A stretch of DNA of 64,000 nt, taken from positions 1 through 64,000 of the forward strand of contig CANQXK010000002.1 of the NCBI GenBank assembly GCA_947627715.1, given 5' to 3'. Shown one piece after another: positions 1-64,000 of the stretch (the stretch's first letter is position 1; each line of letters begins with the position of its first letter). A program made the position numbers and the translations under genes. Under the pieces are notes generated by a model. The model did no database searches, was not told the DNA's origin, and worked only from the letters and a program-made list of their open reading frames with translations. This stretch comes from an uncultured Oscillospiraceae bacterium. Its GTDB lineage: Bacteria; Bacillota; Clostridia; Oscillospirales; Oscillospiraceae.

Positions 1-407
1 CAGGGGTAGGTGAAAAGCCCGCCGTTGACGTTCTCCTGGTGCTTGGCGGATTTGTCCTTGAACTGGGTCATGCGGGAAAGCTCCCCGAACATGGCGTAGC
101 AGTTCAGGACCCAGCCGAGCTCCGCGTGCTGGTGGACGTGGGACTGGATGAAGAGCGTGCATTTCTCCGGGTCGAGGCCGCAGGCGATGTAGCTTGCCAG
201 GAGCGTCATGGTCTGCTGGCGGAGGGCCGCCGGCTCCTGCCGCACGGTGATGGTGTGGAGGTCGGCCAGGAAGAAGTAGCAGTCAAACTCCTCGATCATC
301 TTCGGCCAGTGGCGCAGAGGCCCCAGATAGTTGCCCAGATGCAGCGCGCCGCTGGGCTGGATGCCGGAGAGCATCACTTTTTTCGGTGTATTTTCAGCGT
401 TTTCCAT
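1..407 (-). CDS. trpS: Tryptophanyl-tRNA synthetase, N-terminal part (gene cut by window edge)
   Basis: Charges tRNA-Trp with tryptophan in the cytoplasm. The first 135 codons are visible. They contain the class I synthetase HIGH-type signature in the form [16 protein letters not shown] near residue 14, followed by FLADLHTIT and the Trp-specific [16 protein letters not shown] stretch. The start is an ATG at 407 preceded by a GAGGAAAA ribosome binding site. The gene lies 20 bases downstream of the aminotransferase gene on the same strand, so the two are probably cotranscribed. The C-terminal half with the KMSKS loop lies outside the window. I saw no T-box leader between the aminotransferase promoter and its start. 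Confidence 0.95.
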
Positions 408-427
408 GGTGTTTTCCTCGAAACTCT

Positions 428-1621
428 TTATTTTGAAAGCCCGCACTCCTCCGCCAGGGCGCGGAAGGCGGGAAGGGAACGCCGGATCATGTCGAAGCTT
501 ACGCAGTAGGCGATACGCACATAGCCGGGGCAGGCGAAGGAAGCGCCCGGCACCACAAGGATACGGTGCTTTTTGGCCCGGTCGCAAAACTGCCTGTCGT
601 CCTCCGGCGTCTTGACCCACAGATAGAAGGCCCCGTCGGGATAGACGGCCTCGAAGCCGGCGTCCGTCAGCCCCTCGTAGAGCGCCCTGCGGTTTTTGTC
701 ATAGGCGGCAACGTCGGTCTGCTCCTCCAGGCACTCCGCCACGACCCTCTGCTGTAAACTGGGGGCGTTGACAAAGCCCAGGATGCGGTTGGCGATGACG
801 GCGGCGTCGAAGATGAGCTTCGCGTCGTCGCACGCCGAGGGGACGACCACGTACCCGATGCGCTCGCCGGGCAGGGACAGGGACTTGGACCAGGAAGTGC
901 CCACCAGGGTGTTGCGGTAAAAGCCCGTGAGCCACGGCACCTTGCGCCCGTCGTAGGCCAGCTCCCGGTAGGGTTCGTCGGAGATGAGGTAGACGGGGTG
1001 TCCGTATTCCGCCTGCTTCTCCTCCAGCACGGCGGCGATGGCCCTTATCGTCTCCTCGGTGTAGATGACGCCCGTGGGGTTATTGGGGTTATTGAGCAAA
1101 AGCGCCTTGGTCTTAGGCGTTATGGCCTCCCGCAGCGCCTGGGCGTCCGGCTGAAAATTCCCCTCGATGTTGGCGGGGATAGCCTTCAGCACGCCCCCGA
1201 AGTTGGAGACATAGTTGCCGTACTCCAGAAAATACGGGGCAAAAACAAGCACCTCGTCACCGGGGTCCAGGAGGGTCTGCAGCAGCACGTTCAGCCCCCC
1301 GGCGGCCCCCACGGTCATGAGGATGTTGTCCTCATTAAAGTCGGCGCCGAAGCGCCGGTTGAGGGACGCGGCCACTTTGGCCCGGACCTCCGGGTACCCG
1401 GCGTTGGACATATAGCCGTGCAGCTCCATGGGGTCCGTCTCCGAGGCGATGCGGACGATGGACTCCCGCACCTTCTCCGGCGCGGGGATGTTGGGGTTGC
1501 CCAGGGAGAAGTCGTAGACGTTCTCCCGCCCGAACTGCGCGGCCATCCGCGCCCCCTCTTCAAACATGGCCCGAATGGCGCTCCCGCCCTCGGTCATTTT
1601 GATCATGCGCTGGGAAATCAC
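428..1621 (-). CDS. Pyridoxal-phosphate-dependent aminotransferase (class I/II, AspC-like)
   Basis: Probably transfers amino groups between an amino acid (aspartate or aromatic type) and a 2-oxo acid; the substrate cannot be read from sequence. The fold-type I PLP signature is clear: NNPNNPTGV in the middle, [10 protein letters not shown] before the cofactor, and [16 protein letters not shown] with the Schiff-base lysine. About 397 residues is normal for the family. I chose the GTG at 1621 because it has a GGGGGTGG ribosome binding site and matches the usual family start (ISxRM...[12 protein letters not shown]). An ATG at 1636 would leave only about a 12-base leader from the promoter at 1655-1683 and has no binding site. 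First gene of a likely operon with trpS. Confidence 0.88.
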
Positions 1622-1654
1622 ACGCGCCACCCCCATAGGAACACAGTTAAAGGT

Positions 1655-1683
1655 ATTTTAGCACAGCGCGGGCGGTTTTTCAA
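1655..1683 (-). promoter_or_regulatory. SigA-type promoter of the aminotransferase-trpS operon
   Basis: Read on the minus strand: TTGAAA, 17 bases, TAAAAT. Transcription would start near 1648, which supports the GTG start at 1621. Confidence 0.7.
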
Positions 1684-1841
1684 CTCCAAAACGCCCGTTC
1701 CCCGAAAAAATCGCGTCTTTTCCCCTCGCCGCCTCCGGGGCCGCCGGCGAAAAGCCCCATTCGTCCTTTTCCCAGGGGCGTCCGCTTTGAGGCGGGGGGC
1801 ATTTTTTGTCGCGCCGTATTTTGAGCGCATAGAAAAAACGC

Positions 1842-1871
1842 TTGCCAATACAGGGCATTTTATGGTATCAT
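1842..1871 (+). promoter_or_regulatory. SigA-type promoter of the ABC exporter pair
   Basis: TTGCCA at 1842, 18 bases, TATCAT at 1866, with a TGG extension just upstream of the -10 box. About 37 bases before the GTG start. Confidence 0.6.
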
Positions 1872-1907
1872 ATACCCTATCTTTTTTAGGACGGGGGATC
1901 AAAAGAC

Positions 1908-3740
1908 GTGAAGCGATTCTCGGAGCGGAACACAGATAAAATGTCTGCCGTCAAAAACAATTTCTATATGCTGAAGCATATGTTCAAGGCGTCGCCGCTG
2001 GGCGTGGCGCTCAGCTTTTTATATTTTTTCTTCTGGCGCGGTATCGGCCTTTTTTATTCGATAGTGCTGATGAGGGCCCTTATGCAGGCGCTTGAAACGG
2101 GCGCTGATTTTATCGGAGTTGTAAAGCTCCTTCTGGTGATGCTTGCGGTTTCAGCCGTGGACGGGATCTTTGAAAGCTGGTTTACAGATCTCTACGCCCC
2201 CAAAATGTTTGTGACGTTTCAGGAATATTTCATGACGCTTATATACAAGCAGGCGGTGAGCTGTGACCTTGCGTGCTACGAAAACCCGAAATTCTATGAC
2301 AAATTTACACGCGCCAACACAGAGCTTATATCGAGAATACCGCGTATAATCGAGAATATTTCTCTTGTGGTTTCAACTGTGGTAAGCTCGATCATTTGTA
2401 TCATCATAACGGCGCGGTGGGAGCCGGTCATCATTCCCATCACGATCGCCGTGGCGGTCGTTTCGGCAGTTTTGGAGAAAAAACGCGCCGAGCTGCGGTT
2501 TGAGTGCGTTAAGGAGACCACGCCGTATCAGAGGCAGAACGACTATGTAAAGCGGACGGTGTATCTGCCCGATTACGCCAAGGAGATGCGTCTGGGCGAT
2601 ATTTTCTTTCCCCTTCTCGGACATTTTAACGACGCGGTAAGGGACTGGGTGGATTTAACGAAAAAATATTACGGCAAGGTGTCGCTCCTGCGGTGCGTGA
2701 GGGGACTTGCCATGAGCCTGGGAACGTTTATCGGAATACGCGGAATCATCGTCTATCAGTATCTTGTAAATAACGCGTATTCGCTGACAGATATGATAAC
2801 CGTCATGAACGCCGCGGCCAATATGCAGTCGTATATATCGAATTTCTCATGGCATCTATCGGACTTGATGGATAACAATGTATATATACAAAACCTGCGT
2901 GAATTTCTTGAATACGAGCCGAAGATCACGGAAAACGAGAACGGCAAGCTACCGGGACCGGGAGTTGGTCATTGGACTCTTAAAAATGTGTCGTTTACGT
3001 ATGACGGCTCGGATAAGCCCGTTTTAAAAAACATCTCGCTCGATATAAAGCCGAAAACAAAGATCGCGCTGGTCGGCCATAACGGCGCGGGAAAATCAAC
3101 GCTTGTGAAACTGCTGATGCGTCTTTACGACGTCACGGACGGCGAAATACTTCTTGACGGCGTAAACATAAAAGAATACAAGCTGTCGGAGTACCGGCGT
3201 AAGTTCGGAACGGTGTTCCAGGATTTTAAAATCTTTGCGACGACCGTAACGGAAAACGTCCTGCTTCGCCCGCCCGTTGACGGCCGCGACAGGAAACGCG
3301 CGGAGGCCGCGTTACGGGAAAGCGGCTTATGGGATAAAATCGAGGCGCTGCCAAACGGCATGGAGACGCATCTTACAAAGGAATTTGACGATAACGGCGC
3401 GCTTTTGTCGGGCGGTGAGCTTCAGAAGATCGCGGTGGCGCGGGTGTTTGCCTGTGAGTCGTCCATTGCGATCCTGGACGAGCCGTCCTCTGCGCTTGAC
3501 CCCATAAGCGAATACGAAATGTTCAACAATATGATGACCGCCTGCGCGGACAAGACGGTAATTTTTATTTCGCACCGGCTGTCCTCGGCGGTCATGGCGG
3601 ATAAGATCTATCTGCTTGAACAGGGGGAGATCGTCGAGGAAGGCTCCCACGAGGAGCTGATGAAGTTGGGCGGCAAATATGCCGGGATGTTTATGATGCA
3701 GGCGGAAAAGTATCGGGAACAGAGGGTGGAGAGCGAATGA
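1908..3740 (+). CDS. ABC exporter half-transporter, fused membrane and ATPase domains (first of pair)
   Basis: Membrane exporter subunit of about 610 residues. The N-terminal two thirds are a six-helix transmembrane domain (hydrophobic stretches from about residue 25). The ATPase domain follows, with Walker A GHNGAGKST, the signature LSGGELQKIAVAR, Walker B IAILDEPSSALDP and the switch histidine in FISHRLS. All key residues look intact. The start is a GTG behind GGACGGGGG; a downstream ATG at 1941 is an alternative. Its end overlaps the next gene by 4 bases (ATGA), so the two are translationally coupled and probably form a heterodimer. Base composition is visibly more A+T-rich than the neighbours, which suggests transfer. 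No peptide or immunity gene is next to it, so the substrate is unknown. Confidence 0.9.
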   Translation: MKRFSERNTDKMSAVKNNFYMLKHMFKASPLGVALSFLYFFFWRGIGLFYSIVLMRALMQALETGADFIGVVKLLLVMLAVSAVDGIFESWFTDLYAPKMFVTFQEYFMTLIYKQAVSCDLACYENPKFYDKFTRANTELISRIPRIIENISLVVSTVVSSIICIIITARWEPVIIPITIAVAVVSAVLEKKRAELRFECVKETTPYQRQNDYVKRTVYLPDYAKEMRLGDIFFPLLGHFNDAVRDWVDLTKKYYGKVSLLRCVRGLAMSLGTFIGIRGIIVYQYLVNNAYSLTDMITVMNAAANMQSYISNFSWHLSDLMDNNVYIQNLREFLEYEPKITENENGKLPGPGVGHWTLKNVSFTYDGSDKPVLKNISLDIKPKTKIALVGHNGAGKSTLVKLLMRLYDVTDGEILLDGVNIKEYKLSEYRRKFGTVFQDFKIFATTVTENVLLRPPVDGRDRKRAEAALRESGLWDKIEALPNGMETHLTKEFDDNGALLSGGELQKIAVARVFACESSIAILDEPSSALDPISEYEMFNNMMTACADKTVIFISHRLSSAVMADKIYLLEQGEIVEEGSHEELMKLGGKYAGMFMMQAEKYREQRVESE

Positions 3741-5527
3741 AAAAATTCACTCATACAATCGCAAATCACTGGATGATGGCAAAATTGTTTTTCCGATTTG
3801 CCCCGGTATATCTTATCGGGAATCTGCTGTGCTGCGTGCTGGTCGCGTTTCAGGACACACTGGCGGGACCGGTCGCGCTGCAATACATACTAAACGGCCT
3901 GACCGGCGGTAAAAGCTTCAGGGAACTGATGCTATTCATGGCCTTCGTAAGCGCGGTCATTATTCTTCGGCACGTACTCAGCGCCTGTTTTTCGGAATAT
4001 CTCGGAGCGGCGGCTAAGATAAAGGTTCGCGCGGGGATGCAGAAGATGATCTTTGAGCATACTCACACCATGGACCTGGAGTACTATGAAACGCCTGAAT
4101 TTTACACCGACTTCGTATGGGCGGCGACCCAGTCGGACGGGAAGCTCTGGGATATGTACCGCACGTGGACGGCTATTGTGTCGAGGGTAGCAGAAGCGGC
4201 CTTTGCCGGCGGATTTATGGCGCTGACGGACAAGACGCTGTTCCTATTCGCGGTCATCGCAATAGCGGTGAGACTTACAGTGAGTCGTCTCAAAATAAAA
4301 AAACGCTATAAAATGGACCTGGAGATAAAGCCGGTCGAGCGCGAACGCGACTACATGACGCGCGTATTTTACCTTGCGGACTACGCGAAGGAAATACGTC
4401 TTTCGGATATGCACAAGGCGCTGTTTTCACGTCTGCGCGACACAATGGCGCGCATAAAGGAGATATGGAACAGAGACGGGAAAAAATTGGTCATGCTTTC
4501 GGTTATTGGCGAGCTTATATCCGGCGGACTTCTTGATTTTGCGATGTATCTCTATCTGTGCTATCAGACGCTTGCAACACGTACGCTTGGCTTTGGCGAC
4601 CTTGCCGGACTAATCTCGGCCATGGAGCATTTCACAAGGGGGATGAGGCAGGGGATCGACGCGTGCATCGAGATGTCGAAGCAGGCGTTGTATGTTGACA
4701 ATTTCCGCAAGTTTCTGGCTTACCGCCCGAAAATCGAAAAGCAGCCGGGCGACGATCCTCCTGAGGAAATTTCGGAGCTGACGCTTAAAAACGTGTCGTT
4801 TAAATACCACGGCGAGGAAAAGTACAGTCTGAAAAACATCAACATCACCTTAAAGCCGTATGAGAAAATCGCCATCGTCGGCTATAACGGCGCGGGCAAG
4901 TCCACGCTTGCGAAGCTGCTTTTACGGCTCTACGACGCGACCGAGGGCGAAATCTTATTGGGCGGCAAAAACATAAAGGAATTTGAAACGGATAAATACC
5001 GCGCGCGGTTTGGCTCGGTATTTCAGGATTACAAGGTATTTGCCGGGACGGTCGGCGAAAACGTCGAAATGGGGTTCGTAAACGACGGTGCCAGAGAACG
5101 CATTGTAAAAAGTCTTGACGAAAGCGGTTTTACTGAGAAGCTCACAACGCTGAAGAACGGCATCGATACGCAGATCACCCGCGAGTTCAGCGAGGACGGC
5201 GTGAATCTGTCGGGGGGCGAGGAACAGAAAATCGCGATCGCGAGAATATTCAGCCGCGACTGCCAATATGTCATTCTCGACGAACCCTCGTCCGCGCTCG
5301 ACCCGATAAGCGAGTATAAATTAAACGAAACCATGCTGCATCTGTCGGAGAAAAAGACGGTGATTTTCATATCTCACCGGCTTTCGACCACCTGTATGGC
5401 TGACAGGATATTCATGCTGGAGAACGGCGAGATCATAGAGGAGGGTTCTCATGACGCGCTTATGGAGATGAACGGCAAATACGCCGAGATGTTCAATAAG
5501 CAGGCTGAGAAATATCGGAAGACGTGA
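3737..5527 (+). CDS. ABC exporter half-transporter, fused membrane and ATPase domains (second of pair)
   Basis: Partner of the preceding gene, 596 residues with the same architecture. It has a transmembrane domain, Walker A GYNGAGKST, signature LSGGEEQKIAIAR, Walker B YVILDEPSSALDP and H-loop FISHRLS. Both ATP sites of the presumed heterodimer look catalytically complete, unlike many heterodimeric exporters with one degenerate site. The two proteins align over their whole length, so they arose by duplication. It uses the same A+T-leaning codons as its partner. A perfect hairpin at 5581-5602 lies downstream. Confidence 0.9.
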   Translation: MKKFTHTIANHWMMAKLFFRFAPVYLIGNLLCCVLVAFQDTLAGPVALQYILNGLTGGKSFRELMLFMAFVSAVIILRHVLSACFSEYLGAAAKIKVRAGMQKMIFEHTHTMDLEYYETPEFYTDFVWAATQSDGKLWDMYRTWTAIVSRVAEAAFAGGFMALTDKTLFLFAVIAIAVRLTVSRLKIKKRYKMDLEIKPVERERDYMTRVFYLADYAKEIRLSDMHKALFSRLRDTMARIKEIWNRDGKKLVMLSVIGELISGGLLDFAMYLYLCYQTLATRTLGFGDLAGLISAMEHFTRGMRQGIDACIEMSKQALYVDNFRKFLAYRPKIEKQPGDDPPEEISELTLKNVSFKYHGEEKYSLKNINITLKPYEKIAIVGYNGAGKSTLAKLLLRLYDATEGEILLGGKNIKEFETDKYRARFGSVFQDYKVFAGTVGENVEMGFVNDGARERIVKSLDESGFTEKLTTLKNGIDTQITREFSEDGVNLSGGEEQKIAIARIFSRDCQYVILDEPSSALDPISEYKLNETMLHLSEKKTVIFISHRLSTTCMADRIFMLENGEIIEEGSHDALMEMNGKYAEMFNKQAEKYRKT

Positions 5528-5580
5528 TTTATAGAGACGGTACTTCTGCCTTAATGCCGGTACATATCCAAATAAACCGT

Positions 5581-5602
5581 GGGCCGCCCGGCAGGGCGGC
5601 CC
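5581..5602. terminator. Convergent hairpin between ABC exporter and purF
   Basis: GGGCCGCCC, 4-base loop, GGGCGGCCC: a perfect 9-base-pair stem between two convergent genes. There is no long T run on either side, so it is a probable rather than a textbook terminator. Confidence 0.5.
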
Positions 5603-5611
5603 AAAATGTTG

Positions 5612-7042
5612 TCAGATGTTCTCCGACTTTTCAAACATATCCCTCTTTGTCTCCTCCGGCAGGCGGGTCTTGTATTCCCCGGTGAAACAGGCGGTGCAGT
5701 AGCCGCTCTTCCCCGCGCCGGGAAGCTCCGGGAGGTGCTGGATCTTCAGATACCCCAGCGAGTCCGCGCCGATGAGCTGGCAGATCTCCGGGACGGTGTA
5801 CCGGCAGGCGATAAGGTTCTCCCTGGAGTCGATGTCCACGCCGTAGTAGCAGGGGTTCAGGAAGGGGGGCGCGGTGACGCGCACGTGGACCTGAGTGGCC
5901 CCGGCCTCCCGGAGGATGGCCACGGTCCGGGCGATGGTGGTACTCCTGACGATGGAGTCGTCCACCAGCACCACCCGCTTGCCCTCCACCGTCTCCCGGA
6001 CGGCGTTCAGCTTGATGCGCACGGAGTTTTCGCGGGATTTCTGGCCGGGGCTGATGAAGGTCCGGCCGATGTATTTATTCTTGATGAGGCCGATGTCGTA
6101 GGGGATGCCGCTCTCCTGGGAGTAGCCGATGGCCCCGTCGGTGCCGGAGTCCGGCACGCCGATGACGATGTCCGCCTCCACGGGGTAGTCCTGGGCCAGG
6201 AACCGCCCCGCCCGCACCCTGGCGTGGTGGATGGAACAGCCGTCGATACGGGAATCGGGCCGGGAGAAGTAGATGTACTCGAAGATGCACATGGCCTCCG
6301 GGGCCTTGCCGCAGTTGTCGGTGAGACTGTGGACGCCGGACTTGTCAAAGACCACCACCTCGCCGGGGCGTATGTCCCGGATATACTCCGCCCCCACGGA
6401 GGAGAGGGCGCAGGTCTCCGAGGCGATGATGTAGTCCCCGTGGCCGTTGCGCCCGTAGCAAAGGGGCCGGAAGCCGTTCTTGTCCCGGAGGGCGATGAGC
6501 TTGTCCTCCAGCATCAGCACCAGCGAATACGCCCCCCGCAGGCGCTCCATCGCCCGCAGGACCGCGTCCTCGGCGGTGTAGGTCTCCAGCCGCTCCTGCG
6601 TCAGGACGTAGGAGATGATCTCCGTGTCGCTGGTGGTGTGGAAGATGGCCCCCCGGCTCTCCAGCTCGTGGCGCAGCTCGGCGGCGTTGGTGAGATTCCC
6701 GTTGTGCACCGTGGCCAGCGCCCCGGTGAAGTGGCTCACCACAATGGGCTGGGCGTTCTCCCGCCCGGAGTTGCCCGTGGTGCCGTAGCGCACGTGGCCC
6801 ACGGCCATGTTCCCCTCCCCCAGGGAGTCCAGGCGCTCCGGGGTGAAGACCTCGCTCACCAGCCCCAGGTCCTTCACCGTGGTGAAGCGGCCCCCGTTGG
6901 AGACGGTGATGCCGCAGCTCTCCTGCCCCCGGTGCTGGAGGGCGTAGAGGCCGTAATAGACTGTATTCCCCACATGAAAAGGATTTGCGGCGTATATCCC
7001 GAATACGCCGCACTCCTCATGGATATGGTCAGAGATATCCAT
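5612..7042 (-). CDS. purF: Amidophosphoribosyltransferase
   Basis: First committed step of de novo purine synthesis: PRPP plus glutamine gives phosphoribosylamine. It is a class II glutamine amidotransferase made with a short propeptide; the nucleophile is Cys11 in EECGVFGIY. The phosphoribosyltransferase domain has the PRPP loop VVLVDDSIVRSTT. C-terminal cysteines (YCTACFTGEY and ACRYT) match the iron-sulfur form typical of Firmicutes. 476 residues, normal length. It is the last gene of the minus-strand purB-purA-purC-purF run, but is separated from purC by a 245-base gap holding a four-hairpin repeat. Confidence 0.97.
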   Translation of the reverse strand: MDISDHIHEECGVFGIYAANPFHVGNTVYYGLYALQHRGQESCGITVSNGGRFTTVKDLGLVSEVFTPERLDSLGEGNMAVGHVRYGTTGNSGRENAQPIVVSHFTGALATVHNGNLTNAAELRHELESRGAIFHTTSDTEIISYVLTQERLETYTAEDAVLRAMERLRGAYSLVLMLEDKLIALRDKNGFRPLCYGRNGHGDYIIASETCALSSVGAEYIRDIRPGEVVVFDKSGVHSLTDNCGKAPEAMCIFEYIYFSRPDSRIDGCSIHHARVRAGRFLAQDYPVEADIVIGVPDSGTDGAIGYSQESGIPYDIGLIKNKYIGRTFISPGQKSRENSVRIKLNAVRETVEGKRVVLVDDSIVRSTTIARTVAILREAGATQVHVRVTAPPFLNPCYYGVDIDSRENLIACRYTVPEICQLIGADSLGYLKIQHLPELPGAGKSGYCTACFTGEYKTRLPEETKRDMFEKSENI

Positions 7043-7114
7043 AAACTATGAACCCTTTCTGCCCCATTGCAAAACCAAATCATTCAGTTCTGAGCGGTGC
7101 AACCGTAGTTTTTT

Positions 7115-7296
7115 TATCAAATATTTTTCTCAAGGACATGTGCCTTGAGAAAAATCCCTTATTGTCACGCAAGTGTGCCGCTTGCGGCGCGCGCAGCGTG
7201 GCAGCAGGAAGTTTTTTCTGAATTCCGCAGAATTCAGAAAAAACTTCCGCACGTTCCCCTTTGGCACTGAAAGGCCGCCAGGCCTTTCAGGCCAGC
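7115..7296 (+). repeat. Four-stem-loop intergenic element, copy A (purF-purC gap)
   Basis: Read on the plus strand it has four stem-loops. H4: 13 base pairs (7123-7135 with 7143-7155) and a 7-base loop. H3: outer arms 7163-7170/7196-7203 and inner arms 7177-7181/7184-7188. H2: 19 perfect base pairs (7207-7225 with 7230-7248) with loop CGCA. A conserved linker follows (CGCACGTTCCCC, then TTTGGCA), then H1 (7267-7276 with 7281-7290), closed by TGGC/GCCA around a single bulged A. Copies B and C share this order, spacing and linkers with different arm sequences. It overlaps the last codons and stop of purC. I do not recognise the family. Confidence 0.8.
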
Positions 7297-7997
7297 CCAA
7301 GGCGCTTCATCATCTCGTGATAAGCGTCCTCCACGTTGCCCAGGTCCCGGCGGAAGCGGTCCTTGTCCAGCTTCTCGTTTGTCTTCACATCCCAGAAGCG
7401 GCAGGTGTCGGGGCTTATCTCGTCGGCCAGGACGATCTGGCCGTCCGCGGTCTTGCCGAACTCCAACTTGAAGTCCACAAGGCGCACGCCGCAGACCAGC
7501 ATCTCGGCTTTGAGGAAGTCGTTGACGGCGAAGGCGTACTTCTTGATAAGCTCGATCTCCTCCCAGGTGGCGAGCTTCAGGGCAACGGCGTGGTAGGCGT
7601 TGAGAAGCGGGTCGTGGAGGTCGTCGTTCTTGTAGGAAAACTCGATGGTGGGCGCGTCAAAGACGATGCCCTCCGGCACGCCGTACTTCTTGGAGAAGGA
7701 CCCGGCGGAGACGTTGCGGATGATGACCTCCAGAGGGACGATGGAGACCTTCTTCACGAGAGTGTCCCGGTCAGAAAGCTCCTCCACCAGGTGGGTGGGG
7801 ACCCCGGCGGCCTCCAATTTCTTCATGAGGAAGTTGGTCATGCGGTTGTTGATGGACCCCTTGCCCGTGATGGTGCCCTTCTTGAGGCCGTCAAAGGCGG
7901 TGGCGTCGTCCTTGTAGCTGACGATGACAAGGTTCGGGTCGTCGGTGGCAAAGACCTTCTTGGCCTTGCCCTCATAGAGCTGTTCGCGCTTTTCCAT
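7287..7997 (-). CDS. purC: Phosphoribosylaminoimidazole-succinocarboxamide synthase
   Basis: ATP-dependent ligation of aspartate to CAIR in purine synthesis. Begins MEKREQLYEGKAKKVF, the family start, with AGGAGG eight bases upstream; upstream in-frame codons are not used. Contains the SAICAR synthetase segments GKGSINNRMTNF, VIIRNVSAGSF and LADEISPDTCRFWD. 236 residues, normal length. The final codons and the TGA stop lie inside hairpin H1 of repeat copy A, so the repeat seems to supply the end of the gene. Directly follows purA on the same strand. Confidence 0.97.
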   Translation of the reverse strand: MEKREQLYEGKAKKVFATDDPNLVIVSYKDDATAFDGLKKGTITGKGSINNRMTNFLMKKLEAAGVPTHLVEELSDRDTLVKKVSIVPLEVIIRNVSAGSFSKKYGVPEGIVFDAPTIEFSYKNDDLHDPLLNAYHAVALKLATWEEIELIKKYAFAVNDFLKAEMLVCGVRLVDFKLEFGKTADGQIVLADEISPDTCRFWDVKTNEKLDKDRFRRDLGNVEDAYHEMMKRLGLA

Positions 7998-8040
7998 GTT
8001 GAAACCTCCTGGGTTTTTATTTCTTTTTTCAGGGGATGGA

Positions 8041-9312
8041 TCACATCTCAAAATACTCGTCTCTCCCCGCGCCCACGGAGACGTATTTGATGTGAGTGTT
8101 GGTGGACTCGACGATGAAGTTGACATAATCCTGCGCCTCTTTGGGGAGGTCGTCGAAGGAGCGGCAGCCGGAAATATCCCTGTGCCAGCCGGGGAGGTAC
8201 TCCACCACGGGCTTGGCCGCCTCCAGCTCGTCGCCGGTGGGGAAATAGTCCACGAGCTTCCCGTTCACGTCGTAGTGGGTGACCACGGGGATGCGGTCGA
8301 GATACGAGAGCACGTCCAGCTTCGTCAGGGCGATCTCCGTGGCCCCCTGCACAAGGCAGCCGTAGCGGGAGGCCACCACGTCGAAGCCGCCCACTCTCCG
8401 GGGCCGGCCCGTGGCCGCGCCGTACTCGCCGCCGGCCTCCCGGAGGGCCTCTGCCTCCGCGCCGAACATCTCGCAGGTGAAGGGTCCCGCGCCCACGCAG
8501 CTGGAATACGCCTTCATGATGCCCACGATGTTGTCAAGCCTCTTGGCCGGGATGCCCGCGCCGATGGGGGCGTAGGCGGCGATGGTGGAGGAGCTGGAGG
8601 TATAGGGGTAGATGCCAAAGTCGATGTCCCGCAGCGCCCCCAGCTGGGCCTCGAACATCACGGACTTGCCGGCCTCCACCGCCTCGGTGAGATACCGGGT
8701 GGTGTCCTTCACGTAGGGGAGCAGGGGGAAGCCGTACTTCTCCAGCCACGCGTAGATCTCGTCTGGGTCCACCGGCTCATGGGCATAGCCCCCGGCCACG
8801 GTGAGGTTCTTCCACTCGGTGAGGTCCTTCACATGGGCCTTCAGTGTCTCCGGGTGGAAAAGGTCGCCCATGCGGACGGTCTTTTTCATATACTTGTCGG
8901 CGTACACCGGGGCGATGCCCCGGCGGGTGGAGCCGTAGGCCTTGCCGCCCAGGCGCTCCTCCTCGATGATGTCCATCATCTTGTGGTAGGGCATACAGAC
9001 CGTGGCCCTGTCGGAGATGACCAGGTGCTCCGGGGTGATGGCGACGCCCTTCTCCCGAAGCCTCTCCATCTCGCCGGTGAGGTGCTCCAAGTCGATGACC
9101 ATGCCGGGACCCATGACGTTCACCGTCTCGTCCCGCAGAATGCCGGAGGGCAGCAGGTTCAGGATGAACTTGCCCCGCTCGTTGATCACCGTGTGGCCGG
9201 CGTTGTTGCCGCCCTGATAGCGGATGACGATGTCGTAGCGGGAGCTTAAAAGGTCCACCATGCGGCCCTTTCCCTCGTCTCCCCAGTTGATTCCAACAAC
9301 AGCAGTTAACAT
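8041..9312 (-). CDS. purA: Adenylosuccinate synthetase
   Basis: GTP-dependent conversion of IMP plus aspartate to adenylosuccinate. N-terminal VVGINWGDEGKGR is the phosphate-binding signature and RYQGGNNAGHTV follows. The family's C-terminal GTP-site region (TGRPRRVGGFD) is present. 423 residues. The start ATG sits behind GAGGTGAT. It lies 12 bases from purB and 43 from purC, so it is in the same transcript. Confidence 0.97.
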   Translation of the reverse strand: MLTAVVGINWGDEGKGRMVDLLSSRYDIVIRYQGGNNAGHTVINERGKFILNLLPSGILRDETVNVMGPGMVIDLEHLTGEMERLREKGVAITPEHLVISDRATVCMPYHKMMDIIEEERLGGKAYGSTRRGIAPVYADKYMKKTVRMGDLFHPETLKAHVKDLTEWKNLTVAGGYAHEPVDPDEIYAWLEKYGFPLLPYVKDTTRYLTEAVEAGKSVMFEAQLGALRDIDFGIYPYTSSSSTIAAYAPIGAGIPAKRLDNIVGIMKAYSSCVGAGPFTCEMFGAEAEALREAGGEYGAATGRPRRVGGFDVVASRYGCLVQGATEIALTKLDVLSYLDRIPVVTHYDVNGKLVDYFPTGDELEAAKPVVEYLPGWHRDISGCRSFDDLPKEAQDYVNFIVESTNTHIKYVSVGAGRDEYFEM

Positions 9313-9324
9313 AATATCACCTCA

Positions 9325-10755
9325 TCACACCCGTACCTGGGCCTCCAGGCCCAGCAGCGCGGCGTTTTCTTCCAGAATGGGGGCCACGACCGAGGCCAAA
9401 AACTCCTCCGTCTGCTCCGGGGCGCGGCCCACGAATTTGCGCACGTCCAGCACGTCCTTCAGCGACTCCTCCGTGAGGCCGAATCTCTCGTCCTCAAGGA
9501 GAAGCTCCAGGAGGTTATTGTCCCCGCCCTCCAACTTCACCCGCGCGGCGGCCTTCTGGCTGTACTGGCGGATGGCCTCGTGAAGCTCCTGCCGGTCCCC
9601 GCCCCGCGCCACCGCGTCCATGAGGATGTTCTCGCTGGCCATAAAGGGCAGCTCCTCCTGAAGGTGCTTCTCCATGACCTTGGGGTAGACGCGGCCGTTT
9701 TTCACCACGTTGATGATGAGGGTCAAAATGGCGTCCACGCCCAGGAACGCCTCGGGGATGGAGATGCGGCGGTTGGCGGAGTCGTCCAGGGTCCGCTCCA
9801 GCCACTGGGCGGCGGCGGTGTCGGCGGCGTTTTTGGCGTCGTTGAGGATGTACCGGGCCAGGGAGACCACCCGCTCGCACCGCATGGGGTTGCGCTTGTA
9901 GGCCATGGCGGAGGAGCCGATCTGATTGGTCTCGAAGGGCTCGTCAAACTCCTTCATATGGGCTAAGAGCCTTATATCCGTTGCCATCTTGGCGCAGGAG
10001 GCGGCGATGTCCGCAAGGACGTTCAAGACAAAGGCGTCCACCTTGCGGGAGTAGGTCTGGCCGGAGACAGGCATACAGGCGGAAAAGCCCATCTTCTCCG
10101 CGATGCGGCGCTCCAAGTCCTTCACCTTCTCGTGGTCGCCGTGGAAAAGCTCCAAGAAGCTGGCGCCCGTGCCGGTGGTGCCCTTACAGCCTAAGAGCTT
10201 TAAGTGGGAAAGCTCAAAGTCCAGCCGCTCCAAGTCCATGCACAGGTCCTGGGTCCAGAGGGTCGCCCGCTTGCCCACGGTGGTGGGCTGGGCGGCCTGG
10301 AAGTGGGTGTACGCCAGGGTGGGCACGTCCTTGTGCTCGCGGGCGAAGCCGGCGAGGGCCGCGATGGCGTTTATGAGCAGCTTTTTCACCTGTAAAAGGC
10401 CGTCGCGCATCTGGATAACGTCGGTGTTGTCCCCCACATAGCAGCTGGTGGCCCCCAGGTGGATGATGGGCTTGGCCTTGGGGCAGGCGTCGCCAAAGGT
10501 GTGGACGTGGGCCATCACGTCGTGGCGCAGCTTGTGCTCGTACTCGTCGGCAAGGTCGTAGTCGATGTCGGTGACGTGGGCGCGCATCTCGTCAATCTGC
10601 TCCTGGGTGATGGGCAGGCCCAGCTCCTTCTCGCTCTCCGCCAGGGCGATCCAAAGGCGGCGCCAGGTGGAGAATTTGAAGTCCGGGGAGAAGATGGCCT
10701 GCATCTCGCGGGAGGCGTACCGGCTGCACAGGGGATTTTCATAGCGGTCTTTCAT
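9325..10755 (-). CDS. purB: Adenylosuccinate lyase
   Basis: Cleaves fumarate from SAICAR and from adenylosuccinate, so it acts twice in purine synthesis. The fumarase/aspartase superfamily signature is SSAMAYKRNPMRCE. TSCYVGDNTD and the HxQ-type segment YTHFQAAQPTTVG are also visible. I placed the start at MKDRYENPL (ATG 10755) behind AAAGGA; an upstream in-frame ATG at 10788 has no such site. 476 residues. First pur gene of the run, separated from glmS by repeat copy B. Confidence 0.96.
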   Translation of the reverse strand: MKDRYENPLCSRYASREMQAIFSPDFKFSTWRRLWIALAESEKELGLPITQEQIDEMRAHVTDIDYDLADEYEHKLRHDVMAHVHTFGDACPKAKPIIHLGATSCYVGDNTDVIQMRDGLLQVKKLLINAIAALAGFAREHKDVPTLAYTHFQAAQPTTVGKRATLWTQDLCMDLERLDFELSHLKLLGCKGTTGTGASFLELFHGDHEKVKDLERRIAEKMGFSACMPVSGQTYSRKVDAFVLNVLADIAASCAKMATDIRLLAHMKEFDEPFETNQIGSSAMAYKRNPMRCERVVSLARYILNDAKNAADTAAAQWLERTLDDSANRRISIPEAFLGVDAILTLIINVVKNGRVYPKVMEKHLQEELPFMASENILMDAVARGGDRQELHEAIRQYSQKAAARVKLEGGDNNLLELLLEDERFGLTEESLKDVLDVRKFVGRAPEQTEEFLASVVAPILEENAALLGLEAQVRV

Positions 10756-10821
10756 AGGTACAACGTTCCTTTCGGGAGGTATCCGCACGGGCGGGTTTGG
10801 GACCCGCCCCTACAGCGTCTC

Positions 10822-11004
10822 AATTTTAATATTTTTTCCGATGGCATGAACATCGGAAAAAATCCCTCTTGCCGCGCAAACGTGCGCCTGCGGGCGTGCG
10901 CTGCAGCGCGGCGGCAGGGGGATTTTCTCTGAATTTCGCAAAATTCAGAGAAATCGCCCGCACGTTCCCCTTGGCATCGAAATGCCGCAGGCATTTCGAG
11001 CCAG
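10822..11004 (+). repeat. Four-stem-loop intergenic element, copy B (purB-glmS gap)
   Basis: Same order as copy A. H4: 13 perfect base pairs with a 7-base loop (10831-10843 with 10851-10863). H3 lies at about 10870-10914. H2 is centred on 10927-10950 with loop CGCA. The linker is CGCACGTTCCCC then TTGGCA, and H1 is 10 perfect base pairs (10977-10986 with 10990-10999) inside TGGC/GCCA with a bulged A. It ends 2 bases before the glmS stop codon. Nearly all arm bases differ from copy A while pairing is kept. Confidence 0.8.
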
Positions 11005-11005
11005 T

Positions 11006-12826
11006 TTATTCTACTGTAACGGACTTTGCCAGATTTTTGGGCTTGTCGATGTCGCAGCCGCGCTCCTTCGCCACGTAGTAGGCGAAGAGCTGCAGCGGGA
11101 CGATCTGAGCGATGGGGTTAAAAAGCGGCTCCGTGCGCGGCACGAAGATCACATCGTCCGCCTTGGAGAGGATCTTTCGGTTCCCCTCCAGCGCCACGGC
11201 CAAAACCTCCGCGCCCCGCGCCTTGACCTCCTCGATGTTGGACATGGTCTTGTCGAACAGCGGCTCGTAGCAGGCCAGGCTCACCACCAGGCTCCCCTGC
11301 TCCACCAGGGCGATGGTCCCGTGCTTCAGCTCCCCGGCGGCGTAGGCCTCGGCGAAGATGTAGCTGATCTCCTTGAGCTTCAGCGCGCCCTCCATGCAGA
11401 CGGCGTAGTCCAGGTTCCTGCCGATGAAGTAGATGTCGTTATATTTGCACAGCCTTTTTGCCAGCTTGTGGATGTTGCGGTTGAGGTCGATGGCCCGCTG
11501 GAGCTTGCCCGGCATGGCGTGAAGGGCGTCCACAAGGGCGTCATACCGCTCCTTCTCCATAAGGCCCAGCCTGTCTGCAAGGTAGATCGCCAGCATATCC
11601 AGGACCGCCACCTGGGTGGTGTAGCCCTTGGTGGTGGCTACGGCGATCTCCGGCCCGGCCCAGGTGTAGATCACGTGGTCGGCCAGCTTTGCGATGGTGG
11701 ACCCCACCACGTTCACGATGGCCAACACCCGCGCCCCGCGGGCCTTGCACTCCCTGAGCGCGGCGATGGTGTCCGCCGTCTCCCCGGACTGGGAGATGAC
11801 CACCAGGAGGGTGTGGCTGTCGATGATGGGGTTGCGGTAGCGAAGCTCGCTGGCAAGCTCCACGCTGACGGGGATGCGGCACAGCTCCTCGATGACGTAC
11901 CTGCCCACCTGCCCGGCGTACCCCGCCGAGCCGCAGGCGGTGACGACGATGCGGCGGATGCCGCGCAGCTCCTGGTCGGAGAGGTCAAAATTTTCAAATT
12001 CGATGCGCCCGTTCTTGATGCGCGGCTCCACGGTGGCCTTGAAGCACGCGGGCTGCTCCATGATCTCCTTGAGCATGAAGTGCTCGTAGCCGCCCTTTTC
12101 GGCGGCCTCCACATCCCAGGCCACCTTGGAGACGGGCTTGTCGATGGCCCGGCCCCGCACGTCGTAGACGGTGATGGCCTCCGGCGTCAGCTCCGCAAAC
12201 TCCCCGTCGTCCAGATAGATGACGTTCTTGGTGTGGGGCACCAGGGCCGCCACGTCGGAGGCGAAATAGTTCTCCCCCACGCCCAGCCCCAAGATCAGCG
12301 GGCTTTGCTCCCGGACGGCGAAGAGCCGGCCCCCGGCGCAGATGATGCCCAGGGAGTAGGACCCCTCCAGCCGCGCCGCCGCCTTCATGACGGCCTTCTT
12401 TTCGTCGCCGTCGTAGTACATCTCCAGGAGATGCGCCACCACCTCGGTGTCGGTGTCGGAGACAAAGGCGTAGCCCTTTTTCGTCAGCTCCTGCCGCAGC
12501 AGGGCGTAATTTTCGATGATGCCGTTGTGAACCACGGCGAAGCGCCCGTCGGAGGAGATGTGCGGGTGGGCGTTCACGTCGTTGGGCGCGCCGTGGGTGG
12601 CCCAGCGGGTGTGGCCCACGCCGATCTGCCCCCGGATGTCCGCCCCGTCGTGGGTCAGCTCGCTGAGGTTCTTCACATAGCCTTTGACCTTGGCCATATT
12701 GATGGCGCTGCCGTCCGCCACGGCGATGCCGGCGGAGTCGTATCCCCTGTATTCCAGCCGCCGCAGTCCGTCAATAAGGACCGCCGCCGCCTCTCTTGTG
12801 CCGGAAAAACCAACTATACCGCACAT
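11006..12826 (-). CDS. glmS: Glutamine-fructose-6-phosphate aminotransferase (isomerizing)
   Basis: Makes glucosamine-6-phosphate for peptidoglycan and other amino sugars. The N-terminal class II glutaminase domain starts MCGIVGFSG with the nucleophile at Cys2. Two SIS sugar-isomerase domains follow (TACGSAGYAG and VVISQSGETADT), and the C-terminus ends DKPKNLAKSVTVE, typical of the family. 606 residues. The start is fixed by the required N-terminal Cys. Only 87 bases separate it from pyrG. That gap holds a palindromic repeat (12851-12911) and is too short for the glmS ribozyme found upstream of many Firmicute glmS genes. Confidence 0.97.
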   Translation of the reverse strand: MCGIVGFSGTREAAAVLIDGLRRLEYRGYDSAGIAVADGSAINMAKVKGYVKNLSELTHDGADIRGQIGVGHTRWATHGAPNDVNAHPHISSDGRFAVVHNGIIENYALLRQELTKKGYAFVSDTDTEVVAHLLEMYYDGDEKKAVMKAAARLEGSYSLGIICAGGRLFAVREQSPLILGLGVGENYFASDVAALVPHTKNVIYLDDGEFAELTPEAITVYDVRGRAIDKPVSKVAWDVEAAEKGGYEHFMLKEIMEQPACFKATVEPRIKNGRIEFENFDLSDQELRGIRRIVVTACGSAGYAGQVGRYVIEELCRIPVSVELASELRYRNPIIDSHTLLVVISQSGETADTIAALRECKARGARVLAIVNVVGSTIAKLADHVIYTWAGPEIAVATTKGYTTQVAVLDMLAIYLADRLGLMEKERYDALVDALHAMPGKLQRAIDLNRNIHKLAKRLCKYNDIYFIGRNLDYAVCMEGALKLKEISYIFAEAYAAGELKHGTIALVEQGSLVVSLACYEPLFDKTMSNIEEVKARGAEVLAVALEGNRKILSKADDVIFVPRTEPLFNPIAQIVPLQLFAYYVAKERGCDIDKPKNLAKSVTVE

Positions 12827-12850
12827 AATGATCCAGGTCCTTTCCTTTTT

Positions 12851-12911
12851 GGCCCCCCTTGCCGGCGCGCGGCCGGGAAGGGAGCTGTCCGGCAAAGCCG
12901 GACTGAGGGTT
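12851..12911 (-). repeat. Palindromic repeat of the GGGAGCTGTC...GACTGAGGG family (glmS-pyrG gap)
   Basis: Pattern on the plus strand: GGCCCCCCTT, G+C stem, AAGGGAGCTGTC, small hairpin CCGGC/GCCGG, GACTGAGGGTT. The same pattern with different hairpin arms recurs at 22739-22785, 23074-23127 and, inverted, at 23188-23236. It ends 2 bases before the pyrG stop. Confidence 0.65.
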
Positions 12912-12913
12912 TC

Positions 12914-14512
12914 TTACTTCTCCAACGCAGCGCCAATAAAGCCCAAAAACAGCGGGTGGGGCTTATTGGGGCGGCTCTTGAACTCCGGGTGGTACTGGAC
13001 GCCCAGGTGGAAGTCGTGTCCCGGAAGCTCCACGGTCTCCACCAGCCGCCCGTCCGGGCTCATGCCGGAGAAGGCCATGCCGCCGGACTCGAAGTCCATG
13101 TAATATTCGTTGTTGAACTCATAGCGGTGCCGGTGGCGCTCCGTGATGCGCTGGGTCCTGTAGCACCGCTCCATAACGGTATTCATGCGGATATGGCAGG
13201 GCCACGCGCCAAGCCTCAGCGTGCCGCCCTTGTCTATTTCGTCGTTCTGGCCGGGCATGAAGTCGATGACCCGGTGGGTGGAGCACTCGTCAAACTCCCG
13301 GGAGTTTGCGTCCTCCCACCCCAGGACGTGGCGGGCAAACTCGATGCACATGATCTGCATCCCCAGGCAGATGCCGAAATACGGCGTCTTTGTCTCCCTG
13401 GCGTAGCGGGCGGCCAGGATCATCCCCTCGATGCCCCGGCTGCCAAAGCCGCCGGGGACGATGATGCCCTGGAGCTTTCCCAGAACGTCCTTATAATTCT
13501 CCTCCGTGATGGTCTCGGAGTCGATCCACTCGATGTTGACCTTTGCCCCCAGGGCGAAGCCCGCGTGGCGCAGCGCCTCGGACACGGAGAGGTAGGCGTC
13601 GTGCAGCTGAACGTACTTGCCCACAAGGCCGATGGTGACGGTCTTGTGGAGGTTCTTGATGCTCTCCACCATCTTCTCCCAGTCCGCCAGGTCCGGCGCG
13701 GGGGCGTCGATGTGCAGCTCCCGGCAGACCACGTCGGAGAAGTGCTTCTCCTCCAGCATCAGCGGCGCCTCGTAGAGGACGGGGAGGGTGACGTTCTCGA
13801 TCACGCAGTCGGGCTTCACGTTGCAAAAATGGGCGATCTTCTGGAAGATGCTCTCGTCCTCGATGGGTTCGTCGCACCGAAGGACGATGATGTCCGGGTT
13901 GATGCCCATGCCCTGCAGCTCCTTGACGGAGTGCTGGGTGGGCTTGGACTTGTGCTCGCCGCTGGCCTTGAGATAGGGCACCAGCGTCACGTGGATGTAG
14001 AGGCGGTTTTCAGCCCCCACCTCCAGCCCCACCTCGCGGATGGCCTCCAAAAAGGGCTGGGACTCGATGTCGCCGGCGGTGCCGCCAATCTCGGTGATGA
14101 CCACGTCGGCGTTGGTCTTTTTCCCGACGCTGTATATAAATTCCTTGATCTCGTCCGTCACGTGGGGGATGACCTGCACCGTGTGGCCCAGATACTCCCC
14201 CCGGCGCTCCTTGCCGATGACGTTGGCGTAGACCTTGCCGGTGGTGAGGTTGGAAAACTTGTTGAGGTCCTCGTCGATGAACCGCTCGTAATGCCCCAGG
14301 TCCAGATCGGTCTCCGCCCCGTCCTCAGTGACATAGACCTCCCCGTGCTGATAGGGGCTCATGGTGCCGGGGTCCACGTTGATGTAGGGGTCCAGCTTCT
14401 GGGCCGCCACCTTCAGGCCCCGCGCCTTCAGGAGGCGTCCCAGGGACGCGGCGGTGATGCCCTTTCCCAGCCCTGAGACGACGCCGCCTGTGACAAAGAT
14501 GTATTTGCTCAT
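12914..14512 (-). CDS. pyrG: CTP synthase
   Basis: Glutamine-dependent amination of UTP to CTP. The N-terminal synthase domain opens with [15 protein letters not shown]. The C-terminal class I glutaminase has the nucleophile elbow [10 protein letters not shown] and the His-Pro-Glu region [11 protein letters not shown]. 532 residues, normal length. The start is [10 protein letters not shown] at 14512, the family start. Transcribed from its own promoter at 14616-14644 with a leader of about 97 bases that can fold (GCCGA...TCGGC). I did not see the G-run initiation site used for CTP sensing in Bacillus pyrG. Confidence 0.97.
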
Positions 14513-14615
14513 ATTCTCAATCCCTTTCCTTTTTCTCTCAAGAATCGGGAACGTGCCGACGGTGGCGGATAGACCACATCGGCCCGTCTCCACCATCGGA
14601 AACACAACATCTATC

Positions 14616-14644
14616 ATTATATCGTAAGCGCCACCACAATGCAA
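14616..14644 (-). promoter_or_regulatory. SigA-type promoter of pyrG
   Basis: Minus strand: TTGCAT, 17 bases, TATAAT. Start expected near 14609. It probably also serves glmS. Confidence 0.7.
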
Positions 14645-14699
14645 GCTGTTTTAATACCGTTTTTTTGCCGGATAGGGCGACGCTTGTGGGCGTTTTTGA

Positions 14700-15950
14700 C
14701 TAAAACGCGGCGGCGCGCCGGGCATCTTCCAGAATATAGAGGGACCCCAGGGCGCACGCCACGCCCTCCGCCGGCGTCTCCCGGAGCGCCCTTTTCACGG
14801 CGGCCTCCACGGAGGGTTCCGCCTGGGCGCGAAGCCCCCGCTCCCGCAGCATCCCCGCCAGCTTCTCCGCCGGCATGGCCCTGGGCACCGGGGGTTCCAC
14901 GCAGTAAAAACGCTCCGCCACCGGCGCGAGGCGGTCGATGATGCCCCCCACGTCCTTGTCGGCCATAACGCCGAAGACGAAGGAGACCCGTTTGCCCGGA
15001 AACGTCTCCCGCAGGCTCGCCACCGTGGCCTCCACCGCCGGGGGGTTGTGGCCGCCGTCGATCAAAAACGCCGGGTTTTCCCGCAGAAGCTCAAATCTCC
15101 CCGGCCAGACGGCCTTCTCCAGCCCCCGGGCCACGGCCCCGTCGGGGATCTCCCAGCCGCGCTCCCGGAGAGCGCGGAGCGCCGTGACGGCCAGGGCCGC
15201 GTTGGCGGGCTGATACGTGCCCGCAAGGCCGATCTTCAAATCGGAAAGGCCATCGTAGTCGAAGGTGATGCCCCTGACCGAGCGCTGCCTGACCTGAAGG
15301 GTGGAGAAATCCGCGGGGATGAACCGCGCCCCCAGCTCCCGGCACCGCGCCGAGAGGACCCCGCCGGGGTCGCTCCAGGCCGTCACAAGGCCGCCCTTTT
15401 TTATAATGCCCGCCTTCACCGAGGCGATCTCCTCCACGGTGTTCCCCAGGTGCTGGGTGTGGTCGAGGCCGATGGAGGTAAAGACGGAGATCTCGCTTTT
15501 TTCAATGACGTTGGTAGCGTCGTGGACGCCGCCCATGCCCACCTCCAGCACGGCGACGTCGCAGGCCCGGCGGGCGAAATACGTAAGCCCGATGAGGGTC
15601 ACAAGCTCAAACTCCGCCACGTCGTCCCGAAACTCCCCCAGGGCCTGGCGCACCTCCCCGGTGACCTGGGCCAGGTCCCCGTCGGGGATGTCCTCGCCGT
15701 CCACGTTGATGCGTTCGTTGAAGCGCCGGACATAGGGGGAGGTAAAAAGTCCCGTCCTCCAGCCGCATTCTCTTAAAACGGACGCCGTGAAGGCGCAGAC
15801 CGAGCCTTTCCCGTTGGTCCCGGCCACGTGGACGAAGGGCACGCGCCTGTCTGGCGCACCCAGCCTGTCCAGGACCGTCCTCATCCGCTGAAGGTCAGGC
15901 CCGCCGTGGCGTCTTGAATGGATAAAGGTTAGAGCCTCAGAGCTTGTCAC
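14700..15950 (-). CDS. folC: Folylpolyglutamate synthase / dihydrofolate synthase
   Basis: Adds glutamate to folates and/or dihydropteroate, ATP dependent. Mur-ligase superfamily: the P-loop region reads VHVAGTNGKGSVCAF, followed by SPYVRRFNERI and GLDHTQHLGNT. LIDGGHNPPAVEA is the C-terminal folate synthase motif. 416 residues. The start is a GTG at 15950 with GAGGCGG upstream. Expressed from the promoter at 15990-16017, divergent from the bofA-like gene. Confidence 0.93.
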   Translation of the reverse strand: MTSSEALTFIHSRRHGGPDLQRMRTVLDRLGAPDRRVPFVHVAGTNGKGSVCAFTASVLRECGWRTGLFTSPYVRRFNERINVDGEDIPDGDLAQVTGEVRQALGEFRDDVAEFELVTLIGLTYFARRACDVAVLEVGMGGVHDATNVIEKSEISVFTSIGLDHTQHLGNTVEEIASVKAGIIKKGGLVTAWSDPGGVLSARCRELGARFIPADFSTLQVRQRSVRGITFDYDGLSDLKIGLAGTYQPANAALAVTALRALRERGWEIPDGAVARGLEKAVWPGRFELLRENPAFLIDGGHNPPAVEATVASLRETFPGKRVSFVFGVMADKDVGGIIDRLAPVAERFYCVEPPVPRAMPAEKLAGMLRERGLRAQAEPSVEAAVKRALRETPAEGVACALGSLYILEDARRAAAF

Positions 15951-15989
15951 CTGAAATCACCGCCTCAAAGGAGAGTCAAGTACGCAAGA

Positions 15990-16017
15990 ATTATATCAAA
16001 TTTGCCCCCGCTGTCAA
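15990..16017 (-). promoter_or_regulatory. SigA-type promoter of folC
   Basis: Minus strand: TTGACA, 16 bases, TATAAT. Only 7 bases separate it from the -35 box of the divergent promoter at 16025, so the two regions nearly abut. Confidence 0.75.
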
Positions 16018-16024
16018 TTACTAA

Positions 16025-16053
16025 TTGCCTTTTTTGAAAAATTCATATATAAT
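16025..16053 (+). promoter_or_regulatory. SigA-type promoter of bofA-like gene
   Basis: TTGCCT, 17 bases, TATAAT, followed by a strong ribosome binding site AAGGAGGTG ending 7 bases before the ATG. Confidence 0.65.
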
Positions 16054-16076
16054 AGGCAAATCAAGGAGGTGCCCTT

Positions 16077-16403
16077 ATGCTTTCATCTCAGATACAGGAC
16101 GCGGCGGGGGAGCTGCTCGAAGAGGTGACGGACCTCACCGGCCTCGACCCCAAGATGGCCGCCATCGCCATCGCGGTCCTGGCGGCCGTGGCGATCTATC
16201 TCTTCTCCAAACCCATCCGCTTCATCTTGAAGCTGGCCATCAACACCCTGGCGGGCTTCGCGGTGCTGTGGGTCCTGAACAAATTCGGCCCCGACCTGGG
16301 GCTTTCCCTCAGTATGACCTGGCAAAACGCCGTTGTCACAGGCGTTTTCGGGCTTCCGGGCGTAGCCGTCCTTCTGGCGCTGCGCTGGGCCAATTTCCTA
16401 TGA
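16077..16403 (+). CDS. bofA: BofA-family protein (pro-sigmaK processing inhibitor type)
   Basis: Small integral membrane protein of 108 residues with two hydrophobic segments (about 27-45 and 55-68) and a C-terminal region TGVFGLPGVAVLLAL. The latter matches the xGxPGxxxLL ending of BofA, which in Bacillus anchors and inhibits the SpoIVFB protease in the mother cell during sporulation. It is about 20 residues longer than the usual protein because of an acidic N-terminal helix. In Clostridia the SpoIVFB circuit is often absent, so the actual role may differ. The stop overlaps the ATG of the SDR gene by 4 bases. Confidence 0.75.
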   Translation: MLSSQIQDAAGELLEEVTDLTGLDPKMAAIAIAVLAAVAIYLFSKPIRFILKLAINTLAGFAVLWVLNKFGPDLGLSLSMTWQNAVVTGVFGLPGVAVLLALRWANFL

Positions 16404-17104
16404 GCCGGGCGCTCATATCCGGCGCGTCCAGGGGGATCGGGCGGGCCTGCGCCCAGGCCCTGGCCGCCGATGGACACGCCGTCGTTATCAACTACCTCCA
16501 CAGCCGCTCCGAGGCGGAGGCCCTGGCCGCCGGGACCGGCGGCACGGCCATCCGGGCGGACGTGTCCGACCCCTGTGAGGTGCAGGCCATGTTCGCCGCC
16601 GCGGGGGACGTGGACGTCCTGGTGTGCAACGCCGGGGCCGCCCTTCAAAAGCTCTTTACCGACACCACCTGGGAGGACTGGCGGCAGCTCTTCGCCGTCA
16701 ATGTGGACGGGGCGTACAACCTCATCCGGGCCGCCCTGCCCCACATGATCCACGAAAAATACGGGCGCGTCGTCCTCATCTCCTCCGTCTGGGGCGTACA
16801 CGGGGCCAGCTGTGAGGCCGCCTACTCCGCCTCCAAGGCCGCGCTCATCGGGCTGACCAGGGCGCTGGCCAAGGAGCTTGGCCCCTCCGGCATCACCGTG
16901 AACTGCGTCTGTCCCGGCGTCATCGACACGGACATGAACGCCGCCCTGGGAAGCGAGACCCTGGCCTCCCTGGCGGAGGACACCCCCCTTTGCCGCCTGG
17001 GGACGCCGGAGGACGTGGCGTCCCTGGTGCGCTATCTCTGCTCCGGCGAGGCCGGATTCATCACCGGCCAGATCATCGGGGCCGACGGGGGCTTCGGGCT
17101 TTGA
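16400..17104 (+). CDS. Short-chain dehydrogenase/reductase, FabG-like
   Basis: NAD(P)-dependent oxidoreductase of 234 residues. The dinucleotide loop is SGASRGIG at the N-terminus. NAG is in LVCNAGAAL, the catalytic Ser is in VVLISSVWG, and Tyr and Lys are in AYSASKAAL. The tail ITGQIIGADGGFGL is typical of 3-oxoacyl-ACP reductases. Since the fab cluster is not here, the substrate is open; FabG-type is the closest description. Its ATG overlaps the stop of the bofA-like gene, so it is translationally coupled to it. Confidence 0.88.
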   Translation: MSRALISGASRGIGRACAQALAADGHAVVINYLHSRSEAEALAAGTGGTAIRADVSDPCEVQAMFAAAGDVDVLVCNAGAALQKLFTDTTWEDWRQLFAVNVDGAYNLIRAALPHMIHEKYGRVVLISSVWGVHGASCEAAYSASKAALIGLTRALAKELGPSGITVNCVCPGVIDTDMNAALGSETLASLAEDTPLCRLGTPEDVASLVRYLCSGEAGFITGQIIGADGGFGL

Positions 17105-17159
17105 CCGCCCCGCCTCTCCCCCCGCCCCGCCGGACTTAAGCAAAAAAGGAGTTCTACCC

Positions 17160-19418
17160 ATGCCTAAGAAGAAAAGCGGCGACGAGCCTATCCGCAAGCA
17201 AAACGACCCCAACGTCATGGGCCTGCACGCGGCCGTGCTGGACCAGGAGATCACCGACACGCTGGAGGTCAACTATATGCCCTACGCCATGTCGGTCATC
17301 GTCTCCCGCGCCATCCCGGAGATCGACGGCTTCAAGCCGGCCCACAGGAAGCTCCTCTACACCATGTACAAGATGGGGCTTCTGTCCGGCGGGCGGACGA
17401 AATCCGCCAACATCGTGGGCCAGACCATGCGTTTAAACCCCCACGGGGACGCCGCCATCTATGAGACGATGGTGCGCTTATCCCGCGGCTACCAGGCCCT
17501 TCTGACCCCCTTTGTGGACTCCAAGGGCAACTTCGGCAAGGTCTACTCCCGCGATATGTCCTACGCCGCCTCCCGGTACACGGAGGCAAAGCTCGCCCCC
17601 ATCTGCGCCGAGCTTTTCCGGGACATCGACTCGGACACCGTGGACTTTGTGGACAACTACGACTCCACCATGCTGGAGCCGACGCTTCTGCCCACCACCT
17701 TCCCCAACGTACTGGTCTCCGCCAACACCGGCATCGCCGTGGGCATGGCCTCCAACATCTGCTCCTTCAACTTAGAGGAGGTCTGCCGCACCGAGATGGA
17801 ATTTCTCTCCGACCCGGAATGCGACCTGACGCTCACCCTGCTGGCGCCGGACTTCCCCACGGGGGGCGAGGTCATCTACGAGCCGGAGGCGCTGCGGGAG
17901 ATCTACGAGACAGGCCGTGGGAGCGTGAAGCTGCGCGCCCGCTGGCGCTTTGACAAAAAAGAGAACCTCATCGAGGTCTACGAGATCCCCTACACCACCA
18001 CGGCGGAGGCCATCATGGACAAGGTGGAGGAGCTGGTGAAGACCGGGAAGCTCCGGGAGATCTCCGATATGCGCGACGAGACGGACCTCTCCGGCCTTAA
18101 GCTCACCATTGACTTAAAGCGCGGCACGGACCCGGAGAAGCTGATGGCGAAGCTCTTCAAGGCGACCCCCCTGCAGGACGCCTTCGCCTGCAACTTCAAC
18201 ATCCTCATCGCCGGCACCCCCCGCGTCATGGGCGTGCGGGAGATCCTCAGCGAGTGGACCGCCTGGCGCATGGAGTCGGTGCGCCGCCGGGTGTTCGCCG
18301 ACCTTACGAAGAAAAAGGACCGCCTCCATCTGCTGCAGGGCTTGGGAAAGATCCTCCTGGACATCGACAAGGCCATCAGGATCATCCGCGAGACCGACGA
18401 GGAGCGGGAGGTGGTGCCCAACCTGATGATCGGCTTCGGCATCGACGAGATCCAGGCGGAGTTCGTGGCGGAGATCAAGCTGCGCAACATCAACAAGGAG
18501 TACATTTTAAAACGCCTTGAGGACATCGACAAGTTAGAGGCGGAGATCGCCGACCTAGAGGACGTGCTTCAAAACCGCCGCCGCATCAAGACCATCATCC
18601 GCCGCGAGCTGGAGAATGTGATCAAAAAATACGCCGAACCTCGCAGGACCCAGATCGTCTACCCCCACGAGATCGTGGAGGCGGAGGAGGAGCCGGAGGC
18701 GGACGACTACCCCGTCACGGTGTTCTTCTCAAGGGGCGGGTATCTCAAGAAGATCACCCCCCAGTCCCTTCGTATGTCCAGCGAGCAGAAATACAAGGAG
18801 GGCGACGGCCTTCTCTGCTCCTTCGAGGCGAAAAACTCCTCGGAGCTTCTGGTTTTCACCGACAGATACCAGTGCTACAAGACCCGCCTCTCCGACGTGC
18901 CCGACACGAAAGCGTCGGCGCTGGGCGCGTTCCTCCCCACCCTCCTGAAGATGGACGAGGGGGAGAACGCCCTCTATATCTGCGACCCCGGCGACTACGC
19001 CGGCAGCCTCCTGCTGCTCTTTGAGAACGGCAAGGCCGCCCGCATCGCCCTCTCCGGCTTTGAGACAAAGACCAACCGCAAAAAGCTCACCGGTGCCTAC
19101 TCTGACAAAAGCCCCCTGGTGGGCTTCCTGCCCGTCTTTGAGGAGTTTGAGGCGGCGGCGTACACCTCCGACGGGCGGTGCGTCGTCTTCTCCACGGCGC
19201 TCCTGGCCCCCAAGCCCACCCGGAACACCCAGGGCGTGGCCGCCCTCACCCTGAAGCGGGGCCGGACGGCGACGGAGCTTCGCCGTCTGGAGGATACAAG
19301 CGTCAGGAACGCCTCCCGCTACCGGGTCCGCTCCCTCCCCGCCGCCGGGGCGCTTTTGAAGGACGAGGACCGGGAGGAGCGGCAGCTGAGCCTCCTTGCG
19401 GGTGACGACCATGCGTAA
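17160..19418 (+). CDS. Type II DNA topoisomerase subunit A (ParC/GyrA-like)
   Basis: DNA breakage-reunion subunit. Family segments: AMSVIVSRAIPEIDGFKPAH, PHGDAAIYE and the active-site tyrosine in AASRYTEAKL. A coiled-coil region (about residues 400-490) and a degenerate beta-propeller C-terminus follow. 752 residues. I could not find the QRRGGKG GyrA box needed for supercoiling, so it is more likely topoisomerase IV-like or a clade-specific paralogue. The matching B subunit is at 25055-27040 on the other strand rather than adjacent. The ATG at 17160 has AAAGGAG upstream. The end overlaps the start of the lipoprotein gene. Confidence 0.85.
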   Translation: MPKKKSGDEPIRKQNDPNVMGLHAAVLDQEITDTLEVNYMPYAMSVIVSRAIPEIDGFKPAHRKLLYTMYKMGLLSGGRTKSANIVGQTMRLNPHGDAAIYETMVRLSRGYQALLTPFVDSKGNFGKVYSRDMSYAASRYTEAKLAPICAELFRDIDSDTVDFVDNYDSTMLEPTLLPTTFPNVLVSANTGIAVGMASNICSFNLEEVCRTEMEFLSDPECDLTLTLLAPDFPTGGEVIYEPEALREIYETGRGSVKLRARWRFDKKENLIEVYEIPYTTTAEAIMDKVEELVKTGKLREISDMRDETDLSGLKLTIDLKRGTDPEKLMAKLFKATPLQDAFACNFNILIAGTPRVMGVREILSEWTAWRMESVRRRVFADLTKKKDRLHLLQGLGKILLDIDKAIRIIRETDEEREVVPNLMIGFGIDEIQAEFVAEIKLRNINKEYILKRLEDIDKLEAEIADLEDVLQNRRRIKTIIRRELENVIKKYAEPRRTQIVYPHEIVEAEEEPEADDYPVTVFFSRGGYLKKITPQSLRMSSEQKYKEGDGLLCSFEAKNSSELLVFTDRYQCYKTRLSDVPDTKASALGAFLPTLLKMDEGENALYICDPGDYAGSLLLLFENGKAARIALSGFETKTNRKKLTGAYSDKSPLVGFLPVFEEFEAAAYTSDGRCVVFSTALLAPKPTRNTQGVAALTLKRGRTATELRRLEDTSVRNASRYRVRSLPAAGALLKDEDREERQLSLLAGDDHA

Positions 19419-20676
19419 GGCGTTGCCGGCCCTGCTGGCCCTGCTGGCCGCCGTCTGCCTTCTCGCCCTGGCCGGGTGCACCCGCCTTCAGGAGGGGGAA
19501 TACGCCTCCTCCCGCCAGCACGAGAGCGCCGCGGACATCGACGTGGAGGACGCGGAGCTGACGCTGGAGGCCCAGGACTACGCCGGGCTTTTGGACGCCG
19601 TCTCCACCTTCATCGAGCAGGGCGTGGAGCGCGGCTCCATCCGCGTGACCAGCTACGACGGCGACGTGGAGGCGGACCTGGCGGACGCCTGCCTCTCCGC
19701 GTCCACCGAGACCCCCCTGGGCGCTTACTGCGTCTACTTCATAAACTACAGCGTCGATCAGGTGATGTCCGTGGTGGACGCCAACGTCTCCATCATCTAC
19801 CGCCACGCGCCGGGCAGCGCGGCCTTCATCCCGGTGTGCGGCGACGAGGAAACGCTTGACGGGCTGATTGCCGAGGCCGTCACGCGCCGGGCGGACACCC
19901 TCACCCTCCGGGCCGGAAGTGGGAGCCTTGACTCCGACGCCGTCGCCCGCGCGGTGGAGACCGCCTACTACTCCAACCCCGGCGCTGTGCTCTATATCCC
20001 CACCTACTCCCTGTCCTCCTACCCGGAGACGGGGCCGGACCGAATTCTGGAGCTGGTCTTCTCCTACCCCTACGCCACCTCCACCGTGGAGCAGCGCCGG
20101 AGGGTCCTGGATCAGAAGGCGGACGAGATCGTGGCCTCCCTCCCCCAGGGGAACGCTGAGACCAGGCTTCTGGCGATGGCGGACTATTTCTCCGAAAACG
20201 TGGTCTATGACACCACCGTCAACGCCTCCGACGACCAGGCCCGGCGCTACAACGCCATGACCGCCTACGGCGCTCTGAGCCAGGGGCGGGCGGTGGGCGA
20301 GGGCTACGCCATGGGGCTGAAGGTGCTGTGCGACCTGGAGGGCATCGAGTGCACCGTCATTCGCGGGCGCTTCAACAACATCGACCACGCCTGGAACCTG
20401 GTGCGCCTCTCCAACGGGGAGCTGTACCACCTGGATCTGACGGTGTACGACCCCGCCGGGGCGGTGTTTAAAAACGACGACCAGCAGCGGTACGCCAACT
20501 ACTGGTGGGACGCCACCCTCTACCCCTGGTGCTCCGGCCCGTCCCTCTACGGCCCGGAGTTCGACCCGCCGGAGACCGGCAACCCCGGCCCCTCCGTGCC
20601 CCCCGCCGGGTGGAGCACCGACGAGGCCGCGGGCGAGACCCAGGCCGGCAGCGGCGAAGAGGGCGAAGATGAATAA
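19411..20676 (+). CDS. Transglutaminase-fold lipoprotein lacking the catalytic cysteine
   Basis: Secreted lipoprotein, 421 residues. The signal peptide has lipobox LALAGC, so it is anchored at the outer face of the membrane. The C-terminal part has the transglutaminase-like core: GRAVGEGYAMGLK, then IDHAWN with His326, then YHLDLTV with Asp342. In active members the first segment is AVCEGYA; here residue 296 is Gly (codon GGC, one base from TGC), so the nucleophile is missing and the protein is probably non-enzymatic. The tail is Pro/Gly/Glu-rich. It starts inside the end of the topoisomerase gene (8-base overlap), with a weak ribosome binding site. Confidence 0.85.
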   Translation: MRKALPALLALLAAVCLLALAGCTRLQEGEYASSRQHESAADIDVEDAELTLEAQDYAGLLDAVSTFIEQGVERGSIRVTSYDGDVEADLADACLSASTETPLGAYCVYFINYSVDQVMSVVDANVSIIYRHAPGSAAFIPVCGDEETLDGLIAEAVTRRADTLTLRAGSGSLDSDAVARAVETAYYSNPGAVLYIPTYSLSSYPETGPDRILELVFSYPYATSTVEQRRRVLDQKADEIVASLPQGNAETRLLAMADYFSENVVYDTTVNASDDQARRYNAMTAYGALSQGRAVGEGYAMGLKVLCDLEGIECTVIRGRFNNIDHAWNLVRLSNGELYHLDLTVYDPAGAVFKNDDQQRYANYWWDATLYPWCSGPSLYGPEFDPPETGNPGPSVPPAGWSTDEAAGETQAGSGEEGEDE

Positions 20677-20687
20677 AAGAATAAGAT

Positions 20688-20719
20688 GAGATACGCCCCC
20701 CGCCGGGCGGGTGTATCTC
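20688..20719 (+). terminator. Hairpin after the lipoprotein gene
   Basis: GAGATACGCCC pairs with GGGTGTATCTC (11 pairs, one G-U on this strand). No T run follows, so termination is only suggested. Confidence 0.4.
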
Positions 20720-20756
20720 CGGCCCGGCGCTTGTGTAAAAAACTTAAAAACGCCTC

Positions 20757-20785
20757 TTGACAAACGGGGGAGGAGCGTCTATAAT
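20757..20785 (+). promoter_or_regulatory. Consensus SigA promoter of tRNA-Gly(GCC)
   Basis: TTGACA, 17 bases, TATAAT: an exact match to the vegetative consensus, about 25 bases before the tRNA 5' end. Confidence 0.9.
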
Positions 20786-20809
20786 CAGGAAGTCAGCAAA
20801 AAAGCCCCT

Positions 20810-20885
20810 GCGGCCTTAGCTCATCTGGTAGAGCGCCACCTTGCCAAGGTGGAGGTAGCGAGTTCGAGCCTCGTAGGCCGCTCCA
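20810..20885 (+). tRNA. tRNA-Gly, anticodon GCC
   Basis: Acceptor arms GCGGCCT and AGGCCGC, anticodon stem CCACC with loop TTGCCAA, T arm with GTTCGAG, and an encoded CCA at 20883-20885. Complete cloverleaf. Decodes GGC/GGT, the main glycine codons of this G+C-rich genome. A terminator hairpin follows directly. Confidence 0.97.
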
Positions 20886-20887
20886 AA

Positions 20888-20919
20888 AAAGAAAGACCGC
20901 CGCAAGGCGGTCTTTTCTT
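20888..20919 (+). terminator. Terminator of tRNA-Gly(GCC)
   Basis: AAAGACCGCC, loop GCAA, GGCGGTCTTT, then TCTT: a 10-base-pair intrinsic terminator just after the CCA. Confidence 0.85.
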
Positions 20920-20921
20920 GT

Positions 20922-21041
20922 GGAGCTTACGTCCTTTGCCTTTGGCAAAGGACGCCCCCGGCGCACCGCGCCGGGGGTTCCATCTGACGTGAAGGGACAC
21001 CCTGACGGTTTCCCTTCACAAATCCTTTCCCTCCGATGATC
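20922..21041. repeat. 120-base hairpin-rich repeat unit, copy 1
   Basis: Starts GGAGCTTACGTCC and ends TCCGATGATC. Contains three hairpins: GTCCTTTGCC/GGCAAAGGAC, CCCCCGGCGC/GCGCCGGGGG and GTGAAGGGA/TCCCTTCAC. Nearly identical to copy 2, with changes concentrated in the loops. Followed by an independent G+C hairpin with TCTTTTC (21044-21075). Confidence 0.8.
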
Positions 21042-21079
21042 AAACCCCGCCAAACAACGGCGGGGGTCTTTTCCTTTGC

Positions 21080-21199
21080 GGAGCTTACGTCCTTTGCCGG
21101 AGGCAAAGGACGCCCCCGGCACCGTGCGCCGGGGGTTCCATCTGACGTGAAGGGAAACCCTGACGGTTTCCCTTCACAAATCCTTTCCCTCCGATGATC
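21080..21199. repeat. 120-base hairpin-rich repeat unit, copy 2
   Basis: Second tandem copy, exactly the same length as copy 1. First hairpin loop GGA instead of TTT; third hairpin extends to a perfect 13-base-pair stem. Followed by another G+C hairpin and TTTTCC (21200-21235). No open reading frame fits either copy. Function unknown. Confidence 0.8.
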
Positions 21200-21253
21200 G
21201 GACCTCGGCGTTTTACGCCGGGGCGGCCTTTTCCTTCGGAAAAGGCCGATACT

Positions 21254-21297
21254 CCAAAAAAAGAAAGGCCGCCTTACGGGGGCCTTTCTTTTTTTGG
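21254..21297 (-). terminator. Terminator of tRNA-Gly(CCC), bidirectional
   Basis: A 17-base-pair stem of A-rich then GGCC arms (21254-21270 with 21281-21297). On the minus strand it ends in a T run. The stem includes the CCA end of the tRNA gene itself. Confidence 0.8.
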
Positions 21298-21368
21298 AGC
21301 AGATAATGGGAATCGAACCCACCTCTACGGCTTGGGAAGCCGTCGTTCTACCGATGAACTATATCTGC
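21295..21368 (-). tRNA. tRNA-Gly, anticodon CCC
   Basis: Acceptor arms GCAGATA and TATCTGC, anticodon stem ACGGC/GCCGT with loop TTCCCAA, T arm with GTTCGATT, encoded CCA at 21295-21297. Decodes GGG. Opposite strand to the other tRNA-Gly gene, 410 bases away. Confidence 0.96.
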
Positions 21369-21377
21369 GTGAGTATT

Positions 21378-21406
21378 ACTATACCACATCCCTCCGAGAA
21401 TTTCAA
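21378..21406 (-). promoter_or_regulatory. SigA-type promoter of tRNA-Gly(CCC)
   Basis: Minus strand: TTGAAA, 17 bases, TATAGT, ending 9 bases before the tRNA. Confidence 0.8.
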
Positions 21407-21409
21407 GAG

Positions 21410-21436
21410 GAATATTTGAAAAACATGGACATATTC
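21410..21436 (+). promoter_or_regulatory. Possible forespore (SigF/SigG-type) promoter of dacF-like gene
   Basis: GAATA at 21410, 15 bases, CATATTC at 21430, resembling the forespore promoter pattern. No good SigA promoter is visible for this gene. Tentative. Confidence 0.3.
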
Positions 21437-21465
21437 TTTCGTATCGTAAAAAGGAGGGACGCGCT

Positions 21466-22701
21466 ATGTGGAGAAAACTGACGGCGGCGGGTCTTGCCGC
21501 CCTTATTTTGCTGACAGGCACGGTATACGCGGAGGGACCCAGCCTGGAGGACACCATGGAGTCCGAGCCGGAGGAGGAGCTTCCCGCAGGATTTTTCGAG
21601 GATGCGTCCATCCCCACGGACGCCGAAGGGCTTGACGTCCCGGCCCCGTCCGCCATCCTCATGGAGAAAGAGACCGGCACGGTGCTCTTTGAGAAGAACG
21701 CCGACGAGCGCCTCCGCCCGGCCTCGGTCACCAAGGTCATGACCATCCTGCTCATCGCCGAGGCGGTGGACTCCGGGGCGCTGAGCCTGGACGAGACGGT
21801 CACCTGCTCGGCCTACGCCGCCGGGATGGGGGGCAGCCAGGTCTTTTTGGAGGAGGGGGAGCAGATGCCCCTCTCGGAGATGCTCAAATGCATCGTCGTC
21901 TCCTCGGCAAACGACGCCGCCGTGGCGGTGGCCGAGCATATGGCCGGCTCTGAGCAGGCGTTCGCCGCCCGGATGAACGAGCGCGCCCAGGAGCTGGGCA
22001 TGGTGAACACCCACTTCACCAACTGCACGGGCCTCATGGACGACCCGGAGCATCTGACCACCGCCCGCGACATCGCCATCATGAGCCGGGAACTCATCCG
22101 CCACGACTGGATCAAGCAGTACACCACCATCTGGATGGACACCATCCGGGACGGGCAGTTCGGGCTTTCCAACACCAACAAAATGGTGCGCTTTTATGAG
22201 GGCGCAACGGGCCTGAAGACCGGCTACACCTCCTCGGCCGGGCACTGCCTCTCCGCCACCGCCATGCGGGACGGGGTGGAGTACATCGCCGTGGTCCTGC
22301 ACTGCGCCTCCTCCGCTGAACGGTTTGAGAGCGCCAAGACGCTTCTCAGCTACGCCTTCGGCGCATACACCCTGACGGAGCCGAAGCCCACGGAGGTCCT
22401 GCCGCCCATCCCGGTAAAGCTGGGCCGGGCCGCCTATGTCCAGCCCGTGGCCGCGCAGGCGTCAAAGCTCGTGGTGAAAAAGGCGGACGCCGCCTCCCTG
22501 GAGGTCGCCGTGGAGCTGACCGACGCCCTCCAGGCCCCCGTGGAAGAGGGGCAGGAGGTGGGCCTTATGACCGTCTCGCTGGGGGGCAAGGTCCTCGCCG
22601 AGGTCCCCGTCGTCGCCTCCGAGGCCGTCCCCAGGCTCACCTGGTGGGACGTGGCGCGGCGAATGCTGAGAACGCTTTTCTTTGGCTCCCAGGGGAGCTG
22701 A
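21466..22701 (+). CDS. D-alanyl-D-alanine carboxypeptidase, DacF-like
   Basis: Penicillin-binding protein that trims pentapeptide stems in peptidoglycan outside the membrane. The signal peptide covers about residues 1-22 (LAALILLTGTVYA). Active-site triad of the S11 family: SVTK with Ser87 and Lys90, SAN with Ser147 and Asn149, and KTG at Lys251 in TGLKTGYTS. The C-terminal beta domain follows, then a short hydrophobic end (LRTLFFGS). 411 residues. Start ATG behind AAAGGAGGG. Family relatives with this layout include spore-linked DacF; that assignment is inference. Confidence 0.92.
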   Translation: MWRKLTAAGLAALILLTGTVYAEGPSLEDTMESEPEEELPAGFFEDASIPTDAEGLDVPAPSAILMEKETGTVLFEKNADERLRPASVTKVMTILLIAEAVDSGALSLDETVTCSAYAAGMGGSQVFLEEGEQMPLSEMLKCIVVSSANDAAVAVAEHMAGSEQAFAARMNERAQELGMVNTHFTNCTGLMDDPEHLTTARDIAIMSRELIRHDWIKQYTTIWMDTIRDGQFGLSNTNKMVRFYEGATGLKTGYTSSAGHCLSATAMRDGVEYIAVVLHCASSAERFESAKTLLSYAFGAYTLTEPKPTEVLPPIPVKLGRAAYVQPVAAQASKLVVKKADAASLEVAVELTDALQAPVEEGQEVGLMTVSLGGKVLAEVPVVASEAVPRLTWWDVARRMLRTLFFGSQGS

Positions 22702-22738
22702 GGCGATTTCGCTGTCGGCCCGGTTGATCCAGCCTTCT

Positions 22739-23279
22739 GGCGCCCCTCTCTGAGGGGAGCTGTCGAGCGAAGCGAGACTGAGGGGAGCGCGTTCCCGCGC
22801 CCAGCTCCCCTCCGGCCCTCCGGGCCACCTCCCCTCAAAGAGGGGAGGCGATTCCCACCTCATCCGTCGCCTCCGGCGACACCTTCCCCGCCCTGCGGGG
22901 AAGGCTTTTTCCTTTGACGGCGGCCTGTCCTCCATATGCTGGAGGCTCGCATCTTGCAGAGCAAAATGCCTTCCCCACTTGTGGGGAAGGTGGCCCCCGA
23001 AGGGGGTCGGATGAGGCCGATGAGCGCCAGGGTTCCCGCTTTTACCTTTGACGGCCCCGTTGCGCGTAAAAATGGCTCCCTTGCCGCGAAGCGGGAAGGG
23101 AGCTGTCAGCGAAGCTGACTGAGGGTTAAACCGATGATAGAGCTGTCCCGTGGGGCGAACCGACAACAAAGCGCTCCTTTGACGGTGAACCCTCAGTCAC
23201 GCTGGCGCGTGACAGCTCCCTTTATCAAAGGGAGCCAAAGAGGTAGTTTGATTTGATTCCGTCGCCTGCGGCGACACCC
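22739..23279. repeat. Cluster of palindromic intergenic repeats (no gene in 22702-23280)
   Basis: The 580-base gap between the dacF-like gene and sdaAA contains no credible gene. It is a patchwork of palindromes. Three are of the GGGAGCTGTC...GACTGAGGG family (22739-22785, 23074-23127, inverted 23188-23236). Two are of a second family with CCTCATCCG, a small hairpin, CACCTTCCCC and GGGGAAGGC (22858-22905, and inverted 22965-23013), plus a half copy CCGTCGCC...GGCGACACC at 23260-23278. The short string CCTTTGACGG occurs three times between them (about 22912, 23046, 23177). Confidence 0.7.
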
Positions 23280-23280
23280 C

Positions 23281-24150
23281 TCACACCATTTCTTCCAATC
23301 GGTTTTGGGCCGTGGGGGTCGCCGCGAGGCCGCCCTGGGCCGTCTCTCTCAGCGCGGCGGGCATCGTATCCCCCACCTCCCGCATGGCGTCGATGACCTC
23401 GTCCGGCGGGATGCGGCTCTCGATGCCGGCAAGGCTCATCTCCGCGGCGGTGAGGGCGTTGACGGCTCCGATGACGTTTCTCTTGATGCAGGGCACCTCC
23501 ACAAGGCCGCCCACGGGGTCGCAGACCAGGCCCAGGAGGGACTTCAGGGCCAGCGCGGCGGCGTTGGCCATCTGCTCCTTCGTGCCGCCCCGCAGATGCA
23601 CCACGGCCGCGGCGGCCATGGCGGAGGCCGAACCGATCTCCGCCTGACAGCCGGACTCCGCGCCGGAGATGCTCGCCCTCTGCGCGATCACCTCCCCGAT
23701 CCCGGCGGCCACGTACAGGGCCTCCACAAGGGCGTCCTCCGGCAACGCCAGCGCCTCCCCGCAGGGGATGAGCACGGCGGGCAAAACGCCGCAGGCCCCC
23801 GCCGTGGGGGCGGCCACGATGCGCTTCATACAGGCGTTGCACTCCCCCATCCGAAGGGCGGCAGCGATCATCCTGCCCACCAGCGGCCCGGCGATGGACC
23901 TCCCGGAGGCGATGTAAGCGTCCATCTTCCCGCCGTCGCCGCCTGAAAGGCCGCTCACGGAGCGTTGGGCGGGGTCATAATTTTTGTCGGCGCTCCTCAT
24001 GACCGAGAGCAGATTTTTCATGGCGGCGAAGGACTCCTCCGCCGTCATATTCCCTCCGGCGCAGTCCACGGTCTGGACTGTTTTCCACAGGGGCAGATCC
24101 AGCCTGTCGCTTAAAGCCAGAAGCTCCGCTACGGATGCATAGCCGCTCAT
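23281..24150 (-). CDS. sdaAA: L-serine ammonia-lyase, iron-sulfur dependent, alpha subunit
   Basis: With SdaAB converts L-serine to pyruvate and ammonia using a 4Fe-4S cluster. Contains GSTGKMDAY-like SGLSGGDGGKMDAY, the Cys-bearing segment APTAGACGVLPAVL, and ESGCQAEIGSASAM with CDPVGGLVEVPC, which supply the cluster cysteines. 289 residues. Overlaps the end of sdaAB by 4 bases (translational coupling). Serine fermentation is common in gut Clostridia. Confidence 0.96.
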   Translation of the reverse strand: MSGYASVAELLALSDRLDLPLWKTVQTVDCAGGNMTAEESFAAMKNLLSVMRSADKNYDPAQRSVSGLSGGDGGKMDAYIASGRSIAGPLVGRMIAAALRMGECNACMKRIVAAPTAGACGVLPAVLIPCGEALALPEDALVEALYVAAGIGEVIAQRASISGAESGCQAEIGSASAMAAAAVVHLRGGTKEQMANAAALALKSLLGLVCDPVGGLVEVPCIKRNVIGAVNALTAAEMSLAGIESRIPPDEVIDAMREVGDTMPAALRETAQGGLAATPTAQNRLEEMV

Positions 24151-24818
24151 TTCGATTCCTCCCCCGGATTGAGCCTGGTCACCTTACTGACGCCCTCGAT
24201 GGCGGATATGGCCATTTTTACCTTGTAGGGGATGCGCTGGTCGCACTCGATGACCATGATGGCGCGCCCGCCCCGCTCCTGCCGCTCCACCCGGAGCTTG
24301 GACATATTGATGCCCTGGGCGGCTATGACGCCTGTGACACGGCTGACGTAGCCGGGCCGGTCCTCGCTGCGGACGATGAGCGTCGGCACCTCGCCGGAGA
24401 AGCTCACCGGCAGGCCGTCCAGGGAGAACACCCGGATCCGCCCGCCGCCGGGGCTGGAGGCCCCCACCTCCACCCGCTCGCCCCGCTGGTTCTCCGCCGT
24501 GATGAGGGCGGAATTGGGGTGGGCGTCCCGGAGGACCACGGTGCCGAAGCTGAAGGACAGCCCCCGCTCCCCGGCGATCTCGAAGCTGCGGGGGATCCGC
24601 TCGTCGTCGGGCATGAAGCCCATGAGTCCCGCCACCAGCGCGCGGGGCGTGCCGTGTCCCGCTCCCGTGGAGGCGAAGGACCCCGCCAGCAGGATCCTGG
24701 CCCGCACAGGCTCCCCGCCCACCAGGCGGCGGGTGATCTGCCCCATGCGCACCGCCCCCGCCGTGTGGGAGCTGGACGGCCCCACCATCACGGGGCCAAG
24801 GATGTCGAAAACGGACAT
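24147..24818 (-). CDS. sdaAB: L-serine ammonia-lyase, iron-sulfur dependent, beta subunit
   Basis: Partner of SdaAA. Begins MSVFDILGPVMVGPSSSHTAGA, the highly conserved start. The C-terminal ACT domain (LIVRSEDRPGYVSRVTGVIA, about residues 146-215) may sense serine. 223 residues. Start ATG 24818 behind AAAGGAGC; the longer upstream frame runs into repeat copy C and is not coding. No promoter was recognisable between the repeat and the gene. Confidence 0.96.
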   Translation of the reverse strand: MSVFDILGPVMVGPSSSHTAGAVRMGQITRRLVGGEPVRARILLAGSFASTGAGHGTPRALVAGLMGFMPDDERIPRSFEIAGERGLSFSFGTVVLRDAHPNSALITAENQRGERVEVGASSPGGGRIRVFSLDGLPVSFSGEVPTLIVRSEDRPGYVSRVTGVIAAQGINMSKLRVERQERGGRAIMVIECDQRIPYKVKMAISAIEGVSKVTRLNPGEESK

Positions 24819-24866
24819 AGACACAGCTCCTTTCGGAAAGTTGAACCGCTTCCCGGCCCGAAAAAC

Positions 24867-25054
24867 CAAATTTAACATTTTTTGCGGTGGCGTGTACGTC
24901 GCAAAAAATCCCTTTTGCCGCGCAAGTGTATGGCCCTCCGGGCCATGCGCGCAGGGCGGCAGCAGGTGGATTTTCTGAATTTTGTGAAATTCAGAAAATC
25001 CGCCGCACGCATCCCTTTGGCATTGAAAGGCCGCGAAGCGGTCTTTCAAGCCAG
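24867..25054 (+). repeat. Four-stem-loop intergenic element, copy C (sdaAB-topoisomerase B gap)
   Basis: H4: 24877-24889 with 24897-24909, 13 pairs and a 7-base loop, two of the pairs G-U only when read on the plus strand. H3: outer TGCCGC/GCGGCA, inner ATGGCCC/GGGCCAT. H2: 24965-24982 with 24987-25004, 18 pairs with one U-G. The linker is CGCACGCATCCC then TTTGGCA. H1: 25023-25034 with 25038-25049, one G-U, closed by TGGC/GCCA with a bulged A. Ends directly at the stop codon of the topoisomerase B gene. Confidence 0.8.
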
Positions 25055-27040
25055 TTATGATATGTCCGCCAAATCCAGGTATTTATACCCGTCTGTGGCG
25101 ATGTGGTCCTTTCTGGCCTGGATGTTGTCTCCCAGCAGCATATCGAACACCCGCGCCGTCTCCTCCGCGTCCGTGGGGAGGACCTTGATGAGGCGGCGGG
25201 TCTGGGGGTTCATGGTGGTCATCCACATCATCTCCGGGTCGTTCTCGCCCAGTCCCTTGGAGCGGGCCACCGTGTACTTCTTCCCCTCCAGCTTCTCCAA
25301 GATGTCCGCCTTCTCCTTCTCGGTGTAGGCAAACCACGTCTTTTCGCCGCAGTTTATTTCGTAGAGAGGCGATTCGGCGATGAACACCCGCCCCTCCTCA
25401 ATGAGGGCCGGCATGAGCCGGTAGATCATGGTCAAAATCAGGGTCCTGATCTGATAGCCGTCGTAGTCCGCGTCGGTGCAGATGATGACCTTGCTCCACC
25501 GAAGGGAATCCAGGTCAAAGGCGGTGAGGTCGCTTTTTATTTTCACCGGCACGCTGACGCCGCAGCCCAGGACCTTCACAAGGTCGGTGATGATGTCGCT
25601 TTTGAAGATGCGGGCGTAGTCGGCCTTGAGGCAGTTCAAAATTTTCCCCCGCACGGGCATGACGCCCTGAAATTCCGCGTCGCGGGAGAGCTTGACGCTG
25701 CCCAGTGCCGAGTCGCCCTCCACGATGTAGAGCTCGGTCCTCGTGGCGTCGTGGGAGCGGCAGGGGACGAATTTCTGGACCCGGTTGGCGATGTCCAGAC
25801 TGCCGGAAAGCTTCTTCTTGATGGTGACGCGGGCCTTTTCCGCCTGCTCGCGGGACCGCTTGTTCACCAGGACCTGGCTTCCGATGCGGTCCGCCTCGGC
25901 CTTGTGCTCGATGAAGTAGATCTCCAGCTGGGAGCGGAAGAACTCCGTCATGGCCGTCTGGATGAATTTATTCGTGATGGCCTTCTTCGTCTGATTTTCG
26001 TAGCTGGTCTGGGTGGAGAAGCAGTTGGTGACCAGGATGAGGCAGTCGGCGATGTCCTGAAAGCCGATCTTCGTCTCGTTTTTCTGATACTTGCCCGTCT
26101 GCCGCAGGTATGCATCCACGGCGGAGACAAAGGCGCTTTTCGCCGCCTTGTCCGGCGCGCCGCCGTGCTCCAGCCAACTGGAATTGTGGTAGTACTCGAT
26201 GACGTTGACGCTGTTGGAGAAGCAGAAGGCGGCGGAGAGCTTCACCTTATACTCCGGCTTGTCCTCCCGGTCGCGGCCGCGCCTCTCCCCTTCGATAAAG
26301 TAAGGCGCGGTCAGCGGGTTCTCCCCGGCAAGCTCGGTGACGTAGTCCAGGATGCCGTTTTCGTAAAAATATTCCGTCTCCTCGAATTTTCCGCCCGTCT
26401 GGAAGCGGAACACAAAGCGGACGCCGGGGTTCACCACGGACTGCTTTTTGAGGACGTCCTCGAAATACTCCCGGGGGATGTTGGTGTCGGTGAACACCTC
26501 CCGGTCGGGCCGCCACCTCATGGCCGAGCCCGTGCGCCGCCCGGCGAAAGGCTCGCTCTTCAGGCCCCCCACGTTCTCCCCCTTCTCAAAGTGGAGGGCG
26601 TATTTCTTCCCGTCCCGCCAGACGGTGACGTCCATATACTCGGAGCTGTACTGGGTGGCGCAGGTGCCCAGGCCGTTGAGGCCAAGGGAGTACTCATAGT
26701 CCCCGCCGTTGTCGTTTTTATATTTTCCGCCGGCGTAAAGCTCGCAGAAAACCAGCTCCCAGTTATATCGCTCCTCCTTGCTGTTCCAGTCCACCGGGCA
26801 CCCGCGCCCGAAGTCCTCCACCTCGATGGAGCCGTCGGCGTAGCGCGTGAGGATGATCCTGTCGCCGTGGCCCTCCCTGGCCTCGTCGATGGAGTTGGAC
26901 AGGATCTCAAACACCGAGTGTTCGCAGCCCTCCAGCCCGTCGGACCCGAAGATCACGCCGGGGCGCTTGCGCACACGGTCCGCGCCTTTTAACTGGCTGA
27001 TGCTGTCGTTTCCGTATTCCGCTTTCGTGCCTTTTTTCAT
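25055..27040 (-). CDS. Type II DNA topoisomerase subunit B (ParE/GyrB-like)
   Basis: ATPase subunit that pairs with the A subunit at 17160-19418. GHKL ATPase domain: EILSNSIDEAREGHGD with the Mg-binding Asn, DFGRGCPVD, and the lid SLGLNGLGTCATQ. The Toprim domain has EGDSA and the Asp cluster CTDADYDGYQIRTL. 661 residues. I placed the start at MKKGTKAEYG (27040) behind AGGTGAT; MTGDEMKK (27055) is an alternative. Transcribed from the promoter at 27093-27121. Separation from the A subunit and divergent wording of the lid suggest a clade-specific topoisomerase IV-type pair. Confidence 0.87.
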   Translation of the reverse strand: MKKGTKAEYGNDSISQLKGADRVRKRPGVIFGSDGLEGCEHSVFEILSNSIDEAREGHGDRIILTRYADGSIEVEDFGRGCPVDWNSKEERYNWELVFCELYAGGKYKNDNGGDYEYSLGLNGLGTCATQYSSEYMDVTVWRDGKKYALHFEKGENVGGLKSEPFAGRRTGSAMRWRPDREVFTDTNIPREYFEDVLKKQSVVNPGVRFVFRFQTGGKFEETEYFYENGILDYVTELAGENPLTAPYFIEGERRGRDREDKPEYKVKLSAAFCFSNSVNVIEYYHNSSWLEHGGAPDKAAKSAFVSAVDAYLRQTGKYQKNETKIGFQDIADCLILVTNCFSTQTSYENQTKKAITNKFIQTAMTEFFRSQLEIYFIEHKAEADRIGSQVLVNKRSREQAEKARVTIKKKLSGSLDIANRVQKFVPCRSHDATRTELYIVEGDSALGSVKLSRDAEFQGVMPVRGKILNCLKADYARIFKSDIITDLVKVLGCGVSVPVKIKSDLTAFDLDSLRWSKVIICTDADYDGYQIRTLILTMIYRLMPALIEEGRVFIAESPLYEINCGEKTWFAYTEKEKADILEKLEGKKYTVARSKGLGENDPEMMWMTTMNPQTRRLIKVLPTDAEETARVFDMLLGDNIQARKDHIATDGYKYLDLADIS

Positions 27041-27092
27041 TTCATCACCTGTCATGACAAGATATTGTGTCTTTTTGTCTGTCGAACATCTT

Positions 27093-27121
27093 ATTTTACC
27101 ATACATTTTGTGCCCTGGCAA
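27093..27121 (-). promoter_or_regulatory. SigA-type promoter of the topoisomerase B gene
   Basis: Minus strand: TTGCCA, 17 bases, TAAAAT. About 50 bases upstream of the chosen start. Confidence 0.75.
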
Positions 27122-27154
27122 GGCTAAATCCGTTTTTTCCTCAAAATTGCGTCC

Positions 27155-27378
27155 CGCGCATATTCTACCACGTTTAGAGGCCGCTTTGGCGCACATAATA
27201 GACTCAGACGCGAGACGGCTTTCCATCAGACCGGTGTTCAAAGGACAAGAGAGAAAACGTCCTGCGGACGAATGGTCAAAAGCCGGAAGGGAGAAGGCGG
27301 CCTTGTTCTGGTGACAAGGTGCATCTCCTGAAGCGTCTTTAAAGAAAGGGAGGGGCAAAAAAGCCCCTCCCTTTTCAG
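27155..27378 (+). ncRNA. Candidate structured RNA (6S-like rod) ending in a terminator
   Basis: The gap 27122-27345 has no gene but folds as a rod. Outer stem GAGGCCGC (27177-27184) with GCGGCCTT (27297-27304), extended by TACCA/TGGTG. Asymmetric internal bubble of 31 and 11 bases. Second stem CGGCTTT (27216-27222) with AAAGCCG (27279-27285), then GACC/GGTC, then AGGAC/GTCCT. The outer stems contain pairs that are G-U on the plus strand. A 12-base-pair terminator (27345-27374) follows with no protein gene upstream on this strand. The shape resembles 6S RNA, but I see no strong promoter, so this is tentative. Confidence 0.3.
27345..27375 (+). terminator. Intrinsic terminator with no obvious upstream plus-strand gene
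   Basis: AAAGGGAGGGGC, loop of six A, GCCCCTCCCTTT, then T. Symmetric enough to work in both directions. Supports the candidate RNA just upstream. Confidence 0.75.
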
Positions 27379-27394
27379 ATATGATGCGAAAAGT

Positions 27395-27449
27395 TTAACT
27401 TTTCTTAAGGATTTACCCTCTTTATTGTTAAGAGTTTCGGGGGTATAAT
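27395..27449 (+). promoter_or_regulatory. Promoter of the two-component operon with TTAAC/TTAAG boxes
   Basis: TATAAT at 27444-27449 with a weak TTTATT at 27421 (17-base spacing). Upstream are TTAAC (27395) and TTAAG (27405) one helical turn apart, and a further TTAAG at 27428. These are plausible binding boxes for the OmpR-type regulator encoded just downstream (autoregulation is inference). Confidence 0.5.
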
Positions 27450-27477
27450 GGGGACAGCTTGAGAAAGGAGCGGTCCG

Positions 27478-28176
27478 ATGTACAACATTCTTATCTGTGA
27501 CGACGACAGGGACATTGTGTCGGCGCTGAAAATATATCTCTCCGGCCAGGAGTACACGATCTTTGAGGCGTATACCGGCCGTCAGGCCATCGAGACGGTG
27601 CGCGCCAACGACATCCATCTCGTCTTGATGGACGTGATGATGCCGGAGATGGACGGCATTTCCGCCACCTCGAAGCTGCGGGAGGAATTTAACATCCCCA
27701 TCATCCTCCTCACGGCCAAGGGCGAGGACACGGACAAGGTCCTGGGGCTGAACGTGGGAGCGGACGACTACATAACGAAGCCCTTCAACCCCGTGGAGGT
27801 CATGGCGCGGGTGAAAAGCGCCCTGCGGCGGTATACCATGCTGGGCGGCCTGCCCGCCAGGCCCGACCACTACGTCATCGGCGGCATCGACCTGGACGAC
27901 GCGGGCAAGACCGTCACCGTGGACGGGGAGCCGGTGAGCCTCACCCCCACGGAGTACGCCATTTTGCGCCTTCTGATGCAAAACCCCGGCAAGGTCTTTT
28001 CCTCCGGGGCCATCTACTCCCACGTCTCCGGGGGCTACGCCCTCTCGGCGGAGAGTTCCATCGCCGTACATATACGCCATCTTCGGGAAAAAATCGAGAT
28101 CACGCCCTCCGAACCCCGGTACATCAAGGTGGTCTGGGGCCAGGGGTACAAAATCGAGGGGGAGAACAACCGATGA
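27478..28176 (+). CDS. OmpR-family response regulator
   Basis: Cytoplasmic transcription factor, 232 residues. Receiver domain with acidic pocket CDDD at residues 7-10, phospho-acceptor Asp52 in VLMDVMMPEMDG, Thr in LLTAKGE and Lys in YITKPF. A C-terminal winged helix follows (SLTPTEYAILRLLMQ...IRHLREKIE...VVWGQGYKIE). Start ATG behind GAAAGGAG. Overlaps the kinase gene by 4 bases, so it is coupled to it. Confidence 0.95.
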   Translation: MYNILICDDDRDIVSALKIYLSGQEYTIFEAYTGRQAIETVRANDIHLVLMDVMMPEMDGISATSKLREEFNIPIILLTAKGEDTDKVLGLNVGADDYITKPFNPVEVMARVKSALRRYTMLGGLPARPDHYVIGGIDLDDAGKTVTVDGEPVSLTPTEYAILRLLMQNPGKVFSSGAIYSHVSGGYALSAESSIAVHIRHLREKIEITPSEPRYIKVVWGQGYKIEGENNR

Positions 28177-29840
28177 GGAAGCTGACATACTCGTTCCCGG
28201 CAAAGGTCGCGGCGGTGTTCGCGCTGGTGATCTCCGCCCTTGTGACGGCAGTTTTCGGCATCACGACAGCCGTTGCATACTCCGCCCGGTTCTACGCTCT
28301 TCCCAGCTATATCGGGTCTTACGACCTCGCCCTCGACTACCTTCTTGAAAGCGGTTACATCGGCCGGTCGGGATACGACTACCTCCTTACCCACTACAGC
28401 TCTCTTATCGATTTTGTGTTCAGAGCGCGTTACAGCGCCATCGCCCTCACCGCCGCCGGCGCCGTGATATTCATCCTCCTTTTCATCTTTCTCATCTGCG
28501 CCGCAGGACTCCGCGCCGAGGGGAACAGATACTTCATCAAACTAAGCTTTTTCAGCAAGATCCCCTTTGACATCGTCTTTCTGGCCGTCGCCGCCGCGGA
28601 ATTATTTCTTTTATCCTGTCAGATAGAGCTGACATACTCCTGGCTTGTGGACGACGTGGTGATCATGTTCATCTTCATGGCCGCCATTGGCGTTATCATG
28701 CTCCTTTTGCTATTGAGCGTCCTCTACACCTTCTCCGCCCGCGTCAAGGCCGGGGGATGGTGGCGGAACACGGTGATCTTCATGCTCCTGCGCCTTATAT
28801 GGCGCATGGCGCGCTCCTTCGGCCTGTGGCTCCGGCGGCTTTTCCGGGCCATCCCCATGGTGTGGCGGGTGTCCCTCATCGTGGCGGCGTATATTGTCCT
28901 TGTCTTTGTCATGATCGGCAGCCGGTTTTGGTACCACGATGACTTTATGGAGTTCACCGTCTTCTTTTTGTTCCTTGCGGCCGGCGTCGTGGTGATCCTG
29001 GGTGCGGCGCAGATGCGCGCTCTCCATAAGGCCGCGAAGGAGCTGGCGTCGGGGAATCTCGATTACAAGGTGGACACAAAGCGCCTCTATTTTGACTTCA
29101 AGCGCCACGCGGAGAATTTAAACTCCATCGGCGACGGCCTCAGCGCCGCCGTGGACCAGCGGATGCGCTCCGAGCGGATGAAAACCGAGCTGATCACCAA
29201 CGTCTCCCACGACATCAAGACGCCCCTCACCTCCATCATCAACTATGTGGACCTGCTCCAGAAGGCGCACACCCCGGAGGAGGAGGCCCAGTATCTGGAC
29301 GTTTTGAAGCGCCAGTCGGAGAAGCTGCGCCGCCTCACCCTGGACCTGGTGGAGGCCAGCAAGGCCAGCACCGGGAATCTGCCCACGGAGCTGGCGCCCA
29401 CCAACTCCTCCGAGCTTATCAACCAGGCGGTGGCGGAGTACGCCGACCGCTTTGAGCAGGGCCGTCTGGAACCCATTGTGATCCTGCCCGAAAAGCCCAT
29501 CACCGTCCTGGCCGACGGGCGGCACCTGTGGCGGGTGCTGGACAACCTCTTCAACAACGCCGTGAAATACGCCCAGCCGGACACCCGCGTCTACATCGAG
29601 GCCCGGAGGCTGGACGGCGAGGCCGTCATATCCGTGAAGAACATCTCCCGCGACAGGCTCAACGTGTCCAGCGACGAGCTTATGGAACGCTTCGTCCGGG
29701 GCGACGAGAGCCGTCACACGGAGGGGTCCGGGCTGGGCCTGTCCATCGCCCGCTCCCTTACGGAGCTGATGGAGGGCAGCTTTGGCATCCGCATCGACGG
29801 CGACCTCTTCAAGGCGGAGATCACACTGAAGGTGATTTGA
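28173..29840 (+). CDS. Membrane sensor histidine kinase
   Basis: Cognate kinase of the preceding regulator, 555 residues. It has an N-terminal membrane helix, an extracytoplasmic Tyr/Ser-rich segment (about residues 30-85), then several further hydrophobic helices (about 88-112, 128-148, 156-188, 226-285). A HAMP-like linker follows, then the H box NVSHDIKTPLTS with His346, the N box NLFNNAVKYAQ and the G box EGSGLGLSIA. Its many membrane segments suggest sensing within or near the membrane, perhaps envelope stress or an antimicrobial; this is inference. The ATG of the peptidase gene follows one base after the stop. Confidence 0.93.
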   Translation: MRKLTYSFPAKVAAVFALVISALVTAVFGITTAVAYSARFYALPSYIGSYDLALDYLLESGYIGRSGYDYLLTHYSSLIDFVFRARYSAIALTAAGAVIFILLFIFLICAAGLRAEGNRYFIKLSFFSKIPFDIVFLAVAAAELFLLSCQIELTYSWLVDDVVIMFIFMAAIGVIMLLLLLSVLYTFSARVKAGGWWRNTVIFMLLRLIWRMARSFGLWLRRLFRAIPMVWRVSLIVAAYIVLVFVMIGSRFWYHDDFMEFTVFFLFLAAGVVVILGAAQMRALHKAAKELASGNLDYKVDTKRLYFDFKRHAENLNSIGDGLSAAVDQRMRSERMKTELITNVSHDIKTPLTSIINYVDLLQKAHTPEEEAQYLDVLKRQSEKLRRLTLDLVEASKASTGNLPTELAPTNSSELINQAVAEYADRFEQGRLEPIVILPEKPITVLADGRHLWRVLDNLFNNAVKYAQPDTRVYIEARRLDGEAVISVKNISRDRLNVSSDELMERFVRGDESRHTEGSGLGLSIARSLTELMEGSFGIRIDGDLFKAEITLKVI

Positions 29841-29841
29841 C

Positions 29842-30612
29842 ATGAAAGAAAAAAGAAAACGCCTGTGGGGCGCGGCGGGGCTTGCGGCGCTTGCCGCCGC
29901 AGTAACGCTGTTCGTCTCGCTGGGGGGCTTCGGCGCCCTGAAAACCGCCTTTTTCCGCGTCCGTCTGCGCATGGAGATCGGGCGCATCGACGACGAGTCC
30001 ATCCGGGAGGGCATGGACGCCATGTATGAGAAGAACCCGGAGGCCGCCGTCTTTCTGGACAATTTCGACGGGGTGAAGTCCTTTGACCTTTCCCTGGACC
30101 TGTCCGACGACGACGCTTTTCACGCCCTCTCCCCCCTCCCCTATTACACCCAGTGGGATCCCCGGTGGGGCTACTGCCAGTACGGGGAGGGCCTGATGGG
30201 CTGGACGGGCTGCGGCCCCACGGCCATGAGCATGGTGGCCATGGGCCTCACCGGCGACGGCTCCCTCACCCCCGCCTATGTGGCGTCCTTCGCCATCGAC
30301 AACGGCTACTGCGTCCCCGGCAACGGCACCTCCTGGACGCTCTTCTCCGAGGGGGCCGAAAAGCTGGGCCTCACGGCGAAGGAGCTGCCCCTGTGGGAGG
30401 CCACCATGCGCTCGGAGCTGGAGGCGGGACACCCCATCGTCTGCATCATGGGGCCGGGCCACTTCACCGACGCCGGCCACTACATCGTCCTCACCGGCTG
30501 TGACAGCGAGGGCTTTGACGTGCTGGACCCGTTCCGGCCCTCCAACTGCAAGGTGTGGGCCTATGACGACATCGCGGGGGAGATCCGCAACCTGTGGTCC
30601 TACGCCGCCTGA
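29842..30612 (+). CDS. C39-like papain-fold peptidase, membrane-anchored
   Basis: 256 residues with an N-terminal membrane segment (residues 8-30) and a C-terminal peptidase C39-like domain on the outside. The domain has WTGCGPTAMSMVA with nucleophile Cys124 and DAGHYIVLTG with His213, then DPFRPSNCKVW. Similar domains occur in cell-wall or peptide-processing enzymes. It lies one base after the kinase stop in the same operon, so it may be an output or sensor partner of the two-component system. No cleavage target is visible. Confidence 0.85.
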   Translation: MKEKRKRLWGAAGLAALAAAVTLFVSLGGFGALKTAFFRVRLRMEIGRIDDESIREGMDAMYEKNPEAAVFLDNFDGVKSFDLSLDLSDDDAFHALSPLPYYTQWDPRWGYCQYGEGLMGWTGCGPTAMSMVAMGLTGDGSLTPAYVASFAIDNGYCVPGNGTSWTLFSEGAEKLGLTAKELPLWEATMRSELEAGHPIVCIMGPGHFTDAGHYIVLTGCDSEGFDVLDPFRPSNCKVWAYDDIAGEIRNLWSYAA

Positions 30613-30659
30613 TTCCCTTGCCCGGAAAAATCGCGGGAGAGAACGATCGAGGCAAACGA

Positions 30660-30699
30660 AACCTGCCGGGAAGGGCCGCAAGGTCCTTCCCGGCAGGTT
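30660..30699. terminator. Bidirectional hairpin between peptidase and deacetylase genes
   Basis: AACCTGCCGGGAAGG pairs with CCTTCCCGGCAGGTT (15 base pairs) between two convergent genes. Only short T runs are nearby. Confidence 0.7.
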
Positions 30700-30715
30700 A
30701 ACATAATAATACTTT

Positions 30716-32050
30716 TCAGAGGATCTGCGCAAGGAGCTTCAGCACCTCGCCCCTGGTGGAGGCGGGGGGCATGGGGCGCGCCTTGCCGGTGAACGCCTCG
30801 CAATAACGCTGGAGGTCGTCGCCGGTGACAGGCGCAGAGGGGTCGAAGCGCCCGCCCGGCAGGACGCACTTTTTCTCCATGGCCAGCTCCACCGCCGCGC
30901 CGTAGGGGTGATCGGCGGGTAGGCCGGAGGGCCAGGACCCCTCCTTTCTGACGATGCGCTCCACCCGCTTTTTGGCGGCGGGCCAGCCGAACACGGTCTC
31001 GGCCAGCTCCCCGGCGGTCATGGGCTTGTCCGGCCGGACGGTGTTGTCCCGGTAAGCGGGGCAGAAGCCCCTGGCGGCAAGGTCTCTGGCGGCCTCGAAG
31101 GCGTCGTCCCCCGCGCCCAGGTCGGCGAAGGGGCTGCGCTCCATAAGCTCGGAGACGGTGACCACCTTGTAGCCCCGGTCCGCCAGGAGCTTCAGCTGGA
31201 TCTCCAGCCCGTCGGCGATGGGGGTGCGGCGGGCCATATTGAACCCGTCCTTCTGGAAGATGATCTGCCCGCAAAGGCTGTCCGGGTCCTCCGCAAGGGC
31301 GCGCTCCAGGGGCTTCCAGGTGGCCTCCACCTCCGCCTCGTAGCTTGCCAGCGGGAGCCAGCCGGCCCCGTCGAAGCTGGCGGCCATATACTGGTAGCCC
31401 AGGAGGGCCATAGCGTCGTAGCTGGAAAGACCGGGGGATATTTTGTCCACGTAGTGGGGCGGGCGGGAGAGGCGGATGGTATAGCCGTGGCGCTCCTTCA
31501 AAAGGGCGTGGAGCTTTTCAAGGTCGGCTGCGGCCTTTTCGATGTCCCCCAGATACTTCCGCTTCCCGTAGACCACGTTCTTCGGGCCGTAGAGCACGTG
31601 GGCGTAGGTGTGGCTGGTGATCTCGTGGCCGCCCTTGAGCAGGCGGTCGATCTCCTCCCGGCACGCCTGCGCGCCGCCCTCGGCGTCGTGTCCGAAGTCC
31701 GGGTAATGGTCGTAGCGGACGCCGCCCCAGGCGGCGGTCCCCTCCTTCCCGGCCTCGTCCGGGTAGTTCCCGGCGGTGGAACCCACCACGTCGAAGGTGC
31801 CCCTGGCGCCGTACTTCTCAAGGATGTCCACAAGGGTCATGGTGAGGCCCTTTTCGTGGCTCCCCACGGGGTTCGGCGGCATCCGGCAGGGGCCGTCGTC
31901 AAAGGTCATGGCCACCACCCGCTCGCCGGTTTTCACCCGCTCCACGCGCCGCACAGGCGAGACGTAGACGGGGGTATTGGCCTTGATCTGCGCGTCGAAG
32001 CGGTGCTTGACCTTCTTGGCGACGCCGATGCATTTTGTCATAACAGACAT
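30716..32050 (-). CDS. Polysaccharide deacetylase-family protein with C-terminal SLH-like region
   Basis: Carbohydrate esterase 4-type NodB domain, 444 residues in all. Motif 1 is MTFDDGPC, motif 2 is HEITSHTYAH (metal-binding His pair), and motif 3 is SRPPHYVDK where RPPYG is usual. The last 130 residues (from about 310) are SLH-like, with PDKPMTAGEL and FDPSAPVTGDDL. No classical signal peptide is visible; the N-terminus is basic (TKCIGVAKKVKHRFD). Start ATG behind GGAGGG. Last gene of an ATP-grasp, PHP, deacetylase operon. Target polymer unknown. Confidence 0.82.
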   Translation of the reverse strand: MSVMTKCIGVAKKVKHRFDAQIKANTPVYVSPVRRVERVKTGERVVAMTFDDGPCRMPPNPVGSHEKGLTMTLVDILEKYGARGTFDVVGSTAGNYPDEAGKEGTAAWGGVRYDHYPDFGHDAEGGAQACREEIDRLLKGGHEITSHTYAHVLYGPKNVVYGKRKYLGDIEKAAADLEKLHALLKERHGYTIRLSRPPHYVDKISPGLSSYDAMALLGYQYMAASFDGAGWLPLASYEAEVEATWKPLERALAEDPDSLCGQIIFQKDGFNMARRTPIADGLEIQLKLLADRGYKVVTVSELMERSPFADLGAGDDAFEAARDLAARGFCPAYRDNTVRPDKPMTAGELAETVFGWPAAKKRVERIVRKEGSWPSGLPADHPYGAAVELAMEKKCVLPGGRFDPSAPVTGDDLQRYCEAFTGKARPMPPASTRGEVLKLLAQIL

Positions 32051-32066
32051 ACGATTTCCCTCCGAT

Positions 32067-32789
32067 TCAGATATGAAGTATATCCCTGCCCGCGCAGTAG
32101 ACAAGGTAGGCCGCGCCGCGGCAGAGGGCGCGGACGCCCCCCCGGCGGCGGGCCGCCTCAAGCTGGGAGAGGCCCTTGCGTGTGCGGGAGGTGTTTTTCA
32201 CAAATACCGGGCGGCAAAGCCCCGCGCGGACGGCGGCCTCGATTCCCTCGGGCGTGCGTTCGCCGCACTGAGCCGCCGTGTAGGCGTTTCCCACCTCGCC
32301 GGCCTCGTGGGCGTCGCTCCCGCCGGTGGCGATGAGGCCGTGGCGCGCGGCATATGCGGCGGCCATGGCGTTGGCCTCCGGGTTGTGGAAATACGCCCTG
32401 GCGTTGGCGCACTCCGCGCCGTCAAGCTCCCGCGCCTCCGCCTCCCGGTCCTTGTCCGCCCTGGTGAAGGGGTGGGCGATGACCGCAAGCCCGCCGTGGG
32501 CGCGGATGAGGCCGGCGGCCTGGGCAAGGGTGGGCAGCTCCTTGGGGACGTCAAACGGCTCCCGGCAGAAGAGAGCCAGCACGTGGCCTGTTTTCGTGGA
32601 GATCTCGCACCCCGGCAGGAGCAGGACGCCGCAGCGGGTCTCCGGCTTTTCCAGCGTAAAACGGTTATGGTCGCACACGGCGACGGCATCCAGGCCCCGC
32701 TCCCCGGCGGCCTTTGCCAGCGCGTCCAGGTCCGAGCGCCCGTCCAGGGAGGCACAGGAGTGGACGTGCAGGTCGATCTTCAGCTCCAT
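32067..32789 (-). CDS. PHP-domain metal-dependent phosphoesterase
   Basis: 240 residues of PHP fold. N-terminal DLHVHSCASLDG is the metal-binding HxH motif, then CDHN, GCEISTKTGH, IAHPF and GGSDAHEAGEVG with the final metal ligands. Relatives are phosphatases or nucleases of the TrpH/YciV type; substrate unknown. Start ATG 32789 lies 2 bases after the stop of the ATP-grasp gene, and its AGGAGGGGG binding site lies in the end of that gene. Middle gene of a three-gene operon. Confidence 0.88.
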   Translation of the reverse strand: MELKIDLHVHSCASLDGRSDLDALAKAAGERGLDAVAVCDHNRFTLEKPETRCGVLLLPGCEISTKTGHVLALFCREPFDVPKELPTLAQAAGLIRAHGGLAVIAHPFTRADKDREAEARELDGAECANARAYFHNPEANAMAAAYAARHGLIATGGSDAHEAGEVGNAYTAAQCGERTPEGIEAAVRAGLCRPVFVKNTSRTRKGLSQLEAARRRGGVRALCRGAAYLVYCAGRDILHI

Positions 32790-32791
32790 GA

Positions 32792-33937
32792 CTACCCCCT
32801 CCTTTTCAAAAGGGACGAATAGTAACGAAAGGCCGGCCTGGGGTCGCGGATGTCCCACACCCCGTCCGGGACGCGGGGGTCGATAAGGTCCGCCGCCGCG
32901 CCCAGGAACGGCCTCACACGGCCGCGCCTGAGATACCCCAGCCCCGCCGCCAGGTCCGAGAGGGCGAAGCGCATCTTTTTCCCGCAGACCAGCCCGTCCT
33001 CGTCGGGGAGCAGGACCTTCTGCGGGTTGCCCCTGTTCCAGGAGAGGCGGAACCACTCCCAGGAAAAGCCCGCCTTGGCGGCCCGCGTCAGCGGATAGGT
33101 CCCCCAGACGCGGGGGTTGACCTCCAAAAGCCGGGGTTCTCCCTCCCCGTCCAGCTTAAATTCCACCATGCAAAGGCCGGAGAAGTTTGTCTTTTCCACC
33201 AGGGCGGCGGCATATCCCTCCAGCCTCCCGTCCCGCAGCGCCTGACAGCAGCTGGAGGGGCCGCCGGAGACGGGGTACTCCCGCACCCGCCTGTGACAGA
33301 CGGCGCGGGCGACCCGGCCCTCCTGGGCCACCACCGAACAGCCCATGCCGCCGCCGGGGAGGTACTCCTGGATGAGGGGCGGCTCCCCCGTGAGAGCCTC
33401 AAACCGCTCAAGGACGGCAGGAAGCTCCCCCGGCGCGCCCACGATGGCGTACCGCTCCCCGGCGGAGAGGCCGAACCTCTCGCCGCACCGGGGCTTCACA
33501 ACGCAGGGGAAGCGGACGCTCTCCGGCGTGTACGCCTCCGGCAGGGGGATGCCCAGCTCCCGGCCCAGGGCGGCCACGGCCTCCTTGTCGTTGAGGGTGT
33601 CCAGGGCGGTCTTTGACGGGCAGAGAAGGCCCGCCACAGCGGAGAAACGCTCCGCCGTCCCGGCCCCGGCAAGCTCGGCCAGGGTGGCGGCCCCCACGGC
33701 CAGCAGCGCCGGCTTCTCCCCCTCGGCGGCGGCGATGGCCGCGCACAGGTCGTAGAGGGCTTCCACAGCCCCGTCCCTGGGCAGGATATGGACCTCATCG
33801 CAGTATTTGGAGAAGGCTCCCACGGGTTCTCCCGCGCCCTCCCTCTCGCAGCAGACGATCCTGACGCCCCGCGCGCCAAGGTCGCGTATGACCGCAAGGG
33901 ACATACGGTAGTGGACATCGGTGATGATCGCGGTCAT
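32792..33937 (-). CDS. ATP-grasp ligase of unknown substrate
   Basis: 381 residues. A Rossmann-like N-terminal region is followed by an ATP-grasp domain: FPCVVKPRCGERFGL, LIQEYLPGGGMGCSV and the metal site FKLDGEGEPRLLEVNPRVWG. It resembles carbamoyl-phosphate synthase-type and peptide/carboxylate-amine ligases. Acts through an acyl-phosphate intermediate; substrates are not identifiable. First gene of the operon, start ATG behind GAAGGAGG, promoter at 33962-33990. Partnering with a PHP phosphoesterase and a polysaccharide deacetylase suggests modification of an envelope polymer, as inference. Confidence 0.85.
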   Translation of the reverse strand: MTAIITDVHYRMSLAVIRDLGARGVRIVCCEREGAGEPVGAFSKYCDEVHILPRDGAVEALYDLCAAIAAAEGEKPALLAVGAATLAELAGAGTAERFSAVAGLLCPSKTALDTLNDKEAVAALGRELGIPLPEAYTPESVRFPCVVKPRCGERFGLSAGERYAIVGAPGELPAVLERFEALTGEPPLIQEYLPGGGMGCSVVAQEGRVARAVCHRRVREYPVSGGPSSCCQALRDGRLEGYAAALVEKTNFSGLCMVEFKLDGEGEPRLLEVNPRVWGTYPLTRAAKAGFSWEWFRLSWNRGNPQKVLLPDEDGLVCGKKMRFALSDLAAGLGYLRRGRVRPFLGAAADLIDPRVPDGVWDIRDPRPAFRYYSSLLKRRG

Positions 33938-33961
33938 AAGGGCCTCCTTCGTTTTTTTCCT

Positions 33962-33990
33962 ATTTTAGCACAGTCTCCCCCGGACTTCAA
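33962..33990 (-). promoter_or_regulatory. SigA-type promoter of the ATP-grasp operon
   Basis: Minus strand: TTGAAG, 17 bases, TAAAAT. Confidence 0.7.
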
Positions 33991-34042
33991 CCGGGAAAGG
34001 CAAAAATCGTGGCTCTCCCCGGCGCGGGGTTCGGAGGGACAG

Positions 34043-34071
34043 TTGCAAAATCCTCCACCGTATGATATAAT
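34043..34071 (+). promoter_or_regulatory. SigA-type promoter of SLH-GH18 gene
   Basis: TTGCAA, 17 bases, TATAAT. Divergent from the ATP-grasp operon promoter about 50 bases away. Confidence 0.75.
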
Positions 34072-34108
34072 ACGGAAAGAATACCATTGACAAGAAGGAG
34101 GCGGCGGG

Positions 34109-35743
34109 ATGAAAAAGATCCTGTGCGTATTATTGGCTTTGGGGCTCCTGGCGGGGGCCGTTTCCGTCCCGGCGCTGTGCGCCGGGGACGACCCCTATGT
34201 GGATATGCCCACGGAGGACTGGGCGCGGGACGCCGTTTTGAAGGCGAGGGAGTACGGCCTGATGATGGGCCGGACCGATACCAGCTTCGGCACCGGCTCC
34301 ACCCTCACCCGGCAGGAGTTTGTGACCATCCTCTGGCGTATGTTCGGCTGGGAGGAGGTCACGGACCGGGACGCCTTTGAGGACATCTCCCAGTCCTGGG
34401 GGCGGGGCTACATAAACGCCGCCGCGGCCCACGGCGCGGTGGACGCCGGGGGGCGCTTCCGGCCGGAGGACCCCATCACCCGCCGGGAGATGGCGGTGAT
34501 GCTGGTGCGGGCGCTGGGGCTTTCGGACATGGCGCAGCTCTCCCTCCCCCTGCCCTTCACGGACGTGACCCAGGACGAGGGCTATATCGCCGTGGCCTAT
34601 GACATCGACATGACCATGGGCACCTCCGCCACCACCTTCTCCCCGGAGGGCCGCGCCCTGCGGGAACAGGCGGCGGCGATGCTGGTGCGGGTCTACGAGC
34701 GGACCATCTCCCGGACGGAGTGGACCCACGCCTTTTACGCCATCTCCTCCTACAGCCAGGTGGAGCTGGCCCGCCGCTTTGACGCCGTCAGCTTCGGCTG
34801 GGCCAGGATGGAGTATGCCGGGGGAAAGGCGCGGCTCAACACCGGCGCGGAGAACGCCAACGAGTACCGCGTCCCCGACGGGTACGAGGACGTGGTGAAG
34901 TCGCTCCGGGACGCGGGGGTGACGCTCCACCTGTCCGTGTTCATGAACGACGCCAGCGGCGCGCTGAGCGGGCTTTTGAGCGACCCCGCCGCCAGGGAGG
35001 AGGCCGTGGGACTTATCCTGGAGGAGACGCGCGCGCTGGGCCTGTCCGGCGTGACCGTGGACTTCGAGGGGCTTTACGCCAAATCGAAGGCGGACTTCAC
35101 CGCCTTTGTGGAGTCGCTGGGGGCGGCGTTGAGGGAGAACGGCATGACGCTCTACGTGGCGGTGATGCCCACCACGGCGGACGGGGCCTATTATGACGGC
35201 TACGACTACCGGGCGCTGGGGCAGAGCGCGGACAAGCTCCTTCTCATGGCCCACAACTACGCGCCCCTCTCCATGCCGGAGAACCTGTTGGGGTCGGAGT
35301 ACTACAAGACCTCCGCCCTGACGCCCATCGCCTCCGTCTACCGCTCCCTGCGGGACGTGACGGACCCGGTGACGGGGGTGGCGGACCTGAGCAAGGTCTC
35401 CCTGAATCTCAGCCTGTCGGCTATGGCCTGGGAGACGGACAGCGCGGGGAAGCTGGTCTCCACCGCGCCCATCTACCCCGCCCTCTCCACGGTGTACAGC
35501 CGGCTCTCCGGCCCGTGCCAGAGGGGCTGGTCCCAGACGCTGAAAAACCCTTACGTCACCTACGACACCGAGTCGGGACAGCACATCTTCCTGTGGTACG
35601 AGGACCAGCGGAGCGTGGAGGCGAAGTTGGAGCTGGCGCGGCTTCTGGGCGTCACTTCCGTCAGCGTCTGGCGGCTGGGGCAGGTGCCGGAATATACCGA
35701 CGCGGGGCTGTACTTCAACGTGGCCGAGTCCGTGCTGGGGTGA
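34109..35743 (+). CDS. Secreted S-layer-homology protein with GH18 catalytic domain
   Basis: 544 residues. A signal peptide (about 1-25, LLALGLLAGAVSVPALCA) is followed by three SLH repeats (about 26-210: FGTGSTLTRQEFVTILWRM, FRPEDPITRREMAVMLVRA, FSPEGRALREQAAAMLVRV) that bind the cell wall. A GH18 barrel follows with the catalytic region SGVTVDFEGL and the C-terminal WYEDQRSVEAKLELA typical of spore/cell-wall glycosidases. Likely cleaves or binds N-acetylglucosamine polymers at the surface. Start ATG behind AAGGAGGCGGCG. A terminator follows at 35766. Confidence 0.88.
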   Translation: MKKILCVLLALGLLAGAVSVPALCAGDDPYVDMPTEDWARDAVLKAREYGLMMGRTDTSFGTGSTLTRQEFVTILWRMFGWEEVTDRDAFEDISQSWGRGYINAAAAHGAVDAGGRFRPEDPITRREMAVMLVRALGLSDMAQLSLPLPFTDVTQDEGYIAVAYDIDMTMGTSATTFSPEGRALREQAAAMLVRVYERTISRTEWTHAFYAISSYSQVELARRFDAVSFGWARMEYAGGKARLNTGAENANEYRVPDGYEDVVKSLRDAGVTLHLSVFMNDASGALSGLLSDPAAREEAVGLILEETRALGLSGVTVDFEGLYAKSKADFTAFVESLGAALRENGMTLYVAVMPTTADGAYYDGYDYRALGQSADKLLLMAHNYAPLSMPENLLGSEYYKTSALTPIASVYRSLRDVTDPVTGVADLSKVSLNLSLSAMAWETDSAGKLVSTAPIYPALSTVYSRLSGPCQRGWSQTLKNPYVTYDTESGQHIFLWYEDQRSVEAKLELARLLGVTSVSVWRLGQVPEYTDAGLYFNVAESVLG

Positions 35744-35765
35744 GGCAGTCAAAGACAGATACCGA

Positions 35766-35803
35766 AAAAACTCCCTGAATTTTACGAAATTCAGGGAGTT
35801 TTT
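35766..35803. terminator. Intrinsic terminator after SLH-GH18 gene
   Basis: 17-base-pair stem with CTCCCTGAATTT/AAATTCAGGGAG core, loop TACG and T runs. The same CTGAATTT...AAATTCAG core is reused in the terminator at 44132 and in hairpin H2 of the four-stem-loop element. Confidence 0.85.
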
Positions 35804-35849
35804 CTTTTTAAGGGCGCGTGTCCCCGGAAAAGATCGAATTGAGAGGTTG

Positions 35850-38780
35850 TCAGGCCGGGCGGCGGGGTTTCCGGCGCATCTCGTGCTTTCCCCGCTTGCG
35901 GGGCCGGCAGGCCGTCAGCATGACGGCAAAGACGGCGGCGCAGCCGAGGCTGACCCTCCAGCCCAGGGAGAAGGCGGCGTTATGGTAGCGCAGCGTGACG
36001 GTGTGGCTCCCCCGGCTCAGGGGCAGGGCGATCATGCAGTCGCCCACCAGCACCGGCTCCACGCGCTCCCCGTCCGCCTCCACCAGCCAGTTCCCGTCCC
36101 AGGGGACGGAGGTGTAGAGAAGCCCGTCCCTGTCGCAGTCGATCCGGCCCTCCACCAGGGTCTGGGTGAACGCCGTCAGCTCAAGCCGGGAGGCGGACAG
36201 CGCGTCATAGGCGCTCTGGAACAGGTCCCCGTCCAGGATGGCGGCGCGGACGGTGGCGTTGCCGCTGACATTCGCGCCGCAGGTCAGCCGGATCTCCAGC
36301 ACGTCGCCGGGGACCACCTGACAGGCACTGACGATCTGGGGCAGGTAGTACGAGTCGCTGACCACTTCCTCGCCGTTTTTGTAGATGCGGAAGGGGTAGC
36401 GCCCGGAGAAGGACAGGTGGACGCAGGCCAGCCCCTCCCGGTCGGCGGTGTAGGTGAACAGGACCGTCCCGTCCGCGCTCCCGCCCTTGAAGGCGGCGTA
36501 GCGGCTCTGGACCATGGCCGTCAGCTCCACGCCCTCCGAGGCGGTGATGTCCAGGTTCCCCCCGGGGATCCGCCGCCAGTACTCCCCTGCCACGCCGGAG
36601 GCGGCCTCAAGGAGACCGTTCTGGAAGAGGAAGGGGTCGGCGTCGCTCTGGAAGTCCACCTCCGCCAGGGCGGGCTGGGCCAGAAAGCCCAGGGGGAGGA
36701 AGGCGTTGTTCTCCAGAAGGCGGACGTTCCCGGAGCTGAATATATCCGTAAAATAGGGGTTCTCCTTCACCCTGCCGTCCCGCTCCACCATGTACTTCAA
36801 AGCCAGGAACAGGTTGGCGACGGGGGAGGTCTCCTCGTAGATATAGCTGTTGTACGTGTCCTTCCCCATGATCCCCAGCTTGCCCATGAACTTCGTCACT
36901 CGGAGGTTGGCCGAGCTTGTGAAGGCGGAGATCCCGTTATAGCCGTTGAGGGCGCCGTCGTTGTCCGTCTCGGTGTGGGTGGTCTCCGCCCGGTAGAAGA
37001 GGGTGGCGGCCTCCCGCGTTTTCATCTCATTGAACACCCGGACGGCGTCCGCGCCGCCCTTGGGGAAGTTGGAGACGCCCGCGCCTGTGGCGTAACAGCC
37101 GAAGTTCACCAGGTTCACCACGATCTCCAGCGCCATCCCGGCCGCCAGGGCCGCCGAAGCTCTCCGATGGCGGCGGGCGCGGGCCGCCCGCGCCCTTCTG
37201 TCCCGGCGCGCCGCCTCCAGGGCCAAAGGCTCCGCCTCCGGGAGGGGGGACCCCTCCAGCGTGAGCAGAAGCTCCTCCTCGGTGTAGGGAAGCTCCTCCA
37301 CCGTGAAGGGGGGCCTGTCCGGCGAACGCGGAGGCTCCGGGGCGGGGCGCGGCGCGTCCTCCGGGGCCGGAAGAAGCTCCTCCCCGGCACAGGGCAGCTC
37401 CTCCACCTTAAACGGCGGCTCCGCCGCCCCACCGGGGAGGCCCTCCCCCCTCGCGGCGGGCTTTTTCCCGGCGGCTCCCAGCAGGAGGACCCCGGCGTAG
37501 AAGAGGACGAAGCCCAGGTTGTAGAGGATGAAGACCCATTCGCCCCGCGAGTCGCCGCAGAAGAGGGCCAGGAGCGTCAAAAGCGCCGCCAGGACGATCC
37601 GCCAGACGCGGAAGCTCTCCCGCTCAAGGAACGCCCTCCAGGCCATGTAGAGGAGGACGAAGCTGTAGAGGAAGCTGAAGCGGTAGGGGATCATGTTGGT
37701 GAAATGGAAGCCGTGCCAGACATAGTCGAGCTTGCGGATGATGAAGCTCAGAATGAAGAAGGCCAGGAGCGCCGCGCTGCACAGCTTGTCCCGGAATTTG
37801 ACCTTCCCGGAGATGAGGAAAAGGACGGCCAGAAGGATCGTCCCGACGCCGCAGTAGAGCTTGGGAAGACCCTCCTTGAAGTCCGGCTCCACGCAGCCGC
37901 CCATGTTCCCCAGGACCGCGCGCACGGCGTCCAGCAGGCCCCGCCAGGTGTTCTCCCCGGCGATGTTGAGGCGGAAGCCCTGGGGGAAGTTATTGATGCC
38001 GGACTGGGTGTTCTGGAGCGCCGCCAGGGCGGGCAGCTCCAAAAAAGCGGTCATGCCGATGGCCAGGAGCGAGCAGGCCGCGATGAGGGCGAGGTCCCCG
38101 AAGAAGCGGCCCAGTCCGCGCCACCGGCACAGCTGGCAGCAAAAGAAGGTCAGCAGGACGAAGATACAGGTGAAAAGGCCGATGTAGTAATTAAAGAGGA
38201 CGGACATCAGGAGCGTCACGGTGTAGAGGCCAAAACGCCGGTCCCGGATGAGCCGCACCTCCCCCAGCGCCACAAGGGGCAGGAGGGCGAAGGTGTCGAA
38301 CCACATGACGTTCCAGTGGTAGCAGAGCGCCCAGGCGCACAGGGCGTAAAAGCTCCCGAAGAGGGCGGTGAAAAGGTCCTCCCTCCGAAAGGTCCCCCGA
38401 AGGAACAGCGCGAAGGAAAGGCCGGCAAGGCCGATCTTCACCGGCATGAGCAGGGAGTAATAGCTCAGAAGGAGCTTATCCGGCACGATCACCCCCAGCG
38501 CCGCGAAGGGGGAGGCGAGGTAGTAGGCCACAAGGCCCAGATAGTCCACGCCCATCCCGATGCTCCACCTGTGCAGAAGTCCCCCGCCCTCCCGCAGGGC
38601 CTCCCGGTAGTCCACGAAGAAGGGGTAGTACTGGTAGAACATATCGGAATACAGGAGGGAATGGCTCCCAAAGGGCGCAAACCCCCGCACCGCCATGACG
38701 ATCAGCATTCCCATCAGCGGAATGGCGAAGGCGGTGGCGGGGATGACCCAGCTTCTCTTTTTCGGTGCCGGACGCCTCAT
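35850..38780 (-). CDS. YfhO-family polytopic membrane protein (GT-C-like)
   Basis: 976 residues with many membrane helices. The N-terminal segment SHSLLYSDMFYQYYPFF is typical of YfhO, linked in Firmicutes to glycosylation of teichoic or lipoteichoic acids. The last approximately 350 residues form an extracytoplasmic beta-rich domain, and a membrane helix (SLGCAAVFAVMLTA) lies near the C-terminus. Unusual: a charged cytoplasmic insertion around residues 435-545 contains a duplicated VEELPxxxEELL motif and an Arg-rich stretch. Start ATG 38780 behind GGAGGGAG; the longer upstream frame lies antisense and is not used. Confidence 0.85.
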   Translation of the reverse strand: MRRPAPKKRSWVIPATAFAIPLMGMLIVMAVRGFAPFGSHSLLYSDMFYQYYPFFVDYREALREGGGLLHRWSIGMGVDYLGLVAYYLASPFAALGVIVPDKLLLSYYSLLMPVKIGLAGLSFALFLRGTFRREDLFTALFGSFYALCAWALCYHWNVMWFDTFALLPLVALGEVRLIRDRRFGLYTVTLLMSVLFNYYIGLFTCIFVLLTFFCCQLCRWRGLGRFFGDLALIAACSLLAIGMTAFLELPALAALQNTQSGINNFPQGFRLNIAGENTWRGLLDAVRAVLGNMGGCVEPDFKEGLPKLYCGVGTILLAVLFLISGKVKFRDKLCSAALLAFFILSFIIRKLDYVWHGFHFTNMIPYRFSFLYSFVLLYMAWRAFLERESFRVWRIVLAALLTLLALFCGDSRGEWVFILYNLGFVLFYAGVLLLGAAGKKPAARGEGLPGGAAEPPFKVEELPCAGEELLPAPEDAPRPAPEPPRSPDRPPFTVEELPYTEEELLLTLEGSPLPEAEPLALEAARRDRRARAARARRHRRASAALAAGMALEIVVNLVNFGCYATGAGVSNFPKGGADAVRVFNEMKTREAATLFYRAETTHTETDNDGALNGYNGISAFTSSANLRVTKFMGKLGIMGKDTYNSYIYEETSPVANLFLALKYMVERDGRVKENPYFTDIFSSGNVRLLENNAFLPLGFLAQPALAEVDFQSDADPFLFQNGLLEAASGVAGEYWRRIPGGNLDITASEGVELTAMVQSRYAAFKGGSADGTVLFTYTADREGLACVHLSFSGRYPFRIYKNGEEVVSDSYYLPQIVSACQVVPGDVLEIRLTCGANVSGNATVRAAILDGDLFQSAYDALSASRLELTAFTQTLVEGRIDCDRDGLLYTSVPWDGNWLVEADGERVEPVLVGDCMIALPLSRGSHTVTLRYHNAAFSLGWRVSLGCAAVFAVMLTACRPRKRGKHEMRRKPRRPA

Positions 38781-38839
38781 GGTCTCCCTCCCGGTGTGTA
38801 AACGTTCCCCGCCCGCGGGCGGGATCGAAGATGAAATAT

Positions 38840-38868
38840 AGTATAGCACAAAACCCGTGCGGGGTAAA
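38840..38868 (-). promoter_or_regulatory. SigA-type promoter of yfhO-like gene
   Basis: Minus strand: TTTACC, 17 bases, TATACT. Confidence 0.6.
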
Positions 38869-38898
38869 GGGGCGCGGCGCGGAAAGGGCGGCCGCGCC

Positions 38899-40179
38899 TC
38901 ACACCACCTTGTTGATGGCGTACCGGGCCGCCAGGAAGGCCCAGTTCGCGTTAAAGGGGCGCATGATGTTCCAGTAGGCCACGCCCAGAAGGCCGTACTC
39001 ATCACTAAGCTCCAGCTTCCCCTGGACGCTGCGCACGTCCTCGAACCACACCACGTGCTTCCGGCCCCCGGCGTAATACTCGAAGTACGGCGACCGGGCC
39101 GTCTCGTCAAACCCGATCTCCGCGCCGTACCGGGCGGCCCTGAGCACCGCGCCCTGGTTGCCGATGTTCTCGGCGCGGGAAACGCCCTGCTCGTAGGGCA
39201 GGGTCCAGTCGTAGCCGTAGTTGGGCACGCCCATGAAGATCTTGGCGGGCGGGATCTCGCTGACGGCGTAGCGCACCACGTCCCGGACCTGGTTGAGAGG
39301 CGCCACCGCCATGGGCGGGCCGTAGGTGTACCCCCACTCGTAGGTCATCAGCAGCACCCGGTCCACGATGGAACCGATGGCCGGGTAGTCGTGGGCCTCG
39401 TACAAAAGCCCCTGCTGGCCGGCGCTGGTCTTGGGGGCCAGGTCCGCGCTGACGGTGAAGCCCTGGGGGCGCATCACCTCCACGGCGCGGCGGAGGAAAT
39501 CCTGATACCCCTGGGCGTCCGCCGGGGCGATGTACTCAAAGTCCATATCCACCCCCACGTAGCCCTTTTCCCTCATGGTCTGGGCCAGCGCGTTCAGGAC
39601 GGTGGTTTGCAGCTGCGGGTCGGAGAAGAGGCGGGAGGCCCTGTCGGTGGAGAAGCCGCCTGTCTCGTCAAGGCTGGAGAAGACGAGGATGGGCGCGGCG
39701 TTCCAGCGGTACGCCTCCCGGATCAGAGCCGCGTCGTCGGCGGGGATGAGCCGGCCGGACTCAGTGAAGCCGTAGGTGAACACCGCAAGATAGGTGAGGT
39801 ACGGCAGCGCCCTCTGGAGCACGTCCCGGCGGATGTGGGGGTAGGCGTAGCCCTTGGTGGAGACGGTGCGTATCTTGCCGCCCTGGAAGCTGACGGTGAG
39901 CTGCTGTCCCGGCTGGATGGTCATGTTTTGGATAAGCTCAGGGTTATTCTGGACAAGCTCCAGCACGGAGACCCCGTAGCGCCGTCCGATGGAAGCGAGC
40001 GTGTCCCCGGCCCGGACGGTGTAGACCTGGGACGGCAGCGTGACGATGAGCGCCTGGCCCACCACCAGGGTCTGGCTCTCCGTAAGGCCGTTGTCGGCGC
40101 GAAGGCGCGAGACGCTGACGCCGTAGCGGCGGGCGATGGAATAGAGCGTGTCGCCGCTTTTTACCACATGAATGATCAC
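38899..40179 (-). CDS. LysM-LysM-GH18 spore cortex/cell-wall hydrolase (YaaH/SleL-like)
   Basis: 426 residues. Two LysM peptidoglycan-binding repeats (about 3-46 VVKSGDTLYSIARRYGVS and 50-95 TVRAGDTLASIGRRYGVS) are followed by a GH18 domain with the catalytic motif GYVGVDMDFEYI and AYWNIMRPF near the end. No signal peptide, as in SleL/YaaH, which reach the spore coat without secretion. Start is a GTG at 40179 with AAGGAGGG 7 bases upstream. Likely acts on cortex fragments in germination, based on family knowledge. Confidence 0.9.
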   Translation of the reverse strand: MIIHVVKSGDTLYSIARRYGVSVSRLRADNGLTESQTLVVGQALIVTLPSQVYTVRAGDTLASIGRRYGVSVLELVQNNPELIQNMTIQPGQQLTVSFQGGKIRTVSTKGYAYPHIRRDVLQRALPYLTYLAVFTYGFTESGRLIPADDAALIREAYRWNAAPILVFSSLDETGGFSTDRASRLFSDPQLQTTVLNALAQTMREKGYVGVDMDFEYIAPADAQGYQDFLRRAVEVMRPQGFTVSADLAPKTSAGQQGLLYEAHDYPAIGSIVDRVLLMTYEWGYTYGPPMAVAPLNQVRDVVRYAVSEIPPAKIFMGVPNYGYDWTLPYEQGVSRAENIGNQGAVLRAARYGAEIGFDETARSPYFEYYAGGRKHVVWFEDVRSVQGKLELSDEYGLLGVAYWNIMRPFNANWAFLAARYAINKVV

Positions 40180-40276
40180 GATCGATCCCTCCTTACGCCA
40201 GTATACGGCGCGGGAGGGCAGACCGTGAAATAACGGCATAGGATGGAGGGAAAAAATCGACGCGGAGGGAACGGCC

Positions 40277-40765
40277 ATGCTCATTGACACGCCATACGAC
40301 CGGGAGGCCGCCGTGGCATACGCCCGGCGCTGGGCGCTGGGGAGGAATCCCCGGTATTACGACTTTGAGGAGCTGGGCGGGGACTGCACGAGCTTCGCCT
40401 CCCAGTGCCTTTTTGCCGGGGCGGGGGTGATGAACTACGCGCCCGTCACGGGCTGGTTCTACCGCTCGGCAAACGACCGCACGGCCTCCTGGACGGGGGT
40501 GGAATACCTGTACGATTTCCTCATCCGCAACGGCGGCCCCGGCCCTCACGCCGTGGAGGCGGCGCGGGAGGACGCGCAGCCGGGGGACATCGTCCAGCTT
40601 GGTTCCACGCAGGGCCGCTTCTATCACTCCCCCGTGATCGTGGCGGTGCGCCCGCGCCTCACCGTCTGCGCCCACACCTATGACGCTCTGGACCGGCCCC
40701 TGGAGAGCTACGTCTTTGCCAGGGCGCGGTTCCTCCACATCGAGGGCGTCCGCCGGGAGGCGTAG
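40277..40765 (+). CDS. Amidase_6-type domain protein (putative cell-wall amidase)
   Basis: 162 residues, almost entirely one putative amidase domain: YDREAAVAYARRWAL at the start, then YYDFEELGGDCTSFASQCLFAG with the likely nucleophile Cys, and FYHSPVIVAV near the end, where a general-base His is expected. No signal peptide. Start ATG behind GGAGGGAA. Divergent from the LysM-GH18 gene and convergent with the NagZ-like gene, which suggests a small peptidoglycan-turnover group. Confidence 0.85.
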   Translation: MLIDTPYDREAAVAYARRWALGRNPRYYDFEELGGDCTSFASQCLFAGAGVMNYAPVTGWFYRSANDRTASWTGVEYLYDFLIRNGGPGPHAVEAAREDAQPGDIVQLGSTQGRFYHSPVIVAVRPRLTVCAHTYDALDRPLESYVFARARFLHIEGVRREA

Positions 40766-40790
40766 CGGTTCACAAGTGGGGCCGCCGCCT

Positions 40791-41915
40791 TTATTCCAAT
40801 ATCCCCGCTCTCAGCTTCAGCTCCAGGATCCTTCGCACGCTCCCGTCGATGCGCTCCTGGGTGAGCGCGCCGCTTTCAAGGGCGCTTCTCAGGCCCTCCA
40901 GGGCCTCGGAGAGGTCCTCCGGCATCAGCAAAAGGTCCACCCCCGCGCCGATGGCGCGGACGGCCAGCTCCCCCGGCCCGTAGAGCTTGGACGCGGCGCT
41001 CATCTGGAGGCTGTCGGTGATGACGACCCCCTCGAAGCCCAGCTCCCCCCGCAGAAGGTCCGTGACGATGGCGTGGGAGACCGTGGCGATCTCACCGTCC
41101 AGCGCCGGGCACGTCAGGTGCCCCACCATCACCATGTCCGCCCCGGCGTTGATGCCGGAGGCGAAGGGCGGGAGCTGGAGGCTCTCGATCTCCTCCCGGT
41201 TCAGCTCCACCGTTGCCTGCCCCGTGTGGGAGTCGGCCACCGTGTCCCCGTGTCCGGGAAAATGCTTGAGGGTGCACAGGACCCCGGCGTCGTGGAAACC
41301 CTCCACCGCAGTGGCCACAAGCTCCGACGCCTCCTCCGGGTCGTCGCTGTAGGCCCGGCGGCCAATGACGGTGTTCACGGGGTTTGTCCACACGTCCGCC
41401 ACCGGGGCAAAATCCAGGTTGAAGCCGTGGGCGCGGATATCCTCCCCGATGGTCGCGGCGTTTTCCCGCGCCCTCTCCGGCCCCTCGGCCCTGTAGTCGT
41501 ACATGGGGCCGAGCTTACGGGTATGGAGGGCGTTCATGAGCCGGGCCACCGTGCCGCCCTCCTCGTCCACCGCCACGAAAAGGCCGTATTTCGCCGCCCC
41601 CTGGGCGGACGCGGTGAGGGCGCGGGTCTGCTGGGCGGAGACCAGGTTTTTCTGGAAGAGGACGATCCCGCCCACCGGCGTTTCCGCCAGGGCCGCGGCC
41701 AGCTTCTCCCCGTCCGTCACCGCCGCCTCCCCCGTCAGCGCCTCCGGCGTCACCACGAAGAGCTGAAGAAGCTTCTCCTCCGCCGTCATGCCGTCAAGAA
41801 GCTCCCTTGCCCTCTCCTCCGGGGAGGGCGCCGGCTCCGCCGCGCCCGGCAGGACCGACAGGAGCCGCAGCAGGGCCGACACCATCAGCAAAAACAGGGA
41901 AACCGCTTTTCTCAT
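40791..41915 (-). CDS. Glycoside hydrolase family 3, NagZ-like beta-N-acetylhexosaminidase
   Basis: 374 residues. The N-terminal signal peptide or anchor is LFLLMVSALLRLLSVLPGAAE. The GH3 N-domain carries the NagZ loop KHFPGHGDTVADSH, with the unusual His/Asp acid-base pair, and the nucleophile Asp in FEGVVITDSLQM. Secreted, so it would act on peptidoglycan sugars outside rather than in cytosolic recycling. Start at 41915 (MRKAV) behind GGGGGTGAGGG. Confidence 0.92.
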   Translation of the reverse strand: MRKAVSLFLLMVSALLRLLSVLPGAAEPAPSPEERARELLDGMTAEEKLLQLFVVTPEALTGEAAVTDGEKLAAALAETPVGGIVLFQKNLVSAQQTRALTASAQGAAKYGLFVAVDEEGGTVARLMNALHTRKLGPMYDYRAEGPERARENAATIGEDIRAHGFNLDFAPVADVWTNPVNTVIGRRAYSDDPEEASELVATAVEGFHDAGVLCTLKHFPGHGDTVADSHTGQATVELNREEIESLQLPPFASGINAGADMVMVGHLTCPALDGEIATVSHAIVTDLLRGELGFEGVVITDSLQMSAASKLYGPGELAVRAIGAGVDLLLMPEDLSEALEGLRSALESGALTQERIDGSVRRILELKLRAGILE

Positions 41916-41937
41916 ATCCCTCACCCCCTTTTTCCCA

Positions 41938-41966
41938 ATTATATCCCCCCGGCCACTGATTTTCAA
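41938..41966 (-). promoter_or_regulatory. SigA-type promoter of NagZ-like gene
   Basis: Minus strand: TTGAAA, 17 bases, TATAAT. Confidence 0.8.
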
Positions 41967-42054
41967 CTGTAAAGCATATCTTTCGACAAAAGCCCTCTTT
42001 AGGGTAGCAATTAATACTTTCTTTGGAAAATTAATTTGTCTTTCGTATGAATTA

Positions 42055-42083
42055 TTGCGTAAAATGATAATCCGTGGTATACT
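42055..42083 (+). promoter_or_regulatory. SigA-type promoter of short LysR-type gene
   Basis: TTGCGT, 17 bases, TATACT with a TGG just upstream of the -10 box. Lies in an unusually A+T-rich stretch. Confidence 0.65.
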
Positions 42084-42148
42084 TTTTCTGGAATAAGGGA
42101 AAAATAGTTCGTTTTACAACATCTTCAGATACAAAGAGGGATGGGAAC

Positions 42149-42427
42149 TTGAAAATTCAAAGTATGCGGGAGTTCCTGACATTGTCGGAGCTTAAAAATT
42201 TTAATTCAGCATCGGAGAAGCTTTTCCTTTCGCAGCCCACGCTCTCCCGCCATATCAAGGAGTTGGAGGAGGAGCTGGGGGTCACGCTCTTCAATCGCTC
42301 CACCCGCCGCGTGGAGCTGACGGACGCCGGACAATACTTTCTCCCCTTCGCAAAGCTCATTGTGAACGCGGAGGACGAGTACACTGTGGGCCTCGCGGCC
42401 ATGCGCCGCCCCAACGCCGGAGAATGA
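42149..42427 (+). CDS. LysR-type DNA-binding domain only (short regulator)
   Basis: 92-93 residues: a complete LysR N-terminal winged helix-turn-helix (REFLTLSELKNFNSASEKLFLSQ, then SRHIKELEEELGVTLFNR and VELTDAGQYFLPFAKLI) and the start of the linker helix, then a stop. The effector-binding domain of about 200 residues is absent, and the following bases show no continuation in any frame. It has its own promoter, a TTG start behind GAGGGATGGG (ATG 42164 is an alternative), and a terminator at 42537. Either a natural HTH-only regulator or an old truncation; intact promoter, frame and terminator favour the first. Confidence 0.75.
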   Translation: MKIQSMREFLTLSELKNFNSASEKLFLSQPTLSRHIKELEEELGVTLFNRSTRRVELTDAGQYFLPFAKLIVNAEDEYTVGLAAMRRPNAGE

Positions 42428-42536
42428 CCTCCGGGTCCAAAATAATACGTTTGCGGGATTACGACTTTTTTGAACGCGTTCAATAGCCGCTTTCTTTTGT
42501 TGTGTGTATTTTCCCTCCGGGAAAGCCCTGCGCGAG

Positions 42537-42577
42537 ACGTTCTCCGCCGCCGGTACGGCGCGGAGGACGTTTTTTCT
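42537..42577 (+). terminator. Intrinsic terminator after the short LysR gene
   Basis: ACGTTCTCCGC pairs with GCGGAGGACGT (one U-G), inner G+C pairs, then TTTTTT. Immediately followed by the next promoter. Confidence 0.7.
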
Positions 42578-42605
42578 TGACATCCTCTCTGCTCTTTGAT
42601 AAAAT
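42577..42605 (+). promoter_or_regulatory. SigA-type promoter of the SLH carboxypeptidase gene
   Basis: TTGACA, 17 bases, TAAAAT. Its -35 box starts inside the T run of the preceding terminator. It rules out the longer upstream frame as coding. Confidence 0.8.
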
Positions 42606-42675
42606 ATTGAACCGCTTGAGGGGGCTGTACGGCTCCCCTCGCCTGAAAAAAAGAGAAAACAGGGTGTGGTATCTG

Positions 42676-44085
42676 GTGAAAAAAGTCTCCTTCTTGTCCC
42701 GCGCAGCGGCGCTGGTGCTTGCCGCCGCGCTTTTGCTCTCCTTCCCCGCCTTGGCGGACGGTTCCGGGGAGCCGCCGGCGATCCCCGATCTCACCGCCAG
42801 GGCCGCCGTGGTCCTGGACTTTGACACCGGGGAGGTCCTTTACGGGAAGGACCCGGACGAGCCGCTGGTCCCCGCCTCCATGGTCAAGGTGATGACGGCG
42901 TACATCGTGTATGAGGAGCTGGCCAGAGGGTCCTTCACCATGGACACCGAGGTCCCCATCAGCAACCATGTGGCAGCCATATCCCGCGACCACACCAACT
43001 ACGAGATGGTGGTCCCCCTGCCCTACGGCGGGACCGTGCCGGTGGGGACGCTCCTCCGGCTCATGCTCATCTACTCCGCCAGCGCCAGCGCCGTGGCCCT
43101 CGCGGAGCTTGTCTCCGGCTCGGAGGAGGCGTTCGTGGTCAGGATGAACGAGACGGCCGCGCGGCTGGGTCTTACCGCGTCCTATGTGAACCCCCACGGA
43201 CATCTCTTCAACTACATCACCGCCCGCTCCCAGGCCATGCTTGTCCGGCAGTTTATCGCCGACTACCCGGAGGTCCTGGAGATCACCTCCCAGCAGAGCG
43301 TAACGTTCAACGGGCAGGACTACCCCACCACCAATTACCTGCTCCCCGGCGGGAGATACAGCTACGAGGGCACCGACGGCTTCAAGACCGGGAACACCAA
43401 CCCCGCCGGATACTGCCAGACCGCCACCGCCGTGAGGGGCGGAAAGCGCCTCATCGCCGTGGCTATGGCCAGCTCCTCCTACGACACCCGCGCCACCGAC
43501 TGCGTAAAGCTCCTGGACTACGGCTTTGAGCTGCTGCGCTTTATGGGGAAGTACGGCGACATCGCCTACCACTGGTGCCGCCCGGCGGTGGACACCCTGG
43601 ACTCCATGGGCGTAGAGCTTCACGCCGGCGAGGGGGCGTACAGGCCCGAAGCCCTTGTCACCCGCGCCGAATTTACCGCCATGCTCTACTCCGGGCTTGC
43701 GTGTATGGGCGCTCTCCCGGAGAAGGTCACCGATCCCGATACCCCCTGCCCTTTTGACGACATCGAGGGCAGCTGGGCCGAAGAGTACATTGTCCAGGCC
43801 TGGGAGCGGGGCATCGTCCTGGGGTCTGGAACGGGCTTCAACCCCGACGCGCCCATCACCCGCCAGGAGATCATGGTAATCATCGACAGGTCCGTCCGCC
43901 TCCCGGACGGCAACGGACTGCGCTTCACCGACACCGGCGACATCGCCTTCTGGGCGCTCCAGGCCGCCGCGCGGGTGACGTATTCCGGCATCTTCACCGG
44001 GGCCGGCGGCTCGCTGAGTCCCAACGGCTCCGCCACCCGCGCCGAGGCGGCGCAGATCGTCCTTCGGGTCGTCAATCTCCTGTGA
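42676..44085 (+). CDS. D-Ala-D-Ala carboxypeptidase-type protein with C-terminal SLH repeats
   Basis: 469 residues: signal peptide (about 1-27, LVLAAALLLSFPALA), S11 penicillin-binding domain (to about 300), then SLH repeats to the end (YRPEALVTRAEFTAMLYSG, FNPDAPITRQEIMVIIDRS, LSPNGSATRAEAAQIVLRV) that would tether it to the wall. The catalytic SMVK (Ser68, Lys71) and KTG (DGFKTGNT) are present. The SxN motif reads Ser134-Ala-Ser136, so the usual Asn is missing and activity may be altered. Start GTG 42676 behind AGGGTG; GTG 42664 is possible. Confidence 0.85.
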   Translation: MKKVSFLSRAAALVLAAALLLSFPALADGSGEPPAIPDLTARAAVVLDFDTGEVLYGKDPDEPLVPASMVKVMTAYIVYEELARGSFTMDTEVPISNHVAAISRDHTNYEMVVPLPYGGTVPVGTLLRLMLIYSASASAVALAELVSGSEEAFVVRMNETAARLGLTASYVNPHGHLFNYITARSQAMLVRQFIADYPEVLEITSQQSVTFNGQDYPTTNYLLPGGRYSYEGTDGFKTGNTNPAGYCQTATAVRGGKRLIAVAMASSSYDTRATDCVKLLDYGFELLRFMGKYGDIAYHWCRPAVDTLDSMGVELHAGEGAYRPEALVTRAEFTAMLYSGLACMGALPEKVTDPDTPCPFDDIEGSWAEEYIVQAWERGIVLGSGTGFNPDAPITRQEIMVIIDRSVRLPDGNGLRFTDTGDIAFWALQAAARVTYSGIFTGAGGSLSPNGSATRAEAAQIVLRVVNLL

Positions 44086-44131
44086 GCCGCAGGGCGGCGG
44101 GGCGTTCGCCCTCCCCTTTATAAAGACGCAA

Positions 44132-44165
44132 AAAATCCCTGAATTTTACGAAATTCAGGGATTTT
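44132..44165 (+). terminator. Intrinsic terminator after the SLH carboxypeptidase gene
   Basis: AAAATCCCTGAATTT, loop TACG, AAATTCAGGGATTTT: 15 base pairs with flanking A and T runs. Confidence 0.85.
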
Positions 44166-44169
44166 AATC

Positions 44170-44254
44170 TGTCGAAAAAGGCCGTTGGCCTTTTTCGACA
44201 AAGGGGAACGTGCGGGAAACTCCGCGTGAATTTTGCGAAATTCAAAGATTTTTG
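44170..44254 (-). repeat. Four-stem-loop element, truncated copy D (H2 and H1 only)
   Basis: Read on the minus strand: a decayed H2 (TGAATTT/AAATTCA), the conserved linker CCGCACGTTCCCCTTTG, then H1 as 14 perfect base pairs (44170-44183 with 44187-44200). H4 and H3 are missing. As in copies A-C, H1 lies nearest the end of a gene on the opposite strand. Confidence 0.65.
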
Positions 44255-44258
44255 TTTT

Positions 44259-44289
44259 AAGGCGGCGGGAGTTGAACTCCCGCCGCCTT
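44259..44289 (-). terminator. Hairpin after coaX
   Basis: AAGGCGGCGGGAG, 5-base loop, CTCCCGCCGCCTT: 13 perfect base pairs just after the coaX stop. No T run on the minus strand. Confidence 0.5.
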
Positions 44290-44297
44290 ATGCTGCG

Positions 44298-45071
44298 TTA
44301 TTTATTTTTTCTGTTCTTCTCGAAGATGACGGCAAGGCCGGTGAGCAGCAGGTCGTCGTTGACCAAGATCCTCCGCCGGCACAGCGGGGCGATGGAGGAG
44401 GCGATGCCGCCGGTGGCGACCACCGTGGCCTCGCCGCCAAGCTCCTCCTCGACGCGCTCGATCATCCCGTCCAGCATGGCCGCCGCGCCCAAGACCGCGC
44501 CGGAGCGCATACTGTCCACGGTGTTGGTGCCGATGACCTTCGCCGGGGCCTCCAGGGAGATGTTGGGCAGCTGGCTGGTGCCGGAGCTGAGGGCCGCGAG
44601 GCCCAGGGCCACGCCGGGGGCGATGGTGCCGCCGACAAAGGACCCGGCCTTATTGAGGACGGAGATGGTGGTGGCGGTACCCATGTCGATGATGATGAGG
44701 GGCGGGGCGTAGAGCTTCAAGGCCCCCGCGGCGGCGGCCACCAGGTCCGCGCCGGTCTGCGCCGGGTCGTCGATGAGGATGTTGACGCCGGTTTTCACGC
44801 CCTTGCCCAGGATCATGGGGGTCACGCCCGTGGCCAGCTTCACAGCGCCGGAGAAGGCGTTGGTCAGCGGCGGCACCACGGAGGAGACGATGGCCCCGTC
44901 CAGAGCGGAGGCGTCTATGTCGAAGAAGTCAAAGAAGTGGCGTATGTCGGAAGCGTATTCAAAATCCGTCTTGAGCTTGTTGGTGGTGAGCCGCACCATT
45001 TTGAGGATCTTCAGCCCCTCCATACAGCCCAGGCAGATGTGGGTGTTGCCGATGTCTACCGCCAGAAGCAT
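44298..45071 (-). CDS. coaX: Type III pantothenate kinase
   Basis: Phosphorylates pantothenate, the first step of coenzyme A synthesis; cytoplasmic dimer of the ASKHA fold. N-terminal phosphate loop DIGNTHICLG, then the second motif IIDMGTATTISV and GGTIAPGVALGLAAL. 257 residues. Start ATG behind GAGGGGGCGG. Follows the ECF S component gene by 19 bases in the same operon. Confidence 0.96.
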   Translation of the reverse strand: MLLAVDIGNTHICLGCMEGLKILKMVRLTTNKLKTDFEYASDIRHFFDFFDIDASALDGAIVSSVVPPLTNAFSGAVKLATGVTPMILGKGVKTGVNILIDDPAQTGADLVAAAAGALKLYAPPLIIIDMGTATTISVLNKAGSFVGGTIAPGVALGLAALSSGTSQLPNISLEAPAKVIGTNTVDSMRSGAVLGAAAMLDGMIERVEEELGGEATVVATGGIASSIAPLCRRRILVNDDLLLTGLAVIFEKNRKNK

Positions 45072-45090
45072 ATGTCCGCCCCCTCAAAAA

Positions 45091-45690
45091 TCATTTCTCA
45101 AGCCTCAGGATCTTCCGCCCGTTCTTCACCAGCATCACGATGACGCCGGAGAGGACCACATTGACGGCCAGCTCGATAAAGAAGTTCGCGCCAATAAACA
45201 CCGTGGCGATCATGTAAAACACGTTCCCCGAAAGTCCCACGCTCTCGCCCACCTGAACGCAGTAGTCGGCGAAGAAGACGAGGCACCCTAAAAAGAATAC
45301 GCCCGTGTTCACCAGGGGACTGACGATGCCGGCGCAGAGGGCGGCCACGTACTCGTTCTTTTTCTCAACGAGCCTGTACACAAGCCCGGAGACGAGGCCC
45401 GCCAGCGTGCCCTTCAGAAGGACGGTGACCACCGTGCCGGGGACGGAGACCGCCAGGAACGCACCGGTGACGGGGTCTAAGAGCACCATCACGCTGAACA
45501 CGAAGCCCAAAAACGCGCCCGCCCCCGCGCCGCACAGGGCCGCGCCCACGATGATGGGCGTCAGGGAGAGGGTGATGGGGAAGAAGCCCGGCTTGATGAA
45601 CTGGGTGATTACCTGCAGGACCACGATGATGGCCGTGAGGATGGCTAAAAGCACGAGCTTTCTTGTCTTGACAGAGTTTTCGTTATTCAT
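45091..45690 (-). CDS. ECF transporter S component, probable pantothenate uptake (PanT-like)
   Basis: Membrane protein of 199 residues with about six hydrophobic helices (first KLVLLAILTAIIVVLQV) and the substrate-loop style FPITLSLTPIIVGAALCG seen in vitamin S components. It needs the shared EcfA-EcfA'-EcfT module, which is not in this window. Substrate inference rests on operon context with coaX; folate or another vitamin cannot be excluded. Start ATG behind AGGAGGTAATG. A leader of about 110 bases with G+C hairpins precedes it. Confidence 0.8.
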   Translation of the reverse strand: MNNENSVKTRKLVLLAILTAIIVVLQVITQFIKPGFFPITLSLTPIIVGAALCGAGAGAFLGFVFSVMVLLDPVTGAFLAVSVPGTVVTVLLKGTLAGLVSGLVYRLVEKKNEYVAALCAGIVSPLVNTGVFFLGCLVFFADYCVQVGESVGLSGNVFYMIATVFIGANFFIELAVNVVLSGVIVMLVKNGRKILRLEK

Positions 45691-45808
45691 TTTATCATTA
45701 CCTCCTGCTGTCGCTCCCTTTGCCCCCGGTTCTGTCGGGCCGGGCGGTACTCAGGATGCGGCGCAATATTCAGGCCCCGCGGCGTCGGAAACGCCCGGAG
45801 CCTTTCTT

Positions 45809-45837
45809 ATTATAGCGTATTGAACCGCGCAATGCAA
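45809..45837 (-). promoter_or_regulatory. SigA-type promoter of the S component-coaX operon
   Basis: Minus strand: TTGCAT, 17 bases, TATAAT. Start near 45802, giving a leader of about 112 bases. Confidence 0.75.
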
Positions 45838-45844
45838 GGCAAAC

Positions 45845-46609
45845 TCATACAAAAAATCTCTCCGGCTGGGCGTGGAGCCGGGATATTCTGACGTCCAGCT
45901 CCGGGAACGACCCGGCGAGAAGCTCCGCAAGCCGGGGGATCACCACGTTCTCCGTGGAGAAGTGCCCCGCGTCGATGAGGTTTATTCCCAGCTCCCTCGC
46001 GTCGATGAACTGGTGGTGCTTCACGTCGGCGGTGACGTAGGTGTCCGCCCCGGCCTCCAATGCCTCCGTCATCTCGCCGCCCCCCGCGCCGCCCAGCACG
46101 GCCACGCGGCAGACGGGCCTCCCTGCGTCCACGTACCGAAGGCCGCCGGCGTCCAGCGCGCCCCTGACGTGGGCCATAAAGCCCAAAAGGTCCTGCTCCG
46201 GCACCCAGCCGATCCGCCCGCACTGCTCCGCGCCGAAGGGCACGGCATCGGCTATCCCCAGCGCCTCCGCTAAGGCGTCGTTGACGCCGCCGGGGGCGAT
46301 GTCCAGATTGGTGTGCATACAGATGGCGCTCATCCCGGCGCGGGCCAGCCGCAGGACGCGGGAACCGGCGGCATCCGAATCCGTCACGTTTTTAAGCTCA
46401 AAGAACAGGGGATGGTGAGAGATGATGAGGTCCGCGCCGAGGCTTTTCCCCTCCTCGATGACCTCCTCCGTGATGTCCAGCGCGCACAGGACCCGCTCTA
46501 CCTCGTCCTCCCAGGACCCCACCAGCAGTCCCACGTTGTCAAAGCCCAGATTCAGCTCCACCGGCGCAAGCCCGGCCAGGGCCGCGTAGATCTCATGTAC
46601 CTTTACCAT
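45845..46609 (-). CDS. Nif3-like dinuclear metal centre protein (YqfO type)
   Basis: 254 residues, Nif3 superfamily: DNVGLLVG near the start, metal-site SHHPLFF in the middle, CMHTNLDIAPGGVND, and C-terminal DAGHFSTENVVIP with the last metal ligands. Lacks the inserted central CutA-like domain of longer Firmicute versions. Forms ring-shaped hexamers; molecular function is not settled in the field. Overlaps trmK by 7 bases, the usual Firmicute pair. Confidence 0.93.
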   Translation of the reverse strand: MVKVHEIYAALAGLAPVELNLGFDNVGLLVGSWEDEVERVLCALDITEEVIEEGKSLGADLIISHHPLFFELKNVTDSDAAGSRVLRLARAGMSAICMHTNLDIAPGGVNDALAEALGIADAVPFGAEQCGRIGWVPEQDLLGFMAHVRGALDAGGLRYVDAGRPVCRVAVLGGAGGGEMTEALEAGADTYVTADVKHHQFIDARELGINLIDAGHFSTENVVIPRLAELLAGSFPELDVRISRLHAQPERFFV

Positions 46610-47271
46610 TTTCCTACCTCCGTCAACGCGCTCAGCACGGCCTCTTTTTCCGTGGAAAGCGCCTCATATGCGTAAGTCCTCCGCCCTGCCCGCTCCGCGC
46701 CGGAAAGCGCCCGGTCCAGCCGGGCGGCCTCCAGGGCCAGCCCTTTTTGCAAAAGCGGGTCCCGCCCGTCCATAAGCGCCCGGAGGAGGTCAAAGCCGCC
46801 CTCCCCCCGCGCCGCCGAGAAGGCGGCGTAGAGTTTCCCCCCGTCCTCAACGAGGACGGCCCTCTCGCAGACAAGTCCCAGCCCGTCAAGGCATCTGCCC
46901 ACTTCCGCAAACTTGCTCTGGGGCTGCAGCACAAGCCGCGCCCCCGCCGCCCAGGGGCAGTCTGACAGGATGCCCGCCATGGTCTCCCCGCCCATGCCGG
47001 CGATGACCACGGTGTCGAACGGCCCCGGAACGCCTCTGAGGCCGTCGGAGAGGATGAAATCGATCTTGTCAAAGACCCCGTACTCCCGGGCGGAGGCCCT
47101 GGCGCTCTCCAAGGGGCCGGGGCGGAGGTCCGACGCGGCGATCTTTGAAAAAAGGCCCTTTTGGGCAAAATACACAGGCACATACCCGTGGTCCGTGCCC
47201 ACGTCGATGACGCTCCCGCCGCTCCCGGCCAGGGCCGCCACGGCGGCGAGCCTGGGTGATAGTTTTATCAT
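46603..47271 (-). CDS. trmK: tRNA (adenine22-N1)-methyltransferase
   Basis: SAM-dependent methylation of A22 in tRNA. Begins KLSPRLAAVA, the family start; SAM-binding motif VIDVGTDHGYVP; DLRPGPLESAR; catalytic-site GMGGETMAGIL. 222 residues. Start ATG of MIKLSPRL. Translationally coupled to the nif3-like gene. Confidence 0.94.
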   Translation of the reverse strand: MIKLSPRLAAVAALAGSGGSVIDVGTDHGYVPVYFAQKGLFSKIAASDLRPGPLESARASAREYGVFDKIDFILSDGLRGVPGPFDTVVIAGMGGETMAGILSDCPWAAGARLVLQPQSKFAEVGRCLDGLGLVCERAVLVEDGGKLYAAFSAARGEGGFDLLRALMDGRDPLLQKGLALEAARLDRALSGAERAGRRTYAYEALSTEKEAVLSALTEVGKW

Positions 47272-47290
47272 GTTCCTCCCATAAAGCGGA

Positions 47291-47311
47291 GGGCGGACCT
47301 GCCGTCCGCCC
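47291..47311 (-). terminator. Hairpin after the DUF1858 gene
   Basis: GGGCGGAC, 5-base loop, GTCCGCCC: 8 perfect base pairs between the DUF1858 gene and trmK. No T run. Confidence 0.4.
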
Positions 47312-47331
47312 CCGTGTGGTTTCGCTTTCTC

Positions 47332-47535
47332 TCACGCCTCGCTGGCCAGGAAGCCGTTAAGCTCCTCCAGGAAATCGTCCGGGTCAACGCCGTGGGTGTT
47401 GCACGCCTGCTCGATGGTCTCGCCGGTGGCGAAGGCGCACCCCAGGCAGTGCATCCCGATGTTCAGGAAGAGCGGCTGGGTCTGCGGGGCCTTCATCATG
47501 ACCTCGGCGACGATGGTATCTTTTGTAAATGTCAT
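47332..47535 (-). CDS. DUF1858 (ScdA N-terminal-like) small redox-disulfide protein
   Basis: 67 residues. DUF1858 pattern: TKDTIVAEVM at the start, then GMHCLGCAFATGETIEQAC with a CxxC pair that can form a redox disulfide. Often found near hybrid-cluster or iron-sulfur proteins, but here it stands alone behind its own promoter. Start ATG behind AAGGAGG. Confidence 0.9.
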   Translation of the reverse strand: MTFTKDTIVAEVMMKAPQTQPLFLNIGMHCLGCAFATGETIEQACNTHGVDPDDFLEELNGFLASEA

Positions 47536-47567
47536 AAAAATGACCTCCTTGTCTTGATTTCCCTCTT

Positions 47568-47595
47568 ATTATACCACTGCCGGCGGGAAATTCAA
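47568..47595 (-). promoter_or_regulatory. SigA-type promoter of the DUF1858 gene
   Basis: Minus strand: TTGAAT, 16 bases, TATAAT. Confidence 0.75.
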
Positions 47596-47610
47596 TAGGA
47601 AAAATTGCGG

Positions 47611-48189
47611 TCACGGCTGTCCGCCGCCCGTCAGGGCGATCTCCAGGACCTCCCGGAGCGCCGCGGAGCCGTCTTCGCGGAAAAGAAGCTCCCCCGTGCC
47701 ACAGGTTATCCGCACCGTGTCCCCCGGCTTCAGGTCCTCCGGCACGGCCTCCGGGGGCGTGTCCGTCAGGTCCAGGACAACGCGCTGTGCCTGTCCGTAG
47801 AAGAGCGACCCCTCCGCCGGGGCGACGGTCAGCTCATCCCCCGTCTCCAGCACCGTGGCCTCGAACCACAGGTCATCCGCCGTGCCGCCGGATAAATCGG
47901 AGCCGCTGCCGGCCGATCCCTCCGGGGCCTGGCACTCCAGGCCGTTATTCTCATTCCAGCTCTCCCCCGGCGCGGCTGCCTGGTTGTTGACCTCGCCGCC
48001 GATGACACTCTCCTTCCCCGCCGCCCGCGGCAGGAAAAACACAAACCCCACCACAGCGGCACAGGCGGCAAAGGAGAGGATCGCCGTCATGCGGCGGCCT
48101 GAAACGCGCCGCTTCGGCTCCGCCGCCGCAGCGTCCACAAGGCCCTCGTCCAGCTCGCCCAAAAGCGCAAACAGCATCTGGCCCGTCAT
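47611..48189 (-). CDS. Putative anti-sigma-type membrane protein
   Basis: 192 residues with a short acidic cytoplasmic N-terminus (LFALLGELDEGLVDAAA), one membrane helix (about 36-54, LSFAACAAVVGFVFFLP) and an extracytoplasmic part that is Asn/Gly/Ser-rich and then beta-like. Its ATG overlaps the stop of the sigma factor gene by 4 bases; this arrangement is typical of a membrane anti-sigma factor. No ZAS zinc motif. Function is inferred from layout only. Confidence 0.65.
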   Translation of the reverse strand: MTGQMLFALLGELDEGLVDAAAAEPKRRVSGRRMTAILSFAACAAVVGFVFFLPRAAGKESVIGGEVNNQAAAPGESWNENNGLECQAPEGSAGSGSDLSGGTADDLWFEATVLETGDELTVAPAEGSLFYGQAQRVVLDLTDTPPEAVPEDLKPGDTVRITCGTGELLFREDGSAALREVLEIALTGGGQP

Positions 48190-48746
48190 ATCGTATGTCC
48201 CCTTTCCTCCAAAAAGCTTCTGAGCTTGCCCCGCGTCCGCAGAAGCTGGGCCGAGACGGCGTTCTCCCGCAGTCCGTAGCGGGAGGCAATGGCGGTCACG
48301 CTGTCCGCGTACCAGTAGCGGCGGAGGAAGATGTTCCGCGTCCGCTCCGTCTGGGCGCGCAGAAAGTCCTCGATGTCCCGCAGAAGCTCCCGCCGCTCCA
48401 CCTCTCCCTCCGGCGTCCGGGAGTCGGGCAGAAGCTCCTCTAACTCCTCGAAAATGGCGTCCGGCGTCCCGCCGCCGCGCTTTTTGGCGCGGCTGCGGCG
48501 CAGACGGTCCAGGGAGAGGTTGCGGACGATCCGCCCAAGAAACGCCCGCAGAAGGCCCGGCCTCTCCGGCGGTATGGCGTTCCACGCCGCCAGATACGTG
48601 TCCGAGACGCACTCCTCCGCGTCCTCACGCACGTTCAGCAGATTCATGGCGATGGCGCCCAAAAAAGGCCCGTACTTTGTCTGTGTCTCGCCGATAGCGC
48701 GGGAGTCCCGCGCCCAGTAGAGATCGACGATGGCCGCGTCATCCAT
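48186..48746 (-). CDS. ECF-type RNA polymerase sigma factor
   Basis: 186 residues with sigma region 2 (REDAEECVSDTYLAAWNAIPPERPG...FLGRIVRNLSLDRLRR) and region 4 (FLRRYWYADSVTAIASRYGLRENAVSAQLLRTRGKLRSFL). Region 3 is absent, as in ECF factors. Start ATG 48746 behind AAGGAGATG. Pairs with the downstream anti-sigma-like protein. An inverted GACG...CGTC lies upstream at about 48851-48863. Confidence 0.9.
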   Translation of the reverse strand: MDDAAIVDLYWARDSRAIGETQTKYGPFLGAIAMNLLNVREDAEECVSDTYLAAWNAIPPERPGLLRAFLGRIVRNLSLDRLRRSRAKKRGGGTPDAIFEELEELLPDSRTPEGEVERRELLRDIEDFLRAQTERTRNIFLRRYWYADSVTAIASRYGLRENAVSAQLLRTRGKLRSFLEERGHTI

Positions 48747-48863
48747 GCTCTCATCTCCTTTTTGCCGCCCGTTGACCGCGCCCCGGCCCCCGCTGCGGAA
48801 GGGGGTTCTCCCCAGGACTCTCTCTATAAGACGGTATCCGGGCGGGAATCTGACGCTCTCCGT

Positions 48864-48895
48864 CAAAAAAAGACGGGCGAAAGCCCGTCTTTTTT
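48864..48895 (-). terminator. Intrinsic terminator of the zinc-ribbon gene
   Basis: Seven A, GACGGGC, loop GAAA, GCCCGTC, seven T: 14 base pairs, works in both directions. Confidence 0.9.
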
Positions 48896-48909
48896 TGCAT
48901 TGTTGGCGC

Positions 48910-49197
48910 TCAGCCCTGCTGTTGCTGCTCCTTGATCTTCGCAAAGCACTCGCTGCAGTATACGGGCCTGTCGGACTTAGGCTCGAAGGGGACCTTCGCC
49001 TCTCCGCCGCACATGGCGCAGGTAGCGGTGAAATACTCACGGGGACCGCGAACCGCGTTCTTGCGGGCATCACGGCAGGCCTTGCAGCGCTGGGGCTCGT
49101 TCTGGAAGCCGCGCTCAGCGTAGAACTCCTGCTCACCGGCGGTAAAGACGAATTCCTTGCCGCACTCTTTGCATACCAATGTCTTGTCTTCGTACAT
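48910..49197 (-). CDS. Zinc-ribbon protein with four CxxC pairs
   Basis: 95 residues. Four CxxC pairs: CKEC at 9-12, CKAC, CAMC and CSEC, enough for two zinc sites, separated by segments rich in charged residues (FTAGEQEFYAERGFQNEPQ). The C-terminus is a short Gln run. Family known as probable zinc-binding proteins of uncharacterised role. Start ATG behind AAGGAAGG; monocistronic with its own terminator. Confidence 0.88.
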   Translation of the reverse strand: MYEDKTLVCKECGKEFVFTAGEQEFYAERGFQNEPQRCKACRDARKNAVRGPREYFTATCAMCGGEAKVPFEPKSDRPVYCSECFAKIKEQQQQG

Positions 49198-49262
49198 GTT
49201 TCTTTGGACCTTCCTTTTGACAAATCTGCCCTGTGGGCTATATTTGCGTCAGCTTAAAGCTG

Positions 49263-49838
49263 TTAACGCCAGATAGAGACTGCCGCCAGCTTTCGCCTGA
49301 TACGCTGGACGGCGTTATCAACGGATTTTACACTTATGCCGCATTTTTCGGCTATATCCGTGTAGGAGAGCCCCTCCAGATATTGATCCAGCACCTGACG
49401 CTCTAACTTGGATAGGCCGGTGTCCAGAGCGGATTGAAGCTCCTCCGTCAATTCCCTGGTGATAACCATTTCTTCGGGATCTCGCAAATTGCCTTGGGAC
49501 AGGATCTGTCTTTCGTCGAACTGCGGGGATTCAAATGAGATGGAATCGTTTAAGGGTTTGTGCTTGAAGCGGGCGGCGGTGCGCACGGCTGTCACGAGCC
49601 GAGTGTTGATGCATCGCTCCGCGTAGGTCTTGAAGGTTACGTCTTTCGCGGGGTCGAAATGCCGGAGAGCGGAGAGCAGGCCAAACATGCCCTCCTGAAT
49701 GAGGTCCTCACTGTCCCCCCCGGCCAGAAAAAAGGGCCTGGCGCACATGCGCACGGTGACGGTGTAGCGGTTTACAAGTTGTTCCTCGGCCACGGTATCG
49801 CCCGCCGCGGCCCTCTGCCATAGCTGTTCGTCTGTCAT
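49263..49838 (-). CDS. sigH: RNA polymerase sporulation sigma factor SigH
   Basis: 191 residues, sigma-70 family. Region 2 reads EDLIQEGMFGLLSALRHFDPAKDVTFKTYAERCINTR-like and region 4 LEGLSYTDIAEKCGISVKSVDNAVQRIRRKL; both fit SigH, which drives early sporulation genes together with Spo0A. Expressed from a near-perfect SigA promoter. The ATG at 49838 lacks a clear ribosome binding site. The leader contains a strong hairpin (49859-49867 with 49888-49896) whose loop holds an AAAGGGG string, so translation may be controlled. Confidence 0.9.
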   Translation of the reverse strand: MTDEQLWQRAAAGDTVAEEQLVNRYTVTVRMCARPFFLAGGDSEDLIQEGMFGLLSALRHFDPAKDVTFKTYAERCINTRLVTAVRTAARFKHKPLNDSISFESPQFDERQILSQGNLRDPEEMVITRELTEELQSALDTGLSKLERQVLDQYLEGLSYTDIAEKCGISVKSVDNAVQRIRRKLAAVSIWR

Positions 49839-49925
49839 GCTGTTGTCACGCCGGTCACATAGCTGACAGGCGGCGCGGTCCCCTTTCGTCAGCTATGCCA
49901 ATTTTTCACTGTTAGGAATACACAC

Positions 49926-49954
49926 ATTATAAGAATTGATGCAATCTTTGTCAA
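49926..49954 (-). promoter_or_regulatory. Consensus SigA promoter of sigH
   Basis: Minus strand: TTGACA, 17 bases, TATAAT. About 80 bases of leader follow, with a 9-base-pair ATAGCTGAC/GTCAGCTAT hairpin. Confidence 0.85.
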
Positions 49955-50001
49955 GCTATTTTGCTGAAATTTTTTAAAATTTCGTGAATTTTTTCGTTTT
50001 T

Positions 50002-51069
50002 TCACAGCTTGAGGGACGTTTGACCGCCCGCGTCGGGGGAATTTCCGGAAAATGGGATGCCCAGATGCTCATAGGCCCGGGGGGTGACGCACCGGCCCCG
50101 GGGCGTGCGGGTGAGGAATCCCTGCTGGAGAAGGTACGGCTCGTACACGTCCTCGATGGTGACGGACTCCTCGTTTATGGTGGCGGCGATGGTGTCCAGG
50201 CCCACGGGGCCGCCGCCGTAATTGACGATGATGCCGCGCAAAAGCCGCCGGTCGATGGCGTCCAGGCCGCAGCCGTCGATGTCCAGCATCTTCAGGGCCC
50301 TGTCCGCCAGCTCCCGGGTGATGACCCCGCCGGTGTAGATCTCGGCGAAGTCCCGGACCCGGCGCAGGAGCCGGTTGGCGATGCGGGGGGTGCCCCGGCT
50401 GCGGGAGGCGATCTCCAGCGCGCCGTCCGGGTCGATCTCCACCTGGAGGATGTCGGCGGATCGGGTGATGATGCGGCGCAGCTCCTCGGGCTTATACAGC
50501 TCCAGCTTCAGGTCGATGCCGAACCTGTCCCGCAGGGGGGAGGACAGCTGGCCGGAACGGGTGGTGGCCCCCACTAAGGTGAAGGGCTTCAAGTCGATGG
50601 AGATGCTGGTGGCCGCCGGCCCCTGGCCGATGATGATGTCGATCTGCCGGTCCTCCATGGCGGGATAGAGGATCTCCTCCACCGCGCGGTTGAGGCGGTG
50701 GATCTCGTCGATGAAGAGGACGTCGTTCTCGTCGAGGCTCGTAAGTAGCGCCGCCAGGTCGCGGGCCTTCTCAATGGCGGGGCCGGAGGTCTTGCGGAGG
50801 GTGGACCCCATCTCGTTGGCGATGATGGCCGCCAGGGTCGTCTTCCCCAGCCCCGGAGGGCCGTGGAGGATCACGTGGTCCAGCGGCTCGCCGCGCTTTT
50901 TGGCGCTCTCGATAAAGACGCTCAGGTTCTGCTTGGCCTTCTCCTGGCCGATGTACTCCTTCAAAAGCCGTGGGCGGAGGGACCCCTCCGCGTCGTCCTC
51001 CGGCGTGTATTTCGAGGTAAGGATATTGTCCGTACTGGAGTCAAGCGTATCTTTGGAATAGTCGATCAT
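50002..51069 (-). CDS. ruvB: Holliday junction branch migration ATPase RuvB
   Basis: AAA+ motor that drives branch migration with RuvA. Walker [12 protein letters not shown], Walker [10 protein letters not shown], sensor [18 protein letters not shown], and the C-terminal winged helix ending [20 protein letters not shown]. 355 residues. 13 bases downstream of ruvA in the ruvC-ruvA-ruvB operon. Confidence 0.97.
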
Positions 51070-51082
51070 CCGCCGTTCCCCC

Positions 51083-51694
51083 TCACTTCAGCGATTTTTT
51101 GAGGACGGCCCGGATGGCGTCCTCCACCGTCATGCTCTCGATGTCCAGCCCGTGGAGGGCCGCCGTGATCTCCTGCGGCGCGTAGCCCAGGACGGTCAGC
51201 GCCCCGGTGATGTCCGCAAGCTTTTTGCCGGGGACCCCCGCCGGGACGGCGGCCGCGGGCGTCTGGCCTCCGCCGGTCCCGCCGGCGGGCATATCCTTTG
51301 CCATCTTGTCCCGAAGCTCCAAGATCATTCTCTGGGCTACGCGCTTCCCCACGCCGGGGGCGGCGGTGAGCATCTTTTCGTTCTCCGTGACGATCGCCAG
51401 GGCCAGGGACTCCGGCGTGCAGACGCTCAGCACCGAAAGCGCCGCCTTCGGCCCCACGCCGGACACCCCCAGCAGCAGCTCAAAGGCACGCTTTTCGGAA
51501 AGGTCATAAAAGCCGTAGAGGTCCAGCGCGTTCTCCGCCACGTTCAGATACGTGTAGAGCCGCGCCCGCTCGCCGGTGCGCAGACGGGTCAGGGTGTTGA
51601 CGGTGGTGTTGACGGCGAAGGCCACGCCCCCGGCGTCAATGGCGGCAAAATTTTTGTCCAGCGCCGCCACTGTACCCTCTATATAGTAGAACAT
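51083..51694 (-). CDS. ruvA: Holliday junction DNA-binding protein RuvA
   Basis: Binds four-way junctions as a tetramer and loads RuvB. OB-fold start [13 protein letters not shown], then helix-hairpin-helix segments [16 protein letters not shown] and [19 protein letters not shown]. The C-terminal domain III contacts RuvB. 203 residues. Overlaps ruvC by 16 bases. Confidence 0.96.
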
Positions 51695-52197
51695 TCGTTT
51701 CGACCTCCCTTATATGTGAGCAGCGAGCCGGAGAAGCGGGCGTGGCAGATGGCCAGCGCCAGCGCGTCCGAGGCGTCGTCCGGCTTTGCCGCCGCCTGAA
51801 GCCCCAGGAGACGGCGGACCATCTCCATCATCTGCTTCTTGTCCGCCCTCCCGTAGCCGGTGATGGCCTGCTTGACCTGGAGGGGCGTATATTCGTACAT
51901 GGGTACGTTCTTCTCGCTCCCCGCCAGCAGGATCACGCCCCTGGCGTGGCCCACGGCGATGCCGGTGGTGATGTTGGTGTTGAAGAAAAGCTCCTCGATG
52001 GAGATGGCCTCCGGCTTGAATGTATCGATCAGCTCCAGCATATCATGGTATATCTGGGACAGCCGTGAGGAGAGCTTCGTATGGGCGGGCGTTGTGACCG
52101 CGCCGCAGGTGATGAATCTCTGCCGGACGCCGGATGACTCGATGACGCCAAATCCCACAGTCGCAACGCCGGGGTCTATGCCCAAAATGACCGCCAC
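51679..52197 (-). CDS. ruvC: Holliday junction endonuclease RuvC
   Basis: Resolves Holliday junctions; RNase H-like fold with four acidic residues. Begins VAVILGIDPGVATVGFGV with the first Asp; IEELFFNTNITTGIAVGHARG carries the Glu; DASDALALAICH near the end has the last Asp pair. About 172 residues. Start GTG 52197 in frame with the family start. First gene of ruvCAB. Confidence 0.95.
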   Translation of the reverse strand: MAVILGIDPGVATVGFGVIESSGVRQRFITCGAVTTPAHTKLSSRLSQIYHDMLELIDTFKPEAISIEELFFNTNITTGIAVGHARGVILLAGSEKNVPMYEYTPLQVKQAITGYGRADKKQMMEMVRRLLGLQAAAKPDDASDALALAICHARFSGSLLTYKGGRNECSTI

Positions 52198-52247
52198 GCC
52201 CCACACACCTCTCTTCTCCGCCCGGCGGGTACAAATCAACCGTATAT

Positions 52248-52276
52248 ATTGTAGCACAAGGCGAAAAATTCCGCAA
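52248..52276 (-). promoter_or_regulatory. SigA-type promoter of ruvCAB
   Basis: Minus strand: TTGCGG, 17 bases, TACAAT. I saw no clear LexA box beside it. Confidence 0.65.
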
Positions 52277-52357
52277 TATATTCACACTTATTTTCTCAAC
52301 GCATAGACTGTATTGAAATTCAGCGTTTCAGGACGCAATTTGAGGAGGAATCATCCC

Positions 52358-53179
52358 ATGTCATCAAGAATGGCGCCGGGCCCCGTCGGCAGCGATATGA
52401 GCATCCGCGAGGCCGTCTGCGTACATACGAGCAAGATCTACGACTCCTGCAAGGATAAGGACTGCCTGGAGTGCATGAGGGTATACCTGACCGAGGACTC
52501 CCAGGCCAATCTTGACAACGGGCTCAACGTCCGCCCCAGGGGGGCGGAGCTTCTGTGGGCCAGCCCCATGGTGGAGCCGGTGAGCTTCAACCGCGGCTAC
52601 TACACCGTGGACATCCGCTTCTATTACAAGATCCGCGCCGACGTATGTATGTCCAGCGGCCTCATCGCCCCCATCGAGGGCCTGGCCTCCTTCACGAAGC
52701 GCGTCCTGCTCTTCGGAAGCGAGGGCAGCGCCAAGATCTTCACCTCCGACATCGGCCCCTCCTGCGTGGACCGCAACGTCATCGACAGCACAAATCTCCC
52801 CCGCGCCGTGGTGGAGGCCGTGGACCCCATCGTCCTCACCCTGGACGTGGTGGACGCCTGCTCGGACGTGACCCCGGAGCCTCTGGAGCTGCCCCAGTAC
52901 ATCCTCGATATGTTCGACTCCCCCATCGTCTCCGACGGCGCGGGGCGGCGCATCGTGGTCACCCTCGGCCAGTTCACCATCGTGCGCCTTGAGCGGGACT
53001 CCCAGCTTCTCATCCCCGTCTACGACTACTGCGTACCCGAAAAGGAGTGCGTCGGCACCGGCGGCGAGGACCCCTGCGCCCTCTTTGGCCGCATCGACTT
53101 CCCCGTCAACGAGTTTTTCCCTCCCGACGCCGTGTGCGACGTGGAGGACTACCGGGATATGGTGTCCGAGGAGGAGTAA
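52358..53179 (+). CDS. Conserved Cys-rich Clostridia protein of unknown function
   Basis: 274 residues, no signal peptide or membrane segment. Contains the N-terminal Cys motif REAVCVHTSKIYDSCKDKDC and a mid-region FNRGYYTVDIRFYYKIRADVC with VLLFGSEGSAKIF. The C-terminal part has a further Cys group (YCVPEKECVGTGGEDPC). Related proteins in Clostridia are annotated as hypothetical; Cys richness and a spore-forming host allow a spore-coat guess, which is speculation. Start ATG behind TGAGGAGGAA. A CATA-containing motif (about 52301) may be a sporulation-type -10 box. Terminator at 53196. Confidence 0.85.
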   Translation: MSSRMAPGPVGSDMSIREAVCVHTSKIYDSCKDKDCLECMRVYLTEDSQANLDNGLNVRPRGAELLWASPMVEPVSFNRGYYTVDIRFYYKIRADVCMSSGLIAPIEGLASFTKRVLLFGSEGSAKIFTSDIGPSCVDRNVIDSTNLPRAVVEAVDPIVLTLDVVDACSDVTPEPLELPQYILDMFDSPIVSDGAGRRIVVTLGQFTIVRLERDSQLLIPVYDYCVPEKECVGTGGEDPCALFGRIDFPVNEFFPPDAVCDVEDYRDMVSEEE

Positions 53180-53195
53180 ACCGCGGCGCCCCACA

Positions 53196-53237
53196 AAAGC
53201 GGCATGACCCTTCGGCGGCCATGCCGCTTTAACTTTT
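53196..53237 (+). terminator. Intrinsic terminator after the Cys-rich protein gene
   Basis: AAAGCGGCATG pairs with CATGCCGCTTT (11 base pairs) followed by AACTTTTTCTT. Confidence 0.8.
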
Positions 53238-53239
53238 TC

Positions 53240-53268
53240 TTGACTTTTGCTTTTTACTGCGGTAAAAT
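53240..53268 (+). promoter_or_regulatory. SigA-type promoter of asnA
   Basis: TTGACT, 17 bases, TAAAAT. Begins directly after the preceding terminator. Confidence 0.75.
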
Positions 53269-53299
53269 ACAATTTGAATTTTTGTTTGGGGTGATTTCC

Positions 53300-54304
53300 A
53301 TGGAAGCATACATACCCTCCGGCTACAGGCCGCTTTTGGGGATCAACGACACGCAGAGGGCCATCGCCGCCCTCAAGCGCACCTTTGAGGAGGCCCTGAG
53401 CCGCCGTCTCAACCTGCTGCGCGTCTCCGCGCCGCTGTTTGTGGAGGCCAGCACGGGCCTCAACGACGACCTCAACGGCGTAGAGCGCCCTGTCAGCTTC
53501 GACATACCCGACGGCGGGAAGGAGGGACAGGTGGTCCACTCCCTGGCCAAGTGGAAGCGCATGGCCCTGCACCGCTACGGTTTTGCCCCCGGCGAGGGCA
53601 TTTACACGGACATGAACGCCATCCGCCGCGATGAGACCATGGACAACCTTCACTCCATCTACGTGGACCAGTGGGACTGGGAGAAGGTCATCACCCGCGA
53701 GGAGCGAAACGAGAAGACCCTGAAGGCCACCGTCAGGGAGATCGTGGCGGCCATCGGGGAGACCAACGAGGCGCTGAAGAAGCTCTTCCCCAGCCTGGAC
53801 GCGGACATCAGCACGGAGGTAGCCTTCGTCACCAGCCAGGAGCTTGAGGACCGCTGGCCGGAGCTGACGCCCAGGGAGCGGGAGAACGCCTTCCTCCGGG
53901 AGCACCGCACCGCCTTCATCATGCAGATCGGCAAGAAGCTCAAATCCGGCAAGATCCACGACGGCCGCGCCCCCGACTACGACGACTGGGACCTGAACGG
54001 GGACATCATGTTCTGGAACGACCTGCTGGGCTGCGCCTTTGAGGTCAGCTCCATGGGCATCCGGGTGGACCCCGACTCCCTGGCAAGGCAGCTTGCCGAG
54101 CGGGGCTGTGAGGAGCGCAGTAAGCTCACCTTCCACAAGATGCTCCTTGAGGGCCGCCTGCCCCTGACCATCGGCGGCGGCATCGGCCAGTCGCGGCTCT
54201 GTATGCTCCTTCTCAAAAAGGCCCATATCGGCGAGGTACAGGCGTCCATCTGGGACGACAACACCATCCGGGAGTGCGCCTACTCCGGCGTCACGCTCCT
54301 GTAA
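53300..54304 (+). CDS. asnA: Aspartate-ammonia ligase
   Basis: Makes asparagine from aspartate and free ammonia with ATP; class II synthetase-like fold. Hallmarks: VSAPLFVEASTGLNDDLNG, VHSLAKWKRMALHRYGF, GIYTDMNAIRRDE, and the C-terminal LPLTIGGGIGQSRLCMLLL. 334 residues. Start ATG 53300 behind GGGGTGATT. Monocistronic with a 15-base-pair terminator. Confidence 0.97.
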   Translation: MEAYIPSGYRPLLGINDTQRAIAALKRTFEEALSRRLNLLRVSAPLFVEASTGLNDDLNGVERPVSFDIPDGGKEGQVVHSLAKWKRMALHRYGFAPGEGIYTDMNAIRRDETMDNLHSIYVDQWDWEKVITREERNEKTLKATVREIVAAIGETNEALKKLFPSLDADISTEVAFVTSQELEDRWPELTPRERENAFLREHRTAFIMQIGKKLKSGKIHDGRAPDYDDWDLNGDIMFWNDLLGCAFEVSSMGIRVDPDSLARQLAERGCEERSKLTFHKMLLEGRLPLTIGGGIGQSRLCMLLLKKAHIGEVQASIWDDNTIRECAYSGVTLL

Positions 54305-54321
54305 CCCTCTGTATAACGCGA

Positions 54322-54362
54322 CGGGAGGGGCGGATCCGAAGATCCGCCCCTCCCGATTTTTT
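54322..54362. terminator. Strong terminator after asnA
   Basis: 15 perfect base pairs (54322-54336 with 54341-54355), loop CGAA, then ATTTTTT. Also stands after the convergent sirtuin gene. Confidence 0.9.
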
Positions 54363-54387
54363 GTTTTTGCGGTTTTTCCTCCCGCCC

Positions 54388-55110
54388 TCAGTGAAGGGCG
54401 GAGAACACCTGCCCGATCTTCTCCGGGATCACCAGCTCCGCCATGGAGTCCATGGGCGTGGGGGATTTGTTGATGAGGACCAGATGCCGGCCCTGGAAGT
54501 AGTGGATAAGCCCTGCGGCGGGGTAGACGGCCAGGCTGGTGCCGCCGATGATGAGCATATCCGCGCGGGCGATCTCGGTGACGGAGCGGGTCAACACGTC
54601 GTGATCCAGGCTCTCCTCATAGAGGACGATGTCCGGCCGGACGACGCCGCCGCATCGGTCGCAGCGCGGCGTCTCGGAGGCGTCCTGGACGTAAGACGCG
54701 TCAAACCGCCGTCCGCACTTCGCGCAGTAGTTCTTCAAAAGGGTGCCGTGCAGCTCCAGCACGTTCCGGCTCCCGGCGGCCTGGTGGAGGCCGTCGATAT
54801 TCTGGGTCACCACCGCCCGCAGCTTGCCCTGCTGCTCAAGCCGGGCCAGATACGCGTGGGCGGCGTTGGGCCTGGCCCCGCGCACGATGAGCTTGTCCCG
54901 GTAAAAGCGGTAAAACTCGTCCGGGTACCGCTCAAAAAAGCTGTGGCTCAGGATCTCCTCCGGCGGGTAGTCGTACTTCTGATTGTAAAGCCCGTCCACA
55001 CTGCGAAAATCCGGGATCCCGCTCTCCGTGGAGACCCCCGCCCCGCCGAAGAAGACGATCCGCTTCGATTCGTCGATCATCTCCTGGAGCCGCCTTACTT
55101 TATCCTCCAT
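54388..55110 (-). CDS. NAD-dependent protein deacylase, sirtuin family
   Basis: Removes acyl groups from lysines using NAD. Rossmann start FFGGAGVSTESGIPDFRS, then TQNIDGLHQAAG, catalytic His in LELHGTLLK, zinc-binding pairs CAKC and CDRC, and GTSLAVYPAAG. 240 residues, the bacterial CobB/SrtN size. 53 bases downstream of the flavin reductase-type gene on the same strand. Confidence 0.95.
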   Translation of the reverse strand: MEDKVRRLQEMIDESKRIVFFGGAGVSTESGIPDFRSVDGLYNQKYDYPPEEILSHSFFERYPDEFYRFYRDKLIVRGARPNAAHAYLARLEQQGKLRAVVTQNIDGLHQAAGSRNVLELHGTLLKNYCAKCGRRFDASYVQDASETPRCDRCGGVVRPDIVLYEESLDHDVLTRSVTEIARADMLIIGGTSLAVYPAAGLIHYFQGRHLVLINKSPTPMDSMAELVIPEKIGQVFSALH

Positions 55111-55163
55111 TGCCGCACCTCCAAATCATCTTGATACGCCGGTCCTTCCGGCCTTCCCCGCTG

Positions 55164-55736
55164 TCAGCCCTTTACCAGCCCCGCACCGGCGTTCCACGCC
55201 TTGCCCAGCTTCTCGCCCATGGCGTAATAGCCGTTTTGCATCTGGTCGAAGGCAAAGGCGCGAAGCCTCGCCGGGTCGATGCGGCCCTTCTCGTCCAGGG
55301 CGCTTTCCTCGCACAGGACGTTGACGATGCGCCCCAGGACGCGCAGTCCGTAGGGTTCCTCCTCGAACCGCTCCACCACACATTCCAGCGTCAGCGGGTA
55401 CTCCTCCACCACCGGCGCGTCCACATATTCGCTTTTGACGGCATGGAGGCCGCTCCTGGCAAACTTGTCTGGGACCTTGTTGGCGCTCACGATGCCGAGG
55501 TAATCGGACTGCGCCAGGGTATCCGCGCCGGGCACGGCCAGAGTAAAGGCCATCCGGCTCCGCAGATTCGCCACGGTTTTGTGGTCCGCCTCCAGGTTCA
55601 GCGCCACCATGTTTTCCGCGCAGATGCCGCCCCAGGCCATCATCATCTCGTCCACCGCCCCGTCGGGATCGTAGGTGCCGATCATGTAGGTGGGCATGGG
55701 GTAGAGCCAGGGCTTGACGCCAAAGGATCTTTTCAT
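55164..55736 (-). CDS. Flavin reductase-like (FMN-binding split-barrel) protein
   Basis: 190 residues of flavin reductase-like split barrel: YPMPTYMIGTYDPDG at the start, MAWGGICAENMVALNL, then SYLGIVSAN-like SDYLGIVSANKVPDKF. Relatives bind FMN and serve as flavin reductases or as orphan flavoproteins; partner unknown. Start ATG 55736 behind AAGGAGTG. Confidence 0.88.
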   Translation of the reverse strand: MKRSFGVKPWLYPMPTYMIGTYDPDGAVDEMMMAWGGICAENMVALNLEADHKTVANLRSRMAFTLAVPGADTLAQSDYLGIVSANKVPDKFARSGLHAVKSEYVDAPVVEEYPLTLECVVERFEEEPYGLRVLGRIVNVLCEESALDEKGRIDPARLRAFAFDQMQNGYYAMGEKLGKAWNAGAGLVKG

Positions 55737-55829
55737 GGAAATACACTCCTTCTTTCCAAAAATTTTCATGGGATGAAAAGCTCTGCCGGGAACGGACCCA
55801 CGCCCTTTCCCGGCAGACGGAATTTGTCT

Positions 55830-57341
55830 TTATTTCTTCCCGCCGCTGACGGTGCTCTCCTTCAGGACCACATCGTGGGCGCCGCCTTCGACGATGCTGG
55901 TGGCGGAGACCAGGGTGAGCTTGGCCTTCTGCTGAAGCTCCGGGATGGTCACCGCGCCGCAGTTGCACATGGTGTGGCGGACCTTGCTCAAAGTCAGGGC
56001 CACGTTGTCGTGCAAGGACCCGGCATAGGGGACGTAGGAGTCCACGCCCTCCTCGAAGGCCATGCCCTCCTTGCCGCCCACGTCGTAACGCTGCCAGTTG
56101 CGGGCGCGGCTGGAACCCTCGCCCCAGTACTCCTTCATGTAGTTGCCGCCGATGGAGACGCGGCGGCTGGGGGACTCGTCAAAGCGGGCGAAATACCGGC
56201 CCAGCATCAGGAAGTCCGCGCCCATGGCCAGGGCCAGGGTGAAGTGGTAGTCGTGGACGATGCCGCCGTCGGAGCAGACCGGGACGTACACGCCCGTCTC
56301 CTTGAAATAGCGGTCCCGCTCGGCGCACACGTCGATGAGGGCGGTGGCCTGGCCGCGGCCGATGCCCTTCTGCTCACGGGTGATGCAGATGGAGCCGCCG
56401 CCGATGCCCACCTTCACGAAGTCCGCCCCGGCCTCGGCCAGGAAGCGGAAGCCCTCGGCGTCCACCACGTTGCCCGCGCCCACCTTGACGTCGTCGCCGT
56501 AGTGCTGGCGGATCCAGTTGATGGTCATTCTCTGCCACTCCGAGAAGCCCTCGGAGGAGTCGATGCACAGCACGTCCGCGCCGGCATCCACCAGGGCGGG
56601 GACGCGAGAGGCGTAGTCGCGGGTGTTGATGCCCGCGCCCACCACGTACTTTTTGCTCTTGTCCAGAAGCTCTAAGGGGTTTTCCTTGTGGGAATCGTAG
56701 TCCTTGCGGAACACGAAATACATAAGTCCCCCCTGGTCGTTCACAATGGGGAGGGTGTTGACCTTGTGCTCCCAGATGAGGTCGTTGGCCTCCTTGAGGG
56801 TGGTGTTGGCGGGGGCGGTGACCAGCTTGTCTAAGGGCGTCATGAAGGTGTCCACCGTCTCAAGCCCGGTCATGCGGCTGAGCCTGTAGTCGCGGCGGGT
56901 GACCATGCCCAGGAGTTTCCCGTTGGGGCCGCCGTCCTCGGTGACGGCCACGGTGGAGTGGCCGGTGCGATCCACGATCGCCAGCAGCTCGTTGAGGGTG
57001 GCGGTGGGCCGGACGTTGGAGTCGGAGATGACAAAGCCCGCCTTGTACGCCTTGGCGCGGGCCACCATGGCGGCCTGGTCGGCGATGGTCTGGGAGCCGT
57101 AGATGAAGCTCACTCCGCCCTCCCGGGCCAGCGCCACGGCCATCTTGTCGTCGGAGACCGCCTGCATGATGGCGGAGGTCATGGGGATGTTCATGTAAAG
57201 TGCCGATTCCTCGCCCTTTTTGAACTTCACCAGGGGCGTGCGGAGGCTCACCTTGTCGGGGACGCAGTTGGACCCGGAGTAACCGGGGACAAGAAGATAC
57301 TCGCTGAAGGTGCGGGACGGTTCGCTGTAATAAAAGGCCAT
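55830..57341 (-). CDS. guaB: IMP dehydrogenase
   Basis: NAD-dependent oxidation of IMP to XMP, committing purines to GMP. A TIM barrel interrupted by a CBS pair (about residues 95-215: [17 protein letters not shown] and [19 protein letters not shown]). The catalytic loop is [15 protein letters not shown] with the active-site Cys; the flap region has [12 protein letters not shown]. 503 residues. Start ATG 57341 behind GGGAGGAG, own promoter. It extends the purine theme of the 5.6-10.8 kb cluster. Confidence 0.93.
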
Positions 57342-57375
57342 AACTTCTCCTCCCATTTTCTCATATATTGAACGT

Positions 57376-57405
57376 ATGTTACCATTTTTCCGGGGCGGCT
57401 GTCAA
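57376..57405 (-). promoter_or_regulatory. SigA-type promoter of guaB
   Basis: Minus strand: TTGACA, 18 bases, TAACAT. No purine riboswitch in the short leader. Confidence 0.65.
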
Positions 57406-57629
57406 GTGAATTTCAACCGTTTTCTCTCTGAAAATAAAACCTGTATTGCCGGCGAAGTCCGGCGTTTTTGCCAAAGCCCGCCCCGGCGTCCCGTCCGCCC
57501 GGCCCGTATCGCCCCCGCTCGCAGCAAAAAAGGGCGGCGATACGCTTTTTTCTTTTCTCCGTCCCCATGAATTTTCGGCGGACTCCCGGTAAAAATAGAG
57601 CTGAAAACTTGTGACGGCGGGTGAAAACA

Positions 57630-58646
57630 ATGGCTACAAAGCTTATCGGAAAACAGACCTTTGCGCTGAGCGATCCCCCCTCCTTCGCCGGCCACGCCTG
57701 CGTGGTGGGCAAGAAGGAGGGCGAAGGCCCTCTGCGCGACAGCTTCGACTTTATCAGCGAGGACTCCTTCCTGGGGGAAAAAACCTGGGAGAAGGCCGAG
57801 AGCGCCCTGGTGAAAAAGGCCGCCGGGCTGGCGCTCTCCAAGGCGTCTCTCTCCAACTCCGACATCAACTGCATCTTCTGCGGCGACCTGCTCAACCAGT
57901 GCACCGGCACCACCTTCGGGGTGCGGGACTCCAACATCCCCATGTTCGGCGTTTACGGGGCCTGCTCCACCATGGCCGAGAGCCTGGCGCTGGCGGCCCT
58001 GACCGTGGACGGGGGCTTCGCGGACAAGACCATGGCGGTGACCAGCTCCCACTTCTGCTCCGCCGAGCGGCAGTTCCGCACGCCCCTGGAGTACGGCGGA
58101 CAGCGTCCCCCCTCCGCCCAGTGGACGGTGACCGGCTCCGGCGCCGTGGTGCTGACGGCGGAGGGGCCGGGTCCCTATGTCACCCACGTGACCCCCGGCC
58201 GCATCGTGGACAACGGCGTGACGGACGCCAACAACATGGGCGCGGCCATGGCCCCGGCGGCCTACGACACCATCAAGCGCCATTTTGAGGACCTCTCCGT
58301 CGGCCCGGACGCCTACGACCTCATCGTGACGGGGGACCTGGGGGCCATCGGCAGCGAGATCCTGCGGGACTTTTTCGCCGCCGACGGCGTGGACATCGCC
58401 GGACGGCACGCCGACTGCGGACTTCTCATCTTCGACCGAAAGACGCAGGACGTCCACTCCGGCGGCTCCGGGTGCGGGTGCGCCGCCACGGTGCTGTGCG
58501 GGTATCTCCTCAACGGCATGAGGGAGGGGCGCTGGAACAGGATCCTCTTTACCGCCACCGGCGCGCTCCTCTCCCCCACCACCACCATGCAGGGCGAGAG
58601 CATCCCCTCCATCGCCTGTTCCGTGGCCATATCAAAGACAAAGTGA
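57630..58646 (+). CDS. spoVAD: Stage V sporulation protein AD
   Basis: Part of the inner spore membrane channel that moves dipicolinic acid. Thiolase-like fold, 338 residues, with GVYGACSTMAESLALAA, SSHFCSAERQFRTPLEYG and GSGCGCAATVL. Start ATG 57630 (GTG 57621 possible) behind GGCGGGTGA. A TGAAT at 57568 about 17 bases before AAAAATA could be a forespore promoter (weak). The usual upstream neighbour spoVAC is not here: the 220 bases before it are non-coding. Confidence 0.95.
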   Translation: MATKLIGKQTFALSDPPSFAGHACVVGKKEGEGPLRDSFDFISEDSFLGEKTWEKAESALVKKAAGLALSKASLSNSDINCIFCGDLLNQCTGTTFGVRDSNIPMFGVYGACSTMAESLALAALTVDGGFADKTMAVTSSHFCSAERQFRTPLEYGGQRPPSAQWTVTGSGAVVLTAEGPGPYVTHVTPGRIVDNGVTDANNMGAAMAPAAYDTIKRHFEDLSVGPDAYDLIVTGDLGAIGSEILRDFFAADGVDIAGRHADCGLLIFDRKTQDVHSGGSGCGCAATVLCGYLLNGMREGRWNRILFTATGALLSPTTTMQGESIPSIACSVAISKTK

Positions 58647-58656
58647 GGTTGGAGAC

Positions 58657-59028
58657 ATGAAGTTCGATTTTATGCAGTATCTGCGGGCGTTTGTGGCCGG
58701 CGGGGCGCTGTGCGTCATCGGCCAGATCTTGGTGGACAAGACGAAGCTCACCCCGGCGCGGATCCTCACCGCGTTCGTCGTGGCGGGCGTGGTGCTGGGC
58801 GCCTTCGGGATCTACCAGCCCTTTGCCGACTGGGCGGGCGCGGGGGCGACGGTGCCGCTCACCGGCTTTGGCAACAACCTGGCGAAGGGCGTTCGGAAGG
58901 CCGTGGAGGAGAAGGGCCTCATCGGGGCCTTTACCGGCGGGTTCACCGCCGCCGCGGGAGGCATCGGCGCGGCGGTGTTCTTCGGCTACCTCGTGTCGGT
59001 CATCTTCAAGCCGGGGGACAAGAGCTGA
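58657..59028 (+). CDS. spoVAE: Stage V sporulation protein AE
   Basis: Membrane protein of 123 residues with hydrophobic helices (LRAFVAGGALCVIGQIL, ILTAFVVAGVVLGAFGIY, then AAAGGIGAAVFFGYLVSVIF) and the conserved GFGNNLAKGVRKAV. Acts with SpoVAC and SpoVAD in dipicolinate transport. 10 bases after spoVAD. The mobile unit begins about 100 bases downstream. Confidence 0.93.
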   Translation: MKFDFMQYLRAFVAGGALCVIGQILVDKTKLTPARILTAFVVAGVVLGAFGIYQPFADWAGAGATVPLTGFGNNLAKGVRKAVEEKGLIGAFTGGFTAAAGGIGAAVFFGYLVSVIFKPGDKS

Positions 59029-59117
59029 AAAGGCCGCGCACGCCCCGCTCCCCTGCGGCGCTCCCTGCCGAAGCGCGGCTTCGGCAGGGGTCCGGCCGGG
59101 CTTTGAAAAAGGGGCCG

Positions 59118-59124
59118 CCCCTCC
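59118..59124 (+). repeat. Direct repeat CCCCTCC flanking the mobile unit, left
   Basis: Identical to 62530-62536. Reads as a target-site duplication on either side of the 30-base terminal inverted repeats. Confidence 0.65.
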
Positions 59125-59154
59125 CCAATGTCATTAAGTTAAAATCCCTACCCC
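59125..59154 (+). repeat. Left terminal inverted repeat of the mobile unit
   Basis: 30 bases, outer end CCAATGTCATTAAG, inner end CCCTACCCC; exact reverse complement at 62500-62529. Confidence 0.8.
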
Positions 59155-59212
59155 TACACGTTGAGGGAATGATTACGCGTGACAACTGGAATGATTAGAG
59201 GCGGGAAAAGTG

Positions 59213-59248
59213 AAAAGGCTCTCCGGCTTTTGGGCGGGGGCCTTTTTT
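59213..59248 (+). terminator. Possible terminator inside the mobile unit, left
   Basis: AAAAGGC and GCCTTTT with a long G+C-containing loop and six T. May stop transcription entering from spoVAE. Confidence 0.4.
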
Positions 59249-59327
59249 GTAGAATGTGCATAATTTTACTGGTAGTATAACGCCAAGCGTCAAGTGGGCG
59301 GTTTTTCGACTTATCGGTGTTTGCCTG

Positions 59328-59356
59328 TTGACCTTTCAGGAATCTTGAGGTACAAT
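59328..59356 (+). promoter_or_regulatory. SigA-type promoter of the passenger acetyltransferase
   Basis: TTGACC, 17 bases, TACAAT. Leader of about 105 bases follows. Confidence 0.65.
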
Positions 59357-59415
59357 ATGCTTGTCATCGGAGGCTGTGTACCGTAGTACCATAATGCCGG
59401 ATTAGGTGTCCAAGT

Positions 59416-59464
59416 GAGCTTGGGTTATTGTGTAACAATAGCCGAGGCTCTATTTTTTTGGAGG
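59416..59464 (+). promoter_or_regulatory. Terminator-like hairpin abutting the GNAT ribosome binding site (attenuator candidate)
   Basis: GAGC...GGTTATTG pairs with CAATAGCC...GGCTC (about 13 pairs with small bulges), then TATTTTTTT and at once GGAGG. The T run ends one base before the binding site. This layout suggests transcription attenuation of the acetyltransferase gene; what would relieve it is unknown. Confidence 0.6.
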
Positions 59465-59469
59465 TATTT

Positions 59470-60024
59470 ATGAAAAATACGAAAGTTACCCTTGTCCCAC
59501 TCGCGGCAGATGACCGTGAACAGTTTATCCTTGACAATCAATGGGCATTCAAGTACGGTGCGATGATGGAATTCGGAGAGCGAGATGACCACATTGACGA
59601 TAACGGAGAAATCATCTCTCGCGCAACCATTGAGAGTTCTCTTGACGACCCGAATAGTGAAGCCTACCGCATTGTACTTGACGGCGAAAAGGTTGGTGGC
59701 ATCATACTCACAACAGATAAGGAAACACATCACAACCACTTGGATATTCTGTTTGTTTTACCCGAAGCGCACAGCAAAGGCATCGGCTATGGCGCTTGGC
59801 AAGCGGTTGAGGCTCTGCATCCCGAAACTTTGGTTTGGGAAACCTGTACACCGTATTTTGAGAAACGTAATATCCACTTCTATGTAAACAAATGCGGGTT
59901 TCAAATCGACCAGTTCTGGTGTGCGTATTTCCAATCAGAAGTCGATATGAACGATACCGGGAAAAACGATTCTGATGAAGGTCCTGACGAAATGTTTCAC
60001 TTTATTAAGGTGATGAAGCCGTAA
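59470..60024 (+). CDS. GNAT-family N-acetyltransferase (mobile unit passenger)
   Basis: 184 residues, GNAT fold. The acetyl-CoA loop is PEAHSKGIGYGAWQAVE, with strand LDILFVLP before it and a C-terminal FYVNKCGFQIDQFW typical of small-molecule acetyltransferases. The N-terminus has KVTLVPLAADDREQFI. Codons are A+T-leaning, unlike the chromosomal genes. Start ATG behind GGAGG. A promoter, an attenuator-like hairpin and a terminator (60112) make it a self-contained cassette. Substrate unknown; a resistance or detoxification role is speculation. Confidence 0.88.
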   Translation: MKNTKVTLVPLAADDREQFILDNQWAFKYGAMMEFGERDDHIDDNGEIISRATIESSLDDPNSEAYRIVLDGEKVGGIILTTDKETHHNHLDILFVLPEAHSKGIGYGAWQAVEALHPETLVWETCTPYFEKRNIHFYVNKCGFQIDQFWCAYFQSEVDMNDTGKNDSDEGPDEMFHFIKVMKP

Positions 60025-60395
60025 CTTTAACATCTCCCTTTTGTCGAGACGATTCAACCTCTTTAGGAAGAATGCACATCTATACATAGTCTCTGGGCAT
60101 TATCAGGCGCAAAAAAGGACGGTATTGTAAACACAATACCGTCCTTTTTGCATATATACCGCTTCACAAGCCCTCATCAGGTGCGGGGCGTTCAATTTCC
60201 AGTTTACGCCGCCAAGTTTGGCATATTATGGCTCTGCTTCTCCTTCTTATTTCCAGCCATTTCATCAAGAAATTCCGTATTATCTTTTCATCATTTCTTG
60301 TATAAATTCCTTCTAAATAAGAAAAGATTTGCGCAATAAGGCCCTAAAACGGCTGTTTTGGGGGTGATTTTACGGGTTTTTGCGAAAACAACCTG
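60025..60395. other. Non-coding stretch between passenger gene and transposase
   Basis: Contains the strong terminator at 60112-60149 and otherwise A+T-rich sequence with no credible gene or repeat that I can recognise. Confidence 0.6.
60112..60149 (+). terminator. Terminator after the passenger acetyltransferase
   Basis: 17 perfect base pairs (60112-60128 with 60133-60149), loop AAAC, ending in T5. Works in both directions. Confidence 0.9.
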
Positions 60396-61706
60396 TCACG
60401 CCGCCACGCGATAGGTGAAGCCGGGGAAGGACTTGGGCCGAAGGTTTCGGGCGTCCGCGCGGTTCGGCTTGACTGGCTCTGTGTACTTCGCAATTTCCAG
60501 CAAAAGCCGCTCCCCGTCCCCCTCCGGGGCGCGGAAATAGTCGCGGCACAGCGCCATCGCCATCTTCATGTTAACAGCGTACTTGTAAACATTCGTCGCC
60601 TTTTTCTGAATGACAGCGCCTCTCACAATGCGGGAACAAAAGTTGAACATCGTCATAGCCCCATAAATTTCCTGCCACACAGAATTGACGCTTTTGCTAT
60701 GCAGGTTCACCATCCCGATGTTATACTTGAGCTGTCGAAAGCTCGTCTCGATGCCCCATCTGGCGTGATAAAGCTCCTTTAGCTCGTCGGGCGTGATGCT
60801 CCGTGGCAGGGAGGTAACAAGTGTTTCATACTTCCCTGTGTCGAGCATGAACCGCACAACGCGGAATTTGAGGGGATACGGGCTCGGAAAGTCCCAACGC
60901 GCGGGGCGGGTCGTGGAGTTCTGTTTGTACGTCCTTTTTGGAACTTGTAAAAGGATATAGCCATTTTCCTTGTCCCGTTTGGTTTGTGTCGTTGTAATCG
61001 TCATAGCCAAGTCACGGTCAAGCGGCATCATCGGGAGCTTTGCGACCTCCCGCATCGCTCCAGCGCCGTCTTTGACACGCAGGAGAAAGTCCACGTTAGG
61101 TTTCAACATAAGGTGGGCAATCATGTTGTATCCTTCGTAGCCCCGGTCCATAACAATCAGTGTCTTATCCGGGAAACGGTGGGCGTTAAGCATCCAGATT
61201 AATGCGCCTATCTCGTCCATACTGGGCTGTGGTTGTAGGACGCAGTCATAATAAGTTTTGTTTAAAACGTCATAAAGCGGGTTGATATGGGTCTGGCAAT
61301 AGCCTTTGGGGTTGCTGGCGTTGCACACAAAGCACGGGGATTTTGGGTCGCGTGCCATATTGACCGTGGAGCCGTCCACAGCGAAAACACGGTAGCCCAG
61401 ATATGTTTCCGGGTCGGGGTGAAGTCTGTTGAAGTCCAGAAGGATTTCACGGAAGATGTTAAACTCAACTTTTCCGCGCTGTTGGACAAAGGCGGCGGCG
61501 GAAACATCGAGGCCGCAGTCGTGAAGCTCCTTGTTGAGACTTCCGCCCTGCATACTGATTACGGTTCGCAAAAGGGTTTCAAGTGGGAGTTTGCGGTTTC
61601 GGCTGAAATCTGTCAGCCCTCCGGGGACATAGCCACCGCGCAGGAAGGAGGCGGAATGTATCGCCCGGTCAAGCTCAGCTTTGACGGTTTCGGGAAGTGA
61701 TGCCAT
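60396..61706 (-). CDS. IS4-family DDE transposase
   Basis: 436 residues, full length. DDE triad regions: first Asp in YRVFAVDGSTVNMA, second Asp in LIVMDRGYEGYNMIAH, and the Glu in the IS4 signature YHARWGIETSFRQLKYNIG, where Y, R, E and K spacing fits the YREK motif. Start ATG 61706 (MASLPETV) behind AGGAGA; ATG 61736 and 61757 are upstream alternatives. A TATAAT lies at 61821-61826 on the minus strand without a clear -35 box. No frameshift or internal stop, so it may be active. Confidence 0.92.
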   Translation of the reverse strand: MASLPETVKAELDRAIHSASFLRGGYVPGGLTDFSRNRKLPLETLLRTVISMQGGSLNKELHDCGLDVSAAAFVQQRGKVEFNIFREILLDFNRLHPDPETYLGYRVFAVDGSTVNMARDPKSPCFVCNASNPKGYCQTHINPLYDVLNKTYYDCVLQPQPSMDEIGALIWMLNAHRFPDKTLIVMDRGYEGYNMIAHLMLKPNVDFLLRVKDGAGAMREVAKLPMMPLDRDLAMTITTTQTKRDKENGYILLQVPKRTYKQNSTTRPARWDFPSPYPLKFRVVRFMLDTGKYETLVTSLPRSITPDELKELYHARWGIETSFRQLKYNIGMVNLHSKSVNSVWQEIYGAMTMFNFCSRIVRGAVIQKKATNVYKYAVNMKMAMALCRDYFRAPEGDGERLLLEIAKYTEPVKPNRADARNLRPKSFPGFTYRVAA

Positions 61707-61895
61707 TGGGATTTTCTCCTGTATTTTGATGCGCATGGCCGCATTTGCGCCACACATCGGCGCACGAGCGCCGAACAGGAGTTTTACTTTTAAATGTCCG
61801 TGATTTTATTTTTTAATCCCATTATACCGGCGAAAAAACATAAAAGGTTAACAAAAAATGAACAAATCAAAAGGAACCGAAAAGCGGCAAAAATC

Positions 61896-62412
61896 ATTTT
61901 TGAGACGTAAATAGGACTTGTTGATATTGGGCGGTAAGCATTGTTTTGGGGAATGACTATTTTGGAAAAGTCGGTGTCAAGCGGCTTTTTGATACGTCAT
62001 CTGGACTTGTTGCAAGGCGTTGTCAATCATTCGGATTTTTCGCGCTGTTGGCACGTTCGGAATAAGTGCCGATTTTTTTATACGTTCAAAGGACATGTTG
62101 AGATTTTCCTGTTGTTGGGTTGGGGAGCGGAAAAACGTAGAAAAATTTTTTGACGAGACAATTCTGCTTTTGCAAGAGGTGTCCCATAGCGTATTTTTGC
62201 GTTTAGCCTATTTTTTATATCATTTCGAGGACTTGTTGAGATTGGCAAGGAAAAACTAATTTAGACCATCTTATACCGCTTTTTCACACAAGCCGCTGTT
62301 TTTTACATCGTTGCACAAACTTGTTGTAATGAGACACACATCATTCCATATTGGCTTTTTTCTTAAACCCGCGCAACTTTTACATCATTTCCTTGACTTG
62401 TTGATACCCCGC
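61896..62412 (+). repeat. Six degenerate direct repeats with an ACTTGTTG core and 14-base-spaced T-tract
   Basis: Cores start at 61916, 62005, 62093 (ACATGTTG), 62231, 62319 and 62396; intervals 89, 88, 138, 88 and 77. In every copy a run of at least four T ends exactly 14 bases before the core. The 14 bases follow a loose RAYRYCRTY pattern and often end in GG; ATATTGG, AGATTGG or similar often follows the core. The constant spacing without insertions argues for real units rather than chance. On the minus strand each reads CAACAAGT followed by a run of A. Confidence 0.7.
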
Positions 62413-62417
62413 AAAAT

Positions 62418-62451
62418 ATAGAGCGCACAGCAACAACGCCGTGCGCTCTAT
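62418..62451. repeat. Hairpin near the right end of the mobile unit
   Basis: ATAGAGCGCAC, 12-base loop, GTGCGCTCTAT: 11 perfect base pairs between the last repeat copy and the right inverted repeat. Confidence 0.6.
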
Positions 62452-62499
62452 GCGCGTCTTAACTTAACGCCGCTGGCCCTTTCGGCACAATGCCAATTT

Positions 62500-62529
62500 G
62501 GGGTAGGGATTTTAACTTAATGACATTGG
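62500..62529 (-). repeat. Right terminal inverted repeat of the mobile unit
   Basis: Exact reverse complement of 59125-59154. Confidence 0.8.
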
Positions 62530-62536
62530 CCCCTCC
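62530..62536 (+). repeat. Direct repeat CCCCTCC flanking the mobile unit, right
   Basis: Matches 59118-59124. Confidence 0.65.
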
Positions 62537-62539
62537 CCC

Positions 62540-62567
62540 TTGCATTTTTCCGCAAGTGTGGTATACT
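62540..62567 (+). promoter_or_regulatory. SigA-type promoter of the uracil-DNA glycosylase gene
   Basis: TTGCAT, 16 bases, TATACT with TGG upstream of the -10 box. The mobile unit ends 10 bases before the -35 box, leaving the promoter core intact. Confidence 0.7.
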
Positions 62568-62600
62568 TTGAGCATCGTAATAAGAGCGTGGGGTGACGGT

Positions 62601-63176
62601 ATGACCTGGGAAGAGCTTGAGCGGTCGTGCAAGCGGTGCGAGAAGTGCGCGCTGTGCGACACGCGCACCAACGTGGTCTTCGGCGTGGGCAACAAAAACG
62701 CCCGCGTCCTGTTCGTGGGTGAAGGCCCCGGCGAAAACGAGGACCTTCAGGGGGAACCCTTTGTGGGCCGGGGCGGACAGCTTCTGGACGTGATGCTGGA
62801 GATCATCGGCCTTGACCGAAAGAAGAACGTCTACATAGCCAACATCGTCAAATGCCGGCCCCCCAAGAACCGCGACCCGCTGGGGGTGGAGCAGGAGGCC
62901 TGCATCGGCTGGCTCCGGGAGCAGATACGCCTTCTCCGCCCTGAGATCGTGGTGTGCCTCGGCCGCATCGCCGCCCAGGTGCTTATCAAGCCCGATTTTA
63001 AGATCACCAGCGAACACGGGAAATTTTTTGACGTGGACGGCGTCACGTATACGGCGCTCTACCACCCGGCGGCGCTTCTGCGCGACCCCCGGAAAAAGCC
63101 CGACACCTTTGTGGACCTGAAGGCCCTTCAGGAAAAGATCCTCCAGCTCGCGCCTGAGGTCTACAGCGCCGGCTGA
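62601..63176 (+). CDS. Uracil-DNA glycosylase, family 4 type (iron-sulfur)
   Basis: Removes uracil from DNA for base excision repair. 191 residues. The N-terminal Cys group CKRCEKCALCDTR and later KCRPPKNRDP with EACIGW provide the 4Fe-4S ligands. The active-site motif FVGEGPGENEDLQGEPFVGRGG is followed by C-terminal ALYHPAALLRDP. Start ATG 62601 behind GGGGTGA. 23 bases before the next gene on the same strand. Confidence 0.95.
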   Translation: MTWEELERSCKRCEKCALCDTRTNVVFGVGNKNARVLFVGEGPGENEDLQGEPFVGRGGQLLDVMLEIIGLDRKKNVYIANIVKCRPPKNRDPLGVEQEACIGWLREQIRLLRPEIVVCLGRIAAQVLIKPDFKITSEHGKFFDVDGVTYTALYHPAALLRDPRKKPDTFVDLKALQEKILQLAPEVYSAG

Positions 63177-63199
63177 AAACTCGCTGAAAAGGAACCTTT

Positions 63200-64000
63200 A
63201 TGAACGACGTACTGCGTTTTTCGCGTCCCGGCGAGGAGCCGGAACTCAAAGCCCTGTGGAGGGAGGTCTTTCAGGACTCCCTGGGCGATGCGGACCTCTT
63301 TTTTGAGACGCTGTATACCCCCGGATCGGCGGCCGTGTACATACACGGCGGGGCCATCGTCTCCGCGGCCTACGGTCTGCGGCTGGGCGAATATGTGTCC
63401 GGCGGACACTGGACCCCCTGCCGGACCGTCTACGCCTGCGGGACGGCCCCCGCCCACCGGGGCCGGGGCTTCGGGGGGCAGGTCCTGGAGCTTGCCGCCC
63501 GGTCCGATGGGCCGGGGGTCTGCGCGGTCCGCCCCCCTGAGCCGGACCTCTTCCCTTTCTGTGAGCGTCTCGGCTTCAAGCCGGTCTTTGGGGCCTCCGT
63601 CCAGAACTGCACCGACGTGGGCCTCCCTCTCAACGGCAGCGCCGCCCTGGTGACCGTGCGGGGCTACGCCGCCCTGCGGGAGGAGCTGCTTCACGGGCAG
63701 AACCACATCGACCTGGACCTGAAGGTGCTGGACTATCAGGAGGCCCTGTGCCGCCGCTCCGGGGGCGGTCTATTCTACCTGGTCTCGGACAAGGTGCGCG
63801 GCTGCGCCGCGGCGGAGATCGTCGATGGCGCCGCCCGTCTTTTGGAGCTGATCGTCCCCACGGGCAGCCAGTATAACGCCGCCGCCCTGACGGCCCGCGC
63901 CCTGGGATGCCAACAGTTCTCCTACCGCGCCCCCCTGCGCGCGGGGGACGCGCCCGCGCCCTTCGCCCTGATGTCCTCCCAGACCCCCCTTGACGCGGGC
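63200..64000 (+). CDS. GNAT-family acetyltransferase, N-terminal part (gene cut by window edge)
   Basis: 267 codons visible, open to the window end. The acetyl-CoA loop CGTAPAHRGRG with GGQVLELAAR is typical of GNAT, followed by LFPFCERLGFKPVFG and a second domain. The layout with a long C-terminal part resembles two-domain acetyltransferases of the Eis/YkkB sort. Start ATG behind AAAGGAACC. Probably cotranscribed with the uracil-DNA glycosylase gene. Confidence 0.8.
   Translation, partial: MNDVLRFSRPGEEPELKALWREVFQDSLGDADLFFETLYTPGSAAVYIHGGAIVSAAYGLRLGEYVSGGHWTPCRTVYACGTAPAHRGRGFGGQVLELAARSDGPGVCAVRPPEPDLFPFCERLGFKPVFGASVQNCTDVGLPLNGSAALVTVRGYAALREELLHGQNHIDLDLKVLDYQEALCRRSGGGLFYLVSDKVRGCAAAEIVDGAARLLELIVPTGSQYNAAALTARALGCQQFSYRAPLRAGDAPAPFALMSSQTPLDAG

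Follow-up and report, generated by a model that had tools for sequence, protein, structure and literature searches.

The closest described systems to the element reported here include mobile sequences that use stem-loops as targets. IS1272 and TnSha1, staphylococcal members of the IS1182 family, target stem-loops, many of them terminators, without specificity for primary sequence, and they delete the target stem-loop partly or wholly, leaving no duplication (PMC5678879, PMC4923244). Duplication of the stem-loop has only been proposed, as 'pathway b' (PMC5678879). Our element resembles these in its stem-loop targets and in the transposase of its relatives, which is of the IS1182 family; it differs in that the whole stem-loop is doubled, and in that the element has no transposase and contains a structured core. 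A second point of comparison is provided by bacterial MITEs whose transcripts form stem-loops, for instance QMITE2 of Coxiella, or BOX and RUP of pneumococci (reviewed in PMC10969869). Like these, the element is a small, non-autonomous, intergenic repeat with the potential to form stable stem-loops, but it is distinguished by order-wide covariation in its core, by strand-specific wobbles and by a stem-loop target. REP sequences moved by RAYT transposases are also dispersed, extragenic hairpins found 3' of genes; the element differs from them in its ends, which carry no GTAG foot, and in a distribution that does not match the presence of Y1 transposases.

The window, by which we mean the whole 64,000-nucleotide stretch that we analysed, comes from an uncultured Oscillospiraceae bacterium and contains three copies of the element, A, B and C, each of which forms four hairpins (H1 to H4) when its plus strand is folded (Table 1). 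From H1 to H4, the element measures ~170-185 nt, too short to encode a transposase; it is dispersed, and variable in copy number. Compared with shuffled sequence, copy C folds well on both strands and better on the plus strand (z = -8.7, versus -6.1 on the minus). All three copies are old and without intact duplications, and copy B retains part of its left end, next to a GGGCGGG hairpin. We consider it probable that the element is a non-autonomous MITE with IS1182-type mobility, built around an H1-H2 core that occurs across the order and whose plus strand is selected for folding, a small RNA being the likeliest form.

Table 1. Positions of the element copies and their neighbouring genes in the window
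Feature	Positions	Strand	Evidence or remarks
Copy A	7122..7295	+	H1 7123-7155, H2 7163-7203, H3 7204-7250, H4 7261-7295
purC	7287..8126	-	NCBIfam TIGR00081, 251.5 bits; TGA 7289-7287, inside H4 stem of copy A
Copy B	10830..11004	+	H1 10831-10863, H2 10870-10913, H3 10914-10961, H4 10971-11004
glmS	11006..12895	-	TIGR01135, 778.9 bits; ends at H4 end of copy B
Copy C, left terminal region	24860..24875	+	Degraded; CAGTTTGTCAAAAAACTCAAATTCAATA at this place in intact copies
Copy C, four-hairpin element	24876..25054	+	Fold z -8.7; matches own-genome copies; covariance-model member
Copy C, H1	24877..24909	+	Two G-U pairs; minimum-energy fold
Copy C, H2	24916..24961	+	Core with U-G pairs; fold; tandem U.G/G.U conserved in other genera
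Copy C, H3	24962..25006	+	Minimum-energy fold
Copy C, H4	25017..25054	+	CAG end adjoins stop codon of minus-strand gene
Type IIA topoisomerase B-subunit gene, GyrB/ParE-like	25055..27358	-	Ends at H4 end of copy C; top matches are GyrB/ParE models, with scores under their cut-offs

The preliminary description held that every irregular pair in the main stems is G-U when read on the plus strand. The direction of this claim is correct, 'every' is too strong, and some of the pairs it listed are absent. In minimum-energy folds, the plus strands of copies A, B and C contain 4, 4 and 7 G-U pairs (15 in total), and the minus strands 0, 2 and 1 (3 in total), none of them at the positions of plus-strand G-U pairs. 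In copy C, both G-U pairs reported for H4 are present (25030-25042 and 25017-25054); H2 and H1, credited with one each, have two each (24929-24947 and 24927-24949; 24888-24898 and 24887-24899), and H3 has one (24967-25002). The pair assigned to the outer stem of H3 in copy A is not there, this hairpin being free of irregular pairs, and H3 of copy B has a G-G mismatch and a bulge instead of the G-U reported. The G-U pairs of these two copies occur in H2 (7176-7189, 7174-7191 and 7165-7201 in copy A; 10884-10897, 10883-10898 and 10870-10913 in copy B), and at the base of H4.

Three copies are few, and the bias was examined on a larger scale. The window's own genome, a 2.64-Mb draft, contains over 30 matches, whether full or partial, and many further copies came from a pattern scan of public genomes, in which the matches listed were all named Oscillospiraceae and came from a single isolate series labelled Lapin. 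For 123 full copies from the window's own genus, stems were called with a strand-blind hairpin finder that penalizes G-U and A-C equally, and pairs were tallied without the columns of the H2 internal loop, a source of spurious A-C pairs. Read on the plus strand, the irregular pairs comprise 456 G-U, 52 A-C and 48 others. Copy by copy, 121 of the 123 lean to G-U and one to A-C. Most of these pairs are inherited. Column pair 13-25 of H1 is G.U in 76 of 117 copies, and among 111 copies, H2 carries U.G in 84 at one position and in 97 at another, and G.U in 48 at a third. Large subfamilies have thereby fixed a single G.U in H1 together with three H2 wobbles. Since most of the counts represent inherited, fixed pairs, private mutations and other genera were examined as well.

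Private changes away from Watson-Crick pairs produced G-U in 61 cases and A-C in 34 (p = 0.007), and a further 78 private changes are two-sided, exchanging one Watson-Crick pair for another. The bias of these fresh mutations is confined to H1 and H2, where the ratio of G-U to A-C is 38:11 (p = 0.0001); in H3 and H4 it is 23:23, and the bias is absent. This division was overlooked in the preliminary description: H3 and H4 behave as strand-neutral palindromes. Transitions at unpaired sites, the internal control, occur in the ratio 48:60, slightly opposite to the G-U bias. Mutation bias thus does not explain the G-U excess, and a mutational origin was rejected.

To follow the element beyond the genus, we used a covariance model made from 16 own-genome copies, copy C included. 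It matches 125 of 250 genomes, which represent 68 of the family's 106 genera, as well as some genomes in other families of the order; in a sample of the order, which serves as the negative control, 257 of 295 genomes have no match. What is common to other genera is H1-H2. The remaining hairpins differ, and at these loci an extra hairpin, 'P0', with GCCTCGCAGAGTT, precedes H1. In alignment A2, which is fitted to the covariance model and leans to the model's structure, core pairs at 46 loci from ~40 other genera include 138 G-U and 1 A-C; H1 pairs, which are recognizable in the sequences before any alignment, include 33 G-U and 0 A-C at five positions. The equality of G-U and A-C that would have counted against the strand claim was sought in both sets of copies, and is absent from both. 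A tandem 5'-UG/3'-GU is near-invariant in the other genera (U.G in 42 of 42, G.U in 37 of 42), and tandem G.A occurs in ~10 of their loci. P0 is unbiased, with G-U to A-C at 4:8. Compensatory, two-sided changes are present at 25 of the 30 core pairs, a number that none of 500 shuffles matched, and the covariation score of the core is 0.439, compared with 0.161 for shuffles and 0.05-0.11 for slid structures. These changes support the plus-strand structure of the core, and in 41 of the 46 loci the plus-strand core folds better than the minus.

Because of the G-U bias, the covariation, the concentration of biased private mutations in the core and the opposite spectrum at unpaired sites, we conclude that the core takes its folded form on the plus strand. 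The central claim of the preliminary description, that the plus strand is structurally constrained and that the minus strand, the sense strand of the gene next to H4, lacks this constraint, is borne out by the 456:52 and 138:1 tallies. And since the bias is carried by an inherited core, the G-U excess is not a property of each neighbouring mRNA. On the sequence evidence, the folded form of the core is most likely RNA. It could instead be single-stranded DNA, an intermediate in transposition or replication, for example, with DNA hairpins the source of the tolerance. The element is mobile, and every hairpin is strong. In DNA, too, G.T disrupts less than A.C, and folding of a single DNA strand would likewise favour G.T over A.C and leave a similar trace. 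We regard this as unlikely. The associated transposases, described below, are of the DDE kind, and DDE transposases work on ends that are double-stranded, not on a single folded strand. The bias, moreover, resides in the inner core and is missing from the private changes of the terminal H3-H4 region and from P0, and the core contains tandem 5'-UG/3'-GU and tandem G.A, which are usual motifs of RNA.

The mobility of the element was also overlooked in the preliminary description: it is an IS1182-type element placed beside terminators. Intact copies start with CAGTTTGTCAAAAAACTCAAATTCAATA and end with GACAGGCTG, and have a 9-bp inverted repeat, CAGYYTGTC. Insertion sequences of ~1.5 kb in the genus are bounded by the element's ends (CAGTTTGTCAAAAAAC...GACAGGCTG in the element, CAGTTTGTCAAAAAAACAC...TTTTTTGACAAACTG in the insertion sequences), with CAGTTTGTCAAAAAAC / GACARRCTG common to the element and to five insertion-sequence copies (L218, L220, L221, L222 and L230). 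The transposase of the last of these belongs to the IS1182 family (NF033551, 385 bits against a cut-off of 270; PF13751, PF05598 and PF01609). Species of one genus differ in copy number from 0 to 105 pattern matches, and at the GyrB/ParE-like (parE) locus of copy C the element is missing in most relatives. Varying copy number and an empty flank in most relatives indicate that the element is mobile, and fit a MITE. Given the shared ends, IS1182-family transposases probably move it in trans. The window's own draft genome yielded no intact IS1182 element bounded by such ends, the only candidate being an unrelated DUF772 fragment (L225); metagenome bins often lose repeats. We also searched for an autonomous version of the element, longer and with a gene separating H1 from H4, and found none. 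The IS1182-like elements as a group have ends of two types, CAGTCTGTCAAAAAACC and CAGTCTGTCGACAAACC (L218-L223, L230, L214 and L215).

Element and insertion sequence are alike in their choice of target and in what happens to it. A whole stem-loop of 17-38 bp is duplicated around the element in 27 of the 123 genus copies, and in none when partners are shuffled; duplication is not recognizable in the other 96. Full insertion-sequence copies sit, in five cases out of five, between two copies of a stem-loop of 21-31 bp, and at four loci, from three other genera, the element is likewise flanked by a duplicated stem-loop. It would appear, then, that the element lands at stem-loops, chiefly transcription terminators, and often doubles the whole stem-loop. 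Landing at terminators would place it just 3' of genes, usually in antisense orientation, and targeting of this kind accounts for the gathering of such repeats at gene ends. Neighbour-gene orientations, called with a hexamer model in the genus and in other genera, agree with this arrangement. Only 4 of 114 copies lie between divergent genes. On its H4 side, the element has an antisense gene in 99 of 120 cases within the genus and in 41 of 45 outside it. Between co-directional genes, 56 copies are antisense and 16 are in the opposite orientation (p = 2e-6). Known IS1182 insertion occurs in both orientations, and an antisense preference is not expected from it (PMC4923244). A stable core carried in the sense orientation by an mRNA may be deleterious, or convergent transcription may be important.

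Several smaller observations concern the history of individual copies. Between two genomes whose flanks are ~97% alike (G015 and G025), some copies are nearly unchanged. At one site (G015:C5 37700-38040 and G025:C15 35280-35740), the two species carry the element in opposite orientations, and a remnant of an older copy's H4 adjoins the newer copy. In some orthologous or duplicated copies the loop is inverted with the arms unchanged (GGGC-TCC-GCCC versus GGGC-GGA-GCCC), as at G015:C11 51095-51272 versus G025:C9 22847-23023, and in the flanks of L117 and L050. Short forms consist of H1 and H4 only (L015, L020, L188 and L193), H2-H3 apparently having been lost between CCTTTTG-like repeats. A second repeat of ~100-130 nt, GGGGTCCCC..GATTGCGTGGGGA..GGTTAAGCGGC..GACGACGA, is nested, in both orientations, in H2 of several copies (L008, L013 and L014; L166; G015:C5 at ~27.3 kb; and G025:C15 at ~35.5 kb).

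The placement of the element raises a further alternative: that it belongs to the upstream gene's 3' untranslated region, acting in the mRNA as a stabilizer or terminator, and that its bias arose by chance or mutation. H4 adjoins the stop codons of minus-strand genes, and copies lie 3' of genes throughout the order. Nevertheless, this is improbable, for on the mRNA strand the wobbles turn into A.C mismatches, and the mutation spectrum at unpaired sites runs against the bias. Nor, in copies B and C, was a terminator-like site (a hairpin and then a T run) found on either strand, and where the terminator hairpin has been duplicated, one copy of it separates the gene from the element. Least credible is an identity as a REP-type sequence mobilized by a RAYT (TnpA-REP, Y1) transposase: ~280-aa RAYT-like Y1 genes are present in both of the most copy-rich genomes (G018 and G032), but the 280-aa genes are not flanked by any element copy, other genomes (G014, G015, G016, G021 and G028) carry copies without a Y1 match, the ends are CAG..TGTC with terminal repeats that match IS1182 elements, and a separate GTAG-hairpin, REP-like family occurs in those same genomes, so that a Y1/RAYT origin was rejected on its poor fit with Y1 presence and on the ends.

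Sequences of the REP and IS200 kinds are nonetheless found in these genomes. A REP-like hairpin with a GTAG foot, GTAGGGGCGGGTTCCAAACCCGCCC, recurs in the same intergenic regions as the element (positions 10785-10822 of the window, and the flanks of L221), and one IS1182 copy, L221 itself, sits within this hairpin. RAYT-like genes of ~280 aa occur in G018, G029, G031 and G032, and the window's own genome has degenerate transposase genes of the IS200 type (G000:C1:186825-187181, L140; G000:C28:20705-21062, L141).

Returning to the reading we favour, a MITE with a structured core, we envisage that an H1-H2 core common across the order sits inside IS1182-type ends, its plus strand under selection to fold, and that H3, H4 and the outer hairpins, palindromes on which strand has less bearing, are linked to the ends and to insertion. 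The MITE itself is of a known kind; the structured core inside it is undescribed. Rfam has no match to the element at the gathering threshold, and only chance-level, microRNA-like matches at a loose threshold. The literature searched, of incomplete coverage, contains no description of the four-hairpin element, and no sigma-70-like promoter was found in the regions of copies B and C that were scanned. We suggest, more tentatively, that the core could represent an undescribed class of small functional RNA, spread across the order on IS1182-type ends as a bacterial counterpart of SINEs, with its copies acting as terminator-insulated antisense RNA units. Insertion at a terminator would duplicate it, and so each copy would become a self-contained antisense RNA unit with a terminator on either side.

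For the analysis of other repeats, the approach used here offers a practical test of strand, in which G-U is counted against A-C, private mutations are considered separately, and unpaired sites serve as the control. If our interpretation is right, a mobile family in many gut Clostridia carries a conserved, structured core in which the wobbles alone reveal the functional strand, ahead of expression data, and this core would be a new RNA candidate absent from Rfam. The family would also provide a natural instance of stem-loop duplication by IS1182-type transposition, of which the published IS1272 and TnSha1 cases show removal only, and an explanation for why such repeats cluster at the ends of genes.

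Follow-up and report, generated by a model that had tools for sequence, protein, structure and literature searches.

A rigid array of 29-bp sites inside an IS4-family cargo transposon: a candidate internal platform for transposition

The IS4 family, with its relatives Tn5 and Tn10, supplies textbook models of transposition in which only two ends and a transposase matter. One element in the window analyzed here (the whole stretch of 64,000 nucleotides from an uncultured Oscillospiraceae bacterium) carries something more, and this raises an intriguing question. What is an array of six short direct repeats doing in a transposon arm in which no convincing gene could be found? The initial annotation of the window, which had likewise described the array region as free of genes, offered three candidate roles: transposase-binding sites as in Tn7-like ends, a series of small-RNA units, or iterons for replication or copy control.

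The transposon and its six sites

The array lies within an element whose ends, which the initial annotation had not given, carry perfect 17-bp inverted repeats, CAATGTCATTAAGTTAA (Table 1). Only two proteins are encoded, a transposase and a GNAT-family acetyltransferase, whose genes are convergent and separated by a perfect hairpin that probably acts as a bidirectional terminator. The transposase matches the IS4-family model NF033592 at 146.7 bits (cut-off, 115) and PF01609 with an E value of 7.5e-20, and its Y-R-E-K signature sits in YHARWGIETSFRQLK. A TATAAT sequence upstream of its gene is likely the -10 box of the transposase promoter, and the array lies upstream of this box in the transposase direction. 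Since the element has no replication gene, the suggestion of replication or copy-control iterons finds no support.

Members of the IS4 subgroup are described as having ends of the form -AATR--------WTW and duplications of ~10 bp (10 to 13 bp), and the known ones are compact, at 1400 to 1650 bp (PMC2266710). The repeat CAATGTCATTAAGTTAA at both ends fits the subgroup pattern -AATR--------WTW---- position by position and is identical to the terminal repeat of IS1675; target duplications are 9 bp in the window copy and 10 bp in L002, L005, L006, L007, L116, and L117. The element is a member of the IS4 family, and its ends and duplications fit subgroup IS4; the size of 1400 to 1650 bp with a transposase only, which is typical of the subgroup and not a strict rule, does not extend to this 3403-bp element with cargo and array.

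TABLE 1 Coordinates of the transposon, its genes, and its repeats within the 64-kb window
Feature	Coordinates	Strand	Details
Target duplication, left copy	59117..59125	.	GCCCCTCCC, 9 bp
IS4-family cargo transposon	59126..62528	- (transposase direction)	3403 bp; 17-bp terminal repeats and 9-bp duplication
Terminal inverted repeat, cargo side	59126..59142	+	CAATGTCATTAAGTTAA
Cargo gene, GNAT-family acetyltransferase	59428..60024	+	PF00583, E 5e-9
Perfect hairpin between cargo and transposase genes	60112..60149	.	17-bp arms with A and T runs; probable bidirectional terminator
IS4-family DDE transposase gene	60396..61757	-	453 aa; PF01609, NF033592, Y-R-E-K signature
TATAAT, likely -10 box	61821..61826	-	kept in L002, L004, L006
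Array site 6	61898..61926	-	TATCAACAAGTCCTATTTACGTCTCAAAA
Array site 5	61987..62015	-	TTGCAACAAGTCCAGATGACGTATCAAAA
Array site 4	62075..62103	-	CAACATGT; one mismatch
Array site 3	62213..62241	-	TCTCAACAAGTCCTCGAAATGATATAAAA
Array site 2	62301..62329	-	TTACAACAAGTTTGTGCAACGATGTAAAA
Array site 1, closest to element end	62378..62406	-	TATCAACAAGTCAAGGAAATGATGTAAAA
Hairpin between internal box and site 1	62418..62451	.	AGAGCGCACAGC...GCYGTGCGCTCT
Internal copy of inner terminal-repeat box	62459..62467	-	TTAAGTTAA
Terminal inverted repeat, array side	62512..62528	-	CAATGTCATTAAGTTAA
Target duplication, right copy	62529..62537	.	GCCCCTCCC, 9 bp

The array spans 61898 to 62406, between the array-side terminal repeat and the transposase gene, and the other end of the element has no such array. 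As the initial annotation had described, five copies of ACTTGTTG and one of ACATGTTG are present on the plus strand (at 61916, 62005, 62093 for ACATGTTG, 62231, 62319, and 62396), and three of the five intervals are 88 or 89 bases (start-to-start distances, 89, 88, 138, 88, and 77). The further claim that a T-tract ends 14 bases upstream of every copy is true of five; the ACATGTTG copy has a longer T-run, which ends at 13 bases. Exact ACTTGTTG occurs six times in the 64 kb, five of them in the array, against 0.95 expected, and none of 100 shuffles reached six. Read in the transposase direction (minus strand), the full unit is a rigid 29-bp site without indels, T..CAACAAGT.......A.G....AAAA, in which A.G lies about one helical turn and the A-tract about two turns from the site core. 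A scan of the 772-bp arm with this pattern at up to 2 mismatches returned 6 sites versus 0.01 expected (0 of 1000 shuffles). The site shares only a loose likeness (AATGT) with the terminal repeat.

Conservation of the sites among relatives

Six further copies of the element come from gut-metagenome genomes of related Oscillospiraceae (L002, L003, and L004, together with L006, L007, and L008 in one genome), each with 3 to 6 units at the same place. Alignment of 28 units, drawn from six elements of the genus, required no indel across the 29-bp site; nine positions are invariant (T-3, A2, C3, G6, A15, G17, and three of the A-tract), and the remainder of CAACAAGT is nearly so. Counting as site positions only those that the initial annotation had named from the window copy, we found that the window copy and L006 differ at 2 of 72 site positions and at 69 of 403 positions elsewhere (P = 6e-4), and the window copy and L003 at 0 of 39 and 68 of 231, respectively (P = 5e-6); the corresponding figures are 6/72 and 85/403 for L002 and 0/48 and 39/233 for L004. 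The comparison with homologous elements that the initial annotation had proposed therefore comes out in its favor for the 14-base spacing, which is kept while the surrounding sequence drifts. The 88-base period fares less well, holding for three intervals of the window copy and being only a tendency across the family, where unit distances run from 66 to 151. The helical phase of these distances is not convincing, the best fit of 11.5 bp being the edge of the range and the distances not being independent. Compared by eye with features of known sites, the unit was rejected as a host IHF site (no IHF TTR half), as an Xer/dif or integrase-arm site (no dyad), and as a -10 promoter element (an invariant G where the -10 box has A).

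Units have been lost in L004, L007, and L008 by deletions with junctions within sites. L007 and L008 have one shared shortened array of three units at two loci with different flanks, so that a three-unit element has been inserted more than once; perhaps the six-unit L006 of the same genome helped these insertions in trans. In L002 (4557 to 5906) and L006 (4173 to 5900), BspA-type leucine-rich-repeat lipoproteins replace the acetyltransferase as cargo, indicating that cargo is exchanged within one element lineage.

The same array is also present in four distant lineages (L116, L117, L119, and L132), whose transposases are 49 to 57% identical. These elements have the terminal repeat in common but not the cargo. 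L116 (G050), an element of 6145 bp with a clean 10-bp duplication, CCCCTCGGGG, has as cargo an MmeI-type restriction-modification enzyme together with a DUF6414 protein; L117, with the duplication CCTGAGACGG, carries a hexapeptide acetyltransferase; and in L119, which is one and the same element as L005, the cargo is an S-layer-homology protein. In L132, from another bacterial family, a downstream protein of 478 aa has no NCBIfam match, and the contig stops before a right end could be found. The window-clade array stands between element end and transposase, and that of the four distant lineages is mid-element, between the transposase and the downstream gene, with two of the L132 sites inverted. 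Scanning their intergenic stretches with the window-clade pattern at up to 3 mismatches gave 4 sites in L116, 4 in L117, 3 in L119, and 4 in L132, where 0.05 to 0.12 are expected by chance (0 of 1000 shuffles), and the 19 distant-lineage units taken by themselves yield the same consensus, CAACWAGT......AATG....AAAAAT. Degenerate sites are seen in L118, an element cut by its contig. The leaders upstream of the transposase start in L034/L119, L035/L117, L118, and L132 contain short GAGA..- or AGCCAAAA-type repeats of their own, such as GAGAGACAA in L118; these repeats are unlike the array.

All array-bearing transposases form one clade (support, 93/98) that spans two bacterial families, and 92% of bootstrap trees have a single change. 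Compact IS4 elements, including IS1675, fall outside this clade, and a search of nine compact, cargo-free relatives found the array in none of them; three (L134, L135, and L037) have clean duplications with neither array nor cargo. The initial annotation had regarded mobile relatives without the array as evidence against a role for it. Such relatives exist among distant compact IS4 elements, which makes the array characteristic of a single clade rather than of IS4 elements at large. Elements of the array clade are 3.4 to 6.1 kb long and have cargo. Overall, the array appears to have been gained once, coinciding with cargo carriage, in a small sample of five lineages, one of them without a right end. 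Array-bearing transposases (434 to 453 aa) are no longer than compact ones (436 to 462 aa, bar one short annotated start), meaning that they have no obvious extra domain for reading the sites.

How widely does the site occur outside these elements? Exact-pattern matching across 396 related genomes located the site in such elements only, except for one lone match in each of two genomes; a reversed control pattern gave three matches in the same scan. Searches for carriers among viral contigs and phages gave nothing useful. Relatives on plasmids all have <60% identity, and the three examined lack the array.

What the array may do

The array has a companion: the inner box of the terminal repeat, TTAAGTTAA, also occurs inside the element. 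One to three internal boxes occur in each of the 7 array elements counted (7/7; 0.02 to 0.2 expected), and none was found in the 9 compact relatives. A plus-oriented box precedes the next site by 22 to 23 nt in L116, L117, and L119; the corresponding gap in the window element measures 60 nt and contains a 34-nt hairpin.

A DNA site bound by protein is favored by the rigid spacing, the lack of RNA structure, the inversions in L132, and the shifting gene position, and a cis-acting DNA element fits because the array is not fixed in position relative to the genes and has inverted sites in L132. With moderate confidence, we read the array as double-stranded protein-binding sites that would work in cis as a platform within the element, promoting assembly or acting as an enhancer in transposition. 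The CAACWAGT-N7-AYG-N4-AAAA sites and the internal TTAAGTTAA boxes would be occupied by the transposase or by a host DNA-binding protein that it recruits, and the occupied array would help to join the ends of a cargo-lengthened element or gate when the ends meet. We infer from sequence the binding of a protein, a binder that is the transposase or its partner, and an effect on transposition; binding by the transposase itself would be a guess, because array-bearing transposases have no extra length. The enhancer reading is preferred because the array accompanies the terminal-repeat boxes and one transposase clade, whatever gene adjoins. Against it stand the compact elements L134, L135, and L037, which have no array, and the three-unit copy inserted at two loci. 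The loose likeness of the site to the terminal repeat, the ordinary length of the array-bearing transposases, and the unconvincing helical phase also count against it. A wider proposal, which we advance tentatively and with some doubt, is that one IS4 clade evolved, once, a movable internal transpositional enhancer, composed of ~29-bp sites and terminal-repeat boxes, that its transposase would use to assemble the ends of long cargo elements. If this is correct, such an enhancer would offer small insertion sequences a route to becoming true transposons.

The main rival, which we consider unlikely, is an operator array through which a host regulator, or the transposase as autoregulator, would control transcription of transposase or cargo. 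Rigid sites would suit a regulator equally well as a transposase, and the geometry is suggestive in places: the window-clade array is directly upstream of the transposase promoter, and the last site of L116 is ~38 nt ahead of the cargo start codon. However, the array is downstream of the transposase in all four distant lineages; in L119, where the cargo gene is convergent, it is located at the 3' end of that gene. The cargo genes are also mutually unrelated. A host regulon is further disfavored by the 396 related genomes, which contain no other multi-copy locus of the site.

Could the sites instead serve recombination? Cargo exchange or changes in copy number by a host site-specific recombinase or by homologous recombination would accord with a cargo that differs in each lineage, with the position of the array at the transposase-cargo border in four lineages, and with the deletion junctions within sites in L004 and L007/L008. 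Yet ordinary slippage also predicts junctions in the sole shared sequence, inspection of the sites revealed no Xer- or integrase-type dyad symmetry, the element has no recombinase gene, and the window-clade array lies away from the cargo border. We regard this explanation as improbable.

Even less probable is a role as RNA, whether as serial small RNAs or as one structured noncoding RNA. Hairpins do stand near the T-tract in some units, GGCAC/GTGCC in the window being replaced by GGCGC/GCGCC in L006, and unit 1 of L003 contains a perfect hairpin. Nevertheless, the folding energies of 33 units did not depart from those of dinucleotide shuffles (mean z, -0.25 to 0.12 on both strands in three framings), stems enclosing the site were not in excess over permuted flanks (P = 0.28), and alignment folding of the arm into an RNA consensus gave a covariation term of 0.07. 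Terminator-like sites are absent from the arm, and promoter-like sites occur in it at chance rate; an Rfam scan of 59000 to 62700 yielded no credible match, and the inverted sites of L132 also count against an RNA. The small-RNA units of the initial annotation are not borne out by these results. Finally, a functionless relic of a decaying tandem duplication, although it would account for the wide divergence of units outside the site and for the units lost by recombination, is hardly credible for sites that change several times more slowly than the intervening DNA and are kept across transposases at 49 to 57% identity.

Known systems and side observations

Tn7 carries several short, spaced, directly repeated transposase sites in both ends, and these include the terminal sequence. 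The array shares the short, spaced, directly repeated sites but is internal, one-sided, and unlike the terminal repeat. The Tn7-like end-binding sites of the initial annotation therefore survive as binding sites, a reading backed by the fixed spacing, the resistance to substitution, the conservation throughout the clade, and the absence of RNA structure, but not as an end, since the array is mid-element in four relatives. The retention of the array across ~50% identical transposases, together with the internal terminal-repeat boxes, would imply an extra layer of assembly or control, and its appearance coincides with the step from a bare insertion sequence to a carrier of cargo (acetyltransferases, leucine-rich-repeat and S-layer proteins, and an MmeI-type restriction system).

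The closest logic, by analogy, may be that of phage Mu, whose transposase binds an internal enhancer that favors formation of the transposition complex (PMC3362531). The array is internal too, and for its part has terminal-repeat boxes beside it, but the Mu transposase belongs to another family and has a separate enhancer-binding subdomain, whereas no extra domain is evident in the array transposases. Within the IS4 family, the elements resemble the IS1675-like IS4 subgroup in their DDE transposase with Y-R-E-K, ends, and duplications, and they differ in their length of 3.4 to 6.1 kb, cargo, internal terminal-repeat boxes, and site array. IS231 has extra DNA between its left end and the transposase gene (PMC2266710). 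IS231 elements with passenger genes and MIC231 are likewise IS4-family elements enlarged by cargo but belong to a different subgroup by their ends; the 2008 revision of the family recorded cargo only in the IS231 subgroup and saw none in other subgroups (PMC2266710). A search of that text for tandem repeats, enhancers, and binding sites came back empty, and no description of such arrays in IS4 elements was found in the open-license literature searched.

The hairpin between the internal box and site 1 has a distribution of its own. Among 34 genomes of the genus, the intergenic stretches read contain the repeat AGAGCGCACRGC-N6-GCYGTGCGCTCT in 9, both within and outside the transposon (62418 to 62451 of the window, G000:C28, G000:C40, G006:C42, G014, G016:C1, G021:C6, G027, G030, and G032); it could be either a terminator or a small palindromic repeat. 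An element-end fossil without a transposase, consisting of TTAGTTAAG, the hairpin, and GGTATCAACAAGTCGG, occurs at ~1500 to 1600 of L070, L071, and L072, in three species and apparently at the same place between two genes. In the same genome as the window, a degenerate terminal repeat and the hairpin, with neither array nor transposase, are found at G000:C28:5266-5369 (L069) and are followed by what appears to be a further acetyltransferase gene; this remnant could be a cargo-only derivative.
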